From contig NZ_JASHIK010000006.1 of NCBI RefSeq assembly GCF_030733745.1, forward strand, positions 1 through 64,000: a stretch of DNA of 64,000 nt, written 5' to 3'. The number at the start of each line of letters is the position of its first letter. Position 1 is the first letter of the stretch. Origin of the DNA: Stappia sp. MMSF_3263 (lineage in GTDB: Bacteria > Pseudomonadota > Alphaproteobacteria > Rhizobiales > Stappiaceae). The notes beneath the pieces are model-generated. The model was not told the DNA's origin, made no database searches, and saw nothing but the letters and a program-made list of their open reading frames with translations. Made by a program: the position numbers and the translations under genes. This document shows positions 1 through 64,000 of the stretch, in pieces.

Positions 1-32
1 GGACGCCCCGCGCGACGCCGAGAAACACCCGC

Positions 33-57
33 AAGAGGCGCCCTTCGCGCCTCTTTT
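33..57 (+). terminator. Rho-independent terminator of a gene upstream of the window
   Basis: A perfect 9-bp inverted repeat (33-41 with 47-55) closes a 5-base loop and is followed by a short T run. It lies 76 bases before the first gene, so it most likely ends transcription of a plus-strand gene that lies left of the window. Confidence 0.7.
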
Positions 58-133
58 GGCGTTTGTCGGCACCGCCTTGTCGCCACCGTGATGGCGGCGG
101 CTACCACCCCTTGACGGCCGGAGCCCTGGCAAG

Positions 134-790
134 ATGACGGACGCAGAACGCTTTTCCCTGAACCGCTTCGTGCCGGCAATCGCCGCCATGGCCGTGGTCA
201 TCGTAGCCTCCAACGTGCTGGTCCAGTATCCGGTGCATGGCACGCTCGGCGGCATCAACCTGGCCGACCTGCTGACCTGGGGCGCCTTCACCTATCCGGC
301 TGCCTTCCTGGTCACCGACCTGACCAACCGCCGCTTCGGCCCGAAGGCGGCGCGCAAGGTGGTGCTCGTCGGCTTCGCCCTTGCCCTGGCGCTCTCCGTC
401 TGGCTGGCGACGCCGCGCATCGCCATTGCCTCCGGCTCCGCCTTCCTGATGGCGCATCTGCTCGACATCGCCGTCTTCGACCGGCTGCGCCGCTTCGCCT
501 GGTGGCTGGCGCCGGCCGTCTCCTCGGTGATTGCCTCGGCGCTCGACACGGCGTTGTTCTTCGGCCTCGCCTTTTCCGCCGCGGCAACGCCGCTGCTCGG
601 CTATGGCGACGCCTTTGCCACCGAGGTCGCGCCGCTCCTTGGCGTCTTCACGCTGGAAGCGCCGCGCTGGCTCTCCTGGGCCGCCGGCGACATGACGGTG
701 AAGCTCCTCGTCGCCGCGGCGCTGCTGCTGCCCTACCGCCTGCTGCTCGCCTGGCTGGTGCCGGCAGGCCGGAGTGCCGGCCGCGCCTGA
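134..790 (+). CDS. Queuosine precursor transporter, YhhQ/VUT family
   Basis: A 218-residue, very hydrophobic protein with about six membrane segments. The stretch TYPAAFLVTDLTNRRFGP (residues about 54-71) is the signature of the YhhQ/QueT-type (VUT) family, which imports 7-cyano- or 7-aminomethyl-7-deazaguanine for queuosine tRNA modification. Length is normal for the family. The ATG at 134 is the first start after the upstream terminator; the ribosome site is weak (GGCAAG). It stands alone, separated from convergent folD by a strong two-way terminator. No preQ1 riboswitch could be recognised in the 76-base leader. The family assignment is firm; the exact substrate is inferred. Confidence 0.85.
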   Translation: MTDAERFSLNRFVPAIAAMAVVIVASNVLVQYPVHGTLGGINLADLLTWGAFTYPAAFLVTDLTNRRFGPKAARKVVLVGFALALALSVWLATPRIAIASGSAFLMAHLLDIAVFDRLRRFAWWLAPAVSSVIASALDTALFFGLAFSAAATPLLGYGDAFATEVAPLLGVFTLEAPRWLSWAAGDMTVKLLVAAALLLPYRLLLAWLVPAGRSAGRA

Positions 791-810
791 ACCGGCAACC
801 GCGCCGCAGC

Positions 811-857
811 AAACAAAAGACCCCGGGCGGAACCCTCCGCGCCGGGGTCTTTTGTTT
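811..857. terminator. Bidirectional terminator between the YhhQ-type gene and folD
   Basis: A 15-bp perfect inverted repeat (811-825 with 843-857) flanked by A run on the left and T run on the right sits between two convergent genes. It would work as an intrinsic terminator for both strands. Confidence 0.85.
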
Positions 858-876
858 CAGGTCATGCATCCATGCC

Positions 877-1770
877 CTAAAGCGTCGGCGCCTCGATGCC
901 ACGCCGGGCACAGGCCGCCTGCACCGTGTTGGCGAGCAGGCAGGCGATCGTCATCGGCCCGACACCGCCGGGCACCGGCGTGATCGCGCCGGCGACCTGC
1001 GACGCCTCCTCGAAGGCGACATCGCCGACAAGCCGCGTCTTGCCCTCGCCCCGCTCCGGCGCGGCGATCCGGTTGATGCCGACATCGATCACCGTCGCGC
1101 CGGGCCGAATCCAGTCGCCGCGCACCATTTCCGGACGCCCGACGGCGGCCACCAGCAGGTCCGCCTGGCGGCAGAGCGCTGCGACGTCGCGCGAACGCGA
1201 ATGCGCCATGGTCACCGTGCAATTCTCGTTCTGCAGAAGAAGGGCGACCGGCTTGCCCACGAGGATCGAGCGACCGAGCACCACGGCATTGACGCCGGAA
1301 AGATCCCCCATCGCCTCGCGCGCCAGCAGCACGCAGCCTTTCGGCGTGCAGGGCACCAGCCCCGGGCGGCCGAGGACGATGCGCCCGGCATTGGTCGGAT
1401 GCAATCCGTCGACATCCTTGGCCGGGTCGATGGCAAGCACGATCCTGTCCGTGTCGATATGGGCGGGCAGCGGCATCTGCACCAGAATGCCGTCGACATC
1501 CGGGTCGGCATTGAGCCGTGCGACCAGTTCCAGAAGCGCATCTTCCGTCGTCGTCTCGTCGAGCCGGTGCTCGATCGAGCGCATGCCGCATTCCTCGGTC
1601 TGGCGCACCTTGTTGGCGACATAGACCTGGCTGGCCGGGTCCTCGCCGACCAGCACCACGGCCAGCCCCGGCATCAGCCCGTGGGCCGCCTTCAGCGCGG
1701 ACACCGCCTCGCGGACATCGCCGCGCAGGCGCGCGGCCCGCGCCTTGCCGTCGATCAGCTTTGCAGTCAT
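877..1770 (-). CDS. folD: Bifunctional methylenetetrahydrofolate dehydrogenase / methenyl-THF cyclohydrolase
   Basis: Interconverts 5,10-methylene-, 5,10-methenyl- and 10-formyl-tetrahydrofolate in the cytosol. The 297-residue protein has the family hallmarks: [13 protein letters not shown] (the Y-x-x-x-K catalytic region, around residue 50), [11 protein letters not shown] (around 93), the NADP-binding GRSILVGKP loop and the C-terminal [10 protein letters not shown] motif. Length is usual for FolD. A GGAGG sequence five bases before the ATG supports the start. It is the last gene of a minus-strand run with the DUF167 and YggT genes upstream (30-base gap). It ends at the shared terminator. Confidence 0.95.
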
Positions 1771-1800
1771 GGAACCTCCGGAAAAACCGCCGAACTCAGG

Positions 1801-2157
1801 TCATTCTAGCCGCGCCGCGCCGGTCATGTCGGCAAGGCGAGCGGCAATCGCTTGCGCATCCGCGTCATCGCGAGCGCTCAGGAGAAAGGTCTTCAGCCGC
1901 GCGCTCGTCCCCGAGACGAGCCGCACCTCGCCCTTGGCAAGGCCTAGCGTCCTGGCAAGAAGCGCTGCGACCGCCGCATTGGCCGCGCCCTTGTCGGCAA
2001 CCGCCCGCACCCTGACCGCCAGCACGGCGCGCCCGTCGGAGAGCAGCTTGAGGCCCTCGACCGCATCGCGCGAGGCGCGCGGGCTCGCCCTGACATGCAA
2101 CCGGACGCCACCTTCACAATGGCTCCAGGCGAGCGGAGCCGCCCCCTCCGCGCTCAT
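1801..2157 (-). CDS. DUF167 (UPF0235/YggU) family protein
   Basis: A 118-residue small protein with the DUF167 pattern: VRLHVRASPRASRDAVEG near the N-terminus and RAVADKGAANAAVAALLA in the centre, matching the 'A.P.DG.AN..L...LA' core of YggU-type proteins. The biochemical function of the family is not established. It lies 43 bases downstream of the yggT homologue; yggT-yggU pairing is conserved across proteobacteria, so membership of one operon is expected. Confidence 0.85.
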   Translation of the reverse strand: MSAEGAAPLAWSHCEGGVRLHVRASPRASRDAVEGLKLLSDGRAVLAVRVRAVADKGAANAAVAALLARTLGLAKGEVRLVSGTSARLKTFLLSARDDADAQAIAARLADMTGAARLE

Positions 2158-2200
2158 CGCAGGGACCCTCGCCTCAAGGCCTCACAGGAGGCCGACAGCG

Positions 2201-2491
2201 TCAAAAGACGTTGGGATAGATGTAATAGGCGATGATCCGCTGCAGCAGGAAGATGCCGAGCAACAGCACGATCGGCGAGATATCGAGCCCGCCCATGGCC
2301 GGCACGACGCGGCGGATCGGGCGCAGCAGCGGCTCGGTCAGGTTGTAGAGCGCCTGGCCGATCATGCCGACGAACTGGTTGCTCGAATTGATCACGTTGA
2401 AGGCATAGAGCCAGGAGAAGATCGCGCTGGCGATGATCACCCACGTATAGAGATTGAGGATGATGAGGATGACGTCGAGAATGGCGCGCAT
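2201..2491 (-). CDS. YggT family small membrane protein
   Basis: A 96-residue inner-membrane protein with two hydrophobic segments (about residues 4-28 and 71-91) and the family motif [18 protein letters not shown] between them. YggT proteins are implicated in osmotic tolerance and in membrane or septum organisation, but the molecular role is unsettled. The frame is open further upstream through the tRNA gene; ATG at 2491 was chosen because only from there does the sequence match the family and the upstream extension overlaps tRNA-Ala. Confidence 0.87.
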
Positions 2492-2758
2492 GAAGGTCGG
2501 GGCTCCGGCTTGGCGGCGGGTCGGACGGTTTCCCCTCATGTAACCGCGACGGACGCGGCCCGCAAGGCTCTCGCGGGCGGCCCGCATGCGTGGCCCCGCT
2601 GCCGGCCCGCACCGCGCCGGCATGCCCGGCGGACGGCAACCGGCGGTACGCGGCAATACGCCCTCCCGACGGTCCACACCGGACCCGGGCACCGACCGGG
2701 GAATCGCTTGACAGCAACACCCGCCCTCTCCTAAATGCCGCTCACGCTCGACGAGCGC

Positions 2759-2834
2759 GGGGCCGTAGCTCAGATGGGAGAGCGCTGCAATCGCACTGCA
2801 GAGGTCAGGGGTTCGATTCCCCTCGGCTCCACCA
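2759..2834 (+). tRNA. tRNA-Ala (anticodon CGC)
   Basis: A 76-base cloverleaf with a 7-bp acceptor stem (GGGGCCG with CGGCTCC, one G-U), D arm GCTC/GAGC, anticodon stem CTGCA/TGCAG with loop ATCGCAC giving anticodon CGC, T-arm GGTTCGATTCC and an encoded CCA end. It borders a stretch of atypical composition, as expected for a tRNA-linked insertion site. Confidence 0.95.
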
Positions 2835-2977
2835 AGCTCTGAAATCATTCGCGCCAGTTTTCTACGCCAAGATCCGCAGCTTCAATTTGAAGTCCAGCTT
2901 GGCTATTTTACGGCCTGTCTTCGTTTGAAACTCTGCGAAGAAGCATGAAGACGTGACCATGCAGGTATAACAATATT

Positions 2978-3682
2978 TCAACATGAAGATTTGTACCACG
3001 TTATAAACGCGTCACTTACCTGCTTCGCATCCGACCGCAAGTTTATCGCAGCGTCATATGCGGATATCCTGAAGATCACAAACCTTCCACGTTCAAACAT
3101 GTCGCGCGAAATTTTTCGCCACGGGTCGAGTTCGTCTTCACGCATCGCTGGGCCGCGACCAATACCCGCCGCGTAGTCATCGAAATGCTCAATCATATCG
3201 CGGATGGTTTTTAGGCTATTCTGACCGCTTACCTCGAAACTCCGATCAAATTTCGCAAGGATGTCTCTTGCGTCTGCACTTACAGCACTCAATCGTGTCA
3301 ACGTTTTTACCGCACTCCGATACAACCACAGTCGAATTATGAAGTTCTCCCACAGATACTCGTCTTCAAATGGCATATCGGCGTCAGATGGCGCATCAAA
3401 TGCTCGCCAAGACAATACAAGCATGTTCCACGCGTGGGTATGGCGCGGTTTATAAAAACTCCAAATTACTGCCTGACGCTCATGATCTGGAATGTTTTTC
3501 AATGCAACCTCAAAAATTGATGGAAATATATCTCCATGTATCGCGGCGGGATCGTCCCTCAGCCCACCTTCCGGCGCCCATCGCCAGCACTGCCGGGCAC
3601 GGTCTCGAGCGTCACCGGGTCGAGTTCGCGCGTCGTCAGCCGGGCATTGATTCGCCGCGCGGCTCGGCCGGCGACAAACCAT
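2978..3682 (-). CDS. Hypothetical AT-rich gene with an RX4H (HEPN-like) motif, probably 5'-truncated
   Basis: From about residue 48 onward this frame encodes a coherent protein of about 187 residues, and its DNA is clearly AT-richer than the neighbourhood. It contains SLKTIRDMIEHFDDYAAG, in which R-D-M-I-E-H fits the R-x4-6-H motif of HEPN RNases, and a 'leader' RDM.EHFD.Y..G.GR pattern. The first 48 residues are the out-of-frame reading of the GC-rich 3' end of the preceding gene (overlap 124 bases) and do not look like protein. No good ATG/GTG occurs at the composition switch near 3545. I read this as a gene whose start was lost at a recombination junction, or one that uses an unusual start such as TTG within the coherent part. 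Function is unknown; HEPN membership is inference from one motif. Confidence 0.5.
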   Translation of the reverse strand: MVCRRPSRAANQCPADDARTRPGDARDRARQCWRWAPEGGLRDDPAAIHGDIFPSIFEVALKNIPDHERQAVIWSFYKPRHTHAWNMLVLSWRAFDAPSDADMPFEDEYLWENFIIRLWLYRSAVKTLTRLSAVSADARDILAKFDRSFEVSGQNSLKTIRDMIEHFDDYAAGIGRGPAMREDELDPWRKISRDMFERGRFVIFRISAYDAAINLRSDAKQVSDAFITWYKSSC

Positions 3683-4119
3683 TTGCGCGCCGCCTCCAGA
3701 TCGAAACGGGGACGACGACGGCCGGCTTGCGGCTCCAGGGCCCGCGTCAGGACCTCCAGCATTTCGTCAATGCGATAGAGCCCCCCCGCGACGGGCGGCG
3801 GCATCTCGCGCTGCTGCAGCGCCTGCCGCTTCACATCCAGCTTCTCCGCAACATCCGCGAGGCTGACGAGATCAGGTCGGACCTCACGGATCCGGGTTCC
3901 GGCAGGCAAGCCTGCCAAAATGGCACGCGCGGCATCCAAGATGACACGCTCCGGATCCTCCCCCGCCGCCTCGATCTGCACGGCCAGCAGGCGCCGATCT
4001 CCGGAACCGATGACCGCATCCTCAAAGCCCGCCTCGAACACCGTATCGGACAGCATGAAGGGATCATGTATGCCCGAGGGCAGCGCAAAAACAAGCTCGA
4101 ACTCCAGCAGTTCAGCCAT
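3559..4119 (-). CDS. HTH-containing putative antitoxin / partner of the HicA-like protein
   Basis: A 186-residue protein starting MAELLEFELVFALP, with FEAGFEDAVIGSGDRRLLAVQIE in the first third and an HTH-like DLVSLADVAEKLDVKRQALQQ around residues 88-108. This arrangement (short beta-rich 'F.LP.G..DP......LFEAG.DDA..G' domain followed by a helix-turn-helix) is what I know from DNA-binding proteins encoded beside small HicA-like proteins. Its ATG lies four bases after the stop of the upstream toxin-like gene and has a GGAAGGGG ribosome site, so the two are translationally coupled. Role as antitoxin and autorepressor is inferred. Confidence 0.6.
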   Translation of the reverse strand: MAELLEFELVFALPSGIHDPFMLSDTVFEAGFEDAVIGSGDRRLLAVQIEAAGEDPERVILDAARAILAGLPAGTRIREVRPDLVSLADVAEKLDVKRQALQQREMPPPVAGGLYRIDEMLEVLTRALEPQAGRRRPRFDLEAARKWFVAGRAARRINARLTTRELDPVTLETVPGSAGDGRRKVG

Positions 4120-4123
4120 CTTT

Positions 4124-4378
4124 TTACCCCTTCCCTGCCCCGACGCATCCGAGCGCCTTCTGCCGCAGCTTTGCCGCGTGGTTCGACGGGTTCTGCGGCG
4201 TCGAATTGATCGTCATCTGGCAGAACAGGCCGCACCGGCAATCCTCACGGGGCTTCGGACAGCGCAACAGCCCCCAAGCATGACCCTTTCCGACGCGCCG
4301 CTCGACGGTCCAACCAAGCTGCTCAAGCTCGCGCAGAACCTTCTCGATTTCCTTCTTCGGATGACGGTCGCGTGCCAA
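4124..4378 (-). CDS. Putative HicA-like toxin, small cysteine-containing protein
   Basis: An 84-residue protein with the recognisable pattern RHPKKEIEKVLRELEQLGW, GKGHAWGLLRCP, CRCGLFC and STPQNPSNHAAKLRQ. The central GHAWG resembles the catalytic G-x-H loop of HicA/dsRBD-like mRNA interferases, and the C.C..C cluster could bind metal. Homologous small genes are usually followed by an HTH partner, as here. TTG at 4378 was chosen because a GGAG lies eight bases before it; TTG at 4384 is possible. Toxin activity is inferred from fold resemblance and gene order, not shown. Confidence 0.6.
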   Translation of the reverse strand: MARDRHPKKEIEKVLRELEQLGWTVERRVGKGHAWGLLRCPKPREDCRCGLFCQMTINSTPQNPSNHAAKLRQKALGCVGAGKG

Positions 4379-4402
4379 CAGCAATGCTCCAAGAATATTA
4401 AA

Positions 4403-4416
4403 TTGTCAAACGACAA
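4403..4416. promoter_or_regulatory. Inverted repeat in the promoter region of the toxin-antitoxin-like pair
   Basis: TTGTC-AAAC-GACAA lies 25 bases upstream of the TTG start in an AT-rich leader that also contains a perfect TTGACA on the minus strand. Position and symmetry suit an operator for autorepression by the HTH partner; this is inference. Confidence 0.35.
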
Positions 4417-4491
4417 AATAAAAACTGTCACTGCTCGTACTATGACTTGGTTGTTCGACCAGCGCCAGCACACCCGAAACAGGCAATAGCG

Positions 4492-5727
4492 CTACCCACC
4501 ACCCAGCAGTGCGTCGAGGAGATGCGCGTAGATCGTCTCGACGCGAGCGGCGGCCTCTGGTCCCAACCGTTGGAAATACGAGAGACCCGGCGCGGCATTG
4601 ACCTCCAGCACCACCGGGCGCGACATCGCATCCATCGGCGCGCTTGCGACAAGCCCCCCAACCAGCGGACCCCGATCGAAGGAAGTGCCGACCGGCGAAG
4701 CACGGGCTGCACTCGCCTCGGCAGGCGGTTCACCGGTGGCGCGTCCCCCGATAGCCGTCTCACCGGCAGCGGAACGTTCCACTTCCCCCTCATGCAAAAG
4801 GTCGACACCGGCAAAGCGCAGGCCGAGCGCCGCGCAGGCAAGCAGCGCGGCATCCGCCAGCTCCGGTGACAGCTTGTCCGTGATGTCCCGGGCGGTGCCG
4901 CCGGTCGAAAGGTTGGCATTGGCCAAGAGCGGCACGATAGCGCCGGATGCCGGCACGCTGTCCGGGCCAAGGCCGGCCGAGGCGAGATGGGCGAGGATGC
5001 GCGGATCATCGGGAGCAATGCGGCTGCCCTTGCCGCCGCTGGAAAAGCCGGCGATCTCCGCCGCGATCAGCGCGGAAAGCGGCGTCACCCCATCGCCGGA
5101 AACGGCCAGCGGGCGGCGCAGGAAGGCGGCCTCCACCTTGCCGTCGAGCACCACGACGCGAATGTCGGCGCCCGCCACCGCCTGCTGCACCAGCACCCTC
5201 TCATGCACCGCAAACAGCGTGTCGAGCGCCAGGTCGAGCGCGGCCATGTCCCCGGCCCGGGTGACGCCCTCGCCTTCCGATCCCTCGTTCGGCTTGACGA
5301 AGACGGGATAGCCGGTGTCGCCGGCAAAGGCGCGTGCCGCATCGCGCGCCGGCAGGCGCGCGGCGACATCGGGATTTTTCAGGGCAAGCTGGGCGGCACG
5401 GCGCGGGCTGTGCAGCAGCACGCCGCGCGGCACGGCAAGCCCGGCGGCGGCGAGAAACCGCGCCGCATAGTCCTTGTCGCGGGCAAGCGCCGCCGCGCCG
5501 GCCCGGTTGATGTCGAAATGGGTGCCCTTGAAAAAGTGGCGGCGGCCGGACGCCTCGACCAGCGCCCCGGCATAGCCGTAGACCGGCTCGACCTCGACCC
5601 GCGCGCCGCGCGCGCGCGCCAGCCGCGTCAGGATCTCGACGAAGACCGGCACCCGGCGTCGTGCGGGCGCATCCCGTTTCGCGTCACGCACGCCCTGGTC
5701 CGCCCCCCGCGGCCTTCTTTCGCGCAA
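4492..5727 (-). CDS. ATP-grasp domain carboxylate-amine ligase-like protein
   Basis: A 411-residue protein with an ATP-grasp fold: YPVFVKPNEGSEGEGV (ATP-binding lysine and glycine-rich loop, around residues 139-155), VHERVLVQQAVAGADIRVVV, LRFAGVDLL and the metal-binding E-x-N in VVLEVNAAPGLSYFQRLG. It resembles the ATP-grasp part of cyanophycin-synthetase/RimK-type ligases; substrate unknown. Between FAGVDLLHEGEVE and VVLEVNAAPG there is an insertion of about 50 low-complexity residues rich in A, G, E and P, which is unusual. The listed start is a TTG 16 bases after lolA; a GTG at 5652 (before PVFVEILTRL) is equally plausible. Confidence 0.75.
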   Translation of the reverse strand: MRERRPRGADQGVRDAKRDAPARRRVPVFVEILTRLARARGARVEVEPVYGYAGALVEASGRRHFFKGTHFDINRAGAAALARDKDYAARFLAAAGLAVPRGVLLHSPRRAAQLALKNPDVAARLPARDAARAFAGDTGYPVFVKPNEGSEGEGVTRAGDMAALDLALDTLFAVHERVLVQQAVAGADIRVVVLDGKVEAAFLRRPLAVSGDGVTPLSALIAAEIAGFSSGGKGSRIAPDDPRILAHLASAGLGPDSVPASGAIVPLLANANLSTGGTARDITDKLSPELADAALLACAALGLRFAGVDLLHEGEVERSAAGETAIGGRATGEPPAEASAARASPVGTSFDRGPLVGGLVASAPMDAMSRPVVLEVNAAPGLSYFQRLGPEAAARVETIYAHLLDALLGGG

Positions 5728-5743
5728 GCCCTGCCCGCGCGGC

Positions 5744-6385
5744 TCAGTTGCCGCGGCGCTGCATCAGGTTGGCGTTGTAGTCGATATGGAAGAGCTTCGG
5801 ATTGGTCGGGCCGTTGACCGTGGTGTTGTAGATCGCCACAGAGGTGTCGTAGCCCTGCGCGTCCGTCACCGTCCACTGCTTCAGCGCGATCGACGCCGCA
5901 TCGAAGATCAGCGTCAGCTTGCCGGTGCCGAAGGTCGAATTGTCGGCCAGCACCACGGTGACCAGGTCCGGCTCCACCGAGACATTGGCGACCTCGGCAT
6001 CGGCCTCCAGGTTGATCTTGTCGGCGAGAAGGAAACGCAGCGGCGTCTCCTTCAGCGGCCAGATATCCTGGGTGGCGAGCTTGCGGTCCTTGACCGAGAC
6101 CGACTTGCCGTCGGCGACGATGTCCACCTTGGCCGGCGGGTTGTAGTAAAAGCGGATCTTGCCCGGCCGGGCCATGTAGAACTTGCCTTCCGCCCGTTCG
6201 CCATTGGGACCGAACTGGATGAAGTCGCCATGCATGGTCTTCACCGAGTTGAAATAGGAATTCACCTCGGCCAGCGTCTTCTTCTGCTCGGCATCAAGCG
6301 TGGCGGCCCAGGCGGGCACGCCCCCTGCAAGCGCGAGAAACGCGCCGGTGGCCAGGGCGAGGAAAGTGCGGCGAGCGGTGGTCAT
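5744..6385 (-). CDS. LolA-like outer-membrane lipoprotein carrier protein
   Basis: A 213-residue secreted protein. Residues 1-27 form a signal peptide ending PAWA. The mature part has the LolA hallmarks: YFNSVKTMHGDFIQFGPNG, GKFYMARPGKIRFYYNPP and DIVADGKSVSVKDRK. The family shuttles lipoproteins through the periplasm to the outer membrane; alphaproteobacterial members also occur outside the Lol pathway. It is the third gene of a minus-strand run starting with the aminotransferase and ftsK (125-base gap after ftsK), a common alphaproteobacterial ftsK-lolA order. Confidence 0.85.
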   Translation of the reverse strand: MTTARRTFLALATGAFLALAGGVPAWAATLDAEQKKTLAEVNSYFNSVKTMHGDFIQFGPNGERAEGKFYMARPGKIRFYYNPPAKVDIVADGKSVSVKDRKLATQDIWPLKETPLRFLLADKINLEADAEVANVSVEPDLVTVVLADNSTFGTGKLTLIFDAASIALKQWTVTDAQGYDTSVAIYNTTVNGPTNPKLFHIDYNANLMQRRGN

Positions 6386-6510
6386 TGCAAAGGCTCCGTC
6401 GGCTTGGCAAGGCGGACGCGGGGTCGCGCCTGCGCCGTCAATTGTCAGGATGCGCTAACAGGCGCCTGTGGCAAAGTTGCGACGTGTCGCCGGCTTGCCG
6501 CCCGTCACCG

Positions 6511-9285
6511 TCAATAATCGTCCTCGACCCCGTTCTGCACCAGGATCTCGCGCTTGCCGGCATGATTGGCCGGACCCACGAGCCCCTCGTTCTCCATCCG
6601 CTCGATGATCGAGGCGGCGCGGTTGTAGCCGATCGACAGGCGGCGCTGGATATAGGAGGTCGAGGCTTTCTTGTCGCGCAGCACGATGGCCACCGCCTTG
6701 TCGTAGAGGTCGTTGCCCTCGTCGCCGTCGCCGCCACCGGCGAGCGCGTCATAGGGGCTGTCGGAGACCTCGTCCTCCTCCGTCACCGCCTCCAGATATT
6801 GTGGCGTGCCCTGCCGCTTCAGGTGGCTGACGATGTGCTCGACCTCCTCGTCGGCGACGAAGGGGCCATGGACGCGCTGGATGCGGCCGCCGCCGGCCAT
6901 GTAGAGCATGTCGCCCTGGCCCAGAAGCTGCTCCGCGCCCTGCTCGCCGAGGATCGTGCGGCTGTCGATCTTCGAGGTCACCTGGAAGGAGATGCGGGTC
7001 GGGAAGTTCGCCTTGATCGTGCCGGTGATGACGTCGACCGAAGGGCGCTGCGTTGCCATGATCAGGTGGATGCCGGCGGCGCGCGCCATCTGGGCAAGCC
7101 GCTGGATGGCGCCTTCGATGTCCTTGCCGGCGACCATCATCAGGTCGGCCATCTCGTCGACGATGACGACGATATACGGCATCGTCTCGAGCGGCAGCTC
7201 CTCGTCCTCGAAGATCGGCTCGCCGGTGTGACGGTCGAAACCGGTCTGCACCGTGCGGGTGAAGACCTCGCCCTTCTCCATCGCCTGGGCGACGCGCGTG
7301 TTGTAGCCGTCGATGTTGCGCACGCCCATCTTCGACATCTTCTTGTAGCGCTCCTCCATCTCGCGGACGGTCCACTTGAGCGCCACCACCGCCTTTTTCG
7401 GGTCGGTGACGACCGGCGTCAGCAGATGGGGAATGCCGTCATAGATCGACAGTTCGAGCATCTTCGGGTCGATCATGATCAGCTTGCACTGCTCCGGCTC
7501 CAGCCGGTAGAGCAGCGACAGGATCATCGTGTTGATGGCGACCGACTTGCCCGAGCCGGTGGTGCCGGCGACGAGCAGGTGCGGCATGCGGGCAAGATCG
7601 GCGATGACCGGTTCGCCGCCGATGGTCTTGCCCAGCGTCAGCGCCAGCTTGGCCTTGGTCTTCTCGTAGTCGTTGGCGGCGAGCAGTTCGCGCAGATAAA
7701 CCGTCTCGCGGCGCTGGTTGGGCAGCTCGATGCCGATCGCGTTCTTGCCCGGAATGACCGCGACGCGCGCCGAGATGGCGCTCATCGAGCGGGCGATGTC
7801 GTCGGCAAGGCCGATGACGCGGGACGACTTGATGCCCGGCGCCGGCTCCAGCTCGTAGAGCGTCACGACGGGGCCCGGACGCACCTCGATGATCTCGCCG
7901 CGCACGCCGAAATCCTCCAGCACCCCTTCCAGGATGCGGGCATTCTGCTCCAGCGCATCGGTGTTGATGGCCGTCTGCTTCGAAGTCGCCTTGGGCTCCG
8001 ACAGCAGGTGCAGCGGCGGCAGCTCGTAGACGCCCGGATTGCGCAGGAAGGAGGGCTGCGCCTCCTCCGTCACGCGGCGCCCCGGCTTCGGCCGGCCGGC
8101 CGGCGGCACGACGCGTCCGGCAGGTGGCGGCGTGGTCCGTCCGGCGGGCCCGGCGATGGCGCGCGGCAGCGGCGTGCCGAGCTCGCCCGAGCCGTCATCC
8201 TCATCAAGGTCCGGCAGGTCGTCGATGGTCGGGCCGGCGTCGAAATCGGCCTCGTCCGCATAGGGGTCCTCGATTTCCGGTTCGGCCGGCGCCCCGCCAC
8301 CGTAAAAGGCGTCGAGCCCGTCGTCCTCCGGCGGCAACAGCCGGTTGGCGAGACGGCGACGCAGCGCCGAGAACCCGCCATGGCGGTGCACCGGATCGTC
8401 GTCCTCCTCGACCGGAGCGTCGGCCTCGTCCCAGTCGCCGTCATGGCCGCCATCGATGAAATCGTCGTCATAAGGGTCGGACGAGCGCCGGCGGGCACTG
8501 CCGCCGCGACCGGTCAGCCGGCGCAGGTTGGCGCGCGCCAGAAGGCCGAAATGGGTGACGGCTCCGGCAAAAGCGGAGAAGCGGCCGCCGCCTTCGTCCT
8601 CGTCCTCCTCATCCTCGCCGTGATCCGGCACGGCCCCGACCGAACGGGCATGGCGGGACGGCTCGGGCAGGGGGCGCGGCGCGGGCTGCGGATCTCGGCC
8701 AAGCCATCCGGCCGCGCGCAGCATGAACACCGCGGCGGGAACACCGAGCCCGAGCATGCCGACGATCATCGCCATGCCCTGCGTCAGCTCGCCGGTGAGC
8801 ATCGCCGGGAAGCGGTGAATGAAATCGCCAAGGAACCCGCCAAGCCCGGTCGGCAGCGGCCAGCTGGCGGGAACGGGAAGGGCGGCGAGCGCACCGGCGG
8901 CAAGCAGCGTGCCGGCGCCCCAGAAGGCGATGCGGCGCGGCGCGATGCGCGTGGCACGCGCCGCGACCAGCCGCCAGCCCCACAGCACCACCGGCACCAG
9001 GAACACCGCCGAGGCAAGGCCGATCGCCTGCATGAAGAGGTCCGCGACGACCGCGCCGGGCTGGCCCAGCGCATTGCGCACCGGCCCGGACGTGGCATGG
9101 CTGAAGCTCGGATCCGTCGTCGACCAGGTGGCGAGCGCGGAGGCCAGCGCCGCACAGAGCGCGATCAGCGCCAGACCGGCCGCGCCGATCATGTTGCGCC
9201 TCATGAACCGCTTGAACGGGGCTTCCGTGTCTTCAAGGCCCAGGGCCGCGGCACGGCCGCTTCTGATCGGGGTGGTGCGGCGCAT
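6511..9285 (-). CDS. ftsK: DNA translocase FtsK
   Basis: Septum-located ATP-driven DNA pump that clears the chromosome terminus and assists dimer resolution at cell division. The 924-residue protein has an N-terminal membrane domain (about four segments within residues 30-200), a long acidic, proline-rich linker (about 200-420), and the RecA-like motor: Walker A GTTGSGKS (around 575), [15 protein letters not shown] Walker B, and [13 protein letters not shown]. The C-terminal gamma winged helix ([20 protein letters not shown]) that reads polarity sequences is complete. Its ATG lies three bases after the stop of the aminotransferase gene. Confidence 0.95.
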
Positions 9286-9288
9286 CCT

Positions 9289-10542
9289 TCAGCCTCCCAG
9301 CACGTCGACCAGGCGGGCAAGCCCCGCCTCGACGGTCTTTTCATCATCCACCAGGGCAAGACGGATATAGTCCGCACCCGGGTTTCCGGCCGCCCCGTCC
9401 ATGGCCAGATAGGCCCCGGGAAGCACCTTGACCCCGGCCTCGGCCCACAGCCGGCGCGTCACCTCGACGCCGCCGCCGAACCGCGCGACGTCCAGCCACA
9501 GGAAAAAGCCGCCCTCGGGCACGACCTTGCCGAACAGCGGCGCCAGCAGCCTTTCCGCGACCGCAAACTTGGCGTTGTAGAGACGCCGGTTCTCGACCAC
9601 ATGCGCCTCGTCGGCAAAGGCCGCCGCCGCGACCGCCTGCAGCGGCATCGACACCTGCGGCGCGGCGAGACCGCGGAACCGCGACCAGGCGTCGAGAAAG
9701 TCCGGATCGCCGGCGGCGAATCCGCACCGCAGGCCGGCGAGATTCGAGCGCTTCGACAGCGAATTTATCGTGATGACATTGGCGTGGCCCTCGCCCATCG
9801 CATGGGCGGCCTGGAGCACACCGGCCGGCGGCGCGCTGCGATAGATCTCGGAATAGCACTCGTCGGCGACCACGAGGAAACGGTGCTTTCGGGCAAGACC
9901 GATCAGCTTCGACCAGTCGGCGAGGCTTGCCGCCGCGCCCTGCGGGTTGGCGGGCGAGGCATAGAAGAAGGCAACCGCCCGTTCCAGAACGGCAGGGTCG
10001 ATCGCGTCCAGGTCAGGGAGAAAGCCGGTTTCCGCCCGCGCATCGAGCGTCACCGTCTCGGCATCCGCCACATGTGCCGCCGCCGCATAGGTCTGGTAGA
10101 AGGGGTTGGGCATCAGCACCGTCGGTCGCGCAGCCCCCGGCTTCTTCAGATAGTCGCGGGCGCCGATGGCGGCGAAGGTCAGGCCCTCGCGCGAGCCGTT
10201 GAGCGGCAGGATGCCGCGTGCCGGATCGAGGCTGCCTTGCAGGCCGTAGCGACGGTCGAGCCAGGCGGCGACCGATTCGCGAAAGGCATCCGTGCCGCGA
10301 ATATTCGGATAGCGGCTGAAATCCTTGAGATTGCCGGCGAGGACGGGCCCGACGAAATCCGGCACCGCATGGCGCGGTTCGCCGATCGTCATGACGATCG
10401 GTTCGCCGCCGGGCGAAAGGCCGGCAAGCAACGCCGCCAGCCGCTCGAACGGATTGGCCGAAGGCAGCGTTGCGACGGTCGTGCCTTGCGAAGGCCTGCC
10501 GTCGGAACTCTGGGCGGAAGTCTGGGCGGAAGAAACGGACAT
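9289..10542 (-). CDS. Class I/II PLP-dependent aminotransferase (succinyl-DAP/aspartate aminotransferase type)
   Basis: A 417-residue fold-type I aminotransferase. Visible landmarks are ANPFERLAALL, the substrate-side GEPRH, YPNIRGTDAFRESVAAW, NPFYQTYAAAA, ASPANPQGA (PLP-pyridine Asn), VVADECYSEIY (Asp) and NSLSKRSNLAGLRCGF with the PLP lysine. Rhizobial proteins of this type beside ftsK are usually annotated as DapC-like or aspartate aminotransferase; the substrate cannot be told from the motifs. The first 25 or so residues are Ser/Thr/Gln-rich and may not be needed. First gene of the aminotransferase-ftsK-lolA run. Confidence 0.8.
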   Translation of the reverse strand: MSVSSAQTSAQSSDGRPSQGTTVATLPSANPFERLAALLAGLSPGGEPIVMTIGEPRHAVPDFVGPVLAGNLKDFSRYPNIRGTDAFRESVAAWLDRRYGLQGSLDPARGILPLNGSREGLTFAAIGARDYLKKPGAARPTVLMPNPFYQTYAAAAHVADAETVTLDARAETGFLPDLDAIDPAVLERAVAFFYASPANPQGAAASLADWSKLIGLARKHRFLVVADECYSEIYRSAPPAGVLQAAHAMGEGHANVITINSLSKRSNLAGLRCGFAAGDPDFLDAWSRFRGLAAPQVSMPLQAVAAAAFADEAHVVENRRLYNAKFAVAERLLAPLFGKVVPEGGFFLWLDVARFGGGVEVTRRLWAEAGVKVLPGAYLAMDGAAGNPGADYIRLALVDDEKTVEAGLARLVDVLGG

Positions 10543-10732
10543 TCGGCTCGTACCACTCCCCGGGGAGGCCGGCCCGTCGCCGACGCCTGCCCCAGCTCAC
10601 TGGAAATCGCGCCCTCCCGGTCCACCGCGCAAGCGGCAGCGCCGGAAAGGACTGCTTGTGACGCCGAAGCCTAGCCCCCGATGGTAAATCCCTCATTAAC
10701 CAAGGCTGCGGAACCTGCATCCGTCCCGCATA

Positions 10733-10966
10733 TCAGAAGTCGCAGGTGATGCCCTTGATCTCCCAGTCGGCGTAGCGCGTCGGCTCGAGCCCGCCGCGGC
10801 CGTCGATCTCGCGCGGCATCGACTTGCCCCGCGCATCGATCTCGCGCCGGCGTTCTTCCGCCTCCGCCAGCGCCCGTCGGGCCGCCTCCGGCAGGTCCTC
10901 GGGCCGGCGGCGCGGGGTCTCGTCCGGGGCACCCTTGCCCGTGCCGGTATCGTCTTGCTCACTCAT
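10733..10966 (-). CDS. DUF1674 protein, SdhAF4-like succinate dehydrogenase assembly factor
   Basis: A 77-residue charged protein ending EPTRYADWEIKGITCDF, the C-terminal signature of DUF1674 (mitochondrial SDHAF4 homologues 'RYGDWE.KGR..DF'), preceded by PEAARRALAEAEERRREID. In mitochondria SDHAF4 helps flavinylated SdhA assemble; the bacterial role is inferred. Start at ATG 10966 was chosen because the open frame upstream overlaps the htpX start and has no family similarity. Divergent from htpX. Confidence 0.8.
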   Translation of the reverse strand: MSEQDDTGTGKGAPDETPRRRPEDLPEAARRALAEAEERRREIDARGKSMPREIDGRGGLEPTRYADWEIKGITCDF

Positions 10967-11129
10967 GCTCGTCTCGTTCGTCAGGGAAAACGCGCCTTCC
11001 GGCGCCGGCTCGACACGGTCCTCTCTTGCAGAAAATCGCACCTCCGCCAACATATAGGGCGAAACAGGCCGCTCCGGCCAGTGACAGGACAGGCGATCAG
11101 GCCTGCGGACGACCAGACGGACGGGTGAC

Positions 11130-12128
11130 ATGAACTATTTCCGCACCGCACTGCTGCTTGCCGCGATGACGGCGCTGTTCATGGGCATCGGCTTCATGAT
11201 CGGCGGCCAGAGCGGCATGATGATCGCGCTGCTCGTCGCCGCCGCGATGAACCTCTTCAGCTACTGGAACTCCGACAAGATGGTGCTGCGCATGCACCAT
11301 GCGGTGGAAGCCAGCGAAGCCCAGGCGCCGGAACTGTTCCACATGGTGCGCGAGCTCGCGGCCCGCGCCGACCTGCCGATGCCGAAGGTCTACCTGATCG
11401 ACAATCCGCAGCCCAACGCCTTCGCCACCGGCCGCAACCCGCAGAACGCGGCGGTCGCGGCGACGACCGGCCTGCTCAACAGCCTGTCGCGCGAGGAAGT
11501 CGCCGGCGTCATGGCGCACGAGCTTGCCCATGTGAAGAACCACGACACGTTGATCATGACGATCACGGCGACGATTGCCGGCGCGATCTCGATGCTCGCC
11601 AATTTCGCTTTCTTCTTCGGCGGCAACCGGGAGAACAACAATCCGCTCGGCTTCGTCGGCGTGCTGCTGGCGATGATCGTCGCCCCCCTCGCCGCCATGC
11701 TGGTGCAGATGGCGATCAGCCGCACGCGCGAATACGCCGCCGACCGCATGGGAGCGGAGATCTGCGGCAATCCGATCTGGCTTGCCTCGGCGCTGAACAA
11801 GATCGCCGGCGGCGCGGCGCGCATTCACAACCCCGACGCCGAGCGCAATCCGGCGACCGCGCACATGTTCATCATCAACCCGCTGTCGGGCGAGCGGATG
11901 GACAACCTGTTCTCCACCCATCCGAACACCGACAACCGCATCCGCGCGCTGCAGGAAATGGCGGACCGCATGGGCGGCGAGGGCGGATTCGGCATCGCGT
12001 CCGGCCGCTCGGGCAGGGCCGGCGCCGGCGCCGGCGAAACGCGCAGCGCGCCGCGCACCGACCCTCCCGGCCCCTGGGGACGCGCCTCCTCGCGGCGCAA
12101 CACCGACACACGCGGCCCCTGGGGCTGA
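11130..12128 (+). CDS. htpX: M48 family zinc metalloprotease HtpX
   Basis: Inner-membrane quality-control protease. The 332-residue protein has two N-terminal membrane segments (about 5-25 and 30-48), zinc site H130-E131-x-x-H134 in [12 protein letters not shown], two further hydrophobic segments (about 145-200) and the third ligand in [14 protein letters not shown]. The C-terminal tail beyond residue about 290 is Gly/Arg/Pro-rich and carries two GPWG motifs, a feature I know from alphaproteobacterial HtpX. It is divergent from the DUF1674 gene and followed by the rRNA methylase gene. Confidence 0.93.
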
Positions 12129-12228
12129 ATTCCGGGCGGACCGCCAACCTTTTTCCTTGTGAAACCGCGGCGTGCGGGTGCATACCCGCGCCTTCGCGGT
12201 TTTCCGCATCCCAGACATCGCAGGCATC

Positions 12229-13701
12229 GTGACCGGACCGAACCAGGACAATTCCAAAGGCAAGCCGCACAAGGGCCGGCGCAATGGCGCTCCCGGGAAG
12301 GGCGGCAAAGCGGGTGGCAGGCACGACCCGAAACGGGCCGGCGGACCGCGCGCGTCCGGCCCCCGGCCTTCCGAAAAGGCCGAACCGGCGACCGCCGGCA
12401 TCCCGGCCCGCAAGATTGCCGTCGACATCCTCAACAAGGTGATCGGCGAGCGCCGTCCGCTGGACGAGGAGCTGCGCGAGACCGGCGGCCATCCCGAGCT
12501 CTTCGCGCTGGAGGCAAGGGATCGCGCTCTGGTGCGCGCCATTCTCGGCACCGCACTGCGCCGGCGCGGCCAGATCGCCGCCATCCTCGACCGGCTGCTC
12601 GAGCGCCCCGTGCCGGAGAAGACCGGCCTGGTCCTAGACATCCTGCATGTGGCGGCGGCCCAGATCCTGTTCATGGAGATCCCCGACCGCGCCGCCGTTG
12701 CCATCGCGGTCACCATCGCCGACCGGGACGGGCGCACCCGCCGCTACAAGGGGCTGATCAACGCCGTGCTCCGACGGATGACGGCGGAGCGTGAGGAGTT
12801 GCTTGCCGCCAATGCCGCGCCCTGGCGCAACGTACCGGTCTGGCTCTTCGCCGCCTGGCAGAAGGCCTATGGCGAGGAAACCGCGCTCGCCATCGCCGCC
12901 ATGCACCTGCACGAGCCCAATCTCGATCTCGCCGTCAAGGACGGTGCGGACGGCTGGGCCGAACGGCTCGGCGGCCGCGTCATCGCCGGCAACACCGTCC
13001 GCCTTGTCCGGCCGGGCGGCCGTGTCGAGGCGCTGGAAGGCTACAATGAAGGCGCCTGGTGGGTGCAGGATGCGGCGGCAAGCCTTCCCGCCCGCCTGCT
13101 CGGCGATGTCGCGGGCAAGCGCGTCGCCGATCTGTGTGCCGCGCCGGGCGGCAAGACCGCCCAGCTTTGCGCAGGCGGCGCCCGCGTCACGGCGATCGAC
13201 ATCTCGGCCCGGCGGCTGGAGCGCCTGTCGGAGAACCTGGCAAGGCTCGGCTTCGAGGCGGACGTCGTTTCCGCCGACCTTGCCCAGTACACGCCGGATG
13301 CCCCCTTCGATGCGATCCTGCTCGATGCCCCCTGTTCGGCGACCGGCACCATCCGCCGGCATCCGGACGTTGCCTGGAACCGGCGCCCCGGCGACGTCGC
13401 CACCCTCGCCGAGCAGCAATTCGCCCTGCTGGAGCGCGCCGCCGACTGGCTGTCGCCGGCCGGCACGCTGGTCTATTGCACCTGCTCGCTTGAGCCGGGC
13501 GAGGGCGAGGACGTGATCACCCGCTTCCTGGCCGCCCGTCCCGAATTCCGGATTTCGGCCCTGACGCCGGAGGAGGTCGGCATCGAGGGCGTTGTCACGC
13601 CGCGCGGCGAACTCCGCACGCTGCCGGTTTCGCTGCCGCTCGACCCGCTCGCCAGCGGCGGTCTCGACGGCTTCTATGCCGCCCGTCTGGTGCGGAGTTA
13701 G
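12229..13701 (+). CDS. RsmB/NOL1-family RNA cytosine-5 methyltransferase
   Basis: Methylates cytosine in RNA (16S rRNA C967 in E. coli RsmB). About 490 residues: a basic Lys/Arg/Gly-rich leader, an NusB-like N-terminal domain (RKIAVDILNKVIGERRPLDEEL onward, LVRAILGTALRRRGQI, INAVLRRM), then the SAM-binding domain with VADLCAAPGGKTAQLC, AIDISARRLERL, and two catalytic cysteines in LLDAPCSATGTIRRHPD and LVYCTCSLEPGEGED. GTG at 12229 was chosen because the sequence upstream to the other in-frame GTG (12172) does not resemble the family. Starts roughly 100 bases after htpX. Confidence 0.9.
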   Translation: MTGPNQDNSKGKPHKGRRNGAPGKGGKAGGRHDPKRAGGPRASGPRPSEKAEPATAGIPARKIAVDILNKVIGERRPLDEELRETGGHPELFALEARDRALVRAILGTALRRRGQIAAILDRLLERPVPEKTGLVLDILHVAAAQILFMEIPDRAAVAIAVTIADRDGRTRRYKGLINAVLRRMTAEREELLAANAAPWRNVPVWLFAAWQKAYGEETALAIAAMHLHEPNLDLAVKDGADGWAERLGGRVIAGNTVRLVRPGGRVEALEGYNEGAWWVQDAAASLPARLLGDVAGKRVADLCAAPGGKTAQLCAGGARVTAIDISARRLERLSENLARLGFEADVVSADLAQYTPDAPFDAILLDAPCSATGTIRRHPDVAWNRRPGDVATLAEQQFALLERAADWLSPAGTLVYCTCSLEPGEGEDVITRFLAARPEFRISALTPEEVGIEGVVTPRGELRTLPVSLPLDPLASGGLDGFYAARLVRS

Positions 13702-13861
13702 GACGCAAATGGCCCGAACCCTTCGAGCCCTGCATTTTTGACAGGTCACTTGTTTCGAATCGCGCTCAAATCGGTAACGGATCGCTAACCCTGTTCCCGG
13801 ACACTTTAGGTTGCGGATGAACAGGATTCGCGAAAGGGCTCCGGTACGACGAGACAGGCGC

Positions 13862-13869
13862 GAGGGGGG
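13862..13869 (+). promoter_or_regulatory. Ribosome binding site deciding a TTG start
   Basis: GAGGGGGG ends four bases before the TTG at 13874. It supports that codon as the start of the heparinase-family gene over the in-frame ATG at 13811 (sequence from 13811 reads as basic, non-family residues). Confidence 0.5.
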
Positions 13870-13873
13870 TACA

Positions 13874-15631
13874 TTGACGCAAGCGACGCTTCTCTCCTTT
13901 GCCGAAAGGGCTCGGGTGTGGCGTCTCCTTGCGCAGACCGCCTGGCAATCCTTGTTGCGCTGGGTTCATGGCGGCCCGATGTTCCGCTGGCGCCCGTTCG
14001 CCGGCTCGCCGGCGCGGCTGCTCATCGCACCGCAGGACCTGAGGACCGCCGACGGCACCAATGCCGCCGACATCTACGCCGGACGGTTCCTCTTCGCCGG
14101 GCAGATGGTCGAGGCCTCCGGCCAGTCCCCCTTCGAGATTCCCGCCCCCTCCGCCGACTGGGCCCGGGCGCTGCACGGCTTCGGCTGGCTACGCCATCTC
14201 AAGGCGGCCGACACGGTGGTCGCGCGGCAGAACGCCCGCGCCCTTGTCGACGACTGGATCCGCAGCTGCGGCTACTGGCAGGACACCGCCTGGGAACAGG
14301 CGGTCGTCGCTCGCCGCGTGCTCGCCTGGCTGTCCCAGTCACCGCTCATTCTCAACGGTTGCGACCGCGAGTTCTATCGCCGTTTCCTGCGCTCGCTCGC
14401 CCGCCAGGTGCGCTACCTGCGCCGCACCATGAACGAGACGCCCGACGGGGTGCCGCGCCTGCAGGCGGCGATCGCCGTGGCCGCCGCCACCGTTTCCATG
14501 TCTGGCCAGGGCCGCTTCGTGCGCCAGAGCCTGAGGCGGCTTGACCAGGAACTGGCCCGGCAGATCCTCGCCGATGGCGGCCATGTCTCGCGCAACCCGG
14601 CCGCCCTTCTCGACATCCTGGTCGACCTGCTGCCCGTGCGCCAGGCGCTCACCATGCAGGGCATGCCGGCCTCGCCGACGGTGATGCAGGCGATCGACCG
14701 GATGATGCCGATGATCCGCTTCTTCCGGCACGGCGACGGCACCTTCGCGCATTTCAACGGCATGGGCTCGACGCCGGCCGATCTCGTTGCAACCATCCTG
14801 GCCTATGACGACGCGCGCGGCAGCCCGCCGGTCAACGCGCCCTATTCCGGCTACCAGCGCCTGTCCGCCGGCGACACGCTGGTCCTGATGGAAACGGGCA
14901 CGCCGCCGGAGGCCCCCCTCAGCCTTGGCGCCCATGCCGGCTGCCTGTCGTTCGAGATGTCGTCGCGCCGCACCCGGATCATCGTCAATTGCGGCGTTTC
15001 CAACAGCGAGCGCGGCGTCTGGCGCGCCGTCTCCCGCTCGACCGCCGCCCATTCGACGGCAACAATCGACGACACTTCCTCCGCCCGCTTCCTGCCGGAA
15101 ACCCGCTATGGCGGCTGGCTCGGCGCACCGATCCTCGCCGGCCCGACCCTGGTGCCGGTCGACCGCGAGGAAAGCCCATCCGGCATCCGGATCGTCGCCA
15201 GCCACAACGGCTACCAGGACACCCACCGGCTGATCCACGAGCGGGACCTGACCCTGTCCGAGGATGGCAGCGTGCTCGACGGCGTCGACCGCTTCCGCGC
15301 GCTTGGCAAGACCTCGCGCAGCGACGAATACGCGATCCGCTTCCACCTGCACCCGTCGATCAAGGCAAGCACGATCCGTTCGGGCACGGCGATCCTGCTG
15401 GTCGCCCCGGACGGGGAGGCCTGGGAGTTCGTGGCCCCCGGCTGCGAGACGGCCATCGAGGAATCCATCTATCTCTCCGACAGCTATGGCCATCGCCGCT
15501 GCGAGCAGATCGTCATCTATGGCCGCGTCACCCATCGCCGCGAGGCGGCCTGGCAGTTCTGCCGCACGGCCGCGCCCAAGGCGGCGCGCCGCAGGGTCAG
15601 CGACACGACCGGCGGCGAACTCGACCTTTGA
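13874..15631 (+). CDS. Heparinase II/III family protein
   Basis: A protein of about 585 residues with an alpha-helical toroid N-terminal half (RWRPFAGSPARLL..., GRFLFAGQMVEA, WLRHLKAADTVVARQNARALVDDWI) and a beta-rich C-terminal half containing HAGCLSFEMSSRRTRIIVNCG, SRSTAAHSTATIDD and HNGYQDTHRLIHERDL, the layout of the heparinase II/III-like superfamily. Rhizobial members lie between rsmB and purH, as here. They are assumed to act on polysaccharide, but no signal peptide is visible and the substrate is unknown. Confidence 0.85.
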   Translation: MTQATLLSFAERARVWRLLAQTAWQSLLRWVHGGPMFRWRPFAGSPARLLIAPQDLRTADGTNAADIYAGRFLFAGQMVEASGQSPFEIPAPSADWARALHGFGWLRHLKAADTVVARQNARALVDDWIRSCGYWQDTAWEQAVVARRVLAWLSQSPLILNGCDREFYRRFLRSLARQVRYLRRTMNETPDGVPRLQAAIAVAAATVSMSGQGRFVRQSLRRLDQELARQILADGGHVSRNPAALLDILVDLLPVRQALTMQGMPASPTVMQAIDRMMPMIRFFRHGDGTFAHFNGMGSTPADLVATILAYDDARGSPPVNAPYSGYQRLSAGDTLVLMETGTPPEAPLSLGAHAGCLSFEMSSRRTRIIVNCGVSNSERGVWRAVSRSTAAHSTATIDDTSSARFLPETRYGGWLGAPILAGPTLVPVDREESPSGIRIVASHNGYQDTHRLIHERDLTLSEDGSVLDGVDRFRALGKTSRSDEYAIRFHLHPSIKASTIRSGTAILLVAPDGEAWEFVAPGCETAIEESIYLSDSYGHRRCEQIVIYGRVTHRREAAWQFCRTAAPKAARRRVSDTTGGELDL

Positions 15632-15759
15632 CCCTCCCGGCCATCGGCTGAAACGGCACAAAAGTGCCGCCGCGCCGCTTGCGCACCTTCCTGTTTGGCG
15701 TGCTTCGTGATAGGCGCAGAGCATCATCAGCCCGCCGACCTTCGAAGGACCTTACCGCA

Positions 15760-17376
15760 ATGGCCGTGGTGTCGAAACACGTTCCCGTTCCCGATCTCGT
15801 TCCCGTCAAGCGCGCCCTCCTGTCGGTCTCCGACAAGACCGGCCTCGTCGACTTCGCCACCGCCCTTGCCGGGCTCGGCGTCGAGCTGGTCTCCACCGGC
15901 GGTACGCGCGCAACGCTCTCCGATGCGGGCCTCGACGTGATCGACATCTCCGAGATCACTGGCTTTCCCGAGATCATGGACGGGCGCGTCAAGACGCTGC
16001 ACCCGATGGTCCATGGCGGTCTGCTCGCCATTCGCGACGACGCCGACCATGCCGCCGCGATGAACGAGCACGGCATTGCCGGTATCGACCTCGTCTGCGT
16101 CAATCTCTATCCGTTCGAGGAAACGGTCGCCTCGGGCGCCGATTTCGCCACCGCGATCGAGAATGTCGACATTGGCGGCCCCGCCATGACCCGCGCGGCG
16201 GCCAAGAACCACGCCTATGTGACGATGGTCAGCGATCCGGCCGACTATCCGGCGGTGATCGAGGCCCTCACGGGCCACTCAGGCCAGGTGCCGCTCGCCC
16301 TGCGCAAGCGCCTCGCCCAGAAGGCCTTCGCCCGCACCGCCGCTTATGACGCGGCCGTCTCCGGCTGGTTCGCCGCCGCCATCGGCGAGGACGCGGCCGC
16401 CCATGTCGCCTTTGGCGGCAGGCTCTCCTCCGTCATGCGTTACGGCGAGAATCCGCATCAGAAGGCCGCCTTCTACCTGACCCCGGAGAAGCGCTTCGGC
16501 GTCGCCACCGCGCGCCAGCTGCAGGGCAAGGAACTGTCCTACAACAACATCAACGACACCGATGCCGCCTTCGAGCTGGTCAGCGAGTTCGATCCCGGCA
16601 TCGCCCCGGCGGTGGCCATCATCAAGCATGCCAATCCCTGCGGCGTCGCCACCGGGACCACGCTGAAGGACGCCTATGAAAAGGCGCTCGCCTGCGACCC
16701 GGTCTCCGCCTTCGGTGGCATCGTCGCGCTGAACGGGTTGCTCGACGCTGCAGCCGCCGAGGAGATCGTCAAGATCTTCACCGAGGTGATCATCGCACCG
16801 GAGGCCAGCGAGGAGGCGATGGCCATCGTCGCGGCGAAAAAGAACCTGCGCCTGCTCGTCACCGGCGGCCTCGCCGATCCACGCGCCGGCGCCAGGATCG
16901 TCAAGTCGGTCTCCGGAGGGCTGCTCGTCCAAGACCGGGATACCGGCACGGTCGACGACCTCGATCTCAAGGTGGTGACGAAGCGGGCGCCGAGCGAGCG
17001 CGAGATGGCCGACCTGAAATTCGCCTTCCGCGTCGCCAAGCATGTCAAGTCGAACGCCATCGTCTATGTCCAGGACGGCGCGACGGTGGGTGTCGGGGCG
17101 GGGCAGATGAGCCGTATCGACAGCTCCCGTATCGCCGCCCGCAAGGCGCAGGACGCGGCCGAGGCCGCAGGCACTGCCGAGCCCCGGACGATCGGATCGG
17201 TCGTCGCCTCCGATGCCTTCTTTCCCTTCGCCGACGGTCTTCTGGCGGCGGCCGAGGCCGGCGCGACGGCGATCATCCAGCCCGGCGGCTCGATGCGCGA
17301 CGCGGACGTGATCGCGGCGGCCGACGAAGCCGGTCTTGCCATGGTCTTCACCGGCATGCGGCACTTCCGCCACTAG
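15760..17376 (+). CDS. purH: Bifunctional AICAR transformylase / IMP cyclohydrolase
   Basis: Catalyses the last two steps of de novo purine synthesis (AICAR to FAICAR to IMP). The 538-residue protein has the N-terminal MGS-like cyclohydrolase domain ([43 protein letters not shown]) and the transformylase domain with catalytic K289-H290 in KHANPCG, plus [12 protein letters not shown] and the C-terminal [12 protein letters not shown] at 15760 matches the family start; the in-frame GTG at 15664 gives a non-conserved leader. Length is normal. Confidence 0.96.
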
Positions 17377-17515
17377 GGCGGACCCGGCTGGCGGCGCGAT
17401 GTCTTTGCATTTCGCCGCCGCCCTTCCCATATATACGGTCGGGCGGGAAACGGCCCGGCGGGCGGCCTTGCGGTTCCAGGTCCCTGCGCAAGAAGGCGAA
17501 GGGAGGCGAGAGGCC

Positions 17516-17902
17516 ATGACCGGCAGCTACGACAATCCGGAATTCGACGCGGAGTTTCTCGGCCCTTCCAGGGACCACGAGAAAAAGGTGCGCGCCCGCT
17601 TCTTCGACGTGGTGCGCAAGGCGGCCGGCCAGATCCCCTTCATGGAAGACGTGGTCGCCGCCTACTACTGCGCCATGGATCCGGCCACGCCGACGCGCGT
17701 ACGCGGCGCCATCCTGGCAGCGCTCGCCTATTTCGTCCTGCCCCTCGACGGCATTCCCGACATGATCGTCGGCATCGGCTTCACCGACGATGCCAGCGTC
17801 CTGCTCGGCGTCATGGCGCTGGTGCGCGCCCATGTGCGCGACGAGCACCTGGGCGCCGCCAAAGAGGCCCTGCGCAGGGGCGACAGGTCGCCCAAAGGCT
17901 GA
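17516..17902 (+). CDS. YkvA family (DUF1232) protein
   Basis: A 128-residue protein whose centre, RGAILAALAYFVLPLDGIPDMIVGIGFTDDASVL, is the DUF1232 signature with the conserved 'P.D.IPD....G..DD' pattern. The family is membrane-associated and of unknown biochemical role. A GGGAGGCGAG ribosome site precedes the ATG at 17516, which was chosen over upstream in-frame starts. It lies 139 bases after purH and converges on the ankyrin gene. Confidence 0.85.
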   Translation: MTGSYDNPEFDAEFLGPSRDHEKKVRARFFDVVRKAAGQIPFMEDVVAAYYCAMDPATPTRVRGAILAALAYFVLPLDGIPDMIVGIGFTDDASVLLGVMALVRAHVRDEHLGAAKEALRRGDRSPKG

Positions 17903-17941
17903 CCCGCCGCCCCCCAAAGGCCCTGCCTCCGGGACCGGACC

Positions 17942-19516
17942 TCAGTCCGCGCGCTCCTCGAGCCAGTCCTCAAGCAGTTCCGTGACCTCGGCTGAGCCGG
18001 AGACCAGGTCTCCGTGCTCCGGGCGGATCCGCGCCCCGGCCGCAAGCAGCAGAGCAACGCAGGCGGCATAGTCTCCCTCGCCCCGCGTCGGGCAGTTCGC
18101 TGAACCGTGTACCGCCGTGCCGAGCGCCGTGCCCCCGTACATGTTGGTGTGCTCGAGGTCGCCGCCGCGCTCCAGCAGCAGCGGCAGGTATTCGATCCGC
18201 CCGAACCAGCAGGCGGCATGCAGCGGCGTCAGACCTTCCCGGTCGGTGGTTTGCGGATCGATGCCCGCATCGAGCATCGCCCGGATCGCCTCGATCCGGC
18301 CCGGCATGCGGGCGAAATCGACAAGCCGCTGCCGGTCTCCCTCGGTCAGCTCGCCCTCGGCGGCCGGATACGCCGAGGCAACGTTCCGCGCGCCCTTCGC
18401 ATCACCCCGCGCAAGCGCCGCCAGGAACCGGTCGCGCGGAGACAGTTCACTCGCCAGCCCGCGCCGCTCCAGTGCCTCCATCATCGGGCCATTGCCATTG
18501 ACGGCGGCAAGCGCATAGGCGCTGCGGCCGAAATGCAGAACCGATCCATCGGCGCCAGCATCGAGCAGGAGATCGGCGAGGCGCCCGTCGCGGCCGCGCA
18601 GGATGGCGTGATGCAGGGCGTTGCCATAGGCCGACGGCCCGTCGCTGCCATGACCCGGCGCCTCGTTGGGATCGGCGCCCGCCTGGAGCATCATCCGTGC
18701 GCCGTCGAGCTTGTCGAAATCGAGCATGCGCAAGAGCGCGTTGGTACGCTCGAAGCGCACGCCATGCGCGATCAGCAGGGCAAGGGGCTCAAGGGTCGGG
18801 GCTTCGGCCGAATGATAGGCGCATTCATTGTCATTGGGATCGGCCCCGGCCTCGAGCAACAGCCTGGCGATTTCCAGATTGTCCGCCACGCAGAGCGTCG
18901 CGTAGAGCACCGAGAGCGACGCATCCGGGAATTCCGGTCCGCTGTGGCGGGCATCCGGATCGGCGCCGAGCGACAACAGCCGTTCCACGATGCGTCGCTG
19001 CGCCGCCGCCCGCTCCGGCCGATGCCGCAGGATGGTCGAGCCGGCCACCCGCACCAGCGGGTCCAGTTCGAAACTGCTTGCCGTACCGGTTCGTCCCGGC
19101 ACGCTCGCCGCATCCGGATGGCGGTCCAGCCAGTCGCCCACCCTCTCCTCGTCGGCCAGCGCCAGGGCGAGATGGAAACTGTCGGCGACAAGTTCGCTTT
19201 CGCGTAAAAGCAGCTGCTCGCTGATCCGGTCGCGGCCCGCATAGAGTGCCAATCCGAGCCGGGCGGCCGCCTGATCGCGATCGAGCGCGGCGAGTTCCAG
19301 CGCGGTCTTGTGGGCCGGCCAGCTGCGGCTGCCCGCCTCGCGGGCGATCGCGTGCAGGCAATGGGAGTGGCGGACAGGATCGGGGCGCGTGTCGAAGACC
19401 GCGTCGATGCGGGACAGGGCATCGGCATCACCGGCACGAACGGAGCGCTTCAGCGCCTTGGCGGAGCGCCGGGCGGTCTCGAGGGCGTGATTCGGGTTGG
19501 AATTGACGTCAGGCAT
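17942..19516 (-). CDS. Ankyrin repeat protein
   Basis: A 524-residue protein with scattered ankyrin repeats, clearest at the C-terminus (DREGLTPLHAACWFGRIEYL with LLLERGGDLEHTNMYGGTAL) and in the centre (IARLLLEAGADPNDNE, ARMMLQAGADPNEAPG, LADLLLDAGADGS). No signal peptide or membrane segment is seen, so it is probably a cytosolic protein-protein interaction scaffold. The role is unknown. It shares no overlap with neighbours and is convergent with the DUF1232 gene. Confidence 0.82.
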   Translation of the reverse strand: MPDVNSNPNHALETARRSAKALKRSVRAGDADALSRIDAVFDTRPDPVRHSHCLHAIAREAGSRSWPAHKTALELAALDRDQAAARLGLALYAGRDRISEQLLLRESELVADSFHLALALADEERVGDWLDRHPDAASVPGRTGTASSFELDPLVRVAGSTILRHRPERAAAQRRIVERLLSLGADPDARHSGPEFPDASLSVLYATLCVADNLEIARLLLEAGADPNDNECAYHSAEAPTLEPLALLIAHGVRFERTNALLRMLDFDKLDGARMMLQAGADPNEAPGHGSDGPSAYGNALHHAILRGRDGRLADLLLDAGADGSVLHFGRSAYALAAVNGNGPMMEALERRGLASELSPRDRFLAALARGDAKGARNVASAYPAAEGELTEGDRQRLVDFARMPGRIEAIRAMLDAGIDPQTTDREGLTPLHAACWFGRIEYLPLLLERGGDLEHTNMYGGTALGTAVHGSANCPTRGEGDYAACVALLLAAGARIRPEHGDLVSGSAEVTELLEDWLEERAD

Positions 19517-19673
19517 GGACCATCTCCGTAGTCCCCAAGGCCCACCGGCGGGACGGATCCGGTCGATATCATGCGCAAGGCGTCAAGGGAGATGCGGTCG
19601 CTTTCCGTGGGCCGGGCGGCGGTCTCCATCCGCCACGCGCACTTTCCACGCGAAGCCCGTCGAGGTCAAGGTC

Positions 19674-20333
19674 TCAGACGGGAAGGCCCGTCCCGCGCCC
19701 GGTCACCACGCGGTAATGCGCCCACATCAGCCGTGCCGCCACGCCCCGGAGCGGCGCCCAGCGCCGGGCGATCGCCGCAGCCCCGCGCACATCCGGGCGC
19801 TCCGGCAGGTCGAGCGCGTCGTGCAGGGCCGCACGCAAGGCAACGTCGCCTGCGGGAAAGATATCCACATGGCCGGCACAGAAGAGCAGGAAGACCTCGG
19901 CCGTCCACGGACCAATGCCTCGGATTGCGACCAGTCTCCGCGCCGCCTCCTCCACCGGCAGCGCCGCGAGCCCCGACAGGTCGAGCCCGCCCGTCACCGC
20001 CTCGGCGAGCGCCCGAAAGCCGGCGATCTTGGCCCGCGACAACCCGGCCGTGCCCAGCGCCTCGTCGCTCAGGCGGAAAAGCGTCGCCGCCTCGAAGGGC
20101 ACCACCAGCGCCTCGAGCCGCGACTGGATCGCGGCCGCACTGGCAAGCGAGACCTGCTGCGCGGTGATGATGCGGGCAAGTTCGGAAAAAGTCGCAGGAT
20201 GCCGCCGCAGCGGCAGGTCCCCCGCGCGGGCCGCGATCCCGCAAAGCGAGGGGTCGAGCGCGAGAAGCGCCTCAAGCCCTGCCGCCAGGTCGGCCTCGTC
20301 GTCGATCCGGTGAGGACCGGGTGCAGCGCCCAT
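19674..20333 (-). CDS. DNA-3-methyladenine glycosylase II (AlkA/HhH-GPD family)
   Basis: Base-excision repair enzyme releasing alkylated bases. The 219-residue protein has FSELARIITAQQVSLASAAAI, the helix-hairpin-helix LVAIRGIGPWTAEVFLLFC and the following GHVDIFPAGDVALR, where the aspartate after the HhH is the catalytic residue of the HhH-GPD superfamily. It lacks the N-terminal AlkA domain of E. coli and so is the short form common in alphaproteobacteria. No iron-sulfur cluster cysteines are present. Confidence 0.85.
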   Translation of the reverse strand: MGAAPGPHRIDDEADLAAGLEALLALDPSLCGIAARAGDLPLRRHPATFSELARIITAQQVSLASAAAIQSRLEALVVPFEAATLFRLSDEALGTAGLSRAKIAGFRALAEAVTGGLDLSGLAALPVEEAARRLVAIRGIGPWTAEVFLLFCAGHVDIFPAGDVALRAALHDALDLPERPDVRGAAAIARRWAPLRGVAARLMWAHYRVVTGRGTGLPV

Positions 20334-20364
20334 GCGGGCCTCCGCGGCAGGTCTTGCCGGTGGT

Positions 20365-21195
20365 TCAGTCGAACAGGTCGAAGGCGAAGCGATAGGTGAC
20401 GCCGGCGCCGATGCTGAACTGGTTTTCGTTGCCGCCGCGCACGATCGGGCTGTTCCTGGCGTCGCCGATATAGCGGTCCCAGCCGGCCTGCAGATGCAGC
20501 GCCGTCGTGTCGGTCACCGCGTAGCTGGCGCGGCCGACAAGACCGACGGACTTGAAGCCGCCGCCGGCATTGTAGGCGGTCAGGTTGCCGAGCGAAGCGG
20601 CCGCCTCGGCCGCCGTCACGCCGAAATAGGTGTCCATGTAGCGGCCGCTGGCGAAGTCGGCGCGCGGGCCGAAGCTCAGCTCGAGCCGTTCCATCGGATT
20701 GACGATGATGTCCGCACCGACCTGGCCGACCTGGCCGTTATGGCCGTTGATGCCCTGGCGCACCTCGACGAAGGCACGGAACCAGTCATAGCGGAACCCG
20801 GCGCCGAGCCCGAGCTCCAGCGCCCAGTCGACCTTGCGCGTACCGGTCAGCGAAACGCTGTCGGAAGCCTTGCGCTCGCCGATGAAGTTGATCGACGGGA
20901 ACATGAAGAAGCCACGCTTGGTGGTTCCCCCTTCCGCCACCTGGCCGAAGCCCGGCAGGTAGAAGCGGCCGACCGAGATGATCGGCAGCGGCGAGACGAG
21001 CATCTTGTCCGCGCCTTCGTATTTCGGCTGGACCAGCGCGCCGACGCCGATGTCGATCACATATTGCTTGCTGGGAAGCGGAAGGTCCTCCGGCGGCGAC
21101 ATGCCGTCCTGCGCCCTGGCCGGTGCGGTGGCCAGGCTCGCGCCGGCCAGAAGGGCGGCGGCGGTGAGGGCGGAGACAAACGTGCTTTTGCGCAT
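20365..21195 (-). CDS. MipA/OmpV family outer membrane protein
   Basis: A 276-residue exported beta-barrel protein. Residues 1-28 form a signal peptide (MRKSTFVSALTAAALL ... APARA). The mature part begins near the family's 'IGVGALVQPKYEGADKMLVSPLPIISV' pattern and ends in a phenylalanine-rich strand (AGVTYRFAFDLFD), typical of outer-membrane barrels. MipA/OmpV proteins are porin- or scaffold-like; the transported substrate is unknown. ATG 21195 was chosen because the signal peptide starts there although the frame is open to 21291. Confidence 0.82.
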   Translation of the reverse strand: MRKSTFVSALTAAALLAGASLATAPARAQDGMSPPEDLPLPSKQYVIDIGVGALVQPKYEGADKMLVSPLPIISVGRFYLPGFGQVAEGGTTKRGFFMFPSINFIGERKASDSVSLTGTRKVDWALELGLGAGFRYDWFRAFVEVRQGINGHNGQVGQVGADIIVNPMERLELSFGPRADFASGRYMDTYFGVTAAEAAASLGNLTAYNAGGGFKSVGLVGRASYAVTDTTALHLQAGWDRYIGDARNSPIVRGGNENQFSIGAGVTYRFAFDLFD

Positions 21196-21347
21196 GGCGG
21201 TCGAACCTGTTCCGGCTGTCGGCATCTGGTGCCGAACTTTATAGTCCGGTTTACCTGACACTTCCCTTACGGCGAAGCGATTTCGCAGCAATGTGACCGT
21301 GTTGCGTCACCCTGTTGCAGGTATGCATCGCCCGGGAGCGCCATCCC

Positions 21348-22358
21348 TCAGGGACGCCGCCCCGTCGCGATCTTGGTCATGCCGGGGATCAGGACGTCTA
21401 CGCGGACATCCTCGAAACCGGCCGCGACGAGGCGCCGCTCCAGCCAGTCGTCGGCAATCGAGCGCGCCTCCGGCGTGAACGCCGTGTGCTGCAACTGCCA
21501 GAGCGCGGTGTTCTTCGGCCCGCTCCGGTCGGCATCGACGACGAAGTCATGGATCATCAGCACGCCGCCGGGCGCCAGATGCGCGAAGGCCCGCGTAAAG
21601 AGCGCCTCATGGGCGTGATCGGGCACGCCCGACAGAAGATAGGACATCAGGATCGCATCCTGCTCCCGCGGCCATTCGGCCTCCAGCGCGTTGCCCTTCA
21701 GGTAGCGAATGCGGTCCGAAAGCCCGGCACGCGCGACAAAGGCCTCGCCCAGGTCGGCCACATTGGGAAACTCGACGACCGTGGCGGCAAGCTGCGGAAA
21801 TGCCTTGCAAAGGGTGATGGCGAAGGCGCCCGTGCCGCCACCGACATCGAGCAGGGTCTGCGCCTTCGACAGGTCGACGCGTTTCGCCAGACCGCGCGCC
21901 GGGCCGAGCGAACCGGCATGCTGGCTTTCCGAATAAAGGCGGGCCTCTTCCGCGTCGGAGAACCAGTCGGCATAGGAGGCCGTCGCCTCCTCGGGCAGCT
22001 CGCCGGCCAGCGCCGGCTCGATCTGGTCCATCAGCGGATACATCTGCTGGCCGACCTGCAGGCGCAGATAGTCGCCGAAATCGTATTTCGCGCCCTTGAC
22101 CAGAAACCGCTCCGCCGCCGGCGAATTGGCATAGGTCCCCTCGCGCGTCTCCGTCAGGCCCAGCGCCGTCAGGGCCGTCAGCAGGGTGCGGCAGCGCTCA
22201 CGAGGCAATCCGATCTGCGGGGCAATCTCGTCGACCGACGCGGGACCCTCATCCAGTTTCGTGAAGATTCCGAAGTGAAGTCCGGCGAACAATGCCTTCG
22301 ATCCCATGTAGCCGAAAGCAATATCCGAGATTTCCTCGGCCTCTGTCAGAACCGTCAT
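21348..22358 (-). CDS. SAM-dependent O-methyltransferase family protein
   Basis: A 336-residue protein combining an N-terminal winged-helix dimerisation domain (SVDEIAPQIGLPRERCRTLLTALTALGL, residues about 40-70) with a Rossmann methyltransferase domain carrying the SAM loop LLDVGGGTGAFAITLCKAFP (about 167-186) and the later GGVLMIHDFVVDADRSGP. This layout is that of acetylserotonin O-methyltransferase-like and BchU/CrtF-type enzymes. No pigment gene lies nearby, so the substrate is open. ATG 22358 begins the family-like sequence. Confidence 0.8.
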   Translation of the reverse strand: MTVLTEAEEISDIAFGYMGSKALFAGLHFGIFTKLDEGPASVDEIAPQIGLPRERCRTLLTALTALGLTETREGTYANSPAAERFLVKGAKYDFGDYLRLQVGQQMYPLMDQIEPALAGELPEEATASYADWFSDAEEARLYSESQHAGSLGPARGLAKRVDLSKAQTLLDVGGGTGAFAITLCKAFPQLAATVVEFPNVADLGEAFVARAGLSDRIRYLKGNALEAEWPREQDAILMSYLLSGVPDHAHEALFTRAFAHLAPGGVLMIHDFVVDADRSGPKNTALWQLQHTAFTPEARSIADDWLERRLVAAGFEDVRVDVLIPGMTKIATGRRP

Positions 22359-22592
22359 GTGTGTCCCGTCTCCTCTTGCAAATCCTGTCCGATTTCGATG
22401 CACGAATGGAGGTTTTCCATCACGTGGCAATACGATCCCGGAACGAAGAACGTCGATGACGCTTCGCTTGCGCAGGCTTGTTGGTGGCGATGGGAACTTG
22501 ATAATACGAAAGCGCGCCGCAATCCAGTGCAGCGGGCGCGGATGCGTGTATTTTGGGCAGCCGACCTGGCTTGCGGCCGGCGCGACCCTGCG

Positions 22593-23819
22593 TCAGCGGG
22601 TGGCGCTTTCGTACCAGGCGGCCAGAAGCGCGCGCTCCGATGGCTCCATATAGGTCAGGTTGGCCGGCGGCATCGCGTGCGAACGGCCCGCCTGCAGGTA
22701 GATCTCACGCGCATGCGCGGCGATTTCCGCGTCGGTTTCCAGGCGCACGCCCTTCGGCGCGACGGCCAGCCCTTCCCACAGCGGCTCGGCCGCGTGACAC
22801 ATGGAACAGCGGCCGAGCACCGTGTCGCGCACCGTCTCGAAATGCGGATCATCGACGAAACGGGCAAGGCGCGGCGGAACCGGCCCGGCCCCGGCGGTAT
22901 CGGCTTCGCCGGCCGGTTTCTGTGCCGACAGCCAGACGACGGCAAGGAAGATCGCGGCCGTGACCGCCCAGGTCCACCACGGCGTGCCCTTGCGGGCATG
23001 GGTGGTATTGAAGAAATGGCGGATGGTGACGCCCATCAGGAACACCAGCGAGGCGATCACCCAGTTGTAGGGCGTGGCGAAGGCCAGCGGATAGTGGTTC
23101 GACAGCATCAGGAAGACGACCGGCAGCGTCAGGTAGTTGTTGTGCAACGAGCGCTGCTTGGCCTGGGCCCCCAGCGCCGGATCGGGCGTCTCGCCGGCCA
23201 GCAACGCGGCGACCACCTTCTTCTGGTTCGGGATGATGACCATGAACACGTTGGCCGACATGATCGTCGCCGTGAATGCGCCCAGATGCAGGAAGGCGGC
23301 CCGGCCGGTGAAGAGCTGCGTATAGCCCCAGGCCATGGCGACCAGCACGACGTAGAGAAGCAGCATCAACCCGGTCGTGCTCTTGCCCAGCGGCGAGCGG
23401 CAAAGCAGGTCGTAGACAATCCAGCCAAGGGCGATCGAGGCGATCGACACGCCGATCGCCACCGGCTGCGTCATCTCCAGCACATTGGCGTCGATGAGAT
23501 AGAGATCGGCACCGACATAGTAGACGACCGCCATCAGCGCGAAGCCGGAGAGCCAGGTCGCATAGCTCTCCCACTTGAACCAGGTGAGGTGCTCGGGAAG
23601 GCTCGCCGGCGCCACCAGGTACTTGCGGATATGGTAGAAACCGCCGCCATGCACCTGCCATTCCTCGCCATGCGCGCCGGCGGGCAGGTCCGGCGCCTTG
23701 CGCAAGCCGAGATCGAGGGCGATGAAATAGAAGGATGAGCCGATCCAGGCGATCGCGGTGACCACATGCAACCAGCGCAAGGCAAAGGACAGCCAGTCCC
23801 ACGCGATCAGCAGTTCCAT
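22593..23819 (-). CDS. puuD: Membrane urate hydroxylase PuuD with C-terminal cytochrome c domain
   Basis: Oxidises urate to 5-hydroxyisourate in purine breakdown. The 408-residue protein has about eight membrane segments (LRWLHVVTAIAWIGSSFYF first) and the conserved GGGFYHIRKYLVAP and LTWFKWESYATWLSGF stretches, then a C-terminal haem domain with the CxxCH motif CSMCH (around residues 336-340) and an axial methionine candidate in MPPANLTYMEP. The domain order is that of PuuD. ATG 23819 begins the family sequence. The LysR gene is divergent and may regulate it; other purine-degradation genes are not in the window. Confidence 0.9.
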   Translation of the reverse strand: MELLIAWDWLSFALRWLHVVTAIAWIGSSFYFIALDLGLRKAPDLPAGAHGEEWQVHGGGFYHIRKYLVAPASLPEHLTWFKWESYATWLSGFALMAVVYYVGADLYLIDANVLEMTQPVAIGVSIASIALGWIVYDLLCRSPLGKSTTGLMLLLYVVLVAMAWGYTQLFTGRAAFLHLGAFTATIMSANVFMVIIPNQKKVVAALLAGETPDPALGAQAKQRSLHNNYLTLPVVFLMLSNHYPLAFATPYNWVIASLVFLMGVTIRHFFNTTHARKGTPWWTWAVTAAIFLAVVWLSAQKPAGEADTAGAGPVPPRLARFVDDPHFETVRDTVLGRCSMCHAAEPLWEGLAVAPKGVRLETDAEIAAHAREIYLQAGRSHAMPPANLTYMEPSERALLAAWYESATR

Positions 23820-23977
23820 CTTGCGTCCCCCTTCAGGATCGGTGCCGGGGCCGGGCTCCGGCTCCCCTGCCGTCAACTTCAATCACGAAACATGCCAGTC
23901 GCGGCGTCTCTCGGCAGCAGCAGAAACCTTCGCAGATCCCCGATTTGCAAAAAAGTCGGGCAACGCTTCGATCACTA

Positions 23978-23992
23978 TCAAGATTTTCTTGA
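23978..23992. promoter_or_regulatory. LysR-type operator candidate between puuD and the LysR gene
   Basis: TCAAGA-TTT-TCTTGA is a perfect 6-3-6 inverted repeat 18 bases before the lysR-type ATG in the divergent puuD promoter region. LysR proteins commonly bind such short dyads and repress their own gene from them; assignment is inferred. Confidence 0.45.
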
Positions 23993-24010
23993 AAATGGTA
24001 CGAGCCTTTC

Positions 24011-24931
24011 ATGTCCTATGTGAACAATCTCAAGGTCTTCGTGCGCGTCGTCGACCTCGGCTCCATGTCGGCCGCGGCGCGCGACCAGCGGGTGTCGCCC
24101 GCGGTCGTCTCCAGCCGCATCGGCGAGCTGGAAAAGCATCTCGGGGTACGCCTGTTCAACCGCACCACCCGCAAGCTGACCCCGACCGAACACGGAACCA
24201 TCTTCTACAAGGGCGCGGTCAAGATCCTCGACACGATCGAGGAGGCGGAAGCCGCCGTGGCCGATGTCGCCCGCAACCCGCGCGGCTCGATCTTCGTCGC
24301 CGCGCCGCTGGGCATCGGCCGGCGGCTGATCGCTCCCCTCATTCCCGGTTTCAAGGCCGCCTATCCGGACATCGACGTCCGCCTGCGCCTGTCGGACCGC
24401 AAGGTCGACGTGCATGGAGAGGGGCTCGACATCGCCTTCGTGCTCGGCCAGCCGGCCGATTCGGCGCTGCGCATGCGCCCGGTTCTCGACTGCGCCCGCG
24501 TGTTGTGCGCCGCGCCCGCCTATCTCGATCGCCACGGGCATCCCGCCGACGGCGCGGCCCTTGTGCGCGATCGCCACCACTGCCTGCTGCTGCGCTTTCC
24601 CGGAACCAGCGAATTCAACTGGACGCTGGTCGGCCCTGACGGTCCGGTCCGCCACGAGGTGACGGGCCCTTACGAATCCGACGATGGCGATGTGCTCACG
24701 GATTGGGCGCTCGCCGGTTGCGGCATCGTCAACAAGCCGCTTTTCGAGGTCGCCCACCACCTGCGCGCCGGGCGACTGGAGGAGGTCTGCCGGGCAACCC
24801 CGCCCCCGCCGGTCCAGCTTGCCTGTCTTTATCCGCACAAGCGCTACCAGGATCCCAAGATCCGCCTGTTCATCGATTTCGTCACGACCCGCTGCAAGGC
24901 GGCGGTCGACCGGCTGCTGCGCGGCGGCTGA
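24011..24931 (+). CDS. LysR family transcriptional regulator
   Basis: A 306-residue regulator: N-terminal winged HTH (NNLKVFVRVVDLGSMSAAARDQRVSPAVVS, then ELEKHLGVRLFNRTTRKLTPTEHG) and a periplasmic-binding-protein-like effector domain (FVAAPLGIGRRLIAPLIPGF onward). The LFNRTTRKL.LTE pattern puts it in the CrgA/DmlR-like branch of LysR proteins. It is divergent from puuD with a 191-base spacer, the classical arrangement for a LysR regulator and its target; urate-pathway control is therefore plausible but unproven. Confidence 0.88.
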   Translation: MSYVNNLKVFVRVVDLGSMSAAARDQRVSPAVVSSRIGELEKHLGVRLFNRTTRKLTPTEHGTIFYKGAVKILDTIEEAEAAVADVARNPRGSIFVAAPLGIGRRLIAPLIPGFKAAYPDIDVRLRLSDRKVDVHGEGLDIAFVLGQPADSALRMRPVLDCARVLCAAPAYLDRHGHPADGAALVRDRHHCLLLRFPGTSEFNWTLVGPDGPVRHEVTGPYESDDGDVLTDWALAGCGIVNKPLFEVAHHLRAGRLEEVCRATPPPPVQLACLYPHKRYQDPKIRLFIDFVTTRCKAAVDRLLRGG

Positions 24932-24955
24932 CGCCGTTCAAGGCCCGGTTTCCGG

Positions 24956-26244
24956 TCAGGCCGCGTCCGCGGCCGGCCGCAACCGGCGAAGAACCGCCTT
25001 GGCGATCCGGCGCAGGCCGCGCCTGGCGGCCAGATCCGCCCGCGCGAATGCGAGCGCCAGGCCGGCGAGCGGACCGCGCGCGACAACCAGTCTCGCGTAG
25101 GGCACCTTGCCGCGCCACAACGGCGTGATCATCGGATGGTCGGGAATGGCGAGCGAATCCGCCTCCGCCAGACCCGCCTCCTCCAGATTGCGCCGCATCG
25201 CATAGCGGGTGATCTGGGCTCCGGGAGAAAGGCGGGCACGCGCCTCGTCGAAGGCGATCTTCCAGGAGAACACCCGGTCGCGATCGCGCAGCATCACCAG
25301 CATGGCAACCGCGTCCCCGTCTTGCGTGAGCATGTCGATGCGCGCCTTGCCTGCCTGCGCCATGCCCTGGACGAAGGCCCGGGCAAAGGCGGCGCGCGAG
25401 GGCTCGCTCGCGAGCGCCGTCCCGCGGCGCCCCTTCCAGCCGGCCGCCTCGAGTTCCAGGAACCGTTCGAAGGCCTCGGCAACTCCGGCGCTGTCCGTCA
25501 CGCTGGCCAGCCGGGTCGCACCGGCATCGCCCAGCCGCCGGAACTGGCGGTCGAGCTCCTTGCGCCGGCGCGTCCCGAGCAGGCGGTACTGCTCGTGCCC
25601 GGTCGCCCCGGTCGCATGGCCCGCGCGCAGGCTGTCATTGTCGCGGGCAAGGCGCCAACCGGTCTGCGCGCAGACATCCTGCAACAGATCGAAGACCGGA
25701 CCGTCCGTACGCACATAAGGGAGCGCGACCAGCCCGCCGCCGAAATGCCCGACCGCCGCATCGAGCAGGGCGTCGAGCACCTGCGGATCGGCATCCGGCG
25801 CCAACAACGGCGCGCCGAGCGGGCCGTACTCGCCGGCAAGCATGGTCACCCGCCGCGCCAGCAGGCCCTCGCGCCGCAGCGCGAAGGGCGCAAGCGCAAG
25901 GAAGCCACCGTCCGCCGCATCGCGGATGGCGGCGATCACGACATCCTTCCGCTCCATGTGCTGCAGGTGGGGAGCAGGAACTGCGGACCGAAAAACGGAT
26001 TCGGCTCCAGCGCCAGACCCGCCAATGCGTGCCACGCGCCCAGATGCGCTCCCGCCTCTCCGGCCGTAAAGACAATGGCCGTCATGCTGCTGCCGGTCGT
26101 CACCTGTCGCCCATTCGCCCCCCGCCGCGGGGCACCAGCCAGGGTGCGTCCACACGGCCTTGTCGCGCTCGTCCCGGCCGGCACCGTCCTGCCGCTCGTT
26201 GCAGGATGCGGCTTTTGCTGTCTCTCGGCAATCGCCATCGACAT
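24956..26244 (-). pseudogene. GNAT/BioF2-like acetyltransferase (PF13480 type) with a one-base frameshift
   Basis: The N-terminal part (MTAIVFTAGEAGAHLGAW ... EPNPFFGPQFLLP) lies in one frame (26244 or 26085 down to about 25972), while the rest (HLQHMERKDVVIAAI onward to 24956) lies in the next frame. A run of four C on the minus strand (25969-25972, GGGG on the plus strand) sits at the switch; one additional C would join LLP to HLQHMERKD as expected for the family. The C-terminal half has the FemAB/BioF2-like GNAT fold (RIDMLTQDGDAVAMLVMLRD, SWKIAFDEARARLSPG). Such proteins serve in cell-surface polysaccharide or lipid assembly. Either a true null allele or a homopolymer sequencing error. 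Confidence 0.75.
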
Positions 26245-26381
26245 GTCCCGTCACGCAGGCGCGGCGCGATCCCATCCGCGCCGACATGAAGCCGGACCAT
26301 GCCACAACCATTCCGCGATTGTCGTAATTTCGTTAGTCTTTGGTTAACCTTGCAGACACAGCCGCGTGAACCGCGCCGCAC

Positions 26382-27797
26382 TCACAAGACCGGCTTCCGG
26401 CTCGCTCCGGCCAGGATGAACGGGTTCAGCCCGAGCCGGGCGCGCGCCTGGTGACAAAGCGCCGCCGCCTCGAAAATCATCGCCATCGCCGTGGCAAGGG
26501 CGGCACCGACAATGCCCAGAACCGGAATCAGCGAGACGTTGAGCACGATGTTGAGCGTGAAGGCGAGCGCGTAGATCAGCGCGCATCGGTTCTGTTGGTC
26601 CGCCATCGTCAGCAGCGCGTCCACCGGACCGACCGAGGCGCGCGCCAGCACACCGGCGAGCAGGATCAGCATCACCGGATAGCCGCTGGTGAAGCCCGGC
26701 CCGAACAGGGCCAGCAGGAACGGCCCGATCACCACCAGCAGGGCGCACAGGCCGAGCGTCGGCCAGAACGTCCAGCGCGCGGTGTCGCTGACCAGCGTGC
26801 CGAGCTCTGCATGGGCCCCGCTCTGGTAGAGCTGGGAATAACGGTGCGCGGTCGCCGAGCGAACCGCGAAATAGACGAAATGCGCAAGGGCCGGTGTCTT
26901 CGAGGCGGCGAAATACACAGCCACCTCGTCGGGCGGCCGCCACAGGCTGACCAGGATCACGTCGGCGCTGGTGATCAGCTGGAAGAACCCCTCGACCAGC
27001 AGGATCGGCAGCGAGATCTTCAGCCAGGTCGAGATCGCCCAGTTGTCGCGGGACGGCAGGCGCGGCGGTTCGCTCTTCAGCGAGCGGCCGAGCACGAACA
27101 TCTGCGCCAGCGTGACCAGCCAGGTGGCGACGATCGTGACGATGCAGGCGGCGGTGGCGGTTGCCGGCGCGCCGAGCCAGACGGCGGCGACCATGCCGAC
27201 GAGGATCGCCAGCGGTCGCCAGATGAACGGCGGCAGCATCGCCAGCAGCGGCCAGTCATGGGCGCGCGCGATGCCGTCCTGAATGCTGCCGATGGTGAAC
27301 AGCGGCAGGCAGATCGCGCCCAGCAGCAGCGGCAGCACGTAATAGGAGGCGATGAGGTCGCCGGCGAGCCAGACCACGCAAACCCCGACAAGCGCGATCG
27401 CCGTCGCCGACAGGCCTCCGGCAAGCCGGCTGCCGATGAGAAGCGCGTTCAGCCGCCCGGTGGCGCCCTGTGCCCGGTATTCCGGGATCAGCCGCAACAC
27501 CGATGAGGAAAAGCCCAAGGGGGCGAAGATGCCGAGCACGATGACCATCGTCCACACGACGACGTAGATCCCGTATTCGTGGCCGCCCATCATGCGCGCC
27601 AGGATGACCTGCAGCACATAGGCCATCACCGCGCCAAGAACGCGAACGCCGAAAACGATCAACGCCATGCGCTGCGCCCGCGACGTGTCCGGCTCTCCGG
27701 TCAGCACCGCCTCGAGGCGCGCGAGCGCCGGACGCAAGCGCATCAAGACGATTGCGGGCAAGACCCGTTCGGCCCATGTCAACAGGGACAGGCGCAA
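26382..27797 (-). CDS. Polysaccharide flippase (Wzx/MOP-superfamily lipopolysaccharide biosynthesis protein)
   Basis: A 471-residue membrane protein with about 12-14 hydrophobic segments, beginning RMALIVFGVRVLGAVMAYVL and GHEYGIYVVVWTMVIVLGIFAPLGFSSSVLRLIPEYRAQG, the N-terminal pattern of Wzx-type O-antigen/exopolysaccharide flippases. It would move lipid-linked sugars across the inner membrane. The TTG at 27797 was chosen because AAGGAG lies nine bases before it; the ATG at 27743 is the alternative. The adjacent BioF2-type gene suggests a surface-polysaccharide context, but no glycosyltransferases are present. Confidence 0.8.
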   Translation of the reverse strand: MRLSLLTWAERVLPAIVLMRLRPALARLEAVLTGEPDTSRAQRMALIVFGVRVLGAVMAYVLQVILARMMGGHEYGIYVVVWTMVIVLGIFAPLGFSSSVLRLIPEYRAQGATGRLNALLIGSRLAGGLSATAIALVGVCVVWLAGDLIASYYVLPLLLGAICLPLFTIGSIQDGIARAHDWPLLAMLPPFIWRPLAILVGMVAAVWLGAPATATAACIVTIVATWLVTLAQMFVLGRSLKSEPPRLPSRDNWAISTWLKISLPILLVEGFFQLITSADVILVSLWRPPDEVAVYFAASKTPALAHFVYFAVRSATAHRYSQLYQSGAHAELGTLVSDTARWTFWPTLGLCALLVVIGPFLLALFGPGFTSGYPVMLILLAGVLARASVGPVDALLTMADQQNRCALIYALAFTLNIVLNVSLIPVLGIVGAALATAMAMIFEAAALCHQARARLGLNPFILAGASRKPVL

Positions 27798-27806
27798 AGT
27801 CGGCAG

Positions 27807-27812
27807 CTCCTT
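27807..27812 (-). promoter_or_regulatory. Ribosome binding site deciding the TTG start of the flippase gene
   Basis: AAGGAG on the minus strand, nine bases upstream of the TTG at 27797. The in-frame sequence further upstream shows no hydrophobic or family-like character. Confidence 0.5.
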
Positions 27813-28085
27813 TTCGGTCGACCGGCGCCAGCCTAGCGTGTCGAGGTTTAATTTTCCGTGCGCGCCGCAACGGAACAGACGCCAGTCCGCAGGCCTCCCA
27901 GACTTGTCGCCCGACTTGGCCGGAATTGTCCAGATCGCTTGAGGGAACAGACGGACCGCGAACTGGCCGTTGACGAAAGCCGGACGGTGGTCGCTAATCG
28001 CCCCATGGGAGGAAGAAGGCAAATCGGCCGCGCCCGCTTGCGGCGACGCGCAGCGCATTCCGGCAGGCAGGGCAATCACGAAAAC

Positions 28086-29417
28086 GTGCGCGCGGCGCTG
28101 CTGCTGGCCGGCACCCTGCTCCTTGCCACCGGGACATCCGCCAATGCGCAGTCTCCCCAGACCGGCCTCGCTGTCGATCCCGATTGCGAGCTGACCATCC
28201 TCACGTCCTATCCCGAAAGCTTCTACGCCCCCTTCGTCGACCGCTTCTCGGCCGCCGCCCGCGCCGCGACCTGCGTTATCAACAAGAACACGATCTCGAT
28301 CCTCGACCACATGCGCGAGCAACGGCAACCGGAACCGGACCTCATCTGGTCGAGCTCGCCGATCGCCTTTCGCATGCTCCAGGATGCCGAGTTGCTGGCG
28401 CGGGTTCCCGAGAAGGTCCGTCCTCCGGCGGATTTCGGCGGGCTCGCGGTCGATGCGCCGGACGGCTCGCGGTTCGGTTTCGCCCTGTCGCGGGTCGGCC
28501 TGATGTGGGCGAAGACGACGACGCTGCCCGTGCCGTCCGACCTGAAGGGCCTCACGGACCGGACGCTTGCCGGGCGGATCGGCATGACCTCGCCGGCGCG
28601 CAGCGGCACCACGCATCTCTTCGTCGAGGTCATCCTCCAGCAGTATGGCTGGCAGGAAGGCTGGGCCGTCATCTCCCGGCTCGGCGGCAACATCGCCACC
28701 ATCACCGCCCGCAGCTTCGGCGTGCCAGAAGGCGTGCGCAAGGGTCGCTTCGCCTTCGGCATCGGCATCGACTTCCTCGCCAGCGTCGGCCGCAAGCCGC
28801 CGGGTCGCCTTGCCTTCAAGCCCTTGTCGCCGCAAGTCTTTCCGGCAAGCGTCGCCATAACGCGCAAGGGCGCCGGCAACCGCCTTGCGGGAGACTTCGT
28901 CGACGAGTTGCGCTCCACCGGGGCGCAGGCGCTGCTGCTCGATCCGGCCATCGCCCGCATCCCCGTCCTGCCCGGGCTCTGGCGCGAGGCCGGGTTCACC
29001 CCTGACCGCTCTCCGGACGCCCCGGCGTTCGACGCGCGGCTCGCCGCAAGGCGCCTTGCGGTGGTGACGGCGCTTTTCGACGAGATGATCACCTATCGGC
29101 AGGTCGAGCTCGCCCAGCTTTGGGACGCGGTGCACCGGCTGGAGGGGGAGCCGCTCATCTCCGCCTCCTCCGTGATGAGCGGCCATCTGGACCGGGTCCG
29201 CACCCTACTTGAGAGCGTGCCGGTCGCCCCCTTCATGGCCGATCTCAACCTTCTCGAGCCCCTGCCCGCCGATGTCGAGTTCCGCTCGCTCGACGGTCGC
29301 CTGAGGATCCAGGACAGCTGGGCACACGACTTCAGCAACCGCTTCGACCGGGCTCGCGAGCTGGTCGCCCAGCTCGATGCGTTCATTGCCGACACGGCGA
29401 CGGCGGACCGGCCGTGA
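28086..29417 (+). CDS. PgtC-like periplasmic binding protein of a three-component regulatory system
   Basis: A 443-residue exported protein: signal peptide VRAALLLAGTLLLATGTSANA then the binding-protein start CELTILTSYPESFYAPFVDRF. Core motifs SPARSGTTHLF, GWQEGWAVISRLGGN and ITARSFGVPEGV are shared with the transporter binding protein at 32978. A helical tail of over 100 residues follows the usual fold. Salmonella PgtC works with sensor PgtB and activator PgtA in phosphoglycerate-induced signalling; gene order here (C-B-A, coupled by overlaps) matches. GTG 28086 was chosen because the signal peptide starts there; ATG 28005 would add 27 arginine-rich residues. The ligand is unknown. Confidence 0.75.
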   Translation: MRAALLLAGTLLLATGTSANAQSPQTGLAVDPDCELTILTSYPESFYAPFVDRFSAAARAATCVINKNTISILDHMREQRQPEPDLIWSSSPIAFRMLQDAELLARVPEKVRPPADFGGLAVDAPDGSRFGFALSRVGLMWAKTTTLPVPSDLKGLTDRTLAGRIGMTSPARSGTTHLFVEVILQQYGWQEGWAVISRLGGNIATITARSFGVPEGVRKGRFAFGIGIDFLASVGRKPPGRLAFKPLSPQVFPASVAITRKGAGNRLAGDFVDELRSTGAQALLLDPAIARIPVLPGLWREAGFTPDRSPDAPAFDARLAARRLAVVTALFDEMITYRQVELAQLWDAVHRLEGEPLISASSVMSGHLDRVRTLLESVPVAPFMADLNLLEPLPADVEFRSLDGRLRIQDSWAHDFSNRFDRARELVAQLDAFIADTATADRP

Positions 29418-31420
29418 AATCGGACCTGGCCAGCCTCAAGCTCAAGCTGATCGCCTCGATCGCGCTGATCGCCGGGGTCGCGATCATCGCCACGATCGTC
29501 ACCAGCCTGACGCTGACCCGTGTCGGCCAGTCGGTCAGCCGGCTTGCCTCCGACACCCTGTCGCTGGCGGCCGCGAACGCCCGTTTCGCCGAGATCGGCC
29601 AGGCGGTCCGCGTCGACGTTCCGCTGCTGGGCAATGCCGAGACGCAGTTCGACCGGGAGGCCGCCGCCGAACGGTTGCGCCAGCACTTCCAGACGCTCCG
29701 CGCCCTGCTTCCAAGAACACGGGCGACGGCCGGCTTCGCCGCCTCCGTCGAGGACGTTCTGGGCAGGCTCGACGCCACCGTGCAGGACCTCGACCGCAGC
29801 GTCGCGCGCCGCTTCGGCCAGCGCGCGGTGCTCAGCGCGCAGATCGCCCGGATCAACCGGCTGCACGGCGATTTCCTGCTTGAGGTCGACCCGCTCCTGA
29901 CCGATGCCAAGTTCAATGTCGCCGCCGCGTTGCGGGACGTAGACGGCAGCGCCGGCCGCCCCTGGCAGGAGCGGCGGGACGGCGTCGCCGTGGAGATCCG
30001 CAACGCCGAGGCCCTCGGCCGGCTGCACGCCAATGCCAATCTCGCCGTCGGCCTGATGCTGCGGGGCGCGGCCGAGACCGACTTCCGGCGCATCGAGCAC
30101 CTGAAGGGACGCCTGGCCGACACCATCGCCGAGGCGAATGTCAACGCCGCCGGCCTGTCGGTCAATCCGAGCGCCATCACCTTGCGCCAGCTCTGGGAGG
30201 AAATCGCGAATTACGGCCAGCCGGGCCGCGACCTGCTGGCGCTGAAGCTGCGCGAGAACGCGCTGAGCGCGGAAAGCCTGCGCCTGCAGGAAGAGAACGG
30301 CGTGCTGCTGGAACGGCTCGGCAGCATTGTCGCAGGGGCCGTGCGCGAAAGCGGACTGCGTTCGGAAACCGTGGCGGCCGAGATCGACGGCACCGTCGCC
30401 CGCGGCCGGGTGTTCAGCGTCGTCAGCATGCTCGTCATGCTGGGTCTGCTGCTCGCCTTCACGATCTTCTATGTACGCGGTCAGCTCTTCGGCCGGCTGA
30501 TGGCGGTGCTCACCTCGATGCAGGCGATCGCCGATGGCGACAAGGACGTCAAGGTCCCGGTCGAGGGCAAGGACGAGATAGGCCAGCTTGCCGACGCGGT
30601 CCGCCTGTTCCGCCACAAGTCGCAGGCCCTCGACCAGCGCGCCCGGGAACTGAACCGCTCCAACATCGCGCTGACCGACGAGATCGCCCGGCGCCGCGGC
30701 GTCGAGAACGACCTGCGCGAAACGCAGGCCGAGCTGGTCCAGACCGCAAAGCTCGCCGCCCTCGGCCAGCTGTCGGCCGGCATCGCGCACGAGTTCAACC
30801 AGCCGCTGATGGCGATGGGATCCTACACACACAATGCGGTGCGCTATCTGGAGAAGGGCGAGACTGCGATGTGCCGCGAGAAGCTCGGCGACATCGACCG
30901 CCTGATCAAGCGCCTGTCGAAATCCTCCAACCATCTGAAGACCTTCGCCAGACGTCCCCAGGAAGCGGCAACGCGCCACGACGTCCGCGAGGTCGTGGCC
31001 AACGCCCTGTCGCTGTTCGAGCAACGGATCGCCAGCGAGGCCGTCGAGGTGGTCTGGCGCCAGCCCGGCGAACCGGTCGACGTGATGACCGAGCCGGCGC
31101 AACTCGAGCAGGTCTTCGTCAACCTGGTGAGCAACGCTCTCGATGCCATGAAGAACAGCGACGCCCCCCGGCTAACCATCTGGATCGAGGAAACCGGGCG
31201 TCTGGCCCGTGTCAGCCTCAGCGACACCGGCACCGGCCTCAGCGACGAGGCGCGCGGCCGGGTCTTCGACCCCTTCTTCACCACCAAGCCGCCGGGCGAG
31301 GGGCTGGGGCTAGGCCTGTCCATCTCCTACAATATCGTTCGCGACCTCGGCGGCCGGCTGGATATCGGACGCGCCGAAGAAGGCGGCGTCATCGCCACAG
31401 TGGAACTCTTCAAGACATGA
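29414..31420 (+). CDS. PgtB-like sensor histidine kinase
   Basis: Inner-membrane kinase of 668 residues: first membrane segment about 12-34, a large periplasmic helical sensor (about 35-330), second segment about 333-355, HAMP domain (SMQAIADGDKDVKVPVEGKDEIGQL), coiled linker, then HisKA with phospho-acceptor H459 in LSAGIAHEFNQPL and an HATPase domain (N box NLVSNALDAM, G boxes DTGTGL and GEGLGLGLSI). The GIAHEFNQPL type H-box is typical of DctB/PgtB kinases partnering sigma-54 activators. Its GTG start overlaps the stop of the PgtC-like gene by four bases, and its own stop overlaps the activator start. Confidence 0.85.
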   Translation: MKSDLASLKLKLIASIALIAGVAIIATIVTSLTLTRVGQSVSRLASDTLSLAAANARFAEIGQAVRVDVPLLGNAETQFDREAAAERLRQHFQTLRALLPRTRATAGFAASVEDVLGRLDATVQDLDRSVARRFGQRAVLSAQIARINRLHGDFLLEVDPLLTDAKFNVAAALRDVDGSAGRPWQERRDGVAVEIRNAEALGRLHANANLAVGLMLRGAAETDFRRIEHLKGRLADTIAEANVNAAGLSVNPSAITLRQLWEEIANYGQPGRDLLALKLRENALSAESLRLQEENGVLLERLGSIVAGAVRESGLRSETVAAEIDGTVARGRVFSVVSMLVMLGLLLAFTIFYVRGQLFGRLMAVLTSMQAIADGDKDVKVPVEGKDEIGQLADAVRLFRHKSQALDQRARELNRSNIALTDEIARRRGVENDLRETQAELVQTAKLAALGQLSAGIAHEFNQPLMAMGSYTHNAVRYLEKGETAMCREKLGDIDRLIKRLSKSSNHLKTFARRPQEAATRHDVREVVANALSLFEQRIASEAVEVVWRQPGEPVDVMTEPAQLEQVFVNLVSNALDAMKNSDAPRLTIWIEETGRLARVSLSDTGTGLSDEARGRVFDPFFTTKPPGEGLGLGLSISYNIVRDLGGRLDIGRAEEGGVIATVELFKT

Positions 31421-32802
31421 GCCAGAACACCTCCGGTACCCCCGTCCTGCTGATCGACGACGAAGCTGAAATCCGCAAGGCATGGTCCGAGACGCTGGCG
31501 CTTGAGGTCTATAGCCCCCAGGCCTTTGCCGACGGGGCGAAGGCGCTGGAAATCCTCTCTCCCGCCTGGCCGGGCGTGGTCGTCACCGACCTGCGCATGC
31601 CCGGGCTCGACGGCTTCGACATCCTCAAGGCGGTACGGGCGATCGACCCGCAGCTCCCGGTGATCATCATCACCGGCCATGGCGACATTCCCATGGCGGT
31701 GCGCGCCGTGCGGGCGGGAGCCTACGACTTTGTCGAGAAGCCGACTGACCCGGAAATGCTGCTCTCCGTGGTCGGCCGCGCCGCCCAGATGCGCGCACTC
31801 GTGCTGGAGAACCGCCGCCTGACGGAAGGCACGGGGCGCGCCTACGACATCGAGAAGGAACTGATCGGCAACAGCCCGGCCATGGCCCGCCTGCGCGACC
31901 GCATCCGGGCGGTCGCCCCCGCGGACGTCAACACGGTCGTCTACGGGGAAACCGGAACCGGCAAGGAACTGGTGGCCCGCGCCCTGCACGAATGCGGGCC
32001 GCGTCGCCGGGGACCCTTTGTCGCCCTCAACTGCGGCGCGCTTCCCGACACGCTGATCGCCAGCGAACTGTTCGGGCACGAGGCCGGCGCCTTCACCGGC
32101 GCCGACCGGCGACGGATCGGCCGGCTGGAACAGGCAAGCGGCGGCACGCTGTTTCTCGACGAGATCGAGAGCATGCCGTTGTCGCACCAGACCCAGCTGC
32201 TGCGCGCGCTGCAGGCGCAGACCATCGAGCGGCTCGGCGGCAAGGAGGAAATCCGCATCGACGTGCGCGTCGTCGCCGCCGCCAAGGTCGACCTCGAGGA
32301 GGCCTCGACCCGGGGTGCGTTCCGCGCGGACCTGTTCTACCGGATCGCCGTCGCGGAAGTGTCGATCCCGCCGCTGAGGCGGCGGAACGAGGACATCCCG
32401 CTGATCTTCATGCATTACGCGGCGCGCGCCGCCGAACGTCACGGACTGCCGCTGGCCGAGCCCGCGCCGTCGCTGTTCGAGACACTGATGCGCATGCCGT
32501 GGCGGGGCAATGTCCGCGAACTGGTCAACTTCACCGAACGCTTCGCGCTGGGCATCGACCCGGCTCCCGAGCGCCCGTTCGAGGACGCCGCCACGGGTCA
32601 GACGCTGCCCGAGCGCATCGATGCCTTCGAGCGCGGCGTGCTGGCGGCTGCGCTTCGCGAGACCGGCGGACGGATCCAGATGACCGCCCGGCATCTCGGC
32701 ATCCCCCGGAAGAAGCTCTACCTGCGCATGCAGCGTCACGGCCTCGATCGGCAGGACTACGCGGCCGACGAAGGTGTCGATAATGACCCGGATAAGAATT
32801 AG
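31417..32802 (+). CDS. PgtA-like sigma-54-dependent response regulator
   Basis: Cytosolic 461-residue NtrC-family activator. Receiver domain 1-125 with phospho-acceptor D58 in VVVTDLRMPGLDG and K106-type VEKP; AAA+ domain with Walker A GETGTGKE (about 177-184), the sigma-54-contacting GAFTGA loop (about 224-229), Walker B GGTLFLDEIESM and arginine-finger region RADLFYRI; C-terminal Fis-type HTH (RIQMTARHLGIPRKKLYLRM). All key residues are intact. Translationally coupled to the kinase (ATGA overlap). A matching sigma-54 promoter and dyad repeats lie immediately downstream, so the ABC importer genes are the obvious target. Confidence 0.9.
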   Translation: MSQNTSGTPVLLIDDEAEIRKAWSETLALEVYSPQAFADGAKALEILSPAWPGVVVTDLRMPGLDGFDILKAVRAIDPQLPVIIITGHGDIPMAVRAVRAGAYDFVEKPTDPEMLLSVVGRAAQMRALVLENRRLTEGTGRAYDIEKELIGNSPAMARLRDRIRAVAPADVNTVVYGETGTGKELVARALHECGPRRRGPFVALNCGALPDTLIASELFGHEAGAFTGADRRRIGRLEQASGGTLFLDEIESMPLSHQTQLLRALQAQTIERLGGKEEIRIDVRVVAAAKVDLEEASTRGAFRADLFYRIAVAEVSIPPLRRRNEDIPLIFMHYAARAAERHGLPLAEPAPSLFETLMRMPWRGNVRELVNFTERFALGIDPAPERPFEDAATGQTLPERIDAFERGVLAAALRETGGRIQMTARHLGIPRKKLYLRMQRHGLDRQDYAADEGVDNDPDKN

Positions 32803-32821
32803 AACGGGTCATTAGTGACCC
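32781..32821. promoter_or_regulatory. Upstream activator sequences: three TGACCC/GGGTCA half-sites
   Basis: TAATGACCCG (32781-32790) and CGGGTCATTA (32805-32814) form a perfect 10-bp inverted repeat, and GGGTCA-TTAG-TGACCC (32806-32821) forms a second, overlapping dyad. They sit 86-126 bases before the -24 box of the sigma-54 promoter, the usual distance for NtrC-type enhancer sites, and overlap the 3' end of the activator gene. They probably bind the PgtA-like regulator. The first dyad could also act as a weak terminator. Confidence 0.6.
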
Positions 32822-32906
32822 TTACCAAACGTTGCATTGACCAGTAAGATGGAATTTAATTCTTAAATATCAATATATTACCGAAATCCCAATGATCCGG
32901 CCGGAG

Positions 32907-32922
32907 TGGCACACCGGTTGCA
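32907..32922 (+). promoter_or_regulatory. Sigma-54 (-24/-12) promoter of the ABC importer genes
   Basis: TGGCAC-N5-TTGCA matches the sigma-54 consensus exactly, with GG at 32908-32909 and GC at 32920-32921 ten bases apart. Transcription would start near 32934, about 44 bases before the ATG at 32978. Confidence 0.85.
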
Positions 32923-32977
32923 ATTCACCTCCCAGGCGGTTCGCGGTTCGACGAACGGCCATCTCAGGGAGGAACTC

Positions 32978-34333
32978 ATGCAGAACAGATTTCAGGCAAC
33001 CATGCGCCGTCTCGGGCTTGGCGTCGCGGCCGCGGCGATCCTGGTCTCGGCGGCGGCCCACGCGGCCGACGACAAGCTCGTCATCGTCACGTCCTTTCCC
33101 ACCGACCTGACGGATGTCTTCAAGACCGCCTTCATGGCCAAGCATCCCTCGATCGCGGTGGAGGTTCTGAACAAGAGCACCTCGAGCGGCGTGAAATACC
33201 TGATCGAGACCGCGCAGAACAACCAGTCGGACATCTTCTGGGCATCCGCCCCCGATGCCTTCGAGGTGCTCAAGGGCGAGAGTCTTCTTGCCAAGTACTC
33301 GCGCGAGGTCGACGGCATCCCCTCCGACCTCAACGGCTACCCGATCAACGATCCGGACGGCCGCTATCTCGGCTTCGCCCTGTCGGGCTACGGGATGATG
33401 TGGAACACCCGCTACATGGACGCCTACAGCCTGCCGGTGCCGCAGGAATGGAGCGACCTGGAAAAGCCCGTCTATCACGGCCATGTCGGCATTTCCGCGC
33501 CGTCGCGCTCCGGCACCACCCATCTGACCATCGAGACGATCCTGCAGGGCGAAGGCTGGCAGGACGGCTGGCAGACCATTCTCGCCATGGGCGGCAACGC
33601 AAAGACGATCACCGAGCGCAGCTTCGGCGTGCCGGACGGCGTCAACAGCGGTTCCTTCGGCATCGGCGTGGTCATCGACTTCTTCGGCTTCTCCTCCAAG
33701 GCCTCCGGTTTCCCGGTCGACTTCCGCTATCCGAGCGTGACCGCGCTGGTGCCCGCCAATATCGGCGTCGTGGCCAATGCGCCGAACGAGGCGCCGGCGC
33801 AGAAGTTCGTCGACTTCCTGCTGTCGCCGGACGGCCAGCAGCTGCTTTTCGATGCGAAGATCATGCGCCTGCCGGTCAACAAGAACGCCTATGACAACGC
33901 CCCGGAAGGCCTGCCCAACCCGTTTGACGGATCGATCAAGACGGAAGTCAACTTCGACAGCGACCTGTCGGAGAAGCGCTACAACGTGGTCAACTCGCTG
34001 TTCGACGTGATGATCACCTACCGTCTCGACGACCTGCGCGCGGCGACGCAGGCTGTGCAGCAGGCCGAGGCAAAGCTCGAGCAGTCCGGCGCGGCGAATG
34101 CCGAGGCGGCGGCACTCATCGATGAGGCCAGGGCCCTGATCTCGGCACTGCCGGTGTCCGAGGCAGAGGCTCTCGACCCGGACTTCAACGCCATCTTCAA
34201 GACCAAGCGCAAGTCCAAGGACGTCAAGGTCGAGGGGCGGCAGGCCGAGATCGAGCAGGAGTGGGACACAAAGGTGATCCGCAACTACAGCCTGGCCGTC
34301 GAACTCGCCAACAAGGCGGCCGGCATGCTTTGA
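32978..34333 (+). CDS. ABC importer periplasmic substrate-binding protein, Fe(III)/organophosphate-type family
   Basis: A 451-residue exported protein with signal peptide 1-31 (MRRLGLGVAAAAILVSAAAHA) and the AfuA/FbpA-like fold start DDKLVIVTSFPTDLTDVFKTAF. Ligand-side motifs SRSGTTHLTIETILQ, GWQDGWQTILAMGGN and TERSFGVPDGVNSGSFG are shared with the PgtC-like sensor protein. After the standard lobe structure comes a helical tail of about 130 residues (RYNVVNSLFDVMITYRLDDL, EAKLEQSG), making it longer than the usual 340 residues. AGGGAGG six bases before ATG 32978 fixes the start. Ferric chelates, phosphoglycerate or other sugar phosphates and phosphonates are all family substrates; none can be chosen here. 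Confidence 0.82.
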   Translation: MQNRFQATMRRLGLGVAAAAILVSAAAHAADDKLVIVTSFPTDLTDVFKTAFMAKHPSIAVEVLNKSTSSGVKYLIETAQNNQSDIFWASAPDAFEVLKGESLLAKYSREVDGIPSDLNGYPINDPDGRYLGFALSGYGMMWNTRYMDAYSLPVPQEWSDLEKPVYHGHVGISAPSRSGTTHLTIETILQGEGWQDGWQTILAMGGNAKTITERSFGVPDGVNSGSFGIGVVIDFFGFSSKASGFPVDFRYPSVTALVPANIGVVANAPNEAPAQKFVDFLLSPDGQQLLFDAKIMRLPVNKNAYDNAPEGLPNPFDGSIKTEVNFDSDLSEKRYNVVNSLFDVMITYRLDDLRAATQAVQQAEAKLEQSGAANAEAAALIDEARALISALPVSEAEALDPDFNAIFKTKRKSKDVKVEGRQAEIEQEWDTKVIRNYSLAVELANKAAGML

Positions 34334-34473
34334 CGGCATAGCGCCGCAAGCGGAGGCGGATGGCGGATCCCACCCGCGGCGCGAAGGCGCCGTGGCCGCC
34401 ATCGGTCCGCGCCGGGGATGTCCTGTCTCCGGCGCTTCCGCCCACCTGTCCCGAAAATCCGGAGTACTTCGTC

Positions 34474-36201
34474 ATGACGTCCGTTGCCCTGCGGCGGCCG
34501 GCGCGAGGAGTGTCGCTCGGCCCGTATGTGGTCGCCGGCCTGATCCTGCTGTTTCTCGGCGCGTTTCTCGTCGTTCCCGTCCTCAAGGTGATCCAGGTCG
34601 CCTTCCAGGACCCGGGAACGGGCGGCTTCACGCTGGTCAACTTCCAGGATTTCTTCAACAGCGCCCTGTTCCGCCAGTCCTTCTTCAACTCGCTCTACGT
34701 CGCCGGCGTCTCGGTGGTGATCGCCACCGTGATCGCGCTGCCGCTCGCCTACTTCACCTCGCGCTTCAACTTTTCCGGCTCGGTCATCATCCAGACCTTG
34801 TCCTTCGTGCCGCTGATCATGCCGCCCTTCATCGGCGCGGTGGCGATGCAGCTGCTGTTCGGTTCAAACGGCAGCGTCAACCTGCTGCTGCGCGACAATT
34901 TCGGCATCACCGTGCCCTTCATGGACGGCCTCAACGGCGTCATCTTCGTCCAGAGCATCCACTATTTCCCGTTCATCCTGATCAACCTCTCGGCGAGCCT
35001 GCACAACATCGATCGCTCGATGGAGGAGGCCGCGCAGATGCTCGGCTCGAGCGGGTTGCGGCTGTTCCGCAAGATCGTCTTCCCGCTGGCCATGCCCGGC
35101 TACATCGCCGGCGCATCGCTGGTCTTCGTCAAGGTCTTTGACGATCTCGGCACGCCCCTGCTGCTCAACGTCAACACGATGCTGGCGCCGCAGGCCTATC
35201 TGCGCATTTCCTCGGTCGGCATCTCCGACCCGATGGGCTATGTCATCTCGACGATCCTCATCATCTTCTCGGTCTTCGCCATGTGGGTGTCGTTCCTCGG
35301 CATGCGCGGCAAGGACTATTCGACCACCCAGAAGGGCGGCGGCGGCATTGCCCGGCGCGACCTGCGCCCTCACGAGGCGGCCGCTTGCTACCTGGTCGTG
35401 TTCCTGATCCTCGGCATCGTCCTCGCCCCGCATCTCGGCCTGCTGCTGCTTTCCTTCGGCACGGTCTGGTCGTTCAGCGTCATGCCCGACGGCTTCACCG
35501 TCGCCCATTACGGCACGGCGCTGACCTCGGCCGGCACCTTCATCAAGAACACCCTGATCTATGCGGGACTTGCCGGCCTGATCGACATCGTGCTCGGCAC
35601 CGCGATCGCCTATGTGGTGATGCGCACCGGCGTGGTCGGCCGCAAATGGCTCGACCACATCGCCGTCGCCGCCCTTGCCGTTCCCGGCGTGGTGCTCGGC
35701 ATCGGCTACCTGCGCATGTTCTACGGCATCGACATGCCCGGAACCGGTCAGCCGCTGGCCACCTGGTGGGGGATCATCGTCATCGCCCTCGCCATCAGGC
35801 GGCTGCCCTATGCGCTGCGCTCGTGCACCGCCGCCCTGCAGCAGATCGCCCCGGCGCTGGAAGAAGCTTCGGAAAACCTCGGCGCATCGAAGTTCCGCAC
35901 CGTGCGGCGCATCGTCGTGCCGTTGATGGCGGGCGGCCTGGTCGCGGGCTTCGTCACCAGCTTCGCCACCGCCGCCGTCGAGCTGTCGGCCACCATCATG
36001 CTGGTCTCCAGCGAGAACGACGCGCCGCTTTCCTACGGCCTCTATCTGTTCATGCAGTCGGCCGCCGGCCGCGGACCTGGCGCTGCCCTTGGCGTCATGG
36101 CCGTCCTGATCGTCGGCCTTGCCACCTATCTCTCGCATCGCCTCGTGGAAAAGACGCGCCGCGACCGCAGCACACCCGAAAACAGCGGAGGACATCGCTG
36201 A
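34474..36201 (+). CDS. ABC importer permease, fused double domain (FbpB/PhnV type)
   Basis: A 575-residue inner-membrane protein with about 12 segments in two homologous halves. Each half carries the EAA loop that docks the ATPase: EEAAQMLGSSGLRLFRKIVF (residues about 182-201) and EEASENLGASKFRTVRRIVV (about 464-483). The double-length permease is typical of the Fe(III)/2-aminoethylphosphonate/phosphoglycerate class. ATG 34474, preceded by GGAG, was preferred over an in-frame upstream start at 34360. Follows the binding-protein gene by 140 bases. Confidence 0.88.
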   Translation: MTSVALRRPARGVSLGPYVVAGLILLFLGAFLVVPVLKVIQVAFQDPGTGGFTLVNFQDFFNSALFRQSFFNSLYVAGVSVVIATVIALPLAYFTSRFNFSGSVIIQTLSFVPLIMPPFIGAVAMQLLFGSNGSVNLLLRDNFGITVPFMDGLNGVIFVQSIHYFPFILINLSASLHNIDRSMEEAAQMLGSSGLRLFRKIVFPLAMPGYIAGASLVFVKVFDDLGTPLLLNVNTMLAPQAYLRISSVGISDPMGYVISTILIIFSVFAMWVSFLGMRGKDYSTTQKGGGGIARRDLRPHEAAACYLVVFLILGIVLAPHLGLLLLSFGTVWSFSVMPDGFTVAHYGTALTSAGTFIKNTLIYAGLAGLIDIVLGTAIAYVVMRTGVVGRKWLDHIAVAALAVPGVVLGIGYLRMFYGIDMPGTGQPLATWWGIIVIALAIRRLPYALRSCTAALQQIAPALEEASENLGASKFRTVRRIVVPLMAGGLVAGFVTSFATAAVELSATIMLVSSENDAPLSYGLYLFMQSAAGRGPGAALGVMAVLIVGLATYLSHRLVEKTRRDRSTPENSGGHR

Positions 36202-37313
36202 TGAACGCTTCAACCGGCTGGACACCCGGCAATGCCGCCGTCGGCGCCGCCATTTCCGCGATCGGCATCGAGATCCGCGACCTCGGTCTCTCCTTCGGCT
36301 CGACCGAGGTGCTGAAGGGTATCGACCTGACCATCGAACCGGGCGAGTTCTTCGCCTTTCTCGGCCCCTCGGGATCCGGCAAGTCGACGCTGCTTCGCGC
36401 CATCGCCGGTTTCGGCCCGACGCCGCGCGGCGCCATCCTGCTCGACGGCACAGACATTGTCGGCGAGGCGCCCTGGCGGCGCAATGTCGGCATGGTGTTC
36501 CAGAACTACGCGCTGTGGCCACACATGTCGGTGGCGAAAAACGTCGCCTACGGCCTCAACGAGCGGAAGATCCGGGGCGATGAAGCCGACCGCCGCGTGC
36601 GCGCCGCGCTGGAACTGGTGGGCATGGAAGCCTATGCGGAGCGCTATCCCTCGCAGCTCTCCGGCGGCCAGCAGCAGCGTGTCGCGCTCGCCCGCACCAT
36701 CGTCGTCGAACCGCGCGTGCTGCTCCTCGACGAGCCGCTCTCCAATCTCGACGCCAACCTGCGGGTGCAGATGCGCCAGGACCTTCTCAAGCTGCAGCGC
36801 CGGCTTGGCATCACCACGATCTTCGTCACCCATGACCAGGAGGAGGCGAACACGATTTGCGACCGCATCGCGGTGATGGCCGACGGCGTGGTGCAGCAGG
36901 TCGGCAAGCCGGACGATGTCTACGACACGCCGGCCAACAGCTTCGTGGCGAAGTTTCTCGGCACCGCCAACGTGGTCGAGGGAACCGTCGGTCGCGATGC
37001 GGACGGCGCACCGCTCTTTCGCGCCGGCTCCGGGCTTGTCGTTCCACTGCGTGCCGGCGAGCAGGACGGACCGGCGAAGATGGTCCTGCGTCCGCAGAGC
37101 ATCGACTTCACGGACGGAACCGGCCCGGACAGCGTCGAGGCCGGCGTTGTCGCGGCCGAGTTCCTCGGCAGCGTCATCCGCTACCAGGTTCGTGTCGGCG
37201 ACCAGGATCTCCTGGTCGACGAGCGCCACACGCGCGGGGTCGCCCGCAGAGATCCGGGCGAGACGGTCCGCATCCGGCTGAACCACGACCAGGCGGTGTT
37301 GATCCGCGCCTGA
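36201..37313 (+). CDS. ABC importer ATP-binding protein with TOBE domain (FbpC/PotA type)
   Basis: A 370-residue ATPase: Walker A GPSGSGKST (about 55-63), Q-loop VFQNYALWPHMSV, signature LSGGQQQRVALARTIV (about 152), Walker B VLLLDEPLSNLD and switch histidine in FVTHDQEEA. A C-terminal TOBE/OB domain (from about residue 245) completes the MalK/FbpC architecture. Start ATG overlaps the permease stop by one base, so the two are translationally coupled. Powers import of the ligand bound by the preceding periplasmic protein. Confidence 0.92.
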   Translation: MNASTGWTPGNAAVGAAISAIGIEIRDLGLSFGSTEVLKGIDLTIEPGEFFAFLGPSGSGKSTLLRAIAGFGPTPRGAILLDGTDIVGEAPWRRNVGMVFQNYALWPHMSVAKNVAYGLNERKIRGDEADRRVRAALELVGMEAYAERYPSQLSGGQQQRVALARTIVVEPRVLLLDEPLSNLDANLRVQMRQDLLKLQRRLGITTIFVTHDQEEANTICDRIAVMADGVVQQVGKPDDVYDTPANSFVAKFLGTANVVEGTVGRDADGAPLFRAGSGLVVPLRAGEQDGPAKMVLRPQSIDFTDGTGPDSVEAGVVAAEFLGSVIRYQVRVGDQDLLVDERHTRGVARRDPGETVRIRLNHDQAVLIRA

Positions 37314-37354
37314 TCGAAGCTCCTCCCGGGCTGCAAGACAGCCGGATGCACGGG

Positions 37355-37382
37355 CGCCGACGGTCTGCAAGGGCCGTCGGCG
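37355..37382. terminator. Hairpin between the convergent ABC ATPase and EamA genes
   Basis: A perfect 9-bp inverted repeat (CGCCGACGG with CCGTCGGCG, loop 10) lies between two convergent genes. It lacks a T run, so it may be a weak or factor-assisted terminator. Confidence 0.4.
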
Positions 37383-37401
37383 TACCCATTCATGCAGGCC
37401 T

Positions 37402-38295
37402 TCAGCGGGCGAAGCGCCGCGCTCCGGCCACGCAGGCGATCACGGCAAGGGTGACGGCCAGCATCGTCCAGGTCACCGGTTCATGCAGCAGCCAGGCGGC
37501 AAGCGCCAGGCCGAGGAACGGCTGCAGCAGCTGCAACTGGCTCACCGCCGCAATGCCGCCCTGCGACAGTCCCCGGTACCAGAAGACGAAACCGATCAGC
37601 ATGGAAAAGGACGACACATAGGCAAGCCCGGTCCATGCCGGCGGCGCGATGCCGGAAAAGCTGGCCGGCATCGACACGATGGCGAGCACGATCATCGCCG
37701 GCAGCGACAGGATGAGCGCCCAGGAGATCACCTGCCAGCCGCCCAGCCGGCGCGACAGGTGCGCCCCTTCCGCATAGCCCAGGCCGCAAACGACGATTGC
37801 CGCCAGCATCAGGAGATCGCCGGTCGACGAGGCGAACGCGCCCGCCGCCCCTCCCGTCCCGGCCGACAGCCCCTGCATCAGCGCGAAACCTGCGACGGCG
37901 GCGCTGCCGGCAAGCGAGAACAGCCAAAAGGCCGGCCGCGGCCGCTCACCGCCCCGGATCACCCCGAAGATGGCGGTGGCGAGCGGCAGCAGGCCGATGA
38001 AGACCATGGAATGCGCCGAGGTGACGTGCTGCAGCGCCAACGCGGTCAGCAGGGGAAAGCCGACGACAACCCCGAGCGCCACGATCGCAAGCGGAACGAG
38101 ATCGGTCCGGGCCGGACGTTTTTCGCGAAAGGCCAGCACCAGCAGAAGTGCCAGCAGACCCGCGATGGCGGCCCGGGCAACGGTCAGGAACACCGGGTCG
38201 AATTGCAGCACCGCCGTCCGGGTTGCCGGCAGGGATCCGCTGAAAATCACCACGCCGATGAAACCGTTGATCCAGCCGCTTGTCGTCTTGTCCAC
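37402..38295 (-). CDS. EamA/DMT family transporter
   Basis: A 297-residue inner-membrane protein with about ten segments in two EamA repeats (GWINGFIGVVIFSGSLPATRTAV at the start; the second half ends IGFVFWYRGLSQGGIAAVSQLQLLQPFLGLALAAWLLHEPVTW, a clear EamA ending). The family exports amino acids or other metabolites. It is divergent from a MocR regulator with a palindrome between the two start sites, a common pairing in which the MocR protein senses an amine-containing or PLP-related metabolite and controls the exporter. Confidence 0.85.
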   Translation of the reverse strand: MDKTTSGWINGFIGVVIFSGSLPATRTAVLQFDPVFLTVARAAIAGLLALLLVLAFREKRPARTDLVPLAIVALGVVVGFPLLTALALQHVTSAHSMVFIGLLPLATAIFGVIRGGERPRPAFWLFSLAGSAAVAGFALMQGLSAGTGGAAGAFASSTGDLLMLAAIVVCGLGYAEGAHLSRRLGGWQVISWALILSLPAMIVLAIVSMPASFSGIAPPAWTGLAYVSSFSMLIGFVFWYRGLSQGGIAAVSQLQLLQPFLGLALAAWLLHEPVTWTMLAVTLAVIACVAGARRFAR

Positions 38296-38363
38296 GTCAG
38301 CCTCCGTTTGATTGCCCAGCCGCTATCGCGCGCCGGAGCCTGCGCAACCAGAGACAGTGGAAT

Positions 38364-38381
38364 ACAGTTTCGAAAAACTGT
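38364..38381. promoter_or_regulatory. Operator palindrome between the EamA and MocR genes
   Basis: ACAGTTT-CGAA-AAACTGT is a perfect 7-4-7 inverted repeat 48 bases before the MocR ATG. A further AACTG occurs about 10 bases downstream in direct orientation. It is the likely MocR binding site; inference from position and symmetry. Confidence 0.5.
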
Positions 38382-38428
38382 TAGGGTAACAACTGCAATA
38401 CGGATCCTTGCAGAAGCCGGGTGGACGA

Positions 38429-39826
38429 ATGACGGAGACGAGCGGGAACGGCACCCTGACGGAGCGCGTGATGAATGTGATCCGGCAGCGCATCGCCGGA
38501 CGCAGCCTGCCTCCGGGGGCAAAGCTCCCCTCGATCCGGCGGATGGCCGGCCACATGCAGGTCTCGCCCTCGACCGTCGTCGAGGCCTATGAACGCCTGG
38601 TGGCCGAGGGACAGATCGCGGCGCGGCCGGGCTCGGGTTTCTATGTCACCAGCCATGCGGCCCCGCTCGCCCTGTCCCAGGTCGGCCCGAGGCGCGACCG
38701 CGCCATCGATCCGCTCTGGGTCTCCCGCCAGTCCCTGGAGGCCGGCGAGGCGGACCTCAAGCCCGGCTGTGGCTGGCTGCCCCCGTCATGGCTGCCCGAG
38801 GAGAACCTGCGCAAGGCGCTCAGGTCCCTCGCCCGCGCCGAAAGCAGCGCGCTTGCGGACTACGGGTCGCCGCTCGGTCTTTTCCCCATGCGGCAACTCA
38901 TCGCCCGGCGGCTGGCGGAAAAGGGCGTAGAGGCTTTTCCCGAACAGATCCTGCTGACGGAATCGGGCACGCAGGGCATCGACCTCCTGTGCCGCCTGCT
39001 GGTCGAGCCGGGCGATATCGTGCTCGTCGACGACCCCTGCTACTTCAACTTCCAGGCGCTGCTGCGCGCCCACCGCGTCAGGATCGTCGGCGTCCCCTAC
39101 ACCCCCTCGGGGCCCGACATCGGGCGCCTCGCGGCGGTGCTGGGCGAGCACCGGCCACGGCTCTACATCACCAATTCCGCGATCCACAACCCGACCGGCG
39201 CCAGCTTGTCGCCGGTGACCGCTCACCGGGTGCTCAAACTGGCCGAACAGCACGGCCTGACCATCATCGAGGACGACATTTTCGCCGATATGGAGCATGT
39301 GGCAGCGCCCCGGCTCGCCGCCTTCGACGGCTTCGACCGGGTCATCCAGATCGGCAGCTTCTCCAAGACGCTGTCCGCCTCGATGCGCTGCGGCTATATC
39401 GCCGCGAGGCCCGACTGGATCGAGGGACTGGCGGATCTGAAGATCGCCACCAGCTTCGGCGGTGGCCGGCTCAATGCGGAGCTTGTGCTGGGCGTGCTGC
39501 GCGACGGTGGCTACCGGCGGCATCTGGAGACGCTGCGCGAGCGCCTCGCCCGCGCCATGGCCGAGGTTGCGCCCCGGTTGCGGGCGCTCGGCGTGATCCC
39601 CTGGATCGAGCCTCAGGCCGGCATGTTCCTGTGGTGCGAATTGCCCGGCGGCATCGATGCCGCCGACGTGGCGCGCGCCGCCCTGGTGCAGGGCGTGGTG
39701 CTGGCGCCGGGCGATGTCTTCAGCGTCTCGCGCTCGGCCACCAGCCACATGCGCTTCAACGTCTCGCAATGCCCCCCAAAAGTCTTCGACGTGCTGCGCG
39801 AGGCGATCCGGCAGGCGGGAGGATAG
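38429..39826 (+). CDS. MocR family (GntR-aminotransferase fusion) transcriptional regulator
   Basis: A 465-residue fusion: N-terminal GntR winged HTH (TERVMNVIRQRIAGRSLPPGAKLPSIRRMAGHMQVSPSTVVEAYERL, residues about 10-56) joined to a fold-type I aminotransferase domain. PLP lysine K313 lies in GSFSKTLSASMRCGY; NSAIHNPTGASLS supplies the PLP-contacting Asn and EDDIFADM the Asp. All PLP residues are present, so it should bind PLP and sense its adducts. ATG 38429 was chosen because the HTH begins shortly after it. Regulates the divergent EamA gene by inference. Confidence 0.88.
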   Translation: MTETSGNGTLTERVMNVIRQRIAGRSLPPGAKLPSIRRMAGHMQVSPSTVVEAYERLVAEGQIAARPGSGFYVTSHAAPLALSQVGPRRDRAIDPLWVSRQSLEAGEADLKPGCGWLPPSWLPEENLRKALRSLARAESSALADYGSPLGLFPMRQLIARRLAEKGVEAFPEQILLTESGTQGIDLLCRLLVEPGDIVLVDDPCYFNFQALLRAHRVRIVGVPYTPSGPDIGRLAAVLGEHRPRLYITNSAIHNPTGASLSPVTAHRVLKLAEQHGLTIIEDDIFADMEHVAAPRLAAFDGFDRVIQIGSFSKTLSASMRCGYIAARPDWIEGLADLKIATSFGGGRLNAELVLGVLRDGGYRRHLETLRERLARAMAEVAPRLRALGVIPWIEPQAGMFLWCELPGGIDAADVARAALVQGVVLAPGDVFSVSRSATSHMRFNVSQCPPKVFDVLREAIRQAGG

Positions 39827-39937
39827 GGGAGGAATGCGGCAGCCCGCCTGGGTTGCGGATCCGCGCGGCATGAGGCACCGACCGCTTCCGGCACACAGGA
39901 AGCAGCTTCTCGCGATGGCTTCAGCTCAAGAAGAAAG

Positions 39938-40013
39938 TGGTGCCGGTGAACGGACTCGAACCGCCGACCCCATCATTACGAATGACGTGCTCTACCAACT
40001 GAGCTACACCGGC
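39938..40013 (-). tRNA. tRNA-Thr (anticodon CGT)
   Basis: A 76-base cloverleaf on the minus strand: acceptor GCCGGTG/CACCGGC, D arm GCTC/GAGC, anticodon stem CGTCA/TGATG with loop TTCGTAA giving CGT, T arm with GGTTCGAGTCC and an encoded CCA. Confidence 0.95.
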
Positions 40014-40400
40014 GCACCAGACCGGGGACATGGTTCCGGCCGCAAGCCGGGTCCCCGTATGTATCCCTGTCGCTTGCGTGACGTGACAACAGCCACTTGG
40101 GCCGTGCGACGCCGTACCGCCAGGGTGGCCGTGTGATAGCGGACAAGACCGCGCCGCGCAAGAGGCTTTGCGGTCCCCGCGCAAGCTTTTCAAGGCACCT
40201 CGCAAGACGGCCGATCGCAGGCAGCCAAATCAGCGTGACGGGGAAGAAGGACCGCGGCAGGCAGGATGCGACGGCATCGCTTCCCCCGCCATTCCAGCAC
40301 TCCTGCCAGGACGCGGTCCGCACCCTGCCTCCGTGTCGTAGCCAGCCCCGATCGGGCGTGATCAGACGTGATCAGGCGGGGGCAGATGGTTCCGCCACGC
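40014..40400. other. 387-base gap between tRNA-Thr and hemY
   Basis: No gene was recognised. The only notable item is a direct repeat of CGTGATCAG near 40358-40378. It includes the tRNA-Thr promoter region and the 3' end of the hemY transcript. Confidence 0.4.
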
Positions 40401-42332
40401 TCAGTTGAAGAAGCGGTAGCCCGGCTTCTTCGGCGGTTCCTCGTCATCCCCGTCGGGGCCTGGGTCGTCGGGCATGTGCTTCAGCGGAAACTCGATCGGC
40501 CGCGACAGGTCCGGGCCCGCCTTCGCCGGCGATCCGCCGGCAGAAGCGGAGGTCTGCCCGGCCGGCTTCTTGTCGCCCGTCTCGGCAGACGGTTTCCCGG
40601 CCTCGCCGGCCGTGCCGTTGGCGGGTGCGGTCGAAACCGGAGCGGCGGCGCCAGCCCCGGTCGATCCGTCCGCCGGCGCCTTGCCCGGCGACTGCGCATC
40701 GGCCGTCTTCGGACCATCCGCAGGTGTCACGGCAGGCGACGTCGCCGTGGTCGGCGTCCTCGCCGCCTCCTCCCCGGCATCCCTCGGCAGGACAGACTTT
40801 TCAGGAGTGTCCGTCGCAGATGCGGCGGCGCGAGCCGGCGTGGCGGGTTCGGCTGCGTCCTCGACCACCTGCGCCTCCTCCACCGGCGGCACGGCAACGT
40901 CCGCGCGGGCACCGGACGCCCCCTCGCTCGAACGATCACCGGCCACAGGCGAAGCGGACGGGACATCCGCCGGAATGGAGGCCGCGACGGCCGGCAGTGC
41001 TTCGAACAAGGCCTCGTCCAGGGCTTCCAGCGAGGTGTCCTCATGGTCGAGCGTTGCCGGCGGCAAGGCCCATGTGAAGGCATCGAGCCGCCCGTCAACC
41101 GGCGACACCGGCGCCCAGCTCTCGCTGACCACGCCATCGGCCACCCAGGCGGGATCGGCCGGTGCACGCACCGCGCGGGCGAGCCATTCGCGCACCCGGC
41201 CGCGATCACCATGCTGGGTCTCTTCCAGTTCGGCCATCAGCAGAAAGACGCGGCGCGTCGGCTCCAGCGTCAGCGCAGCCTTCAGCTGGGCACGGGCCAG
41301 CGCATAGTCCGAGGCCTCCAGCGCGGCGCGCGCCAGGGCCAGCGCGCCCTCGACATTGTGGGCGCGCAGCGCCGCCAGCGCCTTCACCCGCTTCAGCCGG
41401 TCGAGCGCCGAATCGCCGTTGCGCGCATGGGCATAGGCCTCGGCGAGCTCGGGATGGGGATTGAGCTTCCAGCTGGTCTCCACCACCTTCATCGCCTTGC
41501 GGATGTCGCCGCGCCGCGTCGCCAGCCGCGCGGCAACCACGGCCGCCGGCACCAATGCCGGTGCCAGGCCGTGCGCCTCCCCGGCAAGGCCGCGCGCCGC
41601 GTCCGGATCGCGGTCCTCGCATTCGAGCGCCTGCGCGGTCAGCAGCACCGCCTTGTGGCGGCGGAAGGTCTTCTTGTCGACCAGCTTGGCCGCGTAATTG
41701 CGCTCCAGCGACTTGATCGCCTCCTCCCAGTCACCGGACACCGCCTGATAGCCGAGCACCGCCCGCCCCGCCCAGGGCAGGCCCGGCACCAGCTTCGCCG
41801 CTTCCTCGGCATAGTGGAGCGCCGCCACCGGCTCGCCGAGCCGCTCCGCCTCGACATAGAGCCCGTGCAGGCCGACGGCCTTGAGATCCGGGTCCTCGAG
41901 CATCGCCTCGAAGCGGCCGCGTGCCTCCTCGTGCCGGCCGGCAAGCTGCGCGCTCTGGGCCAGCAGCAGTTCGGCCGCCGGCTCCTGCCTCAAGAGCTTC
42001 TGCGCCTCGTTGCCCTGGCGCGAGGCCGTCACGGCATCGCCGACGCCCAGCGCCAGCATGCCGCGCGACAGCGCCTCATAGCCCCGATCCTTGCGGCGGC
42101 GGCGGAAGAAGCGCCCGACAAGCCCGGGCGAGCGCAGGATGAAGAGCGCCAGGTTCCACACGATGATGCCGGCGGCCAGCAGCGCGAAAAGCGCCACGGC
42201 CGCGGTCATCAGCCCGGCCTCGATCCGGTATCCCTGCCAGTCGAGAGTGATCACGCCGGGCCGGTCGGCGAGCCACGCGGCCCCCAGCGCGACGACAAAC
42301 AGCAGGGCAATGAAAATCAGCAAGCGGATCAT
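40401..42332 (-). CDS. hemY: HemY-domain TPR membrane protein
   Basis: A 643-residue protein with two N-terminal membrane segments (about 3-21 and 42-65), the HemY_N signature VITLDWQGYRIEAGLMTAAV, and then TPR-like helical repeats (ALGYQAVSGDWEEAIKSLERN, EGALALARAALEASDYALAR). From about residue 450 the tail is Ala/Pro/Thr-rich and low-complexity, ending in a conserved-looking PLKHMPDDPGPDGDDEEPP with KPGYRFFN. HemY of this type (not protoporphyrinogen oxidase) accompanies hemC/hemD in proteobacteria; its job in haem metabolism is unproven. Last gene of hemC-hemD-Mic60-hemY. Confidence 0.85.
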   Translation of the reverse strand: MIRLLIFIALLFVVALGAAWLADRPGVITLDWQGYRIEAGLMTAAVALFALLAAGIIVWNLALFILRSPGLVGRFFRRRRKDRGYEALSRGMLALGVGDAVTASRQGNEAQKLLRQEPAAELLLAQSAQLAGRHEEARGRFEAMLEDPDLKAVGLHGLYVEAERLGEPVAALHYAEEAAKLVPGLPWAGRAVLGYQAVSGDWEEAIKSLERNYAAKLVDKKTFRRHKAVLLTAQALECEDRDPDAARGLAGEAHGLAPALVPAAVVAARLATRRGDIRKAMKVVETSWKLNPHPELAEAYAHARNGDSALDRLKRVKALAALRAHNVEGALALARAALEASDYALARAQLKAALTLEPTRRVFLLMAELEETQHGDRGRVREWLARAVRAPADPAWVADGVVSESWAPVSPVDGRLDAFTWALPPATLDHEDTSLEALDEALFEALPAVAASIPADVPSASPVAGDRSSEGASGARADVAVPPVEEAQVVEDAAEPATPARAAASATDTPEKSVLPRDAGEEAARTPTTATSPAVTPADGPKTADAQSPGKAPADGSTGAGAAAPVSTAPANGTAGEAGKPSAETGDKKPAGQTSASAGGSPAKAGPDLSRPIEFPLKHMPDDPGPDGDDEEPPKKPGYRFFN

Positions 42333-42427
42333 GGTCGTCTACTCTCCCCGGCGAATGTCCGGTCGGCCCGGACACTGTCCGGATCGGCTGAGGGCGGCGC
42401 GGGCGGGCCCGCGCCGGTCGTCACCTG

Positions 42428-44404
42428 TCAGTTCGAGGCAGCCGGCGCGGCCGCCTGCCCCATCGATTTGAGCACATCGCCGGTCACCCGGTCGACAAGC
42501 GCATCGGCCGCCAGCCGGGCCCGCGCATCGGCGACCCATCCGGCGCCGGCCGAGCGCACATCCTCCGGCAACTCGTCATAGGCCTCAAGCGCGCCGGCGA
42601 AGTCGCCGCGCCCGACACGCGCCTCCATACGGCCGAGCGCCGCCTGCGGGGTTGCCGCGTCGCTCTCGCCCGGCTGGCGGACCGACACCAGCGAGCGGGC
42701 GTTGGAGAGCAGGCTGTCGACGAGATCGCCTTCGGCCGGCGCATCCATGGCAGCCGACATCCGCCGCGCCGCCGCCGCGAACTCCTCGCGCAGGGCCGTG
42801 CGCGTCGGCACGCCCGCCTGCGCCCGCGCCGTGAGGTCCGAAAGATCGGTGCCCTGCGGCAGTACCGAGGCAACGGCAGCCAGTTCCGTGGCGAAGGGGG
42901 CACCGCGGTCCATCGCCGACTTCAACGCCGAGACGGCCACCGCCCGGGCGGCTGTCTCGCGCGCGCTGGCATCGCCCATCTGCGCCTCGATCGGAGCAAT
43001 GCGCTCTTCCAGCGCCGCAAGACGCGTACTCACATCCTTCAACCCGGTGTCCAGCCGCGCTTCCAGTGCCGACTGGCCCTTGCCGAGCGTGTCGAGATCG
43101 CCGCCGAGCGCGGCAACCTGCCCCTTCGTGCTGTCGAACGCCTGTTGGAGCGCGGCGGTTCCCTCGTTCAGGCTCGCGATCTCGCCTTCTACGGCCTCGA
43201 GACCCGCTGCGTCACCGCTCAGTCCTTCAAGCGTCGCCGCCTGCTCGCCTTGCGTCTTCGCCAGCCCCTCGACCGATTGCACGAGCTTTGCCTGCGCGTC
43301 CTGGAGGCTGGCAAGCCCGGCGCTCTCACCCGCCCCGTCAGAGGAGACGAAACGGCGCAACTCGGAAAGCCCGTTCTCGATCTCGGCGATGCGGGACGAG
43401 GCTTCCTGCGAAATCGACGAGGAGGCCCCGCCGGCAAGGCCCTCAAGCGTGGCTTCAAGCTCGGAAATGCGCGTGCGCACCGCCGCCATGTCGTTCGTGG
43501 CGCCGGATGCCGCTTCCTGGCCCTGGCTGAGTTCGGCGATCCGGGTCTCGAGCCCGGAAACGCGGTTCTGCGCTTCCGCGATCACGGTCCGCAGTTCGGC
43601 GGAAGGCGCCGGGGCCGGCAGCAGCCCGGCCTTGCCCGCGCCCCAGGCACCGGCAAGCGCGACGACGCCGCCGACCAGCGAGGCGGCGATCAGACCGCCG
43701 AGGCCGGTCGAGGACCGAGGCGCATCATCCCTGCCTGCCGCCGGTCCGGTCCTCGTCGAGGCGGGGGACGAATCCGGGCGCGGTGGCGAGGATGCCTGCT
43801 TTTCGGATGCTGCGGCGGAAGACGCACTCGCCGAGGACGCAGCGCCCGCTTTCGCGTCGGCCGCCGTCCCGGATGAAGGCCTGGCAGGATCGCTCGCGGC
43901 GGACGCACCGGCGGCGGATGCGGCCGGTTTCGGCGAGGCGGTAGACGCGCTCGCCCCCGCTGTCGCCCCGCCCGCCGTGTCTGGCCGGGGAACATCCCCG
44001 GACTTTGGTGAGGCCGAAGCGGTCTGCGCGGCCGTCGCACCGGACGCCTTGGTCTCCGCCGGCTTCGCCCCGGACGCAGAAGCGCCGGATGTTGCAGTCG
44101 GTTTGGTGTCGCCGGCCTTCGCGGAGGCCGCGCCCGCGGGAGCCGAATCCGGCTTCTGCACGCCGGGCTTTGCCTGTGCCGTGCCGCCGGCACTACCTGA
44201 GCCGGAAGCAGGGCCGGAGCCCGGCGTCGCCGGCCGTGACGATGCGGCAGCTGCTGAAGCGGGAGCCTCGCCGGACTTGCCGGCATTCACTTCCCTGGCT
44301 TCCAGGTCGATGGTCACCGGCTTGCGCTGCGAGCCGCCGGCGGGTTTGCTCGCGCCCTTGGGCGAGGCGGTCTTCGGATCCGGCTTCTTGCTGTCGGCAG
44401 CCAT
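42428..44404 (-). CDS. Mitofilin (Mic60) family inner-membrane protein
   Basis: A 658-residue protein: a long Ala/Ser/Pro/Gly-rich cytosolic segment (1-230), one membrane segment (LGGLIAASLVGGVVALAGAWG, about 232-255), an extended coiled coil (about 265-500; RISELEATLEGLAG, ARLDTGLKDVSTRLAALEERI) and a C-terminal helical domain (FATELAAVASVLPQGTDL, QPGESDAATPQAALGRMEARVGRGDFAGALE) that corresponds to the mitofilin signature. Alphaproteobacterial Mic60, encoded beside hemD/hemY, shapes the inner membrane and is the ancestor of the mitochondrial MICOS component. ATG 44404 was chosen over 44449 (MARQ) because the latter adds unlike sequence. Confidence 0.82.
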   Translation of the reverse strand: MAADSKKPDPKTASPKGASKPAGGSQRKPVTIDLEAREVNAGKSGEAPASAAAASSRPATPGSGPASGSGSAGGTAQAKPGVQKPDSAPAGAASAKAGDTKPTATSGASASGAKPAETKASGATAAQTASASPKSGDVPRPDTAGGATAGASASTASPKPAASAAGASAASDPARPSSGTAADAKAGAASSASASSAAASEKQASSPPRPDSSPASTRTGPAAGRDDAPRSSTGLGGLIAASLVGGVVALAGAWGAGKAGLLPAPAPSAELRTVIAEAQNRVSGLETRIAELSQGQEAASGATNDMAAVRTRISELEATLEGLAGGASSSISQEASSRIAEIENGLSELRRFVSSDGAGESAGLASLQDAQAKLVQSVEGLAKTQGEQAATLEGLSGDAAGLEAVEGEIASLNEGTAALQQAFDSTKGQVAALGGDLDTLGKGQSALEARLDTGLKDVSTRLAALEERIAPIEAQMGDASARETAARAVAVSALKSAMDRGAPFATELAAVASVLPQGTDLSDLTARAQAGVPTRTALREEFAAAARRMSAAMDAPAEGDLVDSLLSNARSLVSVRQPGESDAATPQAALGRMEARVGRGDFAGALEAYDELPEDVRSAGAGWVADARARLAADALVDRVTGDVLKSMGQAAAPAASN

Positions 44405-44564
44405 GGATGGTCTCTCCCTTGCGGTCATGCGCCCGTCCTGCCGCGCCATGGCGGCTTCGCGTTGCCCGCCCCACTATAGCGCGAGCCGGCGCGGACTTCA
44501 GATCCTTCGTCCTATGCCTTTGTCTATGTTCGCCGCTTTCGCGGTGCAAAACAAATCTGGTGTC

Positions 44565-45287
44565 TCACAACTCCCCCGCCGGCAGCAGGTCGAGAAGCGC
44601 GTCCTCCTCGCAGCGCTCGGCCACCACGACGGTCCCCAAGCCCTCCAACGGCTCTCCCGCCTGACCTGAGATTGCCAGGAAACGGAAGTCCGGGCGGTCC
44701 CCCCAGCAACGCAGGGCGCTGGAAAGGGCAAGCGCGGACCGCCGCGAGTAGACAGGAGCAATGACGGGATGCCCGTCGTCATCCGCCGCAAGGGCGGACC
44801 GCTCCGCGTCCGGGATCGCATTGAGCCGCTCCATCGCATAGGTCTCCACCAGCCGGCATTCGAAACCCCGCCGGGCAAGCGTGCCGGCGAGGTCTCCGGA
44901 CCGCTCCCGCCCGGCCAGATACAGGATTGGCGCGCGGGGGCAGGCCCCGTCGATCAGCCGGATAAGATCGGAGAGCGTGCCGCCCGCCTCCGCGACCATC
45001 TCGAACCCCGCCGCGCGCGCTGCCAGTGCCGTTGCCGCGCCCACGGCAAAGACCGGCAGATGCAGATAGGGCGCGAGGCGACCCGTGCCGGCCATGGCCT
45101 CGAGACTGCGCGCGCTGGTCACCGCAACGGCGCCGACATCGCCGGGCTCGGGCAGGGCATTGCCGTCGGGCGGCACCGGCCGGAAGACAAGCAGCGGCGC
45201 CACATGCACCCGATGGCCAAGCGCCGCGATCCGTGCGGCGCTGCGCGCGGCGGCCGGCATCGGTCGCGTCACCAGAACCCGCGCCAT
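44565..45287 (-). CDS. hemD: Uroporphyrinogen-III synthase
   Basis: Closes and inverts ring D of hydroxymethylbilane to give uroporphyrinogen III. The 240-residue protein is divergent, as usual in this family, but shows MARVLVTRPMPAAARSAARI, VAVTSARSLEAMA, VFAVGAATALAARAAGFEMV and YLAGRERSGDLAGTL, matching the two-domain HemD pattern. The ATG lies five bases after the hemC stop, so the two genes are coupled. Identification is firm from family pattern and context. Confidence 0.88.
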   Translation of the reverse strand: MARVLVTRPMPAAARSAARIAALGHRVHVAPLLVFRPVPPDGNALPEPGDVGAVAVTSARSLEAMAGTGRLAPYLHLPVFAVGAATALAARAAGFEMVAEAGGTLSDLIRLIDGACPRAPILYLAGRERSGDLAGTLARRGFECRLVETYAMERLNAIPDAERSALAADDDGHPVIAPVYSRRSALALSSALRCWGDRPDFRFLAISGQAGEPLEGLGTVVVAERCEEDALLDLLPAGEL

Positions 45288-45292
45288 CCTCC

Positions 45293-46228
45293 TCACCCGG
45301 AGAAGAAGCCGGGACCGCCACGGCGCTTCAGCTCGGCGCCGGCGTCCCTGCCGATTGCTTCGGCGTCGGCCGGCGCGCCCACGCGCGTGGTCTCGTGCTG
45401 GGTGCGCCCGTCCGGCGTCAGGATCAGCCCGGCGAACCGCAGCTCGCCTTCGACCAGCCTGGCCAGTCCGCCGATCGGCGTCCGGCAGGAGCCGTCGAGC
45501 ACCCGCAGGAACGCCCGCTCGGCGACAAGGCAGGTCTCGGTCTCGGCGTGATGGATGGCGGCAAGCAGATCGCGCGTCCTTGCATCGTCGACGCGCGCCT
45601 CGATGCAGATCGCGCCCTGGCCGACGGCGGGAAGGAACTCGTCCGTCCCGATCACCGAGGTCACCACCTCGCCAAGGCCGAGCCGTTTCAGCCCGGCATG
45701 GGCCAGCAGCGTGGCATCGACAACCCCGTCGGCCAGCTTCTGCAGCCGCGTCTGCACGTTGCCGCGATACATGACCACGTCGATGTCGGGACGCAGCCGC
45801 TTGATCATCGCCTGCCGGCGCAGGCTGGAGGAGCCGACCACCGCGCCGTGCGGCAGGTCCTGCAGGCGCGCCGCCTTGTGGGAGATGAAGGCGTCGCGCA
45901 CATCCTCGCGCGGCAGGAAGGCAACCAGGTCCAGCCCCTCGGGCAGCACCGTCGGCATGTCCTTCGACGAATGCACGGCGATGTCGATCCCGCCCTCGAG
46001 CATCGCCGCCTCGATCTCCTTGGTGAACAGCCCCTTGCCGCCGACCTCGGACAGCGGCCGGTCCTGGATACGGTCTCCCGATGTCTTGATGACGACGATC
46101 TCGAACGCGTCTTCGGCAAGGCCATGGGCACGCATCAGCCGGTCGCGCGTCTCGTGGGCCTGGGCCAGCGCCAGGGCGCTGCCGCGCGTGCCGATGCGCA
46201 AGGGAGAAGCGGAATGTTTTGTTTGCAA
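45293..46228 (-). CDS. hemC: Hydroxymethylbilane synthase (porphobilinogen deaminase)
   Basis: Polymerises four porphobilinogens in tetrapyrrole synthesis. The 311-residue protein starts [24 protein letters not shown], has [15 protein letters not shown], the arginine motif GSSSLRRQA and the dipyrromethane-cofactor cysteine in [20 protein letters not shown] 46228 was chosen because rhizobial HemC proteins begin MQTK...RIGTRGS; ATGs at 46276 and 46300 in frame would overlap or abut the divergent tsaD start. Confidence 0.92.
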
Positions 46229-46278
46229 GGATATCGGTCCTGGTGTTACGCGGGTGGCGTCCGACAGGCGGAACATGA

Positions 46279-47433
46279 ATGATAAGCCCTGATACCGCAT
46301 CGGCCAATGCAGCCGAAACCAATTTCCGGTCCGGCGGCGCCATTACGGTCCTCGGCATCGAGACGAGCTGCGACGAAACCGCGGCAGCCCTCGTGCGGCT
46401 CCGCGCCGATGGCGGGCGCGACATTCTGTCCGACATCATCCGCTCGCAGACCGCGGATCATGCCGCCTTCGGCGGCGTCGTGCCGGAAATCGCAGCCCGC
46501 GCCCATATCCGCATCCTCGACAGGCTGGTCGCCGCGGCCCTGGCCGAGGCCGGTCTCGGTTTTGCCGATCTCGATGCGATCGCCGCGACCGCCGGCCCCG
46601 GCCTGATCGGCGGCGTCATCGTCGGGCTGACGACGGCAAAGGCCATCGCGCTGGCATGCGACAGGCCGCTTGTCGCCGTCAATCACCTGGAAGGTCACGC
46701 CCTGACCGCGCGGCTCACCGACGATGTCGCCTTTCCCTATCTGTTGCTGCTTGTCTCGGGCGGTCATACCCAGTTCCTGCTGGTCGAGGGCGTCGGACGC
46801 TACCGCCGCCTCGGCTCGACCATCGACGATGCGCTCGGCGAGGCCTTCGACAAGACCGCAAAGCTGCTCCAGCTTGGCTTTCCCGGCGGCCCGGCCGTGG
46901 AACGCGCCGCCCGCGGCGGTGATCCGCGACGATTTTCCCTGCCCCGCCCCATGCTTGACCGCCCGGGGGCCGACCTCTCCTTCGCCGGCCTCAAGACCGC
47001 CGTGCGCACCGCAGCCCACGCCGCCGCCCCGTTGGCGCCTGCCGATATCGCCGACCTTTGCGCCGGCTTCCAGGCTGCCGTCACCGACGTCATCGGCGAA
47101 AAGAGCCGGCGCGCGCTGGCGCTGTTCGCCGCCGAATACCCGCAAGTCGATCCGGTGCTGGTCGTCGCCGGCGGTGTCGCCGCCAACACCGCCATCCGCG
47201 CCCGGCTCGACGAAGAGGCGCGCCGGGCAGGCGCCCGCCTGATCGCGCCGCCGGCCCGGCTTTGCACCGACAACGCGGCGATGATCGCCTGGGCCGGGAT
47301 CGAACGGCTGGTGGCCGCGCGCGCGGCCGGCGTGGTGCTGGATGACCGCGATGCCAGTGCGCGTCCGCGCTGGCCGCTCGACACACAGACAGCCAGCCTC
47401 TTCGGTTCGGGGCGAAAGGGAGCCAAGGCGTGA
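46279..47433 (+). CDS. tsaD: tRNA N6-threonylcarbamoyladenosine transferase
   Basis: Makes t6A at position 37 of ANN-decoding tRNAs together with TsaB/TsaE. The 384-residue ASKHA-fold protein has [28 protein letters not shown], the metal-binding H136-x3-H140 in [18 protein letters not shown] and [17 protein letters not shown]. Divergent from hemC across a roughly 50-base gap that must hold both promoters. First gene of a compact run with the Nudix and gpsA genes. Confidence 0.95.
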
Positions 47434-47951
47434 ACGATCCGCGTTTCTTCGAGGGCACCGTCTGCGACCGCCTGCCCGAGCGCTTCGACCGGCTCAAGCA
47501 CAAGGCCTATATCTACCTGACCTGCGGCCGCGAACTGCTGGTCTTCCGCCAGCCGGACCAGCCGGAAGTCGGCCTGCAGGTGCCCGGCGGCACCGTCGAT
47601 CCCGGCGAAAGCCACCTGATTGCCGCCTGCCGCGAGTTTCGCGAAGAGACAGGCCTCGTCATGCAGCAGGCGCTCGACATGCTCGGCGAACAGACCGTCC
47701 TCTTCGACAACGCCCAGGGCCGCGACATCCACGCCCGCCGTCTCTATCACGCCCGGTTGCGCAAGGGTGCCGCACGGCGCGAACGCTGGCAGCATTTCGA
47801 GATGACACCCTCCGCCGGCGGCGACCCGATCCGCTTCGAGCTGTTCTGGATCGATGTGTCCCAGGCGCTTGCCCTTGGCGCGACGCGCTTCTTCACCGGC
47901 TTCCACGCACCGCTCGGCGAGCTTGGCAGGCGGCTGGAGCAAGAAGCATGA
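47430..47951 (+). CDS. Nudix hydrolase
   Basis: A 173-residue cytosolic hydrolase with a complete Nudix box, [23 protein letters not shown], fitting G-x5-E-x7-REUxEExGU. The substrate (a nucleoside diphosphate linked to another group) cannot be told. Its start overlaps the tsaD stop by four bases, and its stop overlaps the gpsA start, so it is translationally coupled on both sides. Confidence 0.88.
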
Positions 47952-48964
47952 GCGGTCAGCACCAGCCGGTCGCCATCGACCGGATCGCCGTCATCGGCGG
48001 CGGCGCCTGGGCCAGCGCGCTGGCGCTCACCGCCGCACGCGCCGGGCGCCAGGTGATGCTCTGGGCCCGCGATCCGCGAACGGTGCAGGCAATCAACGCG
48101 GGAGAGGGCAATCCGGCCTACCTCCCGGGCATAGCCTTCGACCGGGCAATCACGGCAACCGGGGATCTCGGCGTGGCGCTCGAACGCGCCGACGCCGTGC
48201 TGCTGGTGACGCCCGCGCAGACAACGCGGGCGATGGCGGAAGCGCTCGCGCCGCATCTCGCGCCGGCGACGCCGGTCGTTCTGTGCGCCAAGGGCATCGA
48301 ACGCGACACCGGCCTGCTGCTCGGCGAGGTGCTGAGCCAGGCAGCGCCCGCGTGCCGACCCGCCGTTCTCTCCGGCCCGAGCTTCGCCGGTGACGTGGCG
48401 CGCGGCCTGCCAACCGCCGTGACGCTGGCCGCCGCGGACGGCGACCTTGCCGACGCGCTCTCGCAAGCCCTGGCCGGCACCCAGTTCCGCCCCTATGCCT
48501 CGACAGACCTTGTCGGCGTGCAGGTCGGCGGCGCGCTGAAGAACGTGCTGGCGATCGCCTGCGGCGCCGTGGCCGGCAAGGGCTGGGGGGCAAGCGCGCT
48601 GGCAGCGCTCACCGCGCGTGGCTTCGCCGAGCTGACACGGCTGGGCCTTGCCCTCGGCGCAAGGCCGGAAACGCTGACAGGCCTCTCCGGTCTGGGCGAT
48701 CTCGTGCTGACCTGTTCCTCGCCGCAGTCGAGGAACTTCGCCTTCGGTCTTGCGCTGGGAGAAGGCCGCAGCGTGGCGGAGCTTGCCGCCGGAGGCAAGC
48801 TTGCCGAGGGTGTCCATTCCGCCGCAATTGCCGTCGACCTGGCCGCCCGGCACGGCATCGAGATGCCGATCGGCGCGGCCGTGTCCGCCGTCCTTGAAGG
48901 GCGCATCGGCCTCGACGCGGCGCTGACCGGCCTGATGACCCGCCCCTTGCGCCGCGAGGCGTGA
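47948..48964 (+). CDS. gpsA: NAD(P)-dependent glycerol-3-phosphate dehydrogenase
   Basis: Reduces dihydroxyacetone phosphate to sn-glycerol-3-phosphate for phospholipid synthesis. The 338-residue protein has the dinucleotide motif [45 protein letters not shown], the catalytic lysine region [16 protein letters not shown] and the substrate-side [22 protein letters not shown]. Length normal. ATGA overlap with the Nudix gene. Confidence 0.95.
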
Positions 48965-49062
48965 CCGCGCCTCGCGCGGGCACCGGCTTGCGGCCGCTGG
49001 CGAACCGGTTATCTATGGCCGCACAGTCTTTTGCGCATCATCCGAAATCAGGAAGGACCATC

Positions 49063-49350
49063 ATGCTCTATGCCCTGATCTGCACCGACAAGCCCGGTGC
49101 CCTGCAGACCCGTCTCGACAACCGCGCCGACCACCTCGCCTTTCTCAAGGCGATGGGCGACAAGCTCAAGGCCGCCGGCCCCTTTCTCGACGACGACGGC
49201 GGCATGACCGGCTCGCTGGTGGTGATCGAGGCCGCCAATCGCGACGAGGCGCTCGCCGTCGCCTCCGAGGATCCTTACGCCCGCGCCGGTCTGTTCGAAA
49301 GCGTCGAGATCCGGCCGTGGAACTGGGTCATCAAGAACCCGGAGGCCTGA
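49063..49350 (+). CDS. YciI family protein
   Basis: A 95-residue small protein starting MLYALICTDKPGALQTR, with ADHLAFLKAMGDKLKAAGPF and GSLVVIEAANRDEALAVASEDPYARAGLF, the YCII dimeric ferredoxin-like fold. Its function in the cell is not established; some relatives act as small dehydratase/hydrolase-like enzymes. AGGAAGGA precedes the ATG at 49063. Frame is open back to the gpsA end but that part does not resemble the family. Confidence 0.88.
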   Translation: MLYALICTDKPGALQTRLDNRADHLAFLKAMGDKLKAAGPFLDDDGGMTGSLVVIEAANRDEALAVASEDPYARAGLFESVEIRPWNWVIKNPEA

Positions 49351-49353
49351 CGC

Positions 49354-49776
49354 ATGCGCTACTGGCTGTTCAAGTCCGAACCGGACAAGTGGTCCTGGGA
49401 CAAGCAGAAGGCAAAGGGCGAGGCCGGCGAACAATGGGACGGCGTGCGCAACTACCAGGCGCGCAACAACATGCGCGAGATGAAGCTCGGCGACCGCGGC
49501 TTCTTCTACCATTCCAATGACGGCAAGGAGGTCGTCGGCATCGTCGAGGTCTGCGCCCTGGCCCATCCCGACACGACGACCGACGATCCGCGCTGGGAAT
49601 GCGTGGACATCAAGGCGGTTCGCGACGTGCCGAAACCGGTGACCCTCGCCGACGTCAAGGCCGAGCCGAGGCTTGCGCAAATGGCGCTCGTCACGTCGAT
49701 GCGCCTGTCGGTGCAGCCGGTGACGGAGGAGGAATGGAAGATCGTCTGCGAGATGGGCGGCGTGACCGACGCATGA
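49354..49776 (+). CDS. EVE domain protein
   Basis: A 140-residue single-domain protein matching the EVE fold of the PUA superfamily: RYWLFKSEPDKWSWDKQ, WDGVRNYQARNNMREM, GDRGFFYHSNDGKEVVGIVEV and DPRWECVDIKAVRDVPKPV. EVE domains bind modified nucleobases (for example 5-hydroxymethylcytosine in some defence systems), but this standalone form in a housekeeping run is widespread and of unknown role. Starts three bases after the YciI stop. Confidence 0.9.
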   Translation: MRYWLFKSEPDKWSWDKQKAKGEAGEQWDGVRNYQARNNMREMKLGDRGFFYHSNDGKEVVGIVEVCALAHPDTTTDDPRWECVDIKAVRDVPKPVTLADVKAEPRLAQMALVTSMRLSVQPVTEEEWKIVCEMGGVTDA

Positions 49777-50441
49777 CGCCGCCGGTCGATCCGCGCGCCT
49801 TCGTGCTGGCGAACACGCGGGTCCACCGGGTGCCGCATGCGCCGGAAATCCGGCTGCATCTTGCCGACGAGGCGGTGGCGCTGTGGCAGAAGACCGAGGA
49901 CGATCTCGGCGCCATCGGCCTGCCGCCGCCCTTCTGGGCCTTCGCCTGGGCCGGCGGACAGGCGCTCGCCCGCTACCTGCTCGACAATCCGGGCACGGTC
50001 GCAGGGCGCAGCGTCCACGACTTCGCCACCGGCTCCGGGCTTGCCGCAATCGCCGCCGTACTGGCCGGTGCCACGTCGGTCACCGCCTGCGACATCGACC
50101 GTTTCGCGCTCGCCGCGACCCGTCTCAACATGGAGCTGAACGGCGTCGACTTCGAACTTTCCGGCGAGGACCCGCTCGACCTGCCGCCACCGCGCGCCGA
50201 GGTGATCCTGACCGGCGACGTCTTCTACGAAAAACCGATGGCGATCCGGGTACTTGCCTGGGCCGACCGGGCGCTCGCCGCCGGGTCGCGTGTGCTGGTC
50301 GGCGATCCGGGCCGAGCCTACCTGCCCAGGGAGAGGCTCGAATGTCTCGCCACCTATGACGTACCGGTGAACCGGTCGCTCGAGGACTTCGAGATCAAGC
50401 GCTCCAGCGTGTTCGAGCTGCACACACCGTCCCTGGCCTGA
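49773..50441 (+). CDS. SAM-dependent methyltransferase, ETF-beta lysine methyltransferase-like
   Basis: A 222-residue class I methyltransferase. LPPPFWAFAWAGGQALARYLLDNP (about 50-73), VHDFATGSGLAAIAAVLAGA (the SAM loop), ACDIDRFALAATRLNMELNG and the catalytic-site LTGDVFYEKPMA resemble METTL20/ETFB-lysine methyltransferases, which modify the beta subunit of electron transfer flavoprotein. Alphaproteobacterial homologues are known. Its ATG overlaps the EVE gene stop (ATGA). Confidence 0.82.
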   Translation: MTPPVDPRAFVLANTRVHRVPHAPEIRLHLADEAVALWQKTEDDLGAIGLPPPFWAFAWAGGQALARYLLDNPGTVAGRSVHDFATGSGLAAIAAVLAGATSVTACDIDRFALAATRLNMELNGVDFELSGEDPLDLPPPRAEVILTGDVFYEKPMAIRVLAWADRALAAGSRVLVGDPGRAYLPRERLECLATYDVPVNRSLEDFEIKRSSVFELHTPSLA

Positions 50442-50595
50442 CGCAGCGGCGTGCTCGAAACCGGCGACTGATGCAGCCGAAATCACCGTCGGGACTTGCG
50501 CGCCGGCCCGTTTTCGGCGTCAGATACGGCCCTCTTCGCGGCCATGTCGGCAATTTCGCCGCACTCCGCCCATCCGACAGCTTTCGAGGACCGTC

Positions 50596-51765
50596 ATGCC
50601 GATCATCAATCGTTTCGCCGACCTCTCCGAGGAAATCACCGAGTGGCGTCGCGACATCCATGCCCATCCGGAATTGCTCTATGACACGCATCGCACCTCC
50701 GAAGTGGTCGCCGACAAACTGAAGGCCTTCGGCGTCGACGAGATCGCCACCGGCATCGGCCGCACCGGCGTCGTCGGCGTGATCAAGGGCCGCAACACCG
50801 GCTCGGGCAAGGTGATCGGCCTGCGCGCCGACATGGACGCGCTGCCGCTCGACGAGATCACCGGCAAGCCCTATGCCTCGACCGTCCCCGGCAAGATGCA
50901 CGCCTGCGGCCATGACGGCCACACCGCCATGCTGCTGGGCGCGGCCAAGTATCTCTCCGAGACCCGCAATTTCGACGGCACCGTGGTGGTCATCTTCCAG
51001 CCGGCGGAAGAGGGCGGGGCCGGCGCCAAGGCGATGATCGAGGACGGGTTGATGGACCGCTTCGGCATCCAGGAAGTCTACGGCATGCACAACATGCCCG
51101 GCGCGCCGGTCGGCACGTTCCACATCCGCCCGGGCTCGATCATGGCGGCTGCCGACCGCATCCAGATCGACATCGAAGGCGTCGGCGGCCACGCGGCCAA
51201 GCCGAACGACGTGGTCGACACCATTCTCGTCGGCAGCCACATCGTCCAGGCGGTCCAGTCGATCGCCAGCCGCAATGTCGATCCGCTGAAGTCCGTGGTT
51301 GTCTCGATCACCACCTTCAACGCCGGCTTCACCGACAACGTCATCCCGCAAACGGCCGTGCTGCGCGGCACGGTGCGCACGCTCGACGCGGATGTGCGCG
51401 ATCTCGCCGAAAAGCGGCTGAAGGAGATCGTGCCGACAATCGCCGCCGCCTTCGGCGCCAAGGCGAGCGTCAACTACATTCGCGACTACCCGATCACGGT
51501 CAACCACGAGGCCCAGACCGACTTCGCCGTCGGCATCGCCCGCGACATCGCCGGATCGGACAATGTGGTGACGGACGTCGCCCCGACCATGGGCGGCGAG
51601 GATTTCTCCTTCATGCTGCAGGAGCGCCCCGGCGCCTTCATCTTCGCCGGAAACGGCGACAGCGCGATGCTTCATCATCCCGCCTACGACTTCAACGACG
51701 AGCTGATTCCGGTCGGCTGCTCCTACTGGGTAAAGCTCGTCGAGACGGCGATGCCGGCGGGTTGA
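50596..51765 (+). CDS. M20 family amidohydrolase (hippurate hydrolase type)
   Basis: A 389-residue metallo-amidohydrolase: EITEWRRDIHAHPELLYDTH, RADMDALPLDE, the metal-site MHACGHDGHTAMLLGAAKYL, PAEEGGAGAKAMIEDG and MHNMPGAPVG, as in HipO/indole-acetyl-amino-acid hydrolase-like proteins, and the GGEDFSFMLQERPGAF metal ligand near the C-terminus. It would hydrolyse an N-acylated amino acid. The substrate is not identifiable. No clear operon partner. Confidence 0.9.
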   Translation: MPIINRFADLSEEITEWRRDIHAHPELLYDTHRTSEVVADKLKAFGVDEIATGIGRTGVVGVIKGRNTGSGKVIGLRADMDALPLDEITGKPYASTVPGKMHACGHDGHTAMLLGAAKYLSETRNFDGTVVVIFQPAEEGGAGAKAMIEDGLMDRFGIQEVYGMHNMPGAPVGTFHIRPGSIMAAADRIQIDIEGVGGHAAKPNDVVDTILVGSHIVQAVQSIASRNVDPLKSVVVSITTFNAGFTDNVIPQTAVLRGTVRTLDADVRDLAEKRLKEIVPTIAAAFGAKASVNYIRDYPITVNHEAQTDFAVGIARDIAGSDNVVTDVAPTMGGEDFSFMLQERPGAFIFAGNGDSAMLHHPAYDFNDELIPVGCSYWVKLVETAMPAG

Positions 51766-51812
51766 CGACACTGCATGGCCGGCGCGGGGACAGACCCATG
51801 CCCCCGCCCCGC

Positions 51813-51868
51813 GCCCATGACCTCATGCCCGTGACCCTGCGCCGATGACCTTGCGCCCATGACCCCTG
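51813..51868. repeat. Four 14-bp imperfect tandem repeats across a start codon
   Basis: Units start at 51813, 51827, 51841 and 51855 and share GCCNRTGACC. Each carries an ATG or GTG at the same place; since 14 is not a multiple of three, only the ATG of the fourth unit (51859) is in frame with the following gene. Confidence 0.7.
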
Positions 51869-52653
51869 TCGTCTCCCGGCTGTCCCTGCTGACCGCTTAC
51901 GCGCTTGCCGGCGCCCTGATCGGGCTGGTCGTCATTCACCCCGCAGTGCTCGCCATAACCTGGATCGAGTACAGCGCACTGGTGCCCGACGCACCCACTC
52001 TGACCGCATTCCTGACCGACCGCCTGCTGCTTCTCGTCGTGCCGCGCCATCTGCACATGGCGGTCGCCTTTGCCCTGGTGGGAGCACTGGTCGGCCTCGG
52101 TTTCGGTTTCTTCACCCGCGCCTATCTGGATCTTTCACGCGGCATCCGCTTCTTTCGCGAGATCCATGGCGACGAAATCCCGACCCTGATCCGGGGCGGC
52201 GAGACGGCCAGCGTCGAGTTCAAGTCGACGATGCGTTGGGACATCAAGGAGGAACGGGTCAACAAGGCCCTGGAAACGGTGATCGCCAAGACGATCGCAG
52301 GCTTTTTCAATGCCCGCGGCGGCCGGCTACTGATCGGCGTCGCGGACGATGGCACCGTGCTCGGTCTCGAGGCCGACTACGCAACGCTGCGCCACGGCAA
52401 CCGGGACGGTTTCGAACGCGCCATCGCCGACATCGTCACGCGGCTTCTTGGCGGCGACCTTTGTCCGGCGCTGCAGACCACCTTCGCCAGCCTCGATGGC
52501 CACGACATCTGCATGGTGCTGGTCCAGCCGGCGCCGCGCGCCGTCTATCTGAACGATGCCGGCAAGACCCATTTCTATGTCCGCAGCGGCAACTCCACCC
52601 GGCAGCTCGAGCTGCGCGAGGCGATGGAATATGCCCGCACCCGCTGGCCCTGA
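51859..52653 (+). CDS. Membrane-anchored AlbA_2 (Schlafen-type) DNA-binding domain protein
   Basis: A 264-residue protein with two N-terminal membrane segments (about 8-30 and 68-90) and a cytosolic AlbA_2/Schlafen AAA-4-type domain: GGETASVEFKSTMRW, ETVIAKTIAGFFNARGGRLL, IGVADDGTVLGLEADY and the C-terminal THFYVRSGNSTRQL. This putative divergent ATP/nucleic-acid-binding domain is usually found in cytosolic regulators, so the anchoring is unusual. The start lies within the fourth 14-bp repeat. Function unknown. Followed 12 bases later by the TauE/SafE gene. Confidence 0.75.
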   Translation: MTPVVSRLSLLTAYALAGALIGLVVIHPAVLAITWIEYSALVPDAPTLTAFLTDRLLLLVVPRHLHMAVAFALVGALVGLGFGFFTRAYLDLSRGIRFFREIHGDEIPTLIRGGETASVEFKSTMRWDIKEERVNKALETVIAKTIAGFFNARGGRLLIGVADDGTVLGLEADYATLRHGNRDGFERAIADIVTRLLGGDLCPALQTTFASLDGHDICMVLVQPAPRAVYLNDAGKTHFYVRSGNSTRQLELREAMEYARTRWP

Positions 52654-52665
52654 GGCGATCCACCC

Positions 52666-53448
52666 ATGCCTGAAATCTCCGAGCTTCCCGGGCTTCTCGC
52701 CGCGCCCGGCATGTCCGTCACGGCACAGGTCCTGCTCGTGCTCGTCAGCTTCGCCACCTCGGCGGTCTCCGCCGCCTTCGGCCTTGGCGGCGGCATGATG
52801 CTGATCGCGATCATGGCCCAGGCGATGCCGATCCCGGCGCTGGTCCCCGTTCACGGCGTCGTCCAGATGGGCTCCAACGCCGGACGCGCGCTGGTGCTGC
52901 TGAAACATGTCAACTGGCCGGCGGCCCTGTGGTTCATGCTCGGCGCCGCCGCCGGGGCGGTCTTCGGCGGCGCCGTCGCCATCTCCCTACCGGCCGCCGC
53001 CGTGCGCCTTGGTCTGGGCCTGTTCATCCTGTGGATGGTCTGGGGCCGGGCGCCGCGTTTCGACCGCGCGCCGAAACGGGCCATGGCCGGCGCCGGACTG
53101 GTGGCCACCGGCCTCAGCATGATCTTCGGCGCCACCGGCCCGATCGGCGGCGCCGTGCTCTCCGCCATCGGCCTCGCGCGGCAGGCCTTCGTCGCCACCC
53201 AGGCGGTGACCGCACTGGTGATGCATGTCTTCAAGATCGTCGTCTTCGGCCTGCTCGGTTTCGTCTTCGCCCCATGGCTGGGCCTCATCCTGGCGATGAT
53301 CGCCAGCGGCTTCATCGGCACGCTCGCCGGCACCAGAGTGCTGGCCCGCATGCCGGAAACGATATTCCGGACCGGCTTCCGCCTCGTCATGACGCTGCTT
53401 GCCGGCAGCCTTCTCCTGCGCGGGCTCGCCGACCTTTTCACCGCCTGA
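52666..53448 (+). CDS. TauE/SafE family sulfite/anion exporter
   Basis: A 260-residue inner-membrane protein with about eight segments; the conserved FGLGGGMMLIAIMAQAMPIPALVPVHGVVQMGSN near the N-terminus and RQAFVATQAVTALVMHVFKI in the second half are TauE/SafE repeats. Members move sulfite, sulfoacetate or other organic anions. Starts 12 bases after the AlbA_2 gene, so likely co-transcribed. Confidence 0.88.
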   Translation: MPEISELPGLLAAPGMSVTAQVLLVLVSFATSAVSAAFGLGGGMMLIAIMAQAMPIPALVPVHGVVQMGSNAGRALVLLKHVNWPAALWFMLGAAAGAVFGGAVAISLPAAAVRLGLGLFILWMVWGRAPRFDRAPKRAMAGAGLVATGLSMIFGATGPIGGAVLSAIGLARQAFVATQAVTALVMHVFKIVVFGLLGFVFAPWLGLILAMIASGFIGTLAGTRVLARMPETIFRTGFRLVMTLLAGSLLLRGLADLFTA

Positions 53449-53491
53449 TGTCCCCTCGACCGGGCTCCGACTGAACGCAAGGATCCTTCCG

Positions 53492-54454
53492 ATGACCGCA
53501 CCCAAGCCGCAAACCGACCGACCGGTGACGCGCGCCGATATCGAAGCCGCAGCCGACCGGATCGCCGGTCATGTTCGTCGCACACCGGTGATCGAAAGCG
53601 GCGCGGGTTCCCTCGGGCTCGATATCTCCATCTCGCTGAAACTGGAGCAGTTGCAGCATTCCGGCTCGTTCAAGGCGCGCGGCGCCTTCAACACGCTGCT
53701 GTCGGCGGACGTGCCCGAGACGGGCGTGGCCGCGGCCTCCGGCGGCAACCACGGCGCGGCCGTCGCTTACGCGGCCCGCACGCTCGGACTGCCGGCCGAC
53801 ATCTTCGTGCCGGAGACCTCCTCGCCCGCCAAGATCGCCCGCATCCGGGCCGCCGGCGCGCGCCTGCATGTGGGCGGCGCACGCTACGCCGACGCGGCCG
53901 AGGCCTGTGCCCGTCACCGCGCCGCAACCGGCGCCATGGACATCCACGCCTATGATGCGGCCGCGACAATCGCCGGGCAGGGCACCACGGCGCTGGAATG
54001 GCTGGAACAGGTGCCCGATCTCGACACCGTGCTGATCGCCGTCGGCGGCGGCGGGTTGATTTCCGGTTGCGCGCTGTGGCTTGAGGGCCGGGTCAAGGTC
54101 GTCGCGGTCGAACCGGAAGGCTCCTGCGCCCTGCATGCGGCCCTTGCCGCCGGTGCGCCGGTCGACGTGACCGTCGACAGCCTCGCCGCCGACAGCCTCG
54201 GCGCCAAGCGCTGCGGCGACCTCGTCCACGCCATCTGCGCCACGCGCATCGCCAAAAGCGTACTGGTCGGCGACGACGCCATCCGCGATGCGCAGACACG
54301 GCTCTGGCGCGATCTGCAGACGGTCGCCGAACCGGGCGGCGCGACGGCGCTGGCCGCGCTGACCTCCGGAGCCTATGCGCCCGAGCCCGGCGAACGGGTC
54401 GGCGTGCTCGTCTGCGGCGGCAATGTCGCGCTCGAGACCATCGCCGCGACGTAA
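53492..54454 (+). CDS. PLP-dependent threonine/serine dehydratase family protein
   Basis: A 320-residue fold-type II enzyme: [19 protein letters not shown] contains the PLP lysine, [14 protein letters not shown] the phosphate-side Asn, and [12 protein letters not shown] the glycine loop. It lacks the C-terminal ACT-like regulatory domain of biosynthetic IlvA, so it resembles catabolic threonine dehydratase or serine racemase-like proteins. ATG 53492 was chosen over upstream in-frame starts that overlap the TauE gene. It is separated from leuB by 122 bases. Confidence 0.85.
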
Positions 54455-54576
54455 GGCCTGTCGGACCGCTTGGCCCCGGCCGCGCCTCCCCCCTCTACCG
54501 CTTGCCATCGGCCGCGCGAGGCTCTAGCAGAAGCGGAAAACAGGTTTCACGCTTCCAACGAACGAGGATACGCCCC

Positions 54577-55686
54577 ATGACGACCCACACGCTTCTTCTC
54601 CTGCCCGGCGACGGCATCGGCCCGGAAATCATGGTCGAGGTGAAGAAGGTCCTTGCCTGGTTCAACGCCCGCGGCACGGTCAGCTTCGAAACGGACGAGG
54701 ATCTCGTCGGCGGCGCAGCCTATGATGCCCACGGCAAGGCGATCTCCGACGCGGCAATGGACAAGGCGATGGCCGCCGACGCGGTGCTGTTCGGCGCCGT
54801 CGGCGGACCCAAGTGGGACAGCGTTCCCTATGACGTGCGCCCCGAAGCCGGCCTGCTGCGCCTGCGCAAGGACATGCAGCTCTTCGCCAACCTGCGCCCG
54901 GCGATCTGCTATCCGGCGCTCGCCGACGCTTCCTCGCTGAAGCCCGAAGTGGTCGAGGGCCTCGACATCCTGATCCTGCGCGAGCTCACCGGCGGCGTCT
55001 ATTTCGGCGAGCCGAAGGAGATCACCGAGCTTGGCAACGGCCAGAAGCGCGCCGTCGACACCCAGGTCTACGAAAGCTACGAGATCGATCGCATCGCCCG
55101 CGCCGCCTTCGAGCTTGCCCGCACCCGCGGCGGCAAGGTCACCTCGATGGAAAAGCGCAACGTGATGAAGTCCGGCGTGCTGTGGAACGAGGTCGTCACC
55201 CAGGCCCATGCCGACTATCAGGACGTCAAGCTCGAGCACATGCTCGCCGATGCCGGCGGCATGCAGCTGGTACGCTGGCCCAAGCAGTTCGACGTCATCG
55301 TCACCGACAACCTGTTCGGCGACATGCTTTCGGATGTCGCGGCGATGCTCACCGGCTCGCTCGGCATGCTGCCTTCGGCCTCGCTCGGCGCGCCCGATCC
55401 CGAGACCGGCAAGCGCAAGGCGCTGTACGAGCCGGTGCACGGCTCCGCCCCCGACATTGCCGGCCAGGGCGCGGCCAACCCGATCGCCATGATCGCCAGC
55501 TTCGCCATGTGCCTGCGCTATTCCTTCGAGCTCGTGGCCGAGGCCGACCTGCTCGAAAAAGCGATCTCCGCGGCGCTCGACAAGGGGCTGCGCACCCGCG
55601 ACATCGCGCAGAAGGGCGAGGCAACCATCAGCACGTCCCAGATGGGCGATGCCATCGTCGCCGAACTGGACGCGCTGAGCGCCTGA
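54577..55686 (+). CDS. leuB: 3-isopropylmalate dehydrogenase
   Basis: Oxidative decarboxylation step of leucine synthesis. The 369-residue protein has [55 protein letters not shown], the catalytic Tyr/Lys region with [14 protein letters not shown], and the metal-binding [19 protein letters not shown]-terminal [14 protein letters not shown] is intact. Start ATG 54577 is the family start. A strong terminator follows. Confidence 0.95.
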
Positions 55687-55709
55687 TAGAGGCCACGCAA
55701 CCGCAAAGA

Positions 55710-55743
55710 AAAACCCGGCGCCGCAGAAGTGGCGCCGGGTTTT
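55710..55743. terminator. Bidirectional terminator after leuB
   Basis: A 13-bp perfect inverted repeat (55710-55722 with 55731-55743), loop 8, with an A run on the left and T run on the right, between convergent leuB and the Trm112-like gene. Confidence 0.9.
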
Positions 55744-55783
55744 TTGTTCGTTCTGCCTGTCGGCCGCGAAGCGCGGCGGGACC

Positions 55784-56035
55784 TCACGCTGTCGCGTCGT
55801 CGTCCAGGGCGCGCGCCTCGTCGGGGAGCATGATCGGGATGCCGTCGCGAATCGGATAGGCAAGCTTGGCCGCCCGCGAGATCAGTTCCTGACGCTCGCT
55901 GTCGTATTCCAGTGTCGTCTTGGTCAAGGGGCAGACGAGCAGCTCGAGAAGCTTGCGATCGAGCACATGCCCAGTGTCGGGCCTGGTCTCGGGCTTGCTG
56001 TCATTCCCGGTTCCGGAAGCGGTATCGGTTGCCAT
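55784..56035 (-). CDS. Trm112 family zinc-ribbon-like small protein
   Basis: An 83-residue protein with [46 protein letters not shown], the Trm112/YcaR core. Eukaryotic Trm112 is a methyltransferase partner; bacterial roles are unproven. Only one cysteine is present in the zinc-ribbon region (VCPLTK), so metal binding is unlikely. GGAGA eight bases before ATG 56035 fixes the start. Confidence 0.85.
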
Positions 56036-56126
56036 GGCACAGGTCTCCGGCATAGGGGCGCGGCGGCCTCCGTTCTTCGATCCCAACCGGGGCGCCGCCG
56101 TCCCGATTGCTGCCATGCGGCCGCTC

Positions 56127-56807
56127 CTATTGCAAGGTCATGCCGTCGTCGCCCTCGCGTCGGGCAAGGTCCACTTCCGTCAGCGCCACCAGGGTCTCCG
56201 CCCGCGTGCGCAGGTCCGGCGCCTCCAGCAGCGCCTGCTTTTCCGCCGGGCCGTAGGGGCTCATCATCGACAGGGCATTGACCAGGACCTCCGTCGACGC
56301 GCGGTCGATGCTCTCCCAGTCGGCCTCCAGGTCGTTGGCGTCCAGGTAGATGCGAAGCGCCTTGACCAGGCCCTCCCTGTCGACGGCGCTCTCGCCACGT
56401 CCCGTGTCGAAATCCATGGTGAAATCCTCGACCGATATCCGGCCGATCCGGTACGGGGTGACGGTTTCCAGTTCTTCTTCCAGGGTGAAGCGGGCGATCC
56501 CGGTAAGCGTCACCAGATAGCGGCCGTCGCCCGTCTCCTGATAGGCGACGATACGGCCCAGGCAACCGACCGTGACGAGCGGCGGCGTGTCGTCCCCGTC
56601 CGTTCCCCCGATATTGAAGTCCGGCTGGATCATCCCCACCACCCGGTCGCCCTTCAACGCCGCGTCGATCATCGCCACGTAACGCGGTTCGAAAATGTTG
56701 AGCGGCATCTGCGCCTTGGGCAGCAGAACGGCACCCGTCAGCGGGAACAGCGGCACGGTGGCCGGCAGGTCGCCCGGGGCGGAATAGGTGGCATTTCCGG
56801 CAAGCAT
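56127..56807 (-). CDS. Lon N-terminal (LON/PUA-like) domain protein
   Basis: A 226-residue protein consisting only of the Lon substrate-binding domain: [57 protein letters not shown] and [20 protein letters not shown]. No AAA+ or protease domain follows. Such free LON-domain proteins are conserved beside CnoX-type thioredoxins in alphaproteobacteria; the role is unknown. ATG 56807 begins the family sequence; the frame upstream encodes a basic repeat-derived stretch. Confidence 0.88.
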
Positions 56808-56900
56808 CGCGGGATCACTCTCCAGGCGGTCTGTGCGGCGGGCGGCAGCTGTCAAGGCACGCCTGCCCGTCTCCTTGTCCTGTCTATATGGGAAAGGAGA

Positions 56901-56940
56901 CGGCCGGCGACCACCCGGCCGGCGACCACCCGGCCGGCGG
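56901..56940. repeat. 15-bp tandem repeat, 2.7 copies
   Basis: CGGCCGGCGACCACC occurs at 56901-56915 and 56916-56930 followed by ten bases of a third copy. It lies in the leader between the LON-domain gene and the thioredoxin gene. Confidence 0.8.
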
Positions 56941-56990
56941 CACAGCGCAGGAAACCGCGCCGCTTGCCGCAGCCGCAAGCGGCCTTGTCC

Positions 56991-58049
56991 CTAGCTGAAC
57001 AGCACGGAAGAGAGCTTGCGGCGGCCGTAGCCGGTCGCCGGCTCCTTTGCCCCCCAGGCCTCGAAGAACTGCAGCAGCTGCTTGCGCGCCCCGTCCTCGT
57101 TCCAGCTCCGGTCGCGGCGCACGATCTCGATCAGGTGATCCACCGCCTGCTGGCGATCAGCGCCCGAGCCGAGCGCCACGGCAAGGTCGAACCGCGCCTG
57201 ATGATCGGCCGGATCGGCGGCGATGCGCGCCTCCAGTTCCGCAAGATCGCCCAGCGCCCCGGCCTGTTCGGCCAGGTCGATCGCCGCCCTCGCGGCACTG
57301 ATCGCGGGATCCTTGGCCGCCGCCTCGGGCGCGGCATCGAGGACCTCGCGCGCCTTGTCGAGCGCATCGGCCGCCACATAGCATTGGGCGAGCCCGCCGA
57401 TCGCGGCCCCGTTCTCTGCTTCCATCGACAGCACAGCGCCGTAGAGCTGGGCGGCGCGGGCCAGATCGCCGGCCTCGCGCGCGGCCTCCGCCTCGCCCAG
57501 CACCTGCTCCGCGTCGCTCGGCCCGATCGGCCCGGCGACACGTTCGATGAAGGCCTTGATCTGGCTCTCCTGCTGGGCTCCCATGAAGCCGTCCAGCGGC
57601 TGACCGTTCTTGAAGGCAATGACGGCGGGGATCGACTGGATGCCGAGCTGGCCGGCGACTTCCGGATGCTCGTCGATGTTCATCTTGGCCAGCACCACCG
57701 CGCCGCGCGCATCGCGCACGACCTTTTCCAGGATCGGCGTCAGCTGCTTGCAAGGCCCGCACCACGGCGCCCAGAAATCAACCAGGACCACCTGCTGCCG
57801 GGACGCCTCGATGACGTCGCTCATGAAGGTCTGGGTGGTCACGTCCCGGATCACGTCGGCACCGGAGGCCGGCACCGCCTGACCCTGCGGATCAACCAGA
57901 CCGGATGCGGGGTGTCCGGCCGGGGCGGCGGGCTGACCGGTTGCCTGACCCTGCGACTGCCCGGATGCCGGTCCCGAGCCGTATCCTGCACCGCCGAAGG
58001 ACCCGCCAAAGCTGCCTCCGACCGAGAAACCGTCATTGCTCATCGTCAT
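56991..58049 (-). CDS. CnoX-type thioredoxin-TPR protein
   Basis: A 352-residue protein: Gly/Gln-rich leader (1-62), thioredoxin domain (about 66-170) with active site W96-C97-G98-P99-C100 in VVLVDFWAPWCGPCKQ and the cis-proline stretch IQSIPAVIAFKNG, then a TPR-like helical domain (AAREAGDLARAAQLYGAVL onward). This is the CnoX/YbbN architecture, a redox-linked chaperone (chaperedoxin) working with GroEL/ES. Both active-site cysteines are present, unlike E. coli CnoX (SXXC), so it may be a catalytic oxidoreductase as well. Confidence 0.87.
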   Translation of the reverse strand: MTMSNDGFSVGGSFGGSFGGAGYGSGPASGQSQGQATGQPAAPAGHPASGLVDPQGQAVPASGADVIRDVTTQTFMSDVIEASRQQVVLVDFWAPWCGPCKQLTPILEKVVRDARGAVVLAKMNIDEHPEVAGQLGIQSIPAVIAFKNGQPLDGFMGAQQESQIKAFIERVAGPIGPSDAEQVLGEAEAAREAGDLARAAQLYGAVLSMEAENGAAIGGLAQCYVAADALDKAREVLDAAPEAAAKDPAISAARAAIDLAEQAGALGDLAELEARIAADPADHQARFDLAVALGSGADRQQAVDHLIEIVRRDRSWNEDGARKQLLQFFEAWGAKEPATGYGRRKLSSVLFS

Positions 58050-58241
58050 CGTCCCCGATTGCGCGCGCCGCCTTCCTGCCGGGCGTGCCGCGCCTGTTTC
58101 TCAAGCCTTGCGGCCGGTCCCGGCGCCGGAAGCGCGCGGGCCGGTCTGCGGTTCGTCCGCCGCGCAGTCACGGCGCGTCAATTCGCGCCTAACATGGGCG
58201 CAAGGGCGGTAAAATTCAAACCTCGCGCGCGCTCTGCAGGA

Positions 58242-58745
58242 TCAGGTCCCCGAAACCGCCACGACCAGCGGCTCGTGCCCGCATGCCCGGGCGAAGGCGA
58301 TCAGCCCCTCGCTTGCGACGGTTGTCGTTGCCGTGTTCTCCAGCGGATGGAAGTTGAGCGGGTCGACCTCCATCATCGCCGCGTCAAAAACGGCGGTCAC
58401 CCGCTGTCCTTGCCGGTCGTTGATCAGCGCGAAGGGCGTCACCGAACCGGGCTCCACACCGAGCACCTCCATCAAGAGGTCCGGCTTGCCGAAGGAGACC
58501 CTTCCCTGCGCGCCGATCTTCTGGTGAATGGTCTTCAGGTCGATCTGCGCATCGTGCAGCGCCACGACGAGAAAGATCGCCCCCTTCTTGTCCTTCAGGA
58601 AGAGGTTCTTGGTGTGGCCGCCCGGGATCTCGTCATGAATCCGCGTCGATTCGGCGACGGTGAAGACGGCCGGATGGTCGCGTGTGGAAACCGCGATCCC
58701 GGACGCGGAGAGAAAGGCGAAAAGATCTTCGCGGCTGGCGGGCAT
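58242..58745 (-). CDS. Prolyl-tRNA deacylase-like (YbaK/ProX family) protein
   Basis: A 167-residue trans-editing domain with FTVAESTRIHDEIPGGHTKNLFLKDKKG and ALHDAQIDLKTIHQKIGAQGRVSFGKPDLL, matching ProXp-ala/PrdX proteins, which hydrolyse Ala mischarged on tRNA-Pro. The K-N-L-F-L-K core and GSVTPFALIND are family hallmarks. Length is normal for the standalone form. Confidence 0.87.
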   Translation of the reverse strand: MPASREDLFAFLSASGIAVSTRDHPAVFTVAESTRIHDEIPGGHTKNLFLKDKKGAIFLVVALHDAQIDLKTIHQKIGAQGRVSFGKPDLLMEVLGVEPGSVTPFALINDRQGQRVTAVFDAAMMEVDPLNFHPLENTATTTVASEGLIAFARACGHEPLVVAVSGT

Positions 58746-59008
58746 TCGGCGGTCCTGGTCTGTCTGCCGCCTCGCCGGCCGAAGCCGTCAAGGCGATGAA
58801 AACGCATCGGATGCGGACCCTAGCCGAGGCAATGGCGGGGGCACAAGCCAAGGCCCCGAAAGCCGCGTTGCGCGGGGAGAAATCCACCGCTGATCCACAG
58901 CCGGCGAGCTTTCCGGCAAAGGCAAAAAACACTGTTGCAATCCGCATCGCCTTGGTCCATATACAGCCCACCTCAGGCGCCGGTCCCGACCGGCTGCCAC
59001 CAGTGGAC

Positions 59009-59083
59009 GCGGGCGTAGCTCAGGGGTAGAGCACAACCTTGCCAAGGTTGGGGTCGTGGGTTCGAATCCCATCGCCCGCTCCA
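59009..59083 (+). tRNA. tRNA-Gly (anticodon GCC)
   Basis: A 75-base cloverleaf: acceptor GCGGGCG/CGCCCGC, D arm GCTC/GAGC, anticodon stem CAACC/GGTTG with loop TTGCCAA giving GCC, T arm with GGTTCGAATCC and an encoded CCA. Confidence 0.96.
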
Positions 59084-59204
59084 GATCATCTCCTTTCAAA
59101 ACAAGATATTGCCGGACCCGGCGGGCATACCGCCGGCGGTGCGGTGCGCATGGCGCGGACCTGTATTCCGGCCCCGTCTTCCGGACATCCCCATGTTCGG
59201 CGGC

Positions 59205-62200
59205 TCAGACCGGGCGGCCTGTCTCCATCGACGACAGGGGCGCTTGCGGCGCCCACGCGAGTTGCGGCGAGGGACGCCCGATCAGGTAGCCCTGTGCGAT
59301 GTCGCAGCCGAACGATTCCAGAACCCGCATCTGCTCCTCGGTCTCGACCCCTTCGGCGACAGCCGTCATGCCCAGGCTGTGCGCCAGGCTGACAATCGTC
59401 TGCACGATCGCGGCATCGTCATCGGCAATACCGATGTTTCGAACGAAGGACTGGTCGATCTTCAGCCGTGACACCGGGAAGCGCTTCAGGTGGGTGAGCG
59501 ACGCGTAGCCCGTGCCGAAATCGTCGAGCGACAGGCTGATACCCATTCGCCGGAGCTGGGTCAGCGTCTCGGCGACCCGCTCGGCCGCCCGGTCGAGCAG
59601 CACGTTTTCGGTCACCTCGAACTCGAGCCGGTCGCTCGACAGCCCGTGGCGGTCCAGTGCTTCGGCAACCTGCTGCGGAAACTGCGCGTCCTTCAGCTGC
59701 GACGTGGCCAGGTTGATGGCGATATGGCCGGGATCGCGGCCCTCGGCAAGCGAGCGGGCCAGCGCGGAGAACGCGCGTTCCATGATGGCCCGGCCAAGCA
59801 GGCCCCCAAGCCCGATATCCTCGGCAATGCCGACGAATTCGACCGGACTGACCGCTTCGCCCCGATGCTGCCAGCGGGCCAGGACCTCGAAACCGACCAC
59901 GTGCTTGCCGGTGATTTCCAGCAAGGGCTGGAAGGCGACCGCGATTTCATCCGCGGCAATCGCGGCGCGCAACGCATCGCCGATCTCGTGGCGACGCTCC
60001 AGCCGTCGGCGCAGCTGCGGATTGAACATGGTCCAGCAGTTGCGCCCGCGCGCCTTGGACTGGTACAGCGCGATATCGGCGTTCTTGACCAGATCGGTCG
60101 CCGTCTCGCCATCCGTGGGAAACATCGTGATGCCCATCGAGATGCCGGGACGGATCATCCGGCCCCCGAGATGGACGCGCGCGGTCAGGGCCTTGTGCAG
60201 CTTCTGCACCATCCGTTCCACCGACAGTTCGTCGCCAAGGCCGGTCAGCAGCACGGCGAACTCGTCGCCTCCAAGCCTGGCAACGACATCGCTGCGCCGC
60301 ACCTGTCGCAGCAGGCGGCGCGAGACCGTCGTCAGCAACTTGTCCCCCGCATCGTGACCGAGCGTATCATTGACCGTCTTGAAATGGTCGAGATCGATGA
60401 TGATGAAAGCGCCGAAGCGATCGGGCACACGCTCGCCAAGAAGCGCCGCATCGAGCTCGCGCAGCATCACCGAGCGATTGGCAAGCTGCGTCAGCCCGTC
60501 CGTCTCAGCCGTGCGGCGGATCGCCAGCTCCGCCTGTTTCAAGGCCGTAATGTCGGTTCGGGCACCGACGATGACACCGCTCTGCGACCGCCGCTCGTTG
60601 ACCTGCAGCCAGCGCCCGTCCGACAGGAACTGGATACTGGGACTGGAAGGCGGATCCCGGTGGATGGCGAGCCGCTCCTGCACCCAGGCTTCCTGCTCCT
60701 GCGGCGTTTGCCCGGCACCCGCGTACTGACCGACGGACACACCATGGCGCAGGATGTCCTCGAACCGCGCACCCGCGCAGATGACGCCGGTGGAGCGGGC
60801 ATAGAAATCCTTGTAGGCACGGTTGAACAGGATCAGCCGGTCGTCGCGGTCGTAGGCGGCGATCGCGTCGGGGATCGTCTCGATGATGTCATGCAGCAGG
60901 GCCCTTGCATCCTCCAGTGCCCGGCGCTGCTCCTCGTCCTGCGTCACATCGACGAAACTTGCGATGACCTCGTGGTCCTCGGAAAACGGCGAGGACACGA
61001 ACTGCGCGTTGACCCGCAGCCAGCGCGTGTTTCCCTCCGGCAGGCGGATGCCGACGATCTCGTTGCGGATCGCCTTGCCGGTGCGCAAGACGATCGAGGA
61101 GGGCATCTCCTCCCCGAGCCGCGGACGGCCGTCGGGAAAAATCGTGCCCCAGCGCGGATCGGTCATCGCCTGCCCGATCATCTGCTCCTCGCTCAGGCCG
61201 AGCAGCCGGCAGGCTTCCGGATTGGCGCTGACGATGGCTCCGCTCGCGTCATGACGAACGATGCCGGCCGCGACATTCTCCACCAGCGCCCGGGTGCGCG
61301 CCTGCGTCTCGATCAGTTCGGTGACATCGCTCTGCACGCTGACAAAGCCTTCGAGCGTGCCGTCCGCCCGGTGGAACGGCCGGATGTCCACATCCAGCCA
61401 GTAGCGCCGGCCGTCCCGGGACTGGTTGAGGATCTGGGTGCGGATCGCGCGCCCGGCGCCAACCGCCTCGCGCACCTCTTCGGACGTGCGCGGATCGGTC
61501 TCCGGGCATTCCAGGAGATCGCCCGGCCTGCGGCCGGCCACCTCTTGCGGGCTGTAGCCCGTCAGACGCACGAAAGCCGGGTTGACCCATTGCACCCGGC
61601 CGTCCCGGTCGCAGACCACGACCGCGTTGTTGGTCGCCTGGATGACAATGTCCGAGCGCCGGAGCTGCTGGGCCAGGCGCTCCCGCCTGGTGATGTCGCG
61701 GGTGACCCCCCGGTAGCCGAGGAACAAACCGTCGGGGCCATAGCGCGGGCGACCGTTGACCTCCGCCCACATCGGATCGCCATCGGCGCGGGCCGTGAGA
61801 AACACGAAATTGACGATCGGTTGCCGCCGCTCGACGGTGTCCGCATAGCTGCGCCACAACGGATCGACGGCCGGATCCGCCCCGGTAACCTCCCAGCGTG
61901 TCCGGCCGAGCCAGTCGCTGAAGTCGACCCCAAGCCGCCCGCCGTCGCCCATCACGCTGGTGAACCGGTGGGCGGCGTCGGTCTCCCACACCCAGTCGGA
62001 GGACACCGCGACGAAATCCTGGAGACGCTGATGGATATCGTTGAGCCGGCGGACCGCGTCGCTGCGTTCGGTCTGGTCGACGGAAACGCCGACGCCCCCG
62101 ACAATCAACCCGTCCAGAACGATCGGCTCGATCGATGTCTCGGACACCACGCGGCCACGCGAGGTCACCATCTCGCGGCTGTAATGGACCCGTTCGCCGG

Positions 62201-62447
62201 CGATGACCCGCAAATGCATCGCCGTCCAGTCGCGGCCCTCCTCCGGCCCCAGGCCGGCCTCGCTCGGCAGCAGGCCGGTCACGTCGCCATGGGTCTCCCG
62301 ATCGATCCGGTTCTGGAAGACGTAGCGGCCCGACCTGTCGAAGATCCAGGCAGGCTGAGGAAGACAGTCGAGCGCTGCGATGAGCGTGCGGTTGCTTTCC
62401 AGAATGCCGGTCCCGTTCGCGGGAGTGGCGTCCAGCCGATCCATCAT
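59205..62447 (-). CDS. PAS-GGDEF-EAL cyclic-di-GMP signalling protein
   Basis: About 1080 residues: at least five PAS-type sensor repeats in the N-terminal 640 (for example TDAAHRFTSVMGDGG, VVVCDRDGRVQWVNPAFVRLTGYSP, VSANPEACRLLGLSEEQM), then GGDEF (RLGGDEFAVL, intact, with IDLDHFKTVNDTLGHDAGD) and EAL domains. The EAL signature reads EVL in FEVLARWQ, but the catalytic glutamate, DDFGTGYASL and EGVETEEQ are retained, so phosphodiesterase activity is likely. No signal peptide or membrane segment is seen, so it is cytosolic. Start: adjacent ATG codons at 62447 and 62444 follow GGGGCGAG; both precede the first PAS. Confidence 0.9.
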   Translation of the reverse strand: MMDRLDATPANGTGILESNRTLIAALDCLPQPAWIFDRSGRYVFQNRIDRETHGDVTGLLPSEAGLGPEEGRDWTAMHLRVIAGERVHYSREMVTSRGRVVSETSIEPIVLDGLIVGGVGVSVDQTERSDAVRRLNDIHQRLQDFVAVSSDWVWETDAAHRFTSVMGDGGRLGVDFSDWLGRTRWEVTGADPAVDPLWRSYADTVERRQPIVNFVFLTARADGDPMWAEVNGRPRYGPDGLFLGYRGVTRDITRRERLAQQLRRSDIVIQATNNAVVVCDRDGRVQWVNPAFVRLTGYSPQEVAGRRPGDLLECPETDPRTSEEVREAVGAGRAIRTQILNQSRDGRRYWLDVDIRPFHRADGTLEGFVSVQSDVTELIETQARTRALVENVAAGIVRHDASGAIVSANPEACRLLGLSEEQMIGQAMTDPRWGTIFPDGRPRLGEEMPSSIVLRTGKAIRNEIVGIRLPEGNTRWLRVNAQFVSSPFSEDHEVIASFVDVTQDEEQRRALEDARALLHDIIETIPDAIAAYDRDDRLILFNRAYKDFYARSTGVICAGARFEDILRHGVSVGQYAGAGQTPQEQEAWVQERLAIHRDPPSSPSIQFLSDGRWLQVNERRSQSGVIVGARTDITALKQAELAIRRTAETDGLTQLANRSVMLRELDAALLGERVPDRFGAFIIIDLDHFKTVNDTLGHDAGDKLLTTVSRRLLRQVRRSDVVARLGGDEFAVLLTGLGDELSVERMVQKLHKALTARVHLGGRMIRPGISMGITMFPTDGETATDLVKNADIALYQSKARGRNCWTMFNPQLRRRLERRHEIGDALRAAIAADEIAVAFQPLLEITGKHVVGFEVLARWQHRGEAVSPVEFVGIAEDIGLGGLLGRAIMERAFSALARSLAEGRDPGHIAINLATSQLKDAQFPQQVAEALDRHGLSSDRLEFEVTENVLLDRAAERVAETLTQLRRMGISLSLDDFGTGYASLTHLKRFPVSRLKIDQSFVRNIGIADDDAAIVQTIVSLAHSLGMTAVAEGVETEEQMRVLESFGCDIAQGYLIGRPSPQLAWAPQAPLSSMETGRPV

Positions 62448-62933
62448 CTCGCCCCGTGGGGATACGGTCTCGGCCGCCGGCCACGAACCGGCGAGGCGCA
62501 GAGCCGTCTCCAGCTTGATCCTGTCATTCGTACGGCTTCCGAACCCGCCTGGTTCGCACGTTGCCCGCCACCCTTGTCCATCCATCGCCCGGGCTTGCGG
62601 CCATGTCCGGCTTCCGGTTCTCCCAGTCTACAACAACCGGATACGCCACTGCAGTCATCGAAAACAGGAAGGCATACTTGGGTGTCCGAAAGGTTACAGG
62701 CTTGCATGGATTCGGAAAGCTTCAATACGGTGGAAACGTCCGTGAAATGATATCTCCAGACTGAATTTCCCTCATATCGCCGTAGCGGAAGGTTCGTGGC
62801 GGGACGCGATCTTGTCAACATCGCGTCCCGCGAACAGCCATCCGCGCACCCGTCCTAATGAAATTGATTTTTCGCGCCAGTTTGCTATCAAGCGCGGACG
62901 ACATGCAGGCCGGCCACGACCGGCACCGTCAAT
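62448..62933. other. 486-base gap between the GGDEF-EAL gene and tRNA-Arg
   Basis: No gene recognised. It must hold the promoter of the minus-strand GGDEF-EAL gene and that of tRNA-Arg. Composition becomes AT-richer near 62630-62790. Confidence 0.4.
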
Positions 62934-63010
62934 GGTCCCGTAGCTCAGCAGGATAGAGCATCAGATTCCTAATCTGAGGGTCACAGGTTCGAATCCTGTC
63001 GGGGTCACCA
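62934..63010 (+). tRNA. tRNA-Arg (anticodon CCT)
   Basis: A 77-base cloverleaf: acceptor GGTCCCG/CGGGGTC, D arm GCTC/GAGC, anticodon stem TCAGA/TCTGA with loop TTCCTAA giving CCT, T arm with GGTTCGAATCC and encoded CCA. tRNA genes are common integration sites, and accessory DNA follows directly. Confidence 0.93.
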
Positions 63011-63037
63011 ATCTTTTCAATGAGTTACGTACACTGC

Positions 63038-63070
63038 ACCGTTTCAATTGGAAGATTTGAAACGGTTTTT
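63038..63070 (+). terminator. Rho-independent terminator after tRNA-Arg
   Basis: A 10-bp perfect inverted repeat (ACCGTTTCAA with TTGAAACGGT, loop 9) directly followed by a T run. A second GAAACGGTTTT follows at once as a partial duplicate. Confidence 0.7.
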
Positions 63071-63156
63071 GAAACGGTTTTCGCTAAACGAAAGCTCCGG
63101 TCGAGGCATGATCAACCGATTCGACGGTCACATGCTGATCAATGACACGTAGCTTT

Positions 63157-63333
63157 TGACCTGCTCCCCTGAAAAATCCTCGTTTTGAGGTTAGTCTGTT
63201 CCCAATTGAAGGAAACAGACGATGAAGCGATATCTGAATAGCCCCGCGTTTTCTAGACGCCTTCGGAGTTCATTTCCTGCTGCCGTTCAAACTCAACGGG
63301 TGACAGCATCCCGTTTCTGAGTGCGGACGGTCA
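63157..63333 (-). mobile_element. Remnant of an IS3-family insertion sequence
   Basis: The left part begins TGACCTGCTCCCCTGAAAAA, the terminal-repeat type of IS3-family (IS407-like group) elements. On the minus strand the last codons read RNGMLSPVEFERQQEMNSEGV, the C-terminus of an OrfB DDE transposase, ending at 63253-63255. An in-frame stop at 63331-63333 cuts it upstream, so only about 25 codons remain. The element is a truncated relic, not mobile. Confidence 0.7.
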
Positions 63334-63587
63334 ATTGCGATGGTCGACAATGGTGAGAATGTACAATGTCCCAGCAAGCCGCGTTAGATTACCAACTTCC
63401 GGAGATATCTGAGGCTGATCGGGCCACAACGGCAGGCGGCCCGCGGTGCGGAATTGTCGGTGAGACAGGCGAGGGTTTCAAGGTCTATGTCGCACAGTGC
63501 ATGGTACGCTCATCATCGGCCCCCATCATCTATGCGCCAACTGGCCGGAGGATGGTTCCGCCGAGCTCCAGTAATTCGCGCAGGGCA

Positions 63588-64000
63588 TCAAGCAGCCTGA
63601 GGCGGTTGTAGGCGGCCAGCTCGTGCGCCGCGCGTTGACGGTAAGGGCGCCCCGCGTTCTTGTCGAGCGAGCAGGTTTGCGCGTGTCTCGGCAAGTTCGT
63701 TCAGGACCATGGATCCACCGTCGATCTCGGCAAGGATGGCGAGAAGGCCGGTGCCTGCCGAAGGTTCGAGCACCAGATCGTCCGGCCCGACCGCCGCTGC
63801 CGTCAGAACCGCAAGGCCAAGCGGAATAGGCGTCGAGAATTGCTGAAAGGTCTGGCTTTCCTCCGATCCACCCGTTTGCGTTGGCAGGAGATCCGCAATC
63901 CTGGTGAGGGTGGAAAGCCGTAAATCCTGAGACCCGGCTTTACGGAAAAGCGCCTTTCCGTATTTGCGCAGGAAGAGAACGGTTGCCCCCTCGCAAGTCT
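63588..64000 (-). pseudogene. Truncated 'strawberry notch'-like methylase/helicase gene of plasmid/ICE type
   Basis: The frame is open to the window edge. Reading from the edge it gives TCEGATVLFLRKYGKALFRK, then QTFQQFSTPIPLGLAVLTAA and LVLEPSAGTGLLAILAEIDGG followed by VLNELAETRANLLA. QFSTP and the SAM-type EPSAGTG loop are known from the large methylase-helicase proteins of conjugative plasmids and ICEs. Homology stops at about 63645; the last 25 or so residues to 63588 are unlike the family. It is a 3'-truncated fragment whose 5' part lies outside the window. Confidence 0.7.

Follow-up and report, generated by a model that had tools for sequence, protein, structure and literature searches.

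On balance, the six co-directional plus-strand genes at 28086–37313 of the window (the whole 64-kb stretch of DNA that was analysed) probably form a substrate-induced import locus, in which a PgtCBA-like three-component sensor drives ABC-type import of phosphoglycerate-like compounds. Sequence comparison gives good support to the circuit that would lead from sensor protein through kinase, regulator and sigma-54 to the importer, and we infer the ligand class to be a phosphoglycerate-like phosphorylated carboxylate. In the proposed mechanism, the sensor protein would bind 2- or 3-phosphoglycerate, phosphoenolpyruvate or phosphoglycolate in the periplasm, and the ligand-loaded protein would dock on the periplasmic domain of the kinase. 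The kinase would phosphorylate the NtrC-type regulator, which, from a tandem pair of putative operator dyads, would drive sigma-54 RNA polymerase at 32907; the transport binding protein, permease and ATPase would then be made and the same compound imported with ATP. This reading draws on the gene content, the paralogy of the two binding proteins, the promoter element and its co-occurrence with the GAFTGA loop among relatives, the unique tandem dyads and the parallel grouping of the binding proteins, all of which are visible in the sequence itself. If true, this subgroup of importers, observed in Alphaproteobacteria and Vibrio, would scavenge small phospho-acids of glycolysis or photorespiration, and a function would be provided for many operons mislabelled as iron importers.

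Organization of the locus

The initial annotation had described three translationally coupled regulatory genes followed by a binding protein-permease-ATPase set, and all six genes lie where it had placed them (Table 1). The sensor and kinase genes share 4 bp (29414–29417), as do the kinase and regulator genes (31417–31420), and the permease and ATPase genes meet at 36201. Pfam matches are to SBP_bac_11 for the sensor protein, to HAMP and HATPase_c for the kinase (with HisKA slightly under its cut-off), to receiver, sigma-54 AAA+ and Fis-type helix-turn-helix (HTH_8) domains for the regulator, and to SBP_bac_6 for the transport binding protein. The kinase has two hydrophobic stretches (about residues 5–37 and 328–359) with a putative periplasmic domain between them. 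The G+C content of the locus (0.668) is similar to that of its flanks (0.675–0.707).

Table 1. Features of the sensing and import locus, in window coordinates
Feature	Coordinates	Strand	Remarks
Sensor solute-binding protein, PgtC-like	28086..29417	+	GTG start; signal-peptide-like N terminus; sensor clade in tree; fold
Membrane histidine kinase	29414..31420	+	best NCBIfam match PgtB
NtrC-type response regulator	31417..32802	+	GAFTGA loop intact
Upstream operator-like dyad, GTGTC-N6-GACCC	32774..32789	.	within 3' end of regulator gene
Downstream operator-like dyad, GGGTC-N6-GACCC	32806..32821	.	32 bp from upstream dyad
Sigma-54 -24/-12 promoter element, TGGCACACCGGTTGCA	32907..32922	+	consensus match
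Transport solute-binding protein	32978..34333	+	paralogue of sensor protein
Fused two-domain ABC permease	34474..36201	+	BPD_transp_1, two stretches
ABC ATPase with TOBE_2 domain	36201..37313	+	ABC_tran and TOBE_2

The order of binding-protein sensor, kinase and NtrC-family regulator is that of PgtC-PgtB-PgtA in Klebsiella and Salmonella, where transport is described as substrate-induced (PMC11077982). The earlier proposal of a Pgt-like C-B-A cascade with a sigma-54 output is borne out by this gene order, by the GAFTGA loop and by the 29 of 29 loci described below. The output of the Pgt system is the antiporter PgtP, whereas here it is an ABC importer with a second binding protein of its own; the gene families thus agree with the proposal that an importer of the ferric/organophosphate class takes the place of PgtP. 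The regulators also differ, in that the PgtA proteins of Klebsiella (L066:10160-11410) and Salmonella (L098:7657-8904) are without GAFTGA, while the window regulator has the motif together with a sigma-54-type promoter. One PgtA residue is suggested in PMC11077982 to lie within a domain that contacts sigma-54, a suggestion that sits uneasily with the absence of GAFTGA from PgtA.

AfuABC and P5PAB resemble the importer in their organophosphate-binding type II solute-binding protein fold, Ser-Gly-Thr phosphate site and ABC import, but their sugar- or ring-binding residues are missing here, and a dedicated three-component regulator is attached here. The kinase scored 239.8 bits against the NCBIfam PgtB model and did not reach the cut-off of 1000; the regulator scored 318.8 bits against PgtA (cut-off 650), which was only its seventh-best model. 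Because it falls short of these cut-offs and has no counterpart of the AfuA sugar residues, the locus was assigned to neither PgtCBA nor AfuABC; to judge from its parts, it would operate as a PgtCBA-like sensor coupled to an importer of the AfuABC type. Among other systems, HptA-HptS-HptR with UhpT of Staphylococcus aureus has an antiporter output and a different class of kinase and regulator, and the Cua binding proteins belong to a different family. The Cua system of Ruminiclostridium cellulolyticum (CuaD-CuaS-CuaR with CuaABC) is a studied case in which a single cargo has two binding proteins, CuaA serving the ABC transporter and CuaD sensing on its behalf; unlike the present locus, it has a sugar ligand and an AraC-type regulator (PMC10384115).

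Sigma-54 promoter and operator-like dyads

The -24/-12 consensus of sigma-54 promoters is TGGCAC-N5-TTGCW. The element upstream of the transport binding protein gene is the sole exact match to it in the window, and four exact matches occur in the 5.02 Mb genome, against one in a backwards control. The site had been called perfect, which is correct for this form of the consensus and not for the longer TGGCACG-N4-TTGCW, to which it matches at 11 of 12 positions. With one mismatch allowed, two matches were found in the window against 1.67 expected, so that the site by itself is modest evidence.

The case is made by comparison among 54 loci with an orthologous permease (window included), drawn from plasmid records and genome contigs, 35 of which have a co-directional regulator gene upstream. 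Sigma-54 elements were sought within 170 bp of the transport protein start at a threshold of 10/12 or better, with the GG/G positions fixed (an earlier scan that did not fix them was noisier), and 53 of the 54 loci, including the window, were scored, L058 being left out as truncated. Such a site precedes the transport genes in 29/29 loci with a GAFTGA-type regulator (GAFTGA, GSFTGA, GAFTNA or GAFTSA), in none of the six with a loop-less regulator (L050-L052, L064, L092, L096) and in none of the 18 where no co-directional regulator was seen upstream. For these 18 the upstream stretch covered 6.5–8 kb (2 kb for L071), and a regulator beyond it is possible; two loop-bearing loci, L062 and L094, have their regulators as far upstream as 3.9 and 11.2 kb. 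Many of the loci are closely related, and at 85% transport-protein identity they fall into 32 clusters, of which 16 hold loop-bearing loci, three loop-less loci and 13 solely loci without a regulator. Since 29 of 29 GAFTGA-type loci have the site and none of the other 24 do, the association goes beyond chance and argues strongly for a promoter at 32907. The features expected of sigma-54-dependent control (GAFTGA loop, -24/-12 element and rpoN, the last in one copy in the genome) are all present.

Two dyads of the form GNGTC-N6-GACNC, each of 16 bp, begin 133 and 101 bp ahead of the -24 element. Single dyads are not beyond chance (three found in the window versus 2.44 expected), and for this reason solely the tandem pair and its recurrence were used. 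The tandem pair is present at a single place in the 5.02 Mb genome and nowhere in the backwards control. A dyad matching at 8/9 positions or better is present in 20 of the 35 loci with a regulator and in 0/18 without one. All six loop-less loci have such a dyad, as do 14 of the 29 loop-bearing loci; in the remaining 15 of the 29, no dyad reaches 8/9. The dyads are spaced 31–32 bp in the window and its three nearest relatives, and the nearer dyad begins 80–101 bp before the -24 element.

A branch without the GAFTGA loop

In the six loop-less loci the dyads are instead 23–24 bp apart and end 84–94 bp short of the start codon. Three changes thus coincide in one branch: the loop is lost, the sigma-54 site is lost and the putative operators lie nearer to each other. 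The branch is supported (100/98), and because the loop-less loci form a single branch, the loss of the loop and that of the sigma-54 site were probably a single event. Some loop-less NtrC proteins are reported to be active at sigma-70 promoters (PMC10274813), and the branch has likely switched to sigma-70 control. Within the family, sigma-54 forms of the circuit can be compared directly with matched forms that are apparently free of sigma-54. Tentatively, and somewhat short of an even expectation, the locus may be the first case recognised of ATP-driven import of phosphoglycerates, phosphoenolpyruvate or phosphoglycolate, wired through sigma-54 to its own PgtC-type sensor; one branch (loop and sigma-54 promoter lost, operators 23–24 rather than 31–32 bp apart) would then preserve the trace of an exchange of sigma factors in a single regulatory unit.

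Paralogous sensor and transport proteins

Aligned over 416 columns, the sensor and transport binding proteins share 34% identity, a paralogy that the initial annotation had overlooked. A tree was calculated from 83 rows, comprising 52 transport proteins, 30 sensor proteins and Klebsiella PgtC; L058 and L086 (the latter with its transport gene in two frames) were omitted, and five of the 35 regulator loci have no sensor row. The sensor and transport rows form two clades separated by a split with support of 97/90, and the sensor rows have longer branches. Parallel groupings are seen in both clades: the window with Nitratireductor and Mesorhizobium, and groups of Vibrio, of Paracoccus and of Azospirillum. 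Judged from these topologies, the pair appears to be older than the split of these lineages, or to have moved as a unit. The paired proteins would make it possible to ask how one binding-protein fold was split between signalling and transport.

Thirty-nine positions are conserved in both groups, and 30 of these are identical in Klebsiella PgtC. A signature chosen in the present analysis, R177, S178, T180, R214 and S215 (transport numbering), is common to both groups and to Klebsiella PgtC; the nine common positions that differ in the latter include G179 of the Ser-Gly-Thr motif, which is Asp there. In a profile alignment, S178 and T180 align with the phosphate-binding Ser and Thr of AfuA. Neither AfuA nor P5PA has Arg at columns 177 and 214. 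In P5PA, however, an Arg precedes column 177 by one position and column 214 is Lys, and in AfuA a Lys precedes column 214 by one position, so that the Arg signature is less exclusive than its appearance suggests.

Genes downstream of the importer

In 16 of the 54 loci (12 of the 32 clusters at 85%), a gene for a histidine phosphatase or a phosphoglycolate-phosphatase-type HAD protein, both broad families, lies directly 3' of the ATPase gene, co-directional and at a distance of 9–179 bp. The search seeds came from six of the 16 positive loci (L060, L061, L062, L064, L067, L094) and the annotation of L093 was known before the scan; the remaining nine positives are independent of the choice of seed. 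His_Phos_1 or HAD_2 was confirmed with Pfam in 7/16 (L040, L041, L060, L061, L062, L064, L067), and L094 matches histidine-phosphatase NCBIfam models below cut-off. Against the NCBIfam phosphoglycolate phosphatase cut-off of 180, the Chelatococcus HAD protein scores above at 223.4 and that of Maritalea slightly under at 176.8. The other seed matches are solely second genes of the same run, namely a pyruvate kinase in Pseudochrobactrum and, in Chelatococcus and two Azospirillum loci, a histidine phosphatase next to the HAD gene on its 3' side. With the seeds used, no downstream phosphatase was found in 38 of the 54 loci, the window among them.

Candidate ligands

The residues common with PgtC, together with the downstream phosphatases and, in one locus, pyruvate kinase, favour an organophosphate over iron as the ligand, the Pgt class being the most likely. 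PgtC is described as a sensor of 3PG that triggers PgtB and PgtA (PMC11077982), and PgtP as a carrier of 2-/3-PGA and PEP (PMC10715179). The ligand and role had been proposed as new to this layout; the shared residues and the phosphatases make the Pgt class probable instead.

The solved structures nearest to the transport protein have hexose phosphates or PLP as ligands. The same circuit could serve a hexose or heptose phosphate, as AfuABC does, but we regard this as unlikely: the sugar-binding residues of AfuA are given as His205, Asp206 and Glu229 (PMC4546632), and of the positions so numbered, located by count, the first two face gaps in the profile alignment and the third faces Val. The longer branches of the sensor rows and the 34% identity between the two proteins would allow sensor and importer to recognise different compounds, with the cue serving as a proxy for the cargo; the conserved residues are, however, common to both proteins, and no position more than 90% conserved within each group yet differing between the groups was found, which makes such a division quite unlikely.

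Pyridoxal 5'-phosphate or another B6 phosphate, as for P5PA, is a distinctly poor candidate. The P5PA His taken as the ring-binding His203 aligns with Phe235 in the profile alignment, PdxH was found in only two of the 54 loci with a seed that was not broad, and P5PA is known from Pasteurellaceae only, according to the P5PA paper. The missing sugar- and ring-binding residues lower the probability of both AfuA-type and P5PA-type ligands. Separately, a PdxH-type oxidase gene follows the phosphatase in Paracoccus denitrificans (L064:18679-19347), and L096 has a partial match at the corresponding position, which may hint at vitamin B6 phosphates in that branch.

Import of 2-aminoethylphosphonate is very improbable, even though NCBIfam ranks phnS2 first for the transport protein, PhnU2 for the permease and PhnT2 for the ATPase, because all three miss their cut-offs (TIGR03261/03262/03265; phnS2 114.3 against 392.75, PhnU2 169.9 against 593.25, PhnT2 355.3 against 457.7) and no phosphonate-catabolic gene is named in the eight annotated neighbourhoods read. 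Ferric-binding proteins such as FbpA hold iron with a pair of Tyr residues. Import of ferric iron or a ferric chelate follows the database labels ('iron ABC transporter permease' in 8/8 annotated relatives read) but can be given hardly any weight, since the phosphatase neighbours and phosphate-site residues speak against iron, and iron labels are reported to have been wrong for AfuABC (PMC4546632). The Tyr pair has no counterpart in the profile alignment, which is gapped at that place.

Distribution and flanking regions

The layout is not unique to the window, being found also in Nitratireductor, Mesorhizobium, Ensifer, Azospirillum, Paracoccus, Vibrio and further bacteria. It seems little studied; no study of it was found among the best-listed matches in the open-licence literature. 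A strict permease search recovered the importer in 14 of 385 genomes of the class, 19 of 297 of the order and 6 of 299 of the phylum, counts that each include the window's genome and have some genomes in common. Within the genus, both binding proteins are present in 8 of 13 other genomes, in two versions unlike that of the window: one in G002, G003, G005, G008 and G012, and a second, with a loop-less regulator, in G004, G006 and G011.

In five of five same-genus genomes, similarity to the window ends at 27796–27869 in the upstream flank (by eye a flippase gene), and in two of the five, G002 and G011, a version of the locus sits elsewhere. A second junction was not found in this comparison, and horizontal transfer is therefore not claimed. 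Past the ATPase gene, the next open reading frame of the window is on the minus strand and resembles, by eye, a DMT-type transporter; the interval 37402–40013 holds this gene, a GntR/aminotransferase-type regulator (also by eye) and, at 39938–40013, a tRNA-Thr, and its genes have no clear link to the importer.

The importer is kept in two genomes of the same class of about 1.2 Mb (L077 and L078, from G267 and G435), with no two-component system in the stretch read; a HAD-type phosphatase match follows the importer in L078. Three of the 18 loci in which no co-directional regulator was seen (L054, L082 and L085) have genes for a related kinase and regulator on the other strand, 3.7–3.8 kb past the ATPase gene (at about 15.2–17.7 kb of the oriented loci), and the intervening open reading frame is, by eye, TRAP transporter subunit-like. 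This kinase/regulator pair is possibly the same sensing module serving another type of transporter.
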